A stretch of 16,440 nt of DNA from Phycisphaerae bacterium (GTDB lineage: Bacteria > Planctomycetota > Phycisphaerae > Sedimentisphaerales > Anaerobacaceae), in assembly GCA_030630315.1 (NCBI GenBank), contig DAOVNI010000007.1, forward strand, positions 1 to 16,440, in the 5' to 3' direction. Of the stretch, positions 1 to 16,440 are shown piece by piece. Made by a program: the position numbers and the translations under genes. Position 1 is the first letter of the stretch. Each line of letters begins with the position of its first letter. The notes below the pieces were generated by a model. The model was not told the origin of the DNA, ran no database searches, and saw nothing but the letters and a program-made list of their open reading frames with translations.

Positions 1-756
1 AAGATAGATTTGAAGTTCGTAGCGCCGAGAAACCTGAACTCCGAGCAGAAGGACTTTTGGGATGCAGCATACGAACCCAAGAACGAGGCTTTCCGTAAGG
101 CAAATCTGAAGGGCAAGGAGCTTGTCCGCTGGAAATATCAGAGATATATCAAGGACTACCTGCGGTGCATCGCGTCGGTTGATGACAATGTCGGGCGGCT
201 CCTGGATTATCTTGACGAGTCGGGGCTGGCCAGGAATACGGTCGTGTTCTACACTTCGGACCAGGGTTTCTACCTGGGCGACCACGGCTGGTTCGACAAG
301 CGATTTATGTACGAGGAATCACTGCGGATGCCGCTTCTGGTGCGGTACCCGAAGGAGATAAAAGCCGGCTCGGTCAACGAGGACATCGTTCTGAACCTGG
401 ATTTTGGCCCGACGTTTCTGGACTTTGCCGGTGTTTCCAAGCCGGATGATATGCAGGGCGGGTCTATCCGCCGGGTTCTTCGGGGCAGGACTCCCAGGGA
501 TTGGCGCAGGTCGATGTACTACCGCTATTACGAGTATCCGGGCCCGCACAGTGTAAAACGTCACTACGGCGTGCGGACCCGGCGGTATAAGCTGATACAC
601 TTCTACCACGACATCGATGAATGGGAGCTGTATGACCTCCGGAAAGACCCGCGTGAAATGAAGAACGTCTATGACGACCCGGCATACACGAAGGTCGTCA
701 AAGAACTAAAGGCGGAGCTGAAGCGGCTGCGCACTAAATTCAAAGACACTGATTGA
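1..756 (+). CDS. Sulfatase, C-terminal part (5' end outside window)
   Basis: The reading frame is open from the first base of the window, so this is the 3' portion of a longer gene; the TTG at base 10 is not likely to be the start. About 250 residues are visible. The segment encoded at about 245-350 carries the typical sulfatase block: [16 protein letters not shown], then an R-x-P-L-L-V-R-Y-P stretch. In type I sulfatases the Asp and Gln of this block bind the Ca ion and the His and Lys contact the sulfate. Further on, [11 protein letters not shown] and a basic, Tyr-rich C-terminus ([15 protein letters not shown]) are standard for the bacterial family. The C-x-P-x-R formylglycine site would lie upstream and cannot be checked. 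Family known: hydrolysis of sulfate esters, often on polysaccharides. Substrate not readable. A weak-featured 127-bp gap separates it from the next gene on the same strand. Confidence 0.93.
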
Positions 757-883
757 TTCGGAAAGCTGGTTGTTCAAAAGAGATTTGTTTTTGGTAAACA
801 ATGTATGATTGGGTAGAATCATCTGGTCAACAGTTTCGTATTTCTGTGAAAGAAAAGAACGTTAATTTATAAGGAGTCAAATT

Positions 884-2323
884 ATGGGTAATTTGGTAAA
901 TCGAAGAGAGTTTTTGGGGGCGAGCGCAGCGGGCGCGGGGGCATTACTGCTGGGCGGAAAGTTAGGCAGCCGGGCCGTGATGGCCGGCGAGGGTGGAGAA
1001 TGGCCGCCTAAGATGCCTGTGGTAAAAATCCACCAGGTCTATGTTGGCAGAACAGGGGGGATTTACCTGTCTCGGCCGGCCGAAGAGATAGCCAAGTTTG
1101 AGAAATACCTCGCTAAGGTAGAGCGGAAACTCGGCGATGTGAAGTTCGTTGGTGGCGAGCTGGTACCTCCGGCCAAAGTGGACAAGATGGTGGCCAAAGT
1201 AAAAGATGCTGACGGTGTGCTGCTGTTCCATCTTTCCGGGCACGGAGGAGGGGCACCGAAGCAAGCGATGAACCGGCTCATCGATGTTGGACTGCAGACG
1301 GCGGTCTTCTCGCAGCCCTTCAGCGGGCACGGGTGGATGTATTTTCCTCAGTGGCGCAAGGCCGGTAAGAAGGTCGTTCTGCTGCCGACGAGTGACTGGG
1401 GCGAGATTGACCAGATAGCTGCGCTGATGCGTGTGGCGCCGCGGCTTCGTCAAACGCGCATTATCGTTGTGCGCGGGCCCCGTGGAACGGCTGCGGCCTG
1501 TTCTGCTGAGCAGGTCAAGAAAAAGTTGGGCGCGGAGTTAGTCCCGGTTACCGTCGAGCAAACCGTACAGGCCCACAAGGCGGTCGATATCAAGGCCGCT
1601 GAGGCGGAGGCACAGCGGTACTGGATTAGTAAGGCCAAGGCCATAGTCGAGCCTTCGAGAAAGGAGATAATCAACTCGGCTCGCTTCTACCTGGCGATGA
1701 AGAACATGATGATAAAGGAACGGGCACAGGCCACCACGAGCTCGAATTGTATGGGTGGACCGGCTAAAGGATGCCTGACGTACAGCAAGCTCAACGACAT
1801 TGGACTGGTCGGGGCCTGCGAGGGTGACATGGACTCGACGCTGACAATGCTGATATTCGCCTATGCGTTCGGGATTCCCGGGTTCATCAGCGACCCTGTC
1901 TTCGATACGTCCACGAATGCTCTGATACACTTCCACTGCACGTCGGCGACGAAGATGGACGGCCCCGCCGGCAAGCGTCTGCCCTTCACCATCCGCACGC
2001 AGAGTGACAGTGAAAGGGGAGTATCGCTGGACGTGGAGAATCGCATCGGGCAGGTAGTTACCTGCGCCAAGTTCATCAACCTCGACACAATGCTAATCTC
2101 CACAGGCAAGATATTCAAGATTACCCACGATGAACTCGGCTGCCGGACGCAGTTCTGGACGGAGGTGGCTGATGCTCGCAAGATGTTCCATAACTGGGGC
2201 GCCGGCATACTCAAAGGCGGCATAATGACACTGTTGCACCGCGATATCTTCTACGGCGACCACTTAGAGAACATTAAGAAGCTGGGTGTGCTGATGGGAT
2301 TTAAGGTCGTCGAAGAAGGGTAA
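884..2323 (+). CDS. Tat-exported L-fucose isomerase-like protein, paralog 1
   Basis: 479 residues. The ATG is preceded by AAGGAG at 871-876. The N-terminus is a clear twin-arginine signal: R7-R8-E-F-L-G, then an Ala/Gly/Leu-rich segment and a likely cleavage after A34 (AVMA). The C-terminal half resembles the L-fucose/L-arabinose isomerase fold: a segment ending in ACEGDMDSTLTML followed by PGFISDPVFD. E313 and D337 are 24 residues apart, the same spacing I recall for the metal-binding Glu and Asp of E. coli FucI (E337, D361). His 452 or 460 in HRDIFYGDH near the C-terminus could be the third ligand. The known fucose isomerases are cytoplasmic, so an exported homologue is odd; the reaction is not known from sequence. 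Codons are GC-richer than in paralog 2. The last 90 bases are nearly identical to paralog 2 (see the repeat entries). Fold assignment fairly sure, activity unsure. Confidence 0.82.
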   Translation: MGNLVNRREFLGASAAGAGALLLGGKLGSRAVMAGEGGEWPPKMPVVKIHQVYVGRTGGIYLSRPAEEIAKFEKYLAKVERKLGDVKFVGGELVPPAKVDKMVAKVKDADGVLLFHLSGHGGGAPKQAMNRLIDVGLQTAVFSQPFSGHGWMYFPQWRKAGKKVVLLPTSDWGEIDQIAALMRVAPRLRQTRIIVVRGPRGTAAACSAEQVKKKLGAELVPVTVEQTVQAHKAVDIKAAEAEAQRYWISKAKAIVEPSRKEIINSARFYLAMKNMMIKERAQATTSSNCMGGPAKGCLTYSKLNDIGLVGACEGDMDSTLTMLIFAYAFGIPGFISDPVFDTSTNALIHFHCTSATKMDGPAGKRLPFTIRTQSDSERGVSLDVENRIGQVVTCAKFINLDTMLISTGKIFKITHDELGCRTQFWTEVADARKMFHNWGAGILKGGIMTLLHRDIFYGDHLENIKKLGVLMGFKVVEEG

Positions 2324-2481
2324 ACGAAGAGCAGAGTTGACCGACTTATGGAGCCCGTGAAGTAGTTCAGAAAAGAGCTGCCGTGTTGGAGAACCGCAAG
2401 AATGCGTGTCCATAGATTTTCGGCCGGCTGAAAGGTCTATACGTAAAATATAGACAAATGAAAATCCTGCTTGTAAATCCG
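2234..2481 (+). repeat. 248-bp direct repeat, copy 1 (isomerase-like gene tail, spacer, first 24 bases of radical SAM gene)
   Basis: This stretch aligns without gaps to 3868-4115 (offset 1634) with about 8 mismatches, most of them clustered around the stop codon. It covers the last 30 codons of the isomerase-like gene, the spacer, and the first eight codons of the downstream radical SAM gene. Just upstream of 2234 the two genes are clearly diverged, so the border is abrupt. Confidence 0.95.
2362..2455 (+). promoter_or_regulatory. Copy 1 of a structured spacer element
   Basis: Same inverted repeats as at 3996-4089: a stem of GTAGTTC and GAGCTGC at 2362-2381, a dyad TTTCGGCC/GGCTGAAA at 2418-2433 and the arms GTCTATA/TATAGAC at 2435-2455. 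The one base that differs in the first stem changes a G-U pair to an A-U pair, so pairing is kept. Here the element lies upstream of isomerase-like paralog 2, about 70 bp before its start. Function is inferred only. Confidence 0.4.
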
Positions 2482-2484
2482 TGA
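2458..2484 (+). pseudogene. Dead first eight codons of the radical SAM gene
   Basis: ATG followed by seven codons (MKILLVNP) and an immediate TGA. The 24 coding bases are identical to the start of the intact radical SAM gene at 4092. It is the downstream end of the 248-bp repeat, so it marks a duplication breakpoint between 2481 and 2482, not a real peptide gene. Confidence 0.85.
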
Positions 2485-2523
2485 GTTTATTTTTAGAGCA
2501 ACTTTTATCATAGGAGTAAGGTT

Positions 2524-3957
2524 ATGAGTAATTTAATAAACAGACGACAGTTTTTAGGAACAAGTGCAGCTGGAGCAATTCTGTTAGGTACACAATTAGG
2601 CAGTCGAAGCGTAATAGCTGCTGAGGCGGGTGAATGGATTCCAATGCTGCCGACTGTCAAAATCTATAAAGTCTTTGTAGGTGGAAGAGGGGGCTGGCCC
2701 ACACCCGAGCTCGATGAGCGAGCAGAAATTTCCTGCCTGGAGCGACATTTGGCTGATACCGAGCGTAAGCTCGGCGACGTTAAGTTCGTTGGTAGCAGTG
2801 AGTGGATAAAAACTCCGGAAGAGGCTGCTAAGGTTGCTGCCAAATTCGATAAGGCCGATGGCGTTTTGGTATTCAACAGCGGATGTGTCCTCGAACACAT
2901 ACTGGCGCCGATATTTGAAGCGGGCCGGCCTACGGTCGTTTTTTCCCAGCCTTACAGTGGTCATGACTGGAGCAAGATTTGTAAGATGCCTAAGGCCGGT
3001 AAGAAGGTGGTCCTTTTGGCCACGAGTGATTTCAGCAAAATTACTGAGTTGGCTTCTGTAATGACGGTAGCGCCACGTCTGCGTCAAACACGCATTATCC
3101 ATATCGGCAGACAATGGGGAGTTACCCTTTCACCCGAACTGAAAAGTAAGCTGGGTGTAGATGTAGTTGGCATTGAAATGGACAGGTTTCGACAGGTTTA
3201 TCAGGCAGTGGATGCAAAGTCCGTCGAGGCCGAATCTCAGCAATGGATTGGACAGGCTAATAAAGTGGTCGAGCCATCCAAAGAGGATATCATCAAGGCA
3301 TCTCGTGTGTATCTGACGATGAAGAAGATTATCAGCGAGGAAGGGGCACGGGCGATTACGATTAATTGCCTGGGAGGATTTGCACTGGACGACTTAGGTT
3401 ATCCCTGTCTGGGATTTAGCAAACTCAACGACCAGGGTATTATTGCGGCCTGCGAGGCGGATATGGATTCGACGCTCACGATGTTGATGTTTGGTTACGC
3501 GTTTGGGGTACCAGGCTTTATCAGCGACCCGGTATTTGACACAGCAACCGACACGGTCATTCACGCCCACTGTATTTCAGCGACGAAGATGGATGGCCCC
3601 GCTGGGCCTCGTTGTCCATACATTATTCGCAGCCATAATGAGAGACGGGTAGGAGCGTGCCTACAGGTAAAGTATCGTATTGGCCAGCCTATTACCTGCG
3701 CAAAGCTTGTTAATCTGGACACTATGCTTATCTCTACAGGCAAAATAATCGGCAACCCGGATTTGGACCGTGCCTGCCGTACCAAAATGGCTACCAAAGT
3801 TGCCAACGCACGAAAGATGCTCGACAATTGGGGTTGTGGCGTGGTCGAAGGTGGAATGGTCGAACATTTGCACCGCGATATCTTCTACGGCGACCACTTA
3901 GAGAACATTAAGAAGCTGGGTGTGCTGATGGGATTTAAGGTCGTTGAAGAAGTCTGA
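2524..3957 (+). CDS. Tat-exported L-fucose isomerase-like protein, paralog 2
   Basis: 477 residues; ATG preceded by TAGGAGTAAGG at 2511-2521. Begins with a twin-arginine signal, N-x-R7-R8-Q-F-L-G, an Ala/Leu-rich core and a probable cleavage near A32-A33. It is collinear with paralog 1 over the whole length: the shared FSQPxSGHxW segment, APRLRQTRII, then the isomerase-type block ACEADMDSTLTML and PGFISDPVFD. The candidate metal ligands E311 and D335 keep the 24-residue spacing seen in paralog 1. The last 30 residues match paralog 1 almost exactly although the rest is much more diverged, and the codon choice is less GC-rich, which suggests separate histories followed by recombination at the 3' end. 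Part of a likely unit with the radical SAM gene 134 bp downstream. Role: probably binding or conversion of a deoxysugar outside the cytoplasmic membrane; substrate unknown. Confidence 0.82.
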   Translation: MSNLINRRQFLGTSAAGAILLGTQLGSRSVIAAEAGEWIPMLPTVKIYKVFVGGRGGWPTPELDERAEISCLERHLADTERKLGDVKFVGSSEWIKTPEEAAKVAAKFDKADGVLVFNSGCVLEHILAPIFEAGRPTVVFSQPYSGHDWSKICKMPKAGKKVVLLATSDFSKITELASVMTVAPRLRQTRIIHIGRQWGVTLSPELKSKLGVDVVGIEMDRFRQVYQAVDAKSVEAESQQWIGQANKVVEPSKEDIIKASRVYLTMKKIISEEGARAITINCLGGFALDDLGYPCLGFSKLNDQGIIAACEADMDSTLTMLMFGYAFGVPGFISDPVFDTATDTVIHAHCISATKMDGPAGPRCPYIIRSHNERRVGACLQVKYRIGQPITCAKLVNLDTMLISTGKIIGNPDLDRACRTKMATKVANARKMLDNWGCGVVEGGMVEHLHRDIFYGDHLENIKKLGVLMGFKVVEEV

Positions 3958-4115
3958 GCGCAGAGCAGAGTTGACCGACTTATGGAGCCCGTGAAGTAGT
4001 TCAGAAAAGAACTGCCGTGTTGGAGAACCGCAAGAGTGCGTGTCCATAGATTTTCGGCCGGCTGAAAGGTCTATACGTAAAATATAGACAAATGAAAATC
4101 CTGCTTGTAAATCCG
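3868..4115 (+). repeat. 248-bp direct repeat, copy 2
   Basis: Partner of 2234-2481. Here the repeat runs from the tail of isomerase-like paralog 2 through the spacer into the intact radical SAM gene. This copy is probably the original arrangement because the reading frame after base 4115 continues. Confidence 0.95.
3981..4089 (+). promoter_or_regulatory. Candidate structured leader of the radical SAM gene
   Basis: The 134-bp spacer has several inverted repeats. TATGGA (3981-3986) can pair with TCCATA (4043-4048). Inside this lies a hairpin of GTAGTTC (3996-4002) and GAACTGC (4009-4015) with an AGAAAA loop. Next is the dyad TTTCGGCC/GGCTGAAA (4052-4067, one mismatch). Last are the arms GTCTATA (4069-4075) and TATAGAC (4083-4089), ending two bases before the ATG. 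There is no Shine-Dalgarno sequence before that ATG, so a fold here could control initiation. I see no cobalamin-riboswitch box. Could also be a protein operator. Confidence 0.4.
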
Positions 4116-5393
4116 CCGATATATGACTTTGCTGCGTATGATTTCTGGCTTAAACCTTATGGTCTGCTGAGCGTCGCAGGGTATCTGCGCGGCAGAGCTG
4201 ATTTCACTCTCTTCGATTATCTCGACCGATTGGACCCTTTCACAGCTAAGCGAAAGGAGCTTGAATCCGACCGGTGGGGTCGGGGTAGATTTTACTGCGA
4301 ACAGGTCCCAAGTCCGGCGTGCCTGGAAGCGATTCCGCGATATTTTCGGCGATTCGGTTTGCCTCGCGGGATGTTCATAGATTTTCTGAGGGAACAAGAG
4401 CCGTGCGATTTCGTTCTTGTCCAGACGACGATGACATATTGGTACCAGGGCATCCAGGAGGTAATAGAGGATGTTCGCAAAGTCTGGACGAAAGCGAAAA
4501 TTGTGTTGGGTGGTAACTACGTGACACTTTGCAATAGTCACGCACAAAAATTGGGGGCGGATTTTTTAGTGGGGGGGACAAATCTTGAGCCGCTCTGGGG
4601 ATATTTGGGCATCAAGCCGGACTTGAAGCAGCCGGCTTTGTGGGAGGCCGTAGAGAGACTAAATGTTGGAGTCCTTAAACTCACCGATGGTTGTCCCTTC
4701 AATTGCACCTACTGCTCCGTTCCCAAGGTTTATGGCAAATTCAAAGCGCGACCACTGGAACGCTCTTTAGCCGAGTTAGAATTATTAACGAAACGTGGGG
4801 TTGAGAATATTGCGTTCTACGATGACGCTTTGCTGTTCGAGGCGGAAAAAGTCCTGGTACCTTTTTTGAACGAGGTCTTAAAACAGGATGTAAAAGCGAA
4901 GTTGCACACACCAAACGGCCTTAATGCCCGTTTTATTACGGGAGAGCCGGCTGAGCTGATGGTGCAGGTGGGCTTTAAGACTTTCTATCTTGGATTTGAG
5001 AATTCTTCTTTAGAATGGCAGCGACATACCGGCTCGAAAGTTTTTTCCGATGAGCTTGCACGGGCGGTCGAACACCTCACCTCTGCGGGTGCCGAGCCCA
5101 CCAGCATTACTGCGTATCAAATTCTCGGCCATCCTCGAACCGATGTTCAGGAGCTGGAAGCCTCGATGCACTTTTCCAATAGCTTAGGTATTCGCGGGAT
5201 GTTAGCGGATTTCTCGCCGATTCCCGGAACGCCGGATGGCGAACATTGCCGGCAATGGGTGGATATGGATGAGCCATTGTTCCATAACAAGACCGCCTTT
5301 CCGATTATCCTGCTTGGCAATGACGAGGTAAACCGGCTGAAAGACCTGCAGCGGAAACTGAATCGCTCCCTGCCCGATATCCAGGCGCATTGA
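4092..5393 (+). CDS. Radical SAM protein with cobalamin-binding-type N-terminal domain
   Basis: 433 residues. Residues 1 to about 175 look like a Rossmann-type cobalamin-binding domain (ILLVNPP at the start, VLGGNYVTL around 140-150). The radical SAM core starts at GCPFNCTYC with the 4Fe-4S ligands C201, C205 and C208 in C-x3-C-x2-C. It is followed by an F-Y-D-D strand, a YLGFEN segment and a GHPRTD segment typical of the TIM-barrel core in class B (B12-binding) radical SAM enzymes. Family known: reductive SAM cleavage used for methyl transfer or other radical chemistry; the substrate cannot be read. The start ATG has no good ribosome-binding site and sits just after an inverted repeat. Same direction as the two isomerase-like genes, 134 bp after the second. 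Co-transcription is likely, since the first codons were carried along when the preceding gene end was duplicated. Confidence 0.88.
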   Translation: MKILLVNPPIYDFAAYDFWLKPYGLLSVAGYLRGRADFTLFDYLDRLDPFTAKRKELESDRWGRGRFYCEQVPSPACLEAIPRYFRRFGLPRGMFIDFLREQEPCDFVLVQTTMTYWYQGIQEVIEDVRKVWTKAKIVLGGNYVTLCNSHAQKLGADFLVGGTNLEPLWGYLGIKPDLKQPALWEAVERLNVGVLKLTDGCPFNCTYCSVPKVYGKFKARPLERSLAELELLTKRGVENIAFYDDALLFEAEKVLVPFLNEVLKQDVKAKLHTPNGLNARFITGEPAELMVQVGFKTFYLGFENSSLEWQRHTGSKVFSDELARAVEHLTSAGAEPTSITAYQILGHPRTDVQELEASMHFSNSLGIRGMLADFSPIPGTPDGEHCRQWVDMDEPLFHNKTAFPIILLGNDEVNRLKDLQRKLNRSLPDIQAH

Positions 5394-5431
5394 TTTTGAA
5401 AAGTGAAATTGATATACTTTGTGTTGTTTTG

Positions 5432-5470
5432 AATTTCAGATTTCAGATTTCAGATTTCAAATTCAAATTT
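5432..5470 (+). repeat. ATTTCAG-type heptad array left of the four-helix-bundle gene
   Basis: Three to four copies of a 7-bp unit (TTTCAGA), then ATTCAAATT variants. A similar A/T-rich array in the opposite orientation (TGAAATC-type units) occurs at about 6010-6040, on the other side of the four-helix-bundle pseudogene, and runs into the start of miaB. Confidence 0.6.
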
Positions 5471-5489
5471 TATTTGATGGAGATGAGTT

Positions 5490-6008
5490 ATGGCTACTTA
5501 TAAATCTTTTGAAGACCTACCGGTTTGGCAGAGTGCCAGAAAAGTCGCAGTGCAGGTCTACAGAACCACATCTAAGGGAAAATTAAAAGATGACTACGGA
5601 TTAAAAAGTCAGATTCAGCGATCCGCAGTCTCAGTATCAAGTAATACCAATCCAAGTTAAAAATTGCCGAAAGAATTGCACATAATATCGAATAAGAGAA
5701 ACTGGATTCCCGCTTTCGCGGGAATGACAAACCCGACATAGGCAATTAATAAGTAAAATTGGTATAATATAGCAGAAGGTTTTGAGAGAGGCTCAAAGCA
5801 GGAATCTATCCAGTTCCTATACGTGGCCAAGGGCTCGGCTGGTGAATTACGCTCACAGCTATTTATTGCCAAAGACATCGGTTATATGGACAATAATGAT
5901 TTCAAAGCTCTTTTAAATTCCGCAACGAATGTGTCAAAACAAATAAGTGGATTTATCGAATACCTGAAAACTACCGAATTTAGGGGCCAAAAATTCAAAA
6001 TTCAATAA
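5490..6008 (+). pseudogene. Four-helix-bundle (S23/IVP family) protein gene, broken by a MITE
   Basis: The ATG at 5490 follows GGAG at 5479-5482. The first part reads MATYKSFEDLPVWQSARKV and ends VSVSSN; the second part, from base 5769, continues IAEGFERGSKQ and ends at TAA 6006-6008. Joined, these give a typical four-helix-bundle protein of about 131 residues, close to the usual size; the SxNIAEGFxR motif is the family hallmark and is exactly what the insertion splits. The interruption is 123 bp, a multiple of three, so both parts share a frame, but the element brings in TAA at 5658-5660. Relatives are encoded in 23S rRNA intervening sequences or near retroelements; molecular role here unknown. 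A truncated 56-residue product may be made. The stop codon is one base from the miaB ATG. Confidence 0.88.
5646..5764 (+). mobile_element. Small MITE with terminal inverted repeats and a central hairpin
   Basis: Flanked by TAAT on both sides (5642-5645 and 5765-5768), and removing the element plus one TAAT restores the four-helix-bundle frame. A TA duplication is also possible because of the base composition. The ends form an imperfect inverted repeat of about 25 bp (19 of 25 match), starting ACCAAT/ATTGGT and ending in AATTGCC/GGCAATT. The centre holds the palindrome ATTCCCGC-TTTC-GCGGGAAT (5706-5725). No coding capacity, so it would need a transposase from elsewhere. Confidence 0.85.
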
Positions 6009-6009
6009 T

Positions 6010-7446
6010 ATGAAATGTGAAATCTGTGATTTGAAATTCCTCATTAAGAGCTACGGTTGCCAAATGAATAAGCTTGATACGGCGTTGGTGAGCGCTGCGC
6101 TTAAAGATGCTGGTTTCGGCATAACTGACAATGTCAAGGAAGCTGATGTTGTTTTGATAAATACGTGCTCAGTTCGTCAACATGCAGAACAGCGGGTTCT
6201 CTCACATCTCGGGCATCTAAAACATATCAAAAAATCCCGACCCGGCTTGGTGGTCGGGGTAATCGGGTGTATGGCACAGCGGCTCGGTGACAAACTGCTC
6301 GAACACGAGGCGGTCAATATAGTTTGCGGGCCGGCACAAATACCACAAATAACCAAACTGATAACAGAAACGCTGCGAGAAAAGAAAGAAACCATATCGG
6401 TAACGAAAAAGATTCGGCAAAGAAGTTCTGAAAGTCAAACGCAGGCACTTGAAGATTTCGAATCTACTTATGGCATCGAGGACAGGCAAGTATCGCAAGA
6501 TACGCTTCCGACAGGCGTACCAGGTCAGGCATTTGTTCGGGCGATGCGGGGCTGTAATAATTTCTGCACGTATTGTATTGTCCCTTTCGTGCGTGGGCCG
6601 GAAACTTCGCGCGCGCCTGCAGCGATAATCGAGCAGATAAAAAGATTGGCCGGCCAGGGAGTAAAACTGGTTACGCTGCTGGGCCAGAGGGTAAATTCAT
6701 ATAAATACACCGCAGGCGAGAAGAGCTATTGCCTGGCTGATTTGCTTGAGATGGCAAGTGAAATCGATGGAATCGAGTGGCTAAGATTTGTTACCAGTTA
6801 TCCCTGCGAAGAGTTTTTTAATGATATTCTGCAGGCCATGGCTGATTTGCCGAAGGCGTGTAATTATCTGCACCTACCGGCACAAAGCGGCTCAGATAAA
6901 ATCCTTCGTGCGATGAATCGGCGTTATACCGCGGGGGAGTATCTGGAGTTGCTGGCCGAGGCCAGAGCCGTTGTGCCGGACATTGCGATTGCGGGCGATT
7001 TTATGGTGGGGTTTCCGGGGGAAACGGAGGATGATTTTCAGCGGACTATCGAGCTGGTCAAGAAGGCGAAATACAAGAATTGTTTCATTTTCAAATACTC
7101 GCCTCGGCCGGGGACAACCGCTGATAAAAGATTAGAAGACAATGTCCCTGCGGAAGTTAAGAAGAGGCGGAATATAGAGCTGCTTGATGTGCAAAACAAA
7201 ATAAGTGCTGAACTGAACAGGGAGTTCTTAAATAAGGAGGTAAAGGTTTTAGTTGAAGGGCCAAGTAAAAAACCGCATCTAAATAGAGGTAACGATGAAA
7301 ACAGTCCGCAATTGGTCGGCCGAACCGCGACAGATTACATTGTGGTCTTTAACGGGCCGGTGTCTTTGGCCGGCGAATTCGTCGAAGCTAAAATAACGCA
7401 AACCAGCGCGTTGACGCTCTTCGGTAAACTTACAACCAATACCTAA
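6010..7446 (+). CDS. miaB: tRNA-2-methylthio-N6-dimethylallyladenosine synthase (MiaB)
   Basis: 478 residues, radical SAM methylthiotransferase that adds the 2-methylthio group to i6A37 of tRNAs reading UNN codons. The three domains are in order. The UPF0004 domain has its cluster ligands C17 (SYGCQMN), C53 (NTCSVR) and C87 (GCMAQR). The radical SAM core has C182, C186 and C189 in GCNNFCTYC. The C-terminal TRAM domain covers about residues 400-475. LLGQ-x-VNSY is the motif that points to MiaB rather than RimO or MtaB, although the usual Asn is Arg here. The ATG at 6010 is one base after the stop of the broken four-helix-bundle gene and lacks a clear ribosome-binding site. Residues 1-8 derive from the A/T-rich repeat next to it, and a TTG at 6031 would give an N-terminus closer to the family norm. 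Probably housekeeping, unrelated to its neighbours. Confidence 0.95.
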   Translation: MKCEICDLKFLIKSYGCQMNKLDTALVSAALKDAGFGITDNVKEADVVLINTCSVRQHAEQRVLSHLGHLKHIKKSRPGLVVGVIGCMAQRLGDKLLEHEAVNIVCGPAQIPQITKLITETLREKKETISVTKKIRQRSSESQTQALEDFESTYGIEDRQVSQDTLPTGVPGQAFVRAMRGCNNFCTYCIVPFVRGPETSRAPAAIIEQIKRLAGQGVKLVTLLGQRVNSYKYTAGEKSYCLADLLEMASEIDGIEWLRFVTSYPCEEFFNDILQAMADLPKACNYLHLPAQSGSDKILRAMNRRYTAGEYLELLAEARAVVPDIAIAGDFMVGFPGETEDDFQRTIELVKKAKYKNCFIFKYSPRPGTTADKRLEDNVPAEVKKRRNIELLDVQNKISAELNREFLNKEVKVLVEGPSKKPHLNRGNDENSPQLVGRTATDYIVVFNGPVSLAGEFVEAKITQTSALTLFGKLTTNT

Positions 7447-7616
7447 AGACTGATTTAAGCGCAGAGGACGAGGGAGCTTACCTGTTTAGATTCGCCAGAG
7501 CGTTGCGCAATATTTTTGCCATTCGTTCGGTCTGCAGGGCGATGGCCTTTCGGCCGAGCTCGGGACTTGCGAGGGTGCGTGGGTCCCTGCCGCCGACGCC
7601 GATGGGCCTCGGTCAT

Positions 7617-7784
7617 TTCAAGGAATGGGGCGCCGGTATTGCCTTAAGGGCCGGGCTGCATCCAATCAAACTGAAATACCGTTACGGCTCGGGTAGAGTC
7701 CCCTCCACGCTCAGCGTAAAGTACGAAGGCCCCGGTATAGACAAGCAGTCGATACCTGACCAGGTGTTATATCATTGCGATTGA
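7617..7784 (+). pseudogene. PA14-like domain, C-terminal fragment
   Basis: Bases 7617-7784 encode FKEWGAGIALRAG, then HPIKLKYRYGSG and YEGPGIDKQSIP, ending in a TGA. The order Gly-x-His-Pro-Ile, a Tyr-rich strand, then W/Y-E-G-P-G-I and Q-x-I-P is what the end of PA14-type carbohydrate-binding domains looks like in planctomycete secreted proteins. No domain start lies upstream; the frame runs into sequence that reads better on the other strand, so this is an orphan 3' end. Parent gene unknown. Confidence 0.6.
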
Positions 7785-7793
7785 CTATTTACT

Positions 7794-7812
7794 ATTTTCT
7801 ATTTACTATTGA
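7794..7812 (+). repeat. 19-bp inverted repeat, left copy (flanks RHS fragment)
   Basis: Pairs as an inverted repeat with 8234-8252, 18 of 19 bases matching. A/T-rich (TATTT-type units). Could be an old element border or shared intergenic low-complexity sequence. Confidence 0.5.
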
Positions 7813-7879
7813 TCCAGATTTCCTATATGAAGCAGTGCAAAAAATCAGAAATCTGATGGCGTAGAGCTTATGGATGTGA

Positions 7880-8200
7880 ATGATGCAAGATGAGCCGATT
7901 ATGATGATTGATGTTGAAGGCGAAAATGCGAAATATTATTACCACTACGATGCCTTAGGCAGTGTTGTTGCTCTAAGTAATGCTGCCGGCAACGTGGTCG
8001 AGAGCTATTCTTACGATGTATTCGGCCAGCCGACAATATATGATGCGGATGGCACCGAAATTTCACAAAGTGAGATTAACAATCCGTATATGTTCACCGG
8101 CAGAAGATTTGACACCGAGACCGGCCTGTATTATTATCGCTTCAGATATTATGTGCCGGGAATTGGCCGATTTTTGCAGACCGACCCGATTGACTATTGA
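7880..8200 (+). pseudogene. RHS repeat-associated core domain fragment
   Basis: 106 residues containing the conserved end of an RHS core: YHYDALGSVVAL near the N-terminus, ESYSYDVFGQP, and then FTGRRFDTETGLYYYRFRYY with GRFLQTDPI. Full RHS/YD-repeat proteins are large shells, often more than 1000 residues, that enclose a C-terminal toxin. Here there is no YD-repeat shell: the ATG at 7880 is directly preceded by an in-frame TGA, and the frame stops at DPIDY, where a normal core continues with a Gly-Tyr and NxYxYxxNNP motif before the variable tip. I read it as an orphan core fragment, not a working gene, although a 106-residue protein could be expressed. Confidence 0.75.
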
Positions 8201-8233
8201 ATATTGTTCCTGGGGACAGCCAATAGTCAATCG

Positions 8234-8252
8234 TCAATGGTAAATAGAAAAT
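8234..8252 (-). repeat. 19-bp inverted repeat, right copy
   Basis: Inverted partner of 7794-7812 with one mismatch. Together they bracket the RHS fragment. Confidence 0.5.
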
Positions 8253-8272
8253 TATCAAGGTGTCGATTGGAA

Positions 8273-9313
8273 ATGACATCGCGGGAACGTGTTTTAGCGG
8301 CATTTGAACACGAGGAGCCCGACCGTGTGCCGTGCTGGTGCGGGGCATCGGTCGAATTCTGGGAAAAAGCCAGGCGCCGGCTGCAGCTCGATGACGAGGG
8401 ACTGCGTGTGCGGTTCGGCGACGACTTCCGGCGGGTCTTCGCTGAATATGCCGGGCCGGAGTTTCCGCTGTCCGAAGGTGCTACTTCTCGAACGGTATTC
8501 GGCGTGGAGCGCCAAGGCCTGGGCTACGGTCAGCCGATGAACCATCCGCTGGCAAGTGCCACCCTCCTGGAGGTGCACGATTATGCCTGGCCCGACCCGG
8601 AATGGATGGACGTCTCGAAAATAAGAGCAGAGACCCGGGTGTACAAAGGAGAATACGCCATCCTCGGCGGTGACTGGTCGCCGTTCTGGCACGACGCCAT
8701 CGACCTGCTCGGTATGGAAAACCTGTATATAAAAATGTATGCCGAGCCGGAACTCGTTGATGCGGTGATGCAGCACTTAGTTGATTTTTACGCTGATGTC
8801 AACCGGCGAATATTCGATGCCGGCGCCGATTCGATAGATATATTTTTTATCGGCAACGATTTAGGAAGTCAGACAGGGCCTCTGCTGGGTCCGGCCCTTT
8901 TTGCGCGATTTATCCTGCCGCACTTGAAAAGACTAATCGACCTCGGTCATTCTTATGGTTTGAAAGTTCAGCTTCACTGCTGCTGCGGCTTTGCCCCGCT
9001 GATTCCGCTGCTGATTGAGGCCGGTCTCGATGGTCTGCACGCCGTCCAGCCGAATTGCCGGGGAATAGACCCGCGGATACTCAAGGCCGAATTCGGCGAC
9101 AAAATCCTCTTTAACGGCGCCATCGACTCCCACCATGTACTCATCGACGGCACTGCTGAAATCGTTCGTGAAAAGACACGTGAGGTTCTCGATATTATGA
9201 TGCCCGGCGGCGGCTATGTGGCCGGCGCCAGCCACGACACAATTCTCGAAGAAACCCCCGTTAAAAACGTGCTCGCAATGTTCGACACCATTCGGGAATA
9301 CGGAAACTATTGA
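8273..9313 (+). CDS. URO-D superfamily protein (MtaA/CmuA-like), A
   Basis: 346 residues from the ATG at 8273; the frame is open further up to a TTG at 8204, but MTSRERVLAAFEHEEPDRVP aligns with the starts of the other family members. A URO-D type barrel is indicated by the N-terminal RxRVLxAxxHxxPDRVP block, AILGGDWSPFWHDA, DIFFIGNDLGSQTGPL, HSYGLKVQLHCCCGF and a GGGYVAGASHD end. H235-x-C237 matches the H-x-C zinc motif of the methylcobamide:thiol methyltransferase branch; the RQAGRY motif of true HemE is absent. Family known: methyl transfer between a corrinoid and a thiol, or decarboxylation; substrate here unknown. It is convergent with, and strongly similar to, the URO-D gene at 9707-10777. 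Confidence 0.85.
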   Translation: MTSRERVLAAFEHEEPDRVPCWCGASVEFWEKARRRLQLDDEGLRVRFGDDFRRVFAEYAGPEFPLSEGATSRTVFGVERQGLGYGQPMNHPLASATLLEVHDYAWPDPEWMDVSKIRAETRVYKGEYAILGGDWSPFWHDAIDLLGMENLYIKMYAEPELVDAVMQHLVDFYADVNRRIFDAGADSIDIFFIGNDLGSQTGPLLGPALFARFILPHLKRLIDLGHSYGLKVQLHCCCGFAPLIPLLIEAGLDGLHAVQPNCRGIDPRILKAEFGDKILFNGAIDSHHVLIDGTAEIVREKTREVLDIMMPGGGYVAGASHDTILEETPVKNVLAMFDTIREYGNY

Positions 9314-9339
9314 TGATTTTCTACTGACTATACCAGATA

Positions 9340-9663
9340 TCAATCGCAATGGAATAGCTCCTCCATATCAGCCCACCATTGGCCTTCGGTGCTGGTTTCG
9401 AGCGGCTGCTGGCAGGGCTTACAAACGTCCCACCACTTCTGAGTGGTCGGGTCAGCCGCCATCTTTGCCATATCCGCCTCAAAATCTTCACCTACGTATT
9501 CAAAATAACTGAAGAGGTAACCATCTTTGTGATAAATTGAGTAATTACGGATGTTGCACTTTTGAATCATATCCAGCACCTCTGGCCAGATATTACTGTG
9601 GTATGCTTTGTACTCCTCTATCTTATCTGGCTTGACCCGAATCACCTGACCATACCTTTGCAT
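9340..9663 (-). CDS. rhaM: L-rhamnose mutarotase
   Basis: 107 residues, the normal size for RhaM (PF05336). AAGGAGG stands 8 bases before the ATG on the minus strand. Y18 and H22 in the EEYKAYHSNIW block correspond to the catalytic Tyr and His of E. coli RhaM, and the Trp pairs W77-W78 and W96-W97 fit the sugar-binding pocket. It interconverts alpha and beta anomers of L-rhamnose and can act on similar 6-deoxy sugars such as L-fucose. Last gene of the minus-strand operon, 43 bp after a URO-D gene, which links that operon to deoxysugar metabolism. Confidence 0.93.
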   Translation of the reverse strand: MQRYGQVIRVKPDKIEEYKAYHSNIWPEVLDMIQKCNIRNYSIYHKDGYLFSYFEYVGEDFEADMAKMAADPTTQKWWDVCKPCQQPLETSTEGQWWADMEELFHCD

Positions 9664-9706
9664 AGTGATTGCCTCCTTTTTACTTTAATTTAAACGTCGG
9701 GACACA

Positions 9707-10777
9707 TCAATTGTACCCCCCAAACTCGCGAACAGTGTCAAACATAGCGATGACATTTTCAACGGACGTCTCCGGGAGAAGGTAATCATGGCTAGCTGAG
9801 GCGATATAACCACCACCAGGTTTCATGATTTTGAGAATCTTGTGTGTCTCAGCCCTCACCAAATCAGGTGTGCCTTCGATGAGCTTCTGTGTATCAATGC
9901 AACCAATCAGCACAATCTTATCGCCAAAGTCGGTCTTGAGCCTGGCTGGTTCCATGCCGCGACAGAATGGTTGCAGTGCCTGCAGCCCATCCAGCCCGAC
10001 CTCGATCATCGCGGGTATAAGGGGAGCGAAACCACCACAGCAGTGCAGCACAACTTTCAAACCGTAGTCGTGGCCCAGGTCAATCAGGCGCTTGAGGTGC
10101 GGCAGAATAAACCGCCTGAACAATTCCTCCCCCAACAATGGCCCGTTCCGAGCGCCGAAGTCGTTACCGATAAAAAAGATGTCTATTACGTCTCCGGCTG
10201 CGTCGAAAATACGTTGGCTCACACCGGCGTAGTAATCAACAAAGTGCTTCATGAGCGCATCAACAAACTCGGGATCGTCAAACATCTTGTAATAGAGATT
10301 TTCCATGGTCAGAAAGTCAATGGCGTCATGCCAGAATGGGGACCAATCGCCGCCGAGAATCGCATACTGCCCGTCGTACTGCAGTGCTTCGGTCCTGATG
10401 TGGGAGACATCCATCCACTCAGGATTCGGCCAGGGGTACTCGTGTACCTCCGCGAGCGTGGCGTTGACGAAGGGACGATTCAAAGGCACTCCGTAGCCAT
10501 AGCCGTGACGTTCCACACCAAAAGGAGTCCGATAGGTCGCACCTGGTTGCAGGTTAAAAAACGGGCCAGCGTGCTCCGGGCCAGCATATTTGGCAAAGAC
10601 GCGACGGAAATCATCCCCCAGGTGGACAGACAGGCTTTCGTCATCGTCTAGTCCCAAGTGGTGTCTTGCCAGCTCCCGAAATTCGGACGAAGCACCGAGC
10701 CAAGCTGGCACACGGTCACCTTCAACATGCTCGAACGCGGCCAAAACCCGCTCTTTAGAATTCATCTGTCTGGACAT
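9707..10777 (-). CDS. URO-D superfamily protein (MtaA/CmuA-like), B
   Basis: 356 residues. I chose the ATG at 10775-10777 because GGAGAGGAG lies just before it; the frame extends further up into the preceding gene. The protein is collinear and clearly similar to the one at 8273-9313: NSKERVLAAFEH, FGDDFRRVF-type segment, AILGGDWSPFWHDAIDF, FFIGNDFG and LHCCGGFAPLIP. H245-x-C247 keeps the putative zinc motif, and the C-terminus has KPGGGYIASASHD. The function is probably the same reaction as its paralog. It starts 13 bp after the stop of the upstream URO-D gene and is followed by rhaM 43 bp later, so it is almost certainly in one transcript with both. Confidence 0.87.
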   Translation of the reverse strand: MSRQMNSKERVLAAFEHVEGDRVPAWLGASSEFRELARHHLGLDDDESLSVHLGDDFRRVFAKYAGPEHAGPFFNLQPGATYRTPFGVERHGYGYGVPLNRPFVNATLAEVHEYPWPNPEWMDVSHIRTEALQYDGQYAILGGDWSPFWHDAIDFLTMENLYYKMFDDPEFVDALMKHFVDYYAGVSQRIFDAAGDVIDIFFIGNDFGARNGPLLGEELFRRFILPHLKRLIDLGHDYGLKVVLHCCGGFAPLIPAMIEVGLDGLQALQPFCRGMEPARLKTDFGDKIVLIGCIDTQKLIEGTPDLVRAETHKILKIMKPGGGYIASASHDYLLPETSVENVIAMFDTVREFGGYN

Positions 10778-10790
10778 ACTCCTCTCCTTA

Positions 10791-11873
10791 TCATTCACGC
10801 CCCAAAGACCCATAGCGACCATACTTGTGTACGGCCTGGGTCATTGTCACAAAGTTCTCCGGCGGAATGCCATCCATGATACTGGTAGAAGAACTAAGCA
10901 CATAGCCTCCCCCAGGTGCCATCTTGATACAGTATTCTTTCACTTTCTCCTCAATCTCGTCCCCGCTACCATACGCCAAGAGCACCGTGGGAATATTGCC
11001 TATCAGCGCCAACTTGCCTACCCATTGCCTCTTGAGTTCAAAAATATCATTGGATTCAGGTTCATTTGGGTGAACTATGTTAATTCCTATGCCATATAGA
11101 ATTGGCAGAACCTTTTCCATCTTCCCATCGGTGTGCATAAGTACCAGTTTGCCATGTTCTTTAGCGGGAGCAATCAGTCGCTTCATGCGATGGGGAAAGA
11201 TTTCATTAAACATAGTAGGATTGATCATGAGTCCGTCATTGTGCGCGATGTCGTCGTTGACCATAACAAAAGCCAGATCGTCAGCAAAACGGTCGCACAC
11301 CGCGCACATCACCTTTTCCTGCCGCTCCAAGAGTATATCCATCAGTTTTTCGATAAAAGGCCGGTCGTCGTAGAACATATATAAAGAATCGGTAACGCCT
11401 ATCGCCAACATGGCACTGTCGAAGAAAGAGGTGAAATTGGCAACGATACCCACGCCGGTCCCCCGCGCGGTGCGTAGATAGCGTTCTATGTACCTGAGTT
11501 GATCGTCCAGCGACGGCGGAGGCTCCAGATTATCCAGGTCGGCCCACGTCTTCACCGAACCCCCAACATAGTGCTCCGTGCCATCGGAGGCGGACTCAAA
11601 GAGGTTGTTGGGTCGCCAGTTAAAGTTGCAGAGCACCGCGTCCTGACCCAGCCGTTGGGAAAATTCCACGTCATCCTCTGGTGTGATAGACTGCCCACCT
11701 TCGCTGGCATCCAAGATTTCATAATCGAGTTCGCGCTCCAGGACATACTCATACACCGCTCTGCTAGTAACCCACAACTCCATATGCGGTAACCTATCGG
11801 CCTCTTGATGATGCAGCACCTTAAGCAAGCGGTTGACATCAGATTTGTTGTAGTCTGAACTATCTCCTTCCAT
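10791..11873 (-). CDS. URO-D superfamily protein with altered zinc motif, C
   Basis: 360 residues; AGGGGGA precedes the ATG on the minus strand. Family features: LLKVLHHQEADRLPHMELW at the N-terminus, FTSFFD in the middle, DDIAHNDGLMINP, and APGGGYVLSSSTSI near the end. The motif that is H-x-C in the paralogs reads H247-T-D249 here, so the Cys ligand is replaced by Asp; this protein may bind zinc differently, decarboxylate, or act on another substrate. It lies between two other URO-D genes. Its start overlaps the end of a truncated rhaM-like frame by 14 bases, which may be a result of the deletion that removed most of that gene. Confidence 0.83.
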   Translation of the reverse strand: MEGDSSDYNKSDVNRLLKVLHHQEADRLPHMELWVTSRAVYEYVLERELDYEILDASEGGQSITPEDDVEFSQRLGQDAVLCNFNWRPNNLFESASDGTEHYVGGSVKTWADLDNLEPPPSLDDQLRYIERYLRTARGTGVGIVANFTSFFDSAMLAIGVTDSLYMFYDDRPFIEKLMDILLERQEKVMCAVCDRFADDLAFVMVNDDIAHNDGLMINPTMFNEIFPHRMKRLIAPAKEHGKLVLMHTDGKMEKVLPILYGIGINIVHPNEPESNDIFELKRQWVGKLALIGNIPTVLLAYGSGDEIEEKVKEYCIKMAPGGGYVLSSSTSIMDGIPPENFVTMTQAVHKYGRYGSLGRE

Positions 11874-11976
11874 AACGATTCCCCCTATTAAACATAGCGA
11901 TTGGAAAAGGGATCATGTCCACATTACACACAAGCTTTTCAGGTCTTACTTCAATTACTGAACCATATCGTTTCAT
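11860..11976 (-). pseudogene. Truncated L-rhamnose mutarotase remnant
   Basis: A 38-codon frame on the minus strand, preceded by TTGGAGGAATATT as a good ribosome-binding site. It starts MKRYGSVIEVRPEKL, which closely matches the start of the intact RhaM in this window (MQRYGQVIRVKPDKI) and of RhaM proteins generally. After about 15 residues the similarity ends (VCNVDMIPF...), well before the catalytic Tyr and His. It follows a URO-D gene by 24 bp, the same order as URO-D then rhaM at 9707-9340. Could still be translated and couple translation into the next gene. Confidence 0.75.
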
Positions 11977-12000
11977 AATATTCCTCCAAACGAATTGCTG

Positions 12001-13203
12001 TTAAATTTGCTCATCAAATTCGCCCAGTTCGAGGGGATATTGCCCATGTTCTCTCACTAACCGGACAATATAATCGTATGTGTGTCCCGAGATAGCGGAA
12101 GTAACTGAATGGTCTGAGGCAAATATATATCCGCCGCCTTTAGCCGCGTTTAGTTTGCGCAGTACCTCCCTGCGAATCAGCTCTTTGTTACCGGTCTCCC
12201 ATATTTGAATATTGCTGTTTCCAAAAAAGGCAATCTTATGCCCAAACTTCTTTCTTAACTCGATGACGTCCATATCCGCCTTGGCTTCGAGTGGATTGCA
12301 GGCGTCGATGCCTATTTCGATGAAATCCTTAAAAATCTCGTTGACATTTCCGCACCCGTGGTAAATTACATCCAAATCGTTCCGGTGACAGTGGTCAGCG
12401 ATGGCTTTTACCCAGGGCTTGAAATATTCCCTCCAATAGTCGGGCGAAAAGAACATACCTTTCTTGTACGCAACATCTCCCCAGATGACGAAGCCATCGA
12501 GCAGGCCATTGGCTGCTTGAATCTCGGCTTTCGCGCAGTCCAAATAAAATTGTCCGATTCGATTAATCACCTTTCCGATACGCTGCGGATACATTCCCAT
12601 CCAGAGGAGGGTATTCTCCTGGCCAATCAGGCGGGTCAGGCATTCAGAGCATTCTGTAATGCTGCCATAAACGGGAAAGTCCGGGCGTAATTTTTTCACG
12701 GTCTCAATCCAGGGAGGAGAATTGCGTTCAAAGCCGTCTCCAACGCCGGCGATTTGGTTGTCGCCGGCTTCAAAATAACGCCTTTTGTCATAAGGGTCGT
12801 CAAATTCAAACGACTCCAGTTTTTCGATGCTGTCCGTGTCCCAACCGACCTGTTCGGGCATAGGAAAATCAAACTTCTTGCGGATTACCGTTTCGTAACC
12901 TGTTTTTATAACCACTTCCCGGTCGTCTTCCTTTAATGTTTCAAATGACTTGATATGTGGGTCCATATTGGTAACCGTAACAATCAAATCAAGGTCGTAG
13001 TAGTAATAAGGATTAGCGTCGTCCGGCAAGCCGCAGCGACTCGCGTCGCTAGACGCGGCTGCAGGCAAGGCGAGCTCTTTTTTCCATCGCTCAATAAAAC
13101 TACCCCAGAAAAAATCGCTTATTGGGACGCGGTCTGCTTCCCTGTGCGTCAGGGTCTTGCTTATCCTTTCGAGTTTTTTCAGACAGTTAGGAGTTCGTTC
13201 CAT
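12001..13203 (-). CDS. URO-D superfamily protein with in-frame palindromic insertion, D
   Basis: 400 residues, longer than its neighbours. Recognisable by LERISKTLTHREADRVPISD at the N-terminus, PVYGSITECSECLTRL, a WGDVAYKKGMFFSP segment, VIYHGCGNVNE and KGGGYIFASDHSVTS. H282-x-C284 fits the H-x-C zinc motif; the middle segment GDVAYKKG is typical of the family's substrate loop. Residues 48-60 (AAASSDASRCGLP) are encoded by a small palindromic insertion; without it the sequence reads smoothly ELALPDDANPYYYYD. First gene of the minus-strand operon; the ribosome-binding site is weak. No promoter that I would trust is visible in the repeat-rich DNA upstream. Probable methyltransferase-type enzyme, substrate unknown. 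Confidence 0.85.
   Translation of the reverse strand: MERTPNCLKKLERISKTLTHREADRVPISDFFWGSFIERWKKELALPAAASSDASRCGLPDDANPYYYYDLDLIVTVTNMDPHIKSFETLKEDDREVVIKTGYETVIRKKFDFPMPEQVGWDTDSIEKLESFEFDDPYDKRRYFEAGDNQIAGVGDGFERNSPPWIETVKKLRPDFPVYGSITECSECLTRLIGQENTLLWMGMYPQRIGKVINRIGQFYLDCAKAEIQAANGLLDGFVIWGDVAYKKGMFFSPDYWREYFKPWVKAIADHCHRNDLDVIYHGCGNVNEIFKDFIEIGIDACNPLEAKADMDVIELRKKFGHKIAFFGNSNIQIWETGNKELIRREVLRKLNAAKGGGYIFASDHSVTSAISGHTYDYIVRLVREHGQYPLELGEFDEQI
13031..13063. mobile_element. 33-bp palindromic insertion with 6-bp target duplication
   Basis: GGCAAG occurs directly before (13025-13030) and directly after (13064-13069) a 33-bp segment. The segment folds as a nested hairpin: outer arms CCGC (13031-13034) and GCGG (13055-13058), inner arms AGCGAC (13035-13040) and GTCGCT (13045-13050) around a TCGC loop. 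Insert plus one repeat is 39 bp, which adds 13 residues to the URO-D protein without breaking it. Confidence 0.75.
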
Positions 13204-13305
13204 AAACTGACATTTCCCTATTTAAACGGTTACAGAATATAATTTTTTCCTTAGATATCCTACAGCAAAAAGGTGGAGAGCAGCATTTTTTTTGCCTTTG
13301 AAATT

Positions 13306-13413
13306 GGCTTTGTTTGGCTTTGTATTGGGTTTGTTTTGGGTTTGTTTTGGGTTTGTATTGGCTTTGTATTGGCTTTGTATTGGCTTTGATTGGCTTTGTA
13401 TTGGGTTTGTTTT
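13306..13413. repeat. 11-bp tandem array (GGCTTTGTATT units)
   Basis: Ten units in a row, eight of 11 bp and two of 10 bp. There are two alternating types, GGCTTTGTATT and GGGTTTGTTTT. Degenerate units lie on the left (13294-13305) and one isolated unit at 13493. Confidence 0.9.
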
Positions 13414-13685
13414 CACCAAGTGTCCAATCGCTTATATTTTCATAATCCTTTGTTATACTTGAGTTTACGTTCATTTGAGTATCCAGCAAATTGGCTTTGT
13501 TTTGCATAAAAGGGCTGATTTGTAAAGAATCCTCTACAGTTGTAGAGGGCCAATTAGTCGTTAGTCGATAGTATTTAGTATATAGCCGGTTGAGGCCGGG
13601 ACGGCCGGCATTATTTATTGACCACAGATTACAGATTGAAATTTTCATAACTTTGCCTATCTTGCCAAATGCTGGTTTTTGACGT

Positions 13686-13742
13686 GTATCTGCTGATACG
13701 AGGACGTGCGGTTCTCCGCTAAATACCTGCCATCTCTATGGC
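13686..13742. ncRNA. Three consecutive small hairpins, candidate structured RNA or repeat end
   Basis: GTATC-TGCT-GATAC (13686-13699), GCGG-TTCT-CCGC (13708-13719) and GCCAT-CTCT-ATGGC (13729-13742). All have four-base loops and they are spaced 8 and 9 bases apart. I do not recognise an RNA family. Strand not determined; on the minus strand it would lie about 480 bp upstream of the URO-D operon. Confidence 0.35.
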
Positions 13743-13893
13743 GATTTGTATTTTAACAGAAATTCAAAGAAAAGTCAAGAAAAAAGGGCAAAAAAATTAG
13801 CCACAGAGAAGGTAGAGACAGTTTTGAATTTTTAGTTCTTAGTTTTGAGTTGCGGAGTCCGCCGTTGGCGGATGGCTGATTTTATTTTTGTTT

Positions 13894-13935
13894 AACTTGT
13901 ATCGGTAATGGAAACTCTGGAGAGAATCCGAAGCG
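13894..13935 (+). repeat. 42-bp direct repeat, left copy (flanks PIN module)
   Basis: Starts AACTTGTATCGG and ends AATCCGAAGCG; identical to 14831-14872 except for one base. The PIN toxin-antitoxin pair lies between the two copies. Confidence 0.9.
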
Positions 13936-13973
13936 AAAACACAACAACAATTTGAAATAATGTCGGATTTTGT

Positions 13974-14001
13974 TTGACAGTATCTATTGCTGTATTATAT
14001 A
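13974..14001 (+). promoter_or_regulatory. Near-consensus sigma70-type promoter of the PIN module
   Basis: TTGACA at 13974-13979, a 16-bp spacer and TATATA at 13996-14001. The expected transcription start is within a few bases of the ATG at 14010, so the mRNA would be leaderless or nearly so; no Shine-Dalgarno sequence is present there. Confidence 0.65.
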
Positions 14002-14009
14002 CTTATGGT

Positions 14010-14489
14010 ATGACTTCTATTTCAAAGTCCAAATTGACCCGGGTTTATGCTGATACATCCGTTTTTGGAGGAATGTTTGATGAGGAGTTTGAAACAGCCA
14101 GTAAAGTGCTTTTTGAGGGTATAAAAAAAGGATCATTCAAGCTGATTACCTCTGAACTGGTGCGTGAAGAGATACAAGTTGGACCCCAAAAAGTCCTCGA
14201 TATTTTTGAAGAATTTCTTGTCATTGCAGAAATTGCCGAGATTACCGATAGCGTCCTGCAATTACAACAATCGTACGTTCAGGCAGGCATAGTTTCGGAA
14301 AAATACGCTACAGATGCTATGCACGTAGCGTTGGCAACCGTTTCAAATGCCGACCTGATAGTAAGCTGGAATTTCAAACATATAGTGAATTTCCAGAAGA
14401 TACCGTTATATAACGCCGTTAATACCTTAAAGAGGTTTGAAAAAATCGCGATATATTCGCCATTAGAGGTGATAGAATATGAAGACTAA
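14010..14489 (+). CDS. PIN-domain ribonuclease, probable toxin
   Basis: 159 residues from the ATG at 14010; a longer frame from the TTG at 13974 would start inside the promoter. The N-terminal VYADTSVFGG strand carries D15, and E49 (SELVREE), D102 (ATDAMHVA) and D115 (ADLIVSWNFKH) complete the usual acidic set of a PIN domain, followed by the W-N that often closes the motif. PIN proteins are Mg-dependent RNases; in small two-gene modules they are type II toxins. The next gene overlaps by 11 bases and encodes a short charged protein, as expected for a toxin-antitoxin pair. Expression from a strong, adjacent promoter. The module lies between two 42-bp direct repeats. Confidence 0.85.
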   Translation: MTSISKSKLTRVYADTSVFGGMFDEEFETASKVLFEGIKKGSFKLITSELVREEIQVGPQKVLDIFEEFLVIAEIAEITDSVLQLQQSYVQAGIVSEKYATDAMHVALATVSNADLIVSWNFKHIVNFQKIPLYNAVNTLKRFEKIAIYSPLEVIEYED

Positions 14490-14640
14490 AATTTTTGATT
14501 GTGTTGAAATGAAACGGCGGGGAGCAGAATTAGTACAAAAACAAATTGAAGGAAAGTCACTTGCTCAAAAATTAGAATACTGGCAAAAGGGAACTGACGA
14601 ACTGAAAAAACTTCAAAAGCGAAAAAAGGGCAAAAATTGA
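14479..14640 (+). CDS. Small antitoxin-like protein paired with the PIN toxin
   Basis: 53 residues, starting MKTKIFDCVEMKRRGAELV and ending in a Lys-rich helix. ATG at 14479, inside the last codons of the PIN gene, with AGAGG at 14465-14469 as ribosome-binding site. The C-V-E-M-K-R-R-G-A-E pattern followed by an amphipathic helix (LAQKLEYWQKGTDELKKL) recurs in short proteins next to PIN genes in several phyla, from memory. No DNA-binding fold is evident, so it probably works by binding the toxin; autoregulation not shown. Confidence 0.75.
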   Translation: MKTKIFDCVEMKRRGAELVQKQIEGKSLAQKLEYWQKGTDELKKLQKRKKGKN

Positions 14641-14793
14641 TTGCAGACCTTGACCGCCCTCGTCTTCATAAATTCAAGTTTTTCAGCAATTTCACACATT
14701 ATCCCGACCCAATTGGCACAGGTTTCAAGTGATTAATTCTCTCAAGGATCTCATGGAACAGGGATTTCGATACGAGAAGGACTGTTTAAGTAA

Positions 14794-14816
14794 ACCCGCC
14801 TTACTGTGTGGCGGGT
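14794..14816 (-). terminator. Hairpin, possible terminator for minus-strand transcription
   Basis: Arms ACCCGCC (14794-14800) and GGCGGGT (14810-14816) with a 9-base loop; read on the minus strand it is followed by TTTACTT. A weak U tract, so it may equally be a dispersed repeat. Confidence 0.35.
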
Positions 14817-14830
14817 AAAAAAGAGGAAAC

Positions 14831-14872
14831 AACTTGTATCGGTAATGGAAATTCTGGAGAGAATCCGAAGCG
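14831..14872 (+). repeat. 42-bp direct repeat, right copy
   Basis: Partner of 13894-13935, one mismatch. Directly followed by an orphan PEP-CTERM tail on the minus strand, so the repeat may be the 3' flank of a former PEP-CTERM gene. Confidence 0.9.
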
Positions 14873-14874
14873 AT

Positions 14875-14985
14875 TCAACGTGAAAAGAGTGACGAGCAAT
14901 TTCTTCTCAACATCACCGCACCGAGGCCGAGCAGTATGAGCGTAGCCGGTTCGGGGACAGATTCTATTTTCGTTTGAACAAGTCG
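14875..14985 (-). pseudogene. Orphan PEP-CTERM sorting tail 1
   Basis: On the minus strand the frame reads VPEPATLILLGLGAVM followed by LRRN and a stop at 14875-14877: the Pro-Glu-Pro motif, hydrophobic segment and basic end of the exosortase sorting signal. The frame begins after a TAA at 14986-14988 and has no start codon. It overlaps the 3' end of the HEPN-like gene in another frame. PEP-CTERM tails normally end secreted proteins of several hundred residues; the body is missing. Confidence 0.75.
14911..14958. repeat. 48-bp direct repeat, left copy (PEP-CTERM coding DNA)
   Basis: 42 of 48 bases match 15465-15512. The two copies bracket the HEPN-like gene. Confidence 0.85.
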
Positions 14986-15431
14986 TTATTCTCAGGTGCT
15001 TCGACAACTATTTTGGCCAGATTGAAAATTATGCCATCAGTGAAAGTTATTTTTTTATTGTTGAGAATAGTTATTCTCATCCCATCCCCACTCTCAAATG
15101 CAATGTATTCCGGCAGCTTAGCCTCGTGGACGAGCTCATTGCGGACACAACGGTAAAGTACCTCAGGGAGTAACAACTTCTCATCTTGAAACGTAATAGG
15201 GAGGGGATTATCCTCAGACCAGCCTGGGCCGCGTTTAGACATCTCTTCGGATACAAAAAGTCTGAAAACGTATTTATCGCTGTTCTCTTTAGCTTTTATT
15301 CCCTTACGCTCTCTTGGGTATCGCTTACGAGACGTTGCGGCGACAGCTATAAGTGTTGATAACAAAGCGCCTTCTTTCCGTCCGTTTTTGTAGAGGATTT
15401 GTGCGTCCTCAATTCGATTCTTAATGCTCAT
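14964..15431 (-). CDS. HEPN-like hypothetical protein
   Basis: 155 residues from the ATG at 15429-15431, preceded by GAGAGG; an upstream TTG at 15446 is less likely. The N-terminus (IEDAQILYKNGRKEGALLSTLIAVAATSRKRYP, helical) resembles helix pairs of HEPN domains. R97-N-E-L-V-H102 fits the R-x4-6-H catalytic motif of HEPN ribonucleases, followed by a HEAKLPEY segment. Family known: RNases in toxin-antitoxin, abortive infection and CRISPR ancillary systems, though many small members are uncharacterised. AT-rich compared with the PEP-CTERM DNA on both sides, and placed between two direct repeats, so it probably arrived as an insertion. No antitoxin-like partner found. Function uncertain. Confidence 0.7.
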   Translation of the reverse strand: MSIKNRIEDAQILYKNGRKEGALLSTLIAVAATSRKRYPRERKGIKAKENSDKYVFRLFVSEEMSKRGPGWSEDNPLPITFQDEKLLLPEVLYRCVRNELVHEAKLPEYIAFESGDGMRITILNNKKITFTDGIIFNLAKIVVEAPENNDLFKRK

Positions 15432-15449
15432 TTTTTCACCTCTCAAGAG

Positions 15450-15539
15450 TCAGCGTTTTCTCACCATCACCGCACCAAAGCCGAGAAGTAAAAGCGTGGC
15501 CGGTTCGGGGACGGAGACGACACGAAAGCCTATAATATG
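15450..15539 (-). pseudogene. Orphan PEP-CTERM sorting tail 2
   Basis: A 29-codon frame on the minus strand reading VPEPATLLLLGFGAVMVRKR and a TGA at 15450-15452. A TAG directly precedes the frame, so no protein body is attached. Classic exosortase signal: PEP motif, hydrophobic helix, basic end. It ends 18 bases before the start of the HEPN-like gene. Confidence 0.8.
15465..15512. repeat. 48-bp direct repeat, right copy (PEP-CTERM coding DNA)
   Basis: Partner of 14911-14958 at an offset of 554 bp. Confidence 0.85.
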
Positions 15540-15590
15540 CTATAACTGGCGCTTCATTTATGGTAGATAACGCTTCATCTGTGGCAAATC

Positions 15591-16440
15591 TTAATAGAGA
15601 CACTGCTTTGCCGCTTCGGCAAAAGTTATGAGGTTCTCAACGGGGGTCTCAAAGAAGTGGTCAGATGCGGAGAGGATGTATCCGCCGTCTTTTCCGAACC
15701 CTTCAAAGAGCCGCTGGACTTCAGCTTCTATCTGCTCCTTCGTCCCAGAAGTTAGTACGTTGAACTGGTCCATCCCGCCTATCATTGCTACTTTTTGTGA
15801 ATAAACCTCCCGTACCTTTTTCGGCTCTGTAATGTTTCCGCCTACACTTGCTACACTTGCAGGCGCGAGCGTTTCCGAAGCGTCAGTTTCGTTTTCTATA
15901 ATCAACTCCAGAATATTCATCATTCCGCCGCAGGTATGGTATGTTGAGATGAAATTATGTTTGTGCAATGCGCGATGTATTTCACGGGCATAAGGCAGAC
16001 AATACTCGCGATGGAGGTCGGGGGAAATGAGGGTATCGCTGCCGGCTCCGCCTCCCGTTTCAATCAAATCAAATTTTGCGCCGGCCAAAGATTCCTCGAT
16101 AAAACGCAGCTTCTTGTCCAACAAAATCCGCATCAGGCGGTGCACCCAGTCGGGATTGTCAATTGTCTCTAATATGAGGGCCTGTACATCCATTAAGCAG
16201 CAGGCGTGCTGCCAGCAGCCGGCCTGGTCGCCCCAGACAAATCCCCGCAGAATACCTGCATCTCCAACGGCATCGTACTCGGCTGCGATTTTTTTCTTAT
16301 CCAGCTCAGCCACAGGCATATATTTTTCTATCAGGTCGATGTCCCCGTGCTTTTTGATAATGTATTCGGTTATCCACGTGGTTGTAAGGTTTCCGCCGGT
16401 TTTGTATGTGAGCTGTCCTTCGGGTGTTGTAATCGTATGG
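15591..16440 (-). CDS. URO-D superfamily protein, E (5' end outside window)
   Basis: Minus-strand frame open to the right edge, so the start is not in the window; about 282 residues are visible. At the edge it reads TPEGQLTYKTGGNLTTTWITE, then HGDIDLIEKYMPV, ILRGFVWGDQAGCWQHACC, LIETGGGAGSDTLISPDLHREY, FISTYHTCGGMMN and DGGYILSASDHFFETP, all typical of planctomycete URO-D-like proteins. The H-x-C zinc motif is present (HTC). An in-frame 9-bp tandem duplication (15842-15859) gives ASVASV where I expect a shorter loop. Function probably methyl transfer or a related lyase reaction; substrate unknown. Separated from the operon at 13203-9340 by the PIN and HEPN insertions. Confidence 0.87.
   Translation of the reverse strand, partial: HTITTPEGQLTYKTGGNLTTTWITEYIIKKHGDIDLIEKYMPVAELDKKKIAAEYDAVGDAGILRGFVWGDQAGCWQHACCLMDVQALILETIDNPDWVHRLMRILLDKKLRFIEESLAGAKFDLIETGGGAGSDTLISPDLHREYCLPYAREIHRALHKHNFISTYHTCGGMMNILELIIENETDASETLAPASVASVGGNITEPKKVREVYSQKVAMIGGMDQFNVLTSGTKEQIEAEVQRLFEGFGKDGGYILSASDHFFETPVENLITFAEAAKQCLY

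Follow-up and report, generated by a model that had tools for sequence, protein, structure and literature searches.

The stretch of DNA analyzed here (the window, 16,440 nucleotides) carries within a gene of the URO-D family a 39-bp sequence, termed P1, which is probably a mobile insert, namely a non-autonomous palindrome of fixed length. The insertion itself is well supported. The argument for mobility is built on the dispersal of P1, on empty sites, on one and the same length in three cases, on a target preference, on in-frame copies, on nesting and on covariation. This confidence refers to a mobile insert of such a kind; the readings discussed below that involve a REP-associated transposase or template switching concern the mover and overlap with it.

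The window copy is delimited by two GGCAAG repeats which enclose 33 bp with nested inverted repeats, as described in the initial annotation of this DNA, and the reading frame on the minus strand, which matches URO-D, stays open (Table 1). A 21-bp core was found once in the window with up to three mismatches and in none of 200 shuffles. Folding of this single copy is moderately unusual (z −2.4, equalled by 4 of 200 shuffles), and structure alone is therefore not decisive. The window gave no Rfam match at gathering level, and a search of the PDB with the URO-D protein found no relative at 0.001. In the protein model (37 sequences; mean pLDDT 87, five models spanning 70 to 87) the only run of at least three residues with a pLDDT below 50, residues 53–56, falls within the insert (46–58), so that the 13 residues probably form a flexible loop; the block 151–160 is about as low in pLDDT as the insert.

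Table 1. Features of the P1 copy and its host gene (window positions)
Feature	Position	Strand	Remark
Host gene, URO-D family protein, 400 aa	12001..13203	-	Insert corresponds to alignment residues 46–58
GGCAAG copy	13025..13030	.	Reads CTTGCC on the minus strand, where it lies at the 3' end of P1; part element end, part target
P1 element	13027..13065	-	39 bp missing from orthologues; boundaries from the second empty site of the family, as alignment alone cannot fix the position within the 6-bp repeat
Conserved 19-bp core GCGTCTNNNGACGCGAGTC	13038..13056	-	
Second GGCAAG copy	13064..13069	.	At the 5' end of P1 as read on the minus strand

Further repeats were noted around this gene. Upstream of it, at 13303–13410, approximately ten units of the 11-bp sequence ATTGGCTTTGT form a tandem array that reads on the minus strand as a K/Q/T-rich open reading frame, and about 160 bp (approximately 13389–13551) recur at about 80% identity in loci L091 and L092 of G001 and G002 as well as in L123. 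Five URO-D family genes lie within 8 kb on both strands (8204–16319); genes of this family can belong to corrinoid methyltransferase systems.

P1 is a dispersed sequence. The genome to which the window belongs (1.81 Mb, 69% complete) contains six exact copies of GCGTCNNNNGACGCGAGTC and two further copies with two mismatches, which rest on their flanks, the reversed control of the two-mismatch search having likewise given six matches. A 30-bp stretch of the window element has a second copy elsewhere in the genome with two mismatches. Among 89 genomes of the family, CGCGTCTNNNGACGCGAGTC (at most one mismatch) gave 40 matches in 18 genomes compared to 4 for the reversed pattern; the copy number is low, with 11 matches at most in any one genome. 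An exact-pattern scan of 84,980 named species genomes returned 20 stretches, 16 of them from metagenome-assembled genomes (MAGs) titled Phycisphaerae, Sedimentisphaerales or other Planctomycetota. Of the remainder, two are contigs from a single MAG with the title Elusimicrobia, and two are armless stretches that look like chance. Judging by their titles, all named carriers whose copies have intact arms are MAGs, and assembly or binning errors are possible in single copies. The flanks of a P1 copy in the same-genus genome G002 are those found on a contig titled Phycisphaerae bacterium CSMAG_1316. For the analyses below 45 distinct copies with at most two core mismatches were used, excluding the armless L036 and L049.

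Empty sites exist at nucleotide level. Exactly 39 bp are missing from the URO-D orthologues of both same-genus genomes compared, which are 91% identical if the gap is counted and 94% identical outside of it. The initial annotation had proposed that 39 bp, or 13 residues, were added to a protein that stays open, that the closest homologue would show the empty site, and that a tiny family of dispersed palindromes is involved; all of this is borne out. At protein level the 13 residues are missing in all four orthologues, and since this includes the distant ones at 75% and 48% identity the insert is taken to be derived. A protein search (E 1e-30) yielded 5309 homologues, and 119 of the best 120 are without the insert; the one carrying the identical 13 residues, P0001, is a 95% identical relative. 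This single shared occurrence could be cited in favor of a protein segment that is ancestral or functional, or of an assembly error, in place of a mobile insert. Such a reading is barely conceivable against the 119 homologues and the four orthologues lacking the segment, and against the fact that the same DNA is found in several genomes and reading frames and in genes that are unrelated. Orthologues with the same residues in unrelated codons, or the lack of any other copy in the genome, had been named beforehand as evidence against an insertion; the sole sharer is the close relative mentioned, and other copies exist.

A second copy of the same genome lies in an aminotransferase gene. All four aligned orthologues are empty at this site, where P1 amounts to exactly 39 bp with no duplicated base and corresponds to a 13-residue gap relative to PDB entry 1j32. 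The FAH insert likewise gives a 13-residue gap in a PDB alignment. Other PDB comparisons gave no clean insert length: MurG and sulfatase were unclear, the DapF insert lies beyond the aligned part, the alignment of the FAD oxidoreductase is split at the insert, and the gap in prolyl oligopeptidase is smaller than the 22 codons of its composite insert. At nucleotide level P1 is a clean 39 bp in three of three cases (URO-D, aminotransferase and a copy inside the palindrome P2, see below), and this length check covers these three insertions only.

The boundaries at the aminotransferase site fit the window, in which CCTGCAGCC, the core and GCTGCGGCTTG are then placed between GCCTTG and CCGGA. The 6-bp repeat of the window is accounted for by four bases of the element end and two of the element start that match the target, so that the apparent CTTGCC duplication amounts to element ends meeting a similar target. 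Over the 45 copies the ambiguous overlap between end and target ranges from 0 to 6 bp (0 in 9 copies, 2, the commonest value, in 15, and 6 in 3). A 6-bp target duplication as the signature of insertion, as initially suggested, could therefore not be upheld. The corresponding picture, a 33-bp element of the MITE type with a 6-bp duplication, is in line with the window, where CTTGCC stands on either side, and with the single copy in the empty site. It is nevertheless very unlikely: the duplication should be constant, but it is missing at the aminotransferase site and the overlap varies as given above, and three further copies of the subtype seen in the window have the end CTCG and dissimilar left flanks. 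A 2-bp CC duplication is possible in part of the P1 copies.

A spanning open reading frame of at least 120 residues was present around 31 of the 45 copies. Scanning 30 of these 31 frames assigned a Pfam family above cut-off to the frames of 22 of the 45 copies. The hosts are URO-D, LamG, prolyl oligopeptidase, FAD oxidoreductase, aminotransferase, LpxD, SecG, two PQQ proteins, a MurG-like protein, FAH, MotB, sulfatase, DapF, an Mfd-like protein, L31, ATP-cone, an NqrA/RnfC-like protein, transaldolase, a glutamine-amidotransferase-like protein, aldo-keto reductase and a chorismate-binding enzyme. Six copies lie inside the best matched stretch (oligopeptidase, oxidoreductase, aminotransferase, FAH, sulfatase, chorismate-binding), and in the MurG-like protein P1 is found between two matched domains. 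The other genic copies are located outside the matched stretch, several of them near the predicted start or end of the frame. Together with the empty orthologues for two genes, these hosts confirm that P1 enters genes in frame. As 39 bp equal 13 codons and the sequence is GC-rich and stop-poor, insertions would survive in tolerant parts of proteins. The idea of a special stop-free design was dropped; in 32 of 45 copies none of the six frames is closed, compared to a fraction of 0.53 of shuffled sequences, and frame openness is mostly a matter of composition.

At four loci from four genera (L016, L064, L065 and L085, near position 1500) P1 follows a short Leu-rich reading frame. In these leuA-type loci it sits in the hairpin TTGCGCCG^CAAGGCGC, and the gene that follows was recognized by eye as LeuA in L064 and L085. 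Here P1 may be part of a leucine leader or attenuator. Rfam returned for the four loci two matches only, far below gathering scores.

The flanks of 33 insertions lean towards TTTG^CCGG. The counts are G−1 22 of 33, G+4 19, C+2 18, T−4 16, G+3 16 and C+1 15; T−3 (13) and T−2 (11) are weak, and the columns were picked after the counts were seen. Twelve of the 45 rows were dropped for this count, i.e. six P2-nested copies, four leuA-type copies and both L043 copies, the latter by locus name, although the one in the FAH gene is sound and independent as an insertion; the apparently hairpin-nested rows L033 and L073 were kept, and two more were lost later due to short flanks. Leave-one-out scoring placed the true site at a mean percentile of 0.78 within its locus (n=31, KS p 7e-8). 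Copies inside P2 and in the leuA leader sit at G^CAA of a hairpin loop. Targeting of hairpin loops as a general rule was considered and rejected, since the joined empty sites of the 33 other insertions do not clearly exceed re-paired flanks in hairpin-likeness (6.21 versus 5.69, sd 0.36; a value equalled by 47 of 500 re-paired flank sets).

Some P1 copies are enclosed by an outer hairpin, among them the one in the prolyl oligopeptidase gene, which exceeds its two empty orthologues by 66 bp. The outer repeat was therefore predicted to exist alone, and TTCTTGCTTTCGCAAGAAAGC (at most three mismatches) indeed gave 114 matches in 18 of 41 genomes compared to 4 for reversed controls. We refer to this outer repeat, the commoner palindrome of the two, as P2. 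At the one orthologous locus available for comparison P2 stands alone in G002 and together with a 39-bp P1 in G001, with matching flanks. P2 is bordered by C and G runs, and its arms show more complementarity than re-paired arms (6.06 compared to 5.26 of 8, reached by 0 of 500). It was found in frame in ileS (L141, L170), an insertion common to the genome of the window and G002, and in fmt (L159); PDB gaps are 15 for IleS and 7 for Fmt, with no clean length. The fmt insertion has a net gain of 21 bp over four empty orthologues with replacement of target bases, and its left arm was already present in the target. Because of this replacement P2 may enter differently from P1. Reading by eye, we further noted P2 in frame in housekeeping genes at L155 and L148, and embedded in longer repeats, as a third tier of nesting, at L127, L158, L117, L118, L147, L151, L160 and L167. 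These longer repeats resemble TCATTGCGAG..GCAATCTC, TCATCCTGAG..CGAAGGATC and TGCCTGCAC..GTGCAGGCA. Among the viral_contigs the exact P1 pattern had no match; the exact P2 pattern had one, in an IMG/VR contig (L210 8844–8869). Literature searches, with most subscription papers outside their coverage, found no account of P1 or P2, the sequence strings had no hit in papers, and the passages of PMC12306157 available to us contain no account of either.

For the fold analysis 38 distinct 39-mers were used. Covariation of the outer and inner stems scores 0.189 compared to 0.099, and an alternative hairpin, which is mutually exclusive with the nested stems, covaries as well (0.304 compared to 0.151); in both cases none of 500 shuffles reached the score, with the reservation that shuffles overstate significance where copies are related. 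Weaker measures gave 33 of 500 shuffles for pairs changed on both sides and 24 of 500 for further pair types in the nested stems, and 45 and 19 of 500, respectively, in the alternative hairpin. If the partners are slid, most of the covariation signal is gone. Free fold prediction yields the inner stem and three outer pairs only. Having two alternative folds may be important for movement, or it may be a result of palindrome correction, and the covariation could arise from such correction by template switching.

In an explanation without a dedicated enzyme, polymerase template switching or strand annealing at hairpins would spread P1, and the covariation would be a trace of palindrome correction. 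Covariation among three strands, the P2 arms complementary beyond re-pairing, and the fmt insertion with its replaced target bases and pre-existing left arm are arguments for it; the clean 39 bp in all three nucleotide-level cases and the target motif of P1 argue against it. We regard this explanation as doubtful, albeit worth keeping in mind.

P1 inserts cleanly at TTTG^CCGG-like sites with no constant target duplication, and in the mechanism favored by us it would move as a folded single strand of DNA or RNA with an enzyme supplied in trans. A single-strand transposase of the HUH type would leave an insertion without duplication beside a short target word. Such a route fits the junctions observed and names a candidate mover only; template switching or another recombinase are possible alternatives. 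IS200/IS605 and TnpA-REP systems insert without duplication. For TnpA-REP a hairpin substrate and the choice of a short cleavage word are described in the accessible part of PMC8266576; hairpin and short word are a likeness to P1, while no enzyme is tied to P1.

A more specific alternative takes P1 for an ordinary REP whose mover is a REP-associated tyrosine (Y1) transposase. Size, palindrome and lack of duplication agree with it, and Y1_Tnp genes occur in 33 of 41 genomes, with five matches in the genome of the window. REPs are grouped by GTAG or CGTC tags, and some are intragenic, according to the excerpt of PMC3733652 at hand; P1, at 39 bp with covarying stems, resembles these dispersed palindromes of 20–40 bp. 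The tags, however, differ. An unpaired terminal GTAG is not conserved in P1: inside the element the word occurs in 2 of 38 aligned copies in sense and in 3 of 38 in antisense orientation, and in 2 of 45 copies it lies outside, no more than 10 bp from an end. CGTC is present in 34 of 38 copies but lies in the inner stem (99.5% of cells pair) and not in an unpaired end tag. P1 also differs by its low copy number, with approximately half of the copies in recognized genes. In the 30 Y1_Tnp loci examined no link to a Y1 transposase was seen, P1 (at most three mismatches) and P2 (at most four) being absent from all of them; these loci are a minority of the listed matches and include one of the five in the genome of the window. 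We therefore consider an ordinary REP unlikely.

The initial annotation had pointed to a likeness with the in-frame palindromic elements of Rickettsia, in an unrelated group, and the in-frame copies in unrelated planctomycete genes agree with this. Rickettsia palindromic elements (RPE) of 105–146 bp lie in frame in genes (PMC2229807) and are found in Rickettsia proteins (PMC2635572), as far as the portions of these papers available to us tell. They share with P1 the palindromic repeat in frame in unrelated, conserved genes and differ in size from the 39 bp of the planctomycete element. RPE-4 and RPE-6 of R. conorii are listed as CGTC repeats in the part of PMC3733652 consulted, whereas P1 has no such end tag. 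Very short GC-rich or palindromic mobile repeats are also known from organelles. From partial views of the sources, yeast mitochondrial GC clusters are flanked by AG or ACT repeats (PMC4478555), and Volvox organelle palindromes are inserted into one another (PMC2670323). The nesting of the latter is a further likeness to P1; the organellar location of both, and the AG or ACT flanks of the yeast clusters, are differences.

Palindromes inserted in frame were known before, in Rickettsia and among the REPs of certain species. P1 is a further case, independent of these and very small, in which empty sites are clear, the length has so far been constant, and a target motif and nesting are seen; the origin of new protein segments and the movement of tiny elements thereby become testable. 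A far-reaching extension, improbable at this stage, would be a tiered system of ultra-short hairpins with two folding states in these bacteria (P1 within P2 within REP-like repeats). Its members would copy themselves in the form of folded single strands by machinery new for such elements, would choose short words and the loops of further hairpins as targets, and would thread new peptide segments into housekeeping proteins. For annotation the consequence is a warning that 13-residue inserts in proteins of Phycisphaerae may be mobile DNA.
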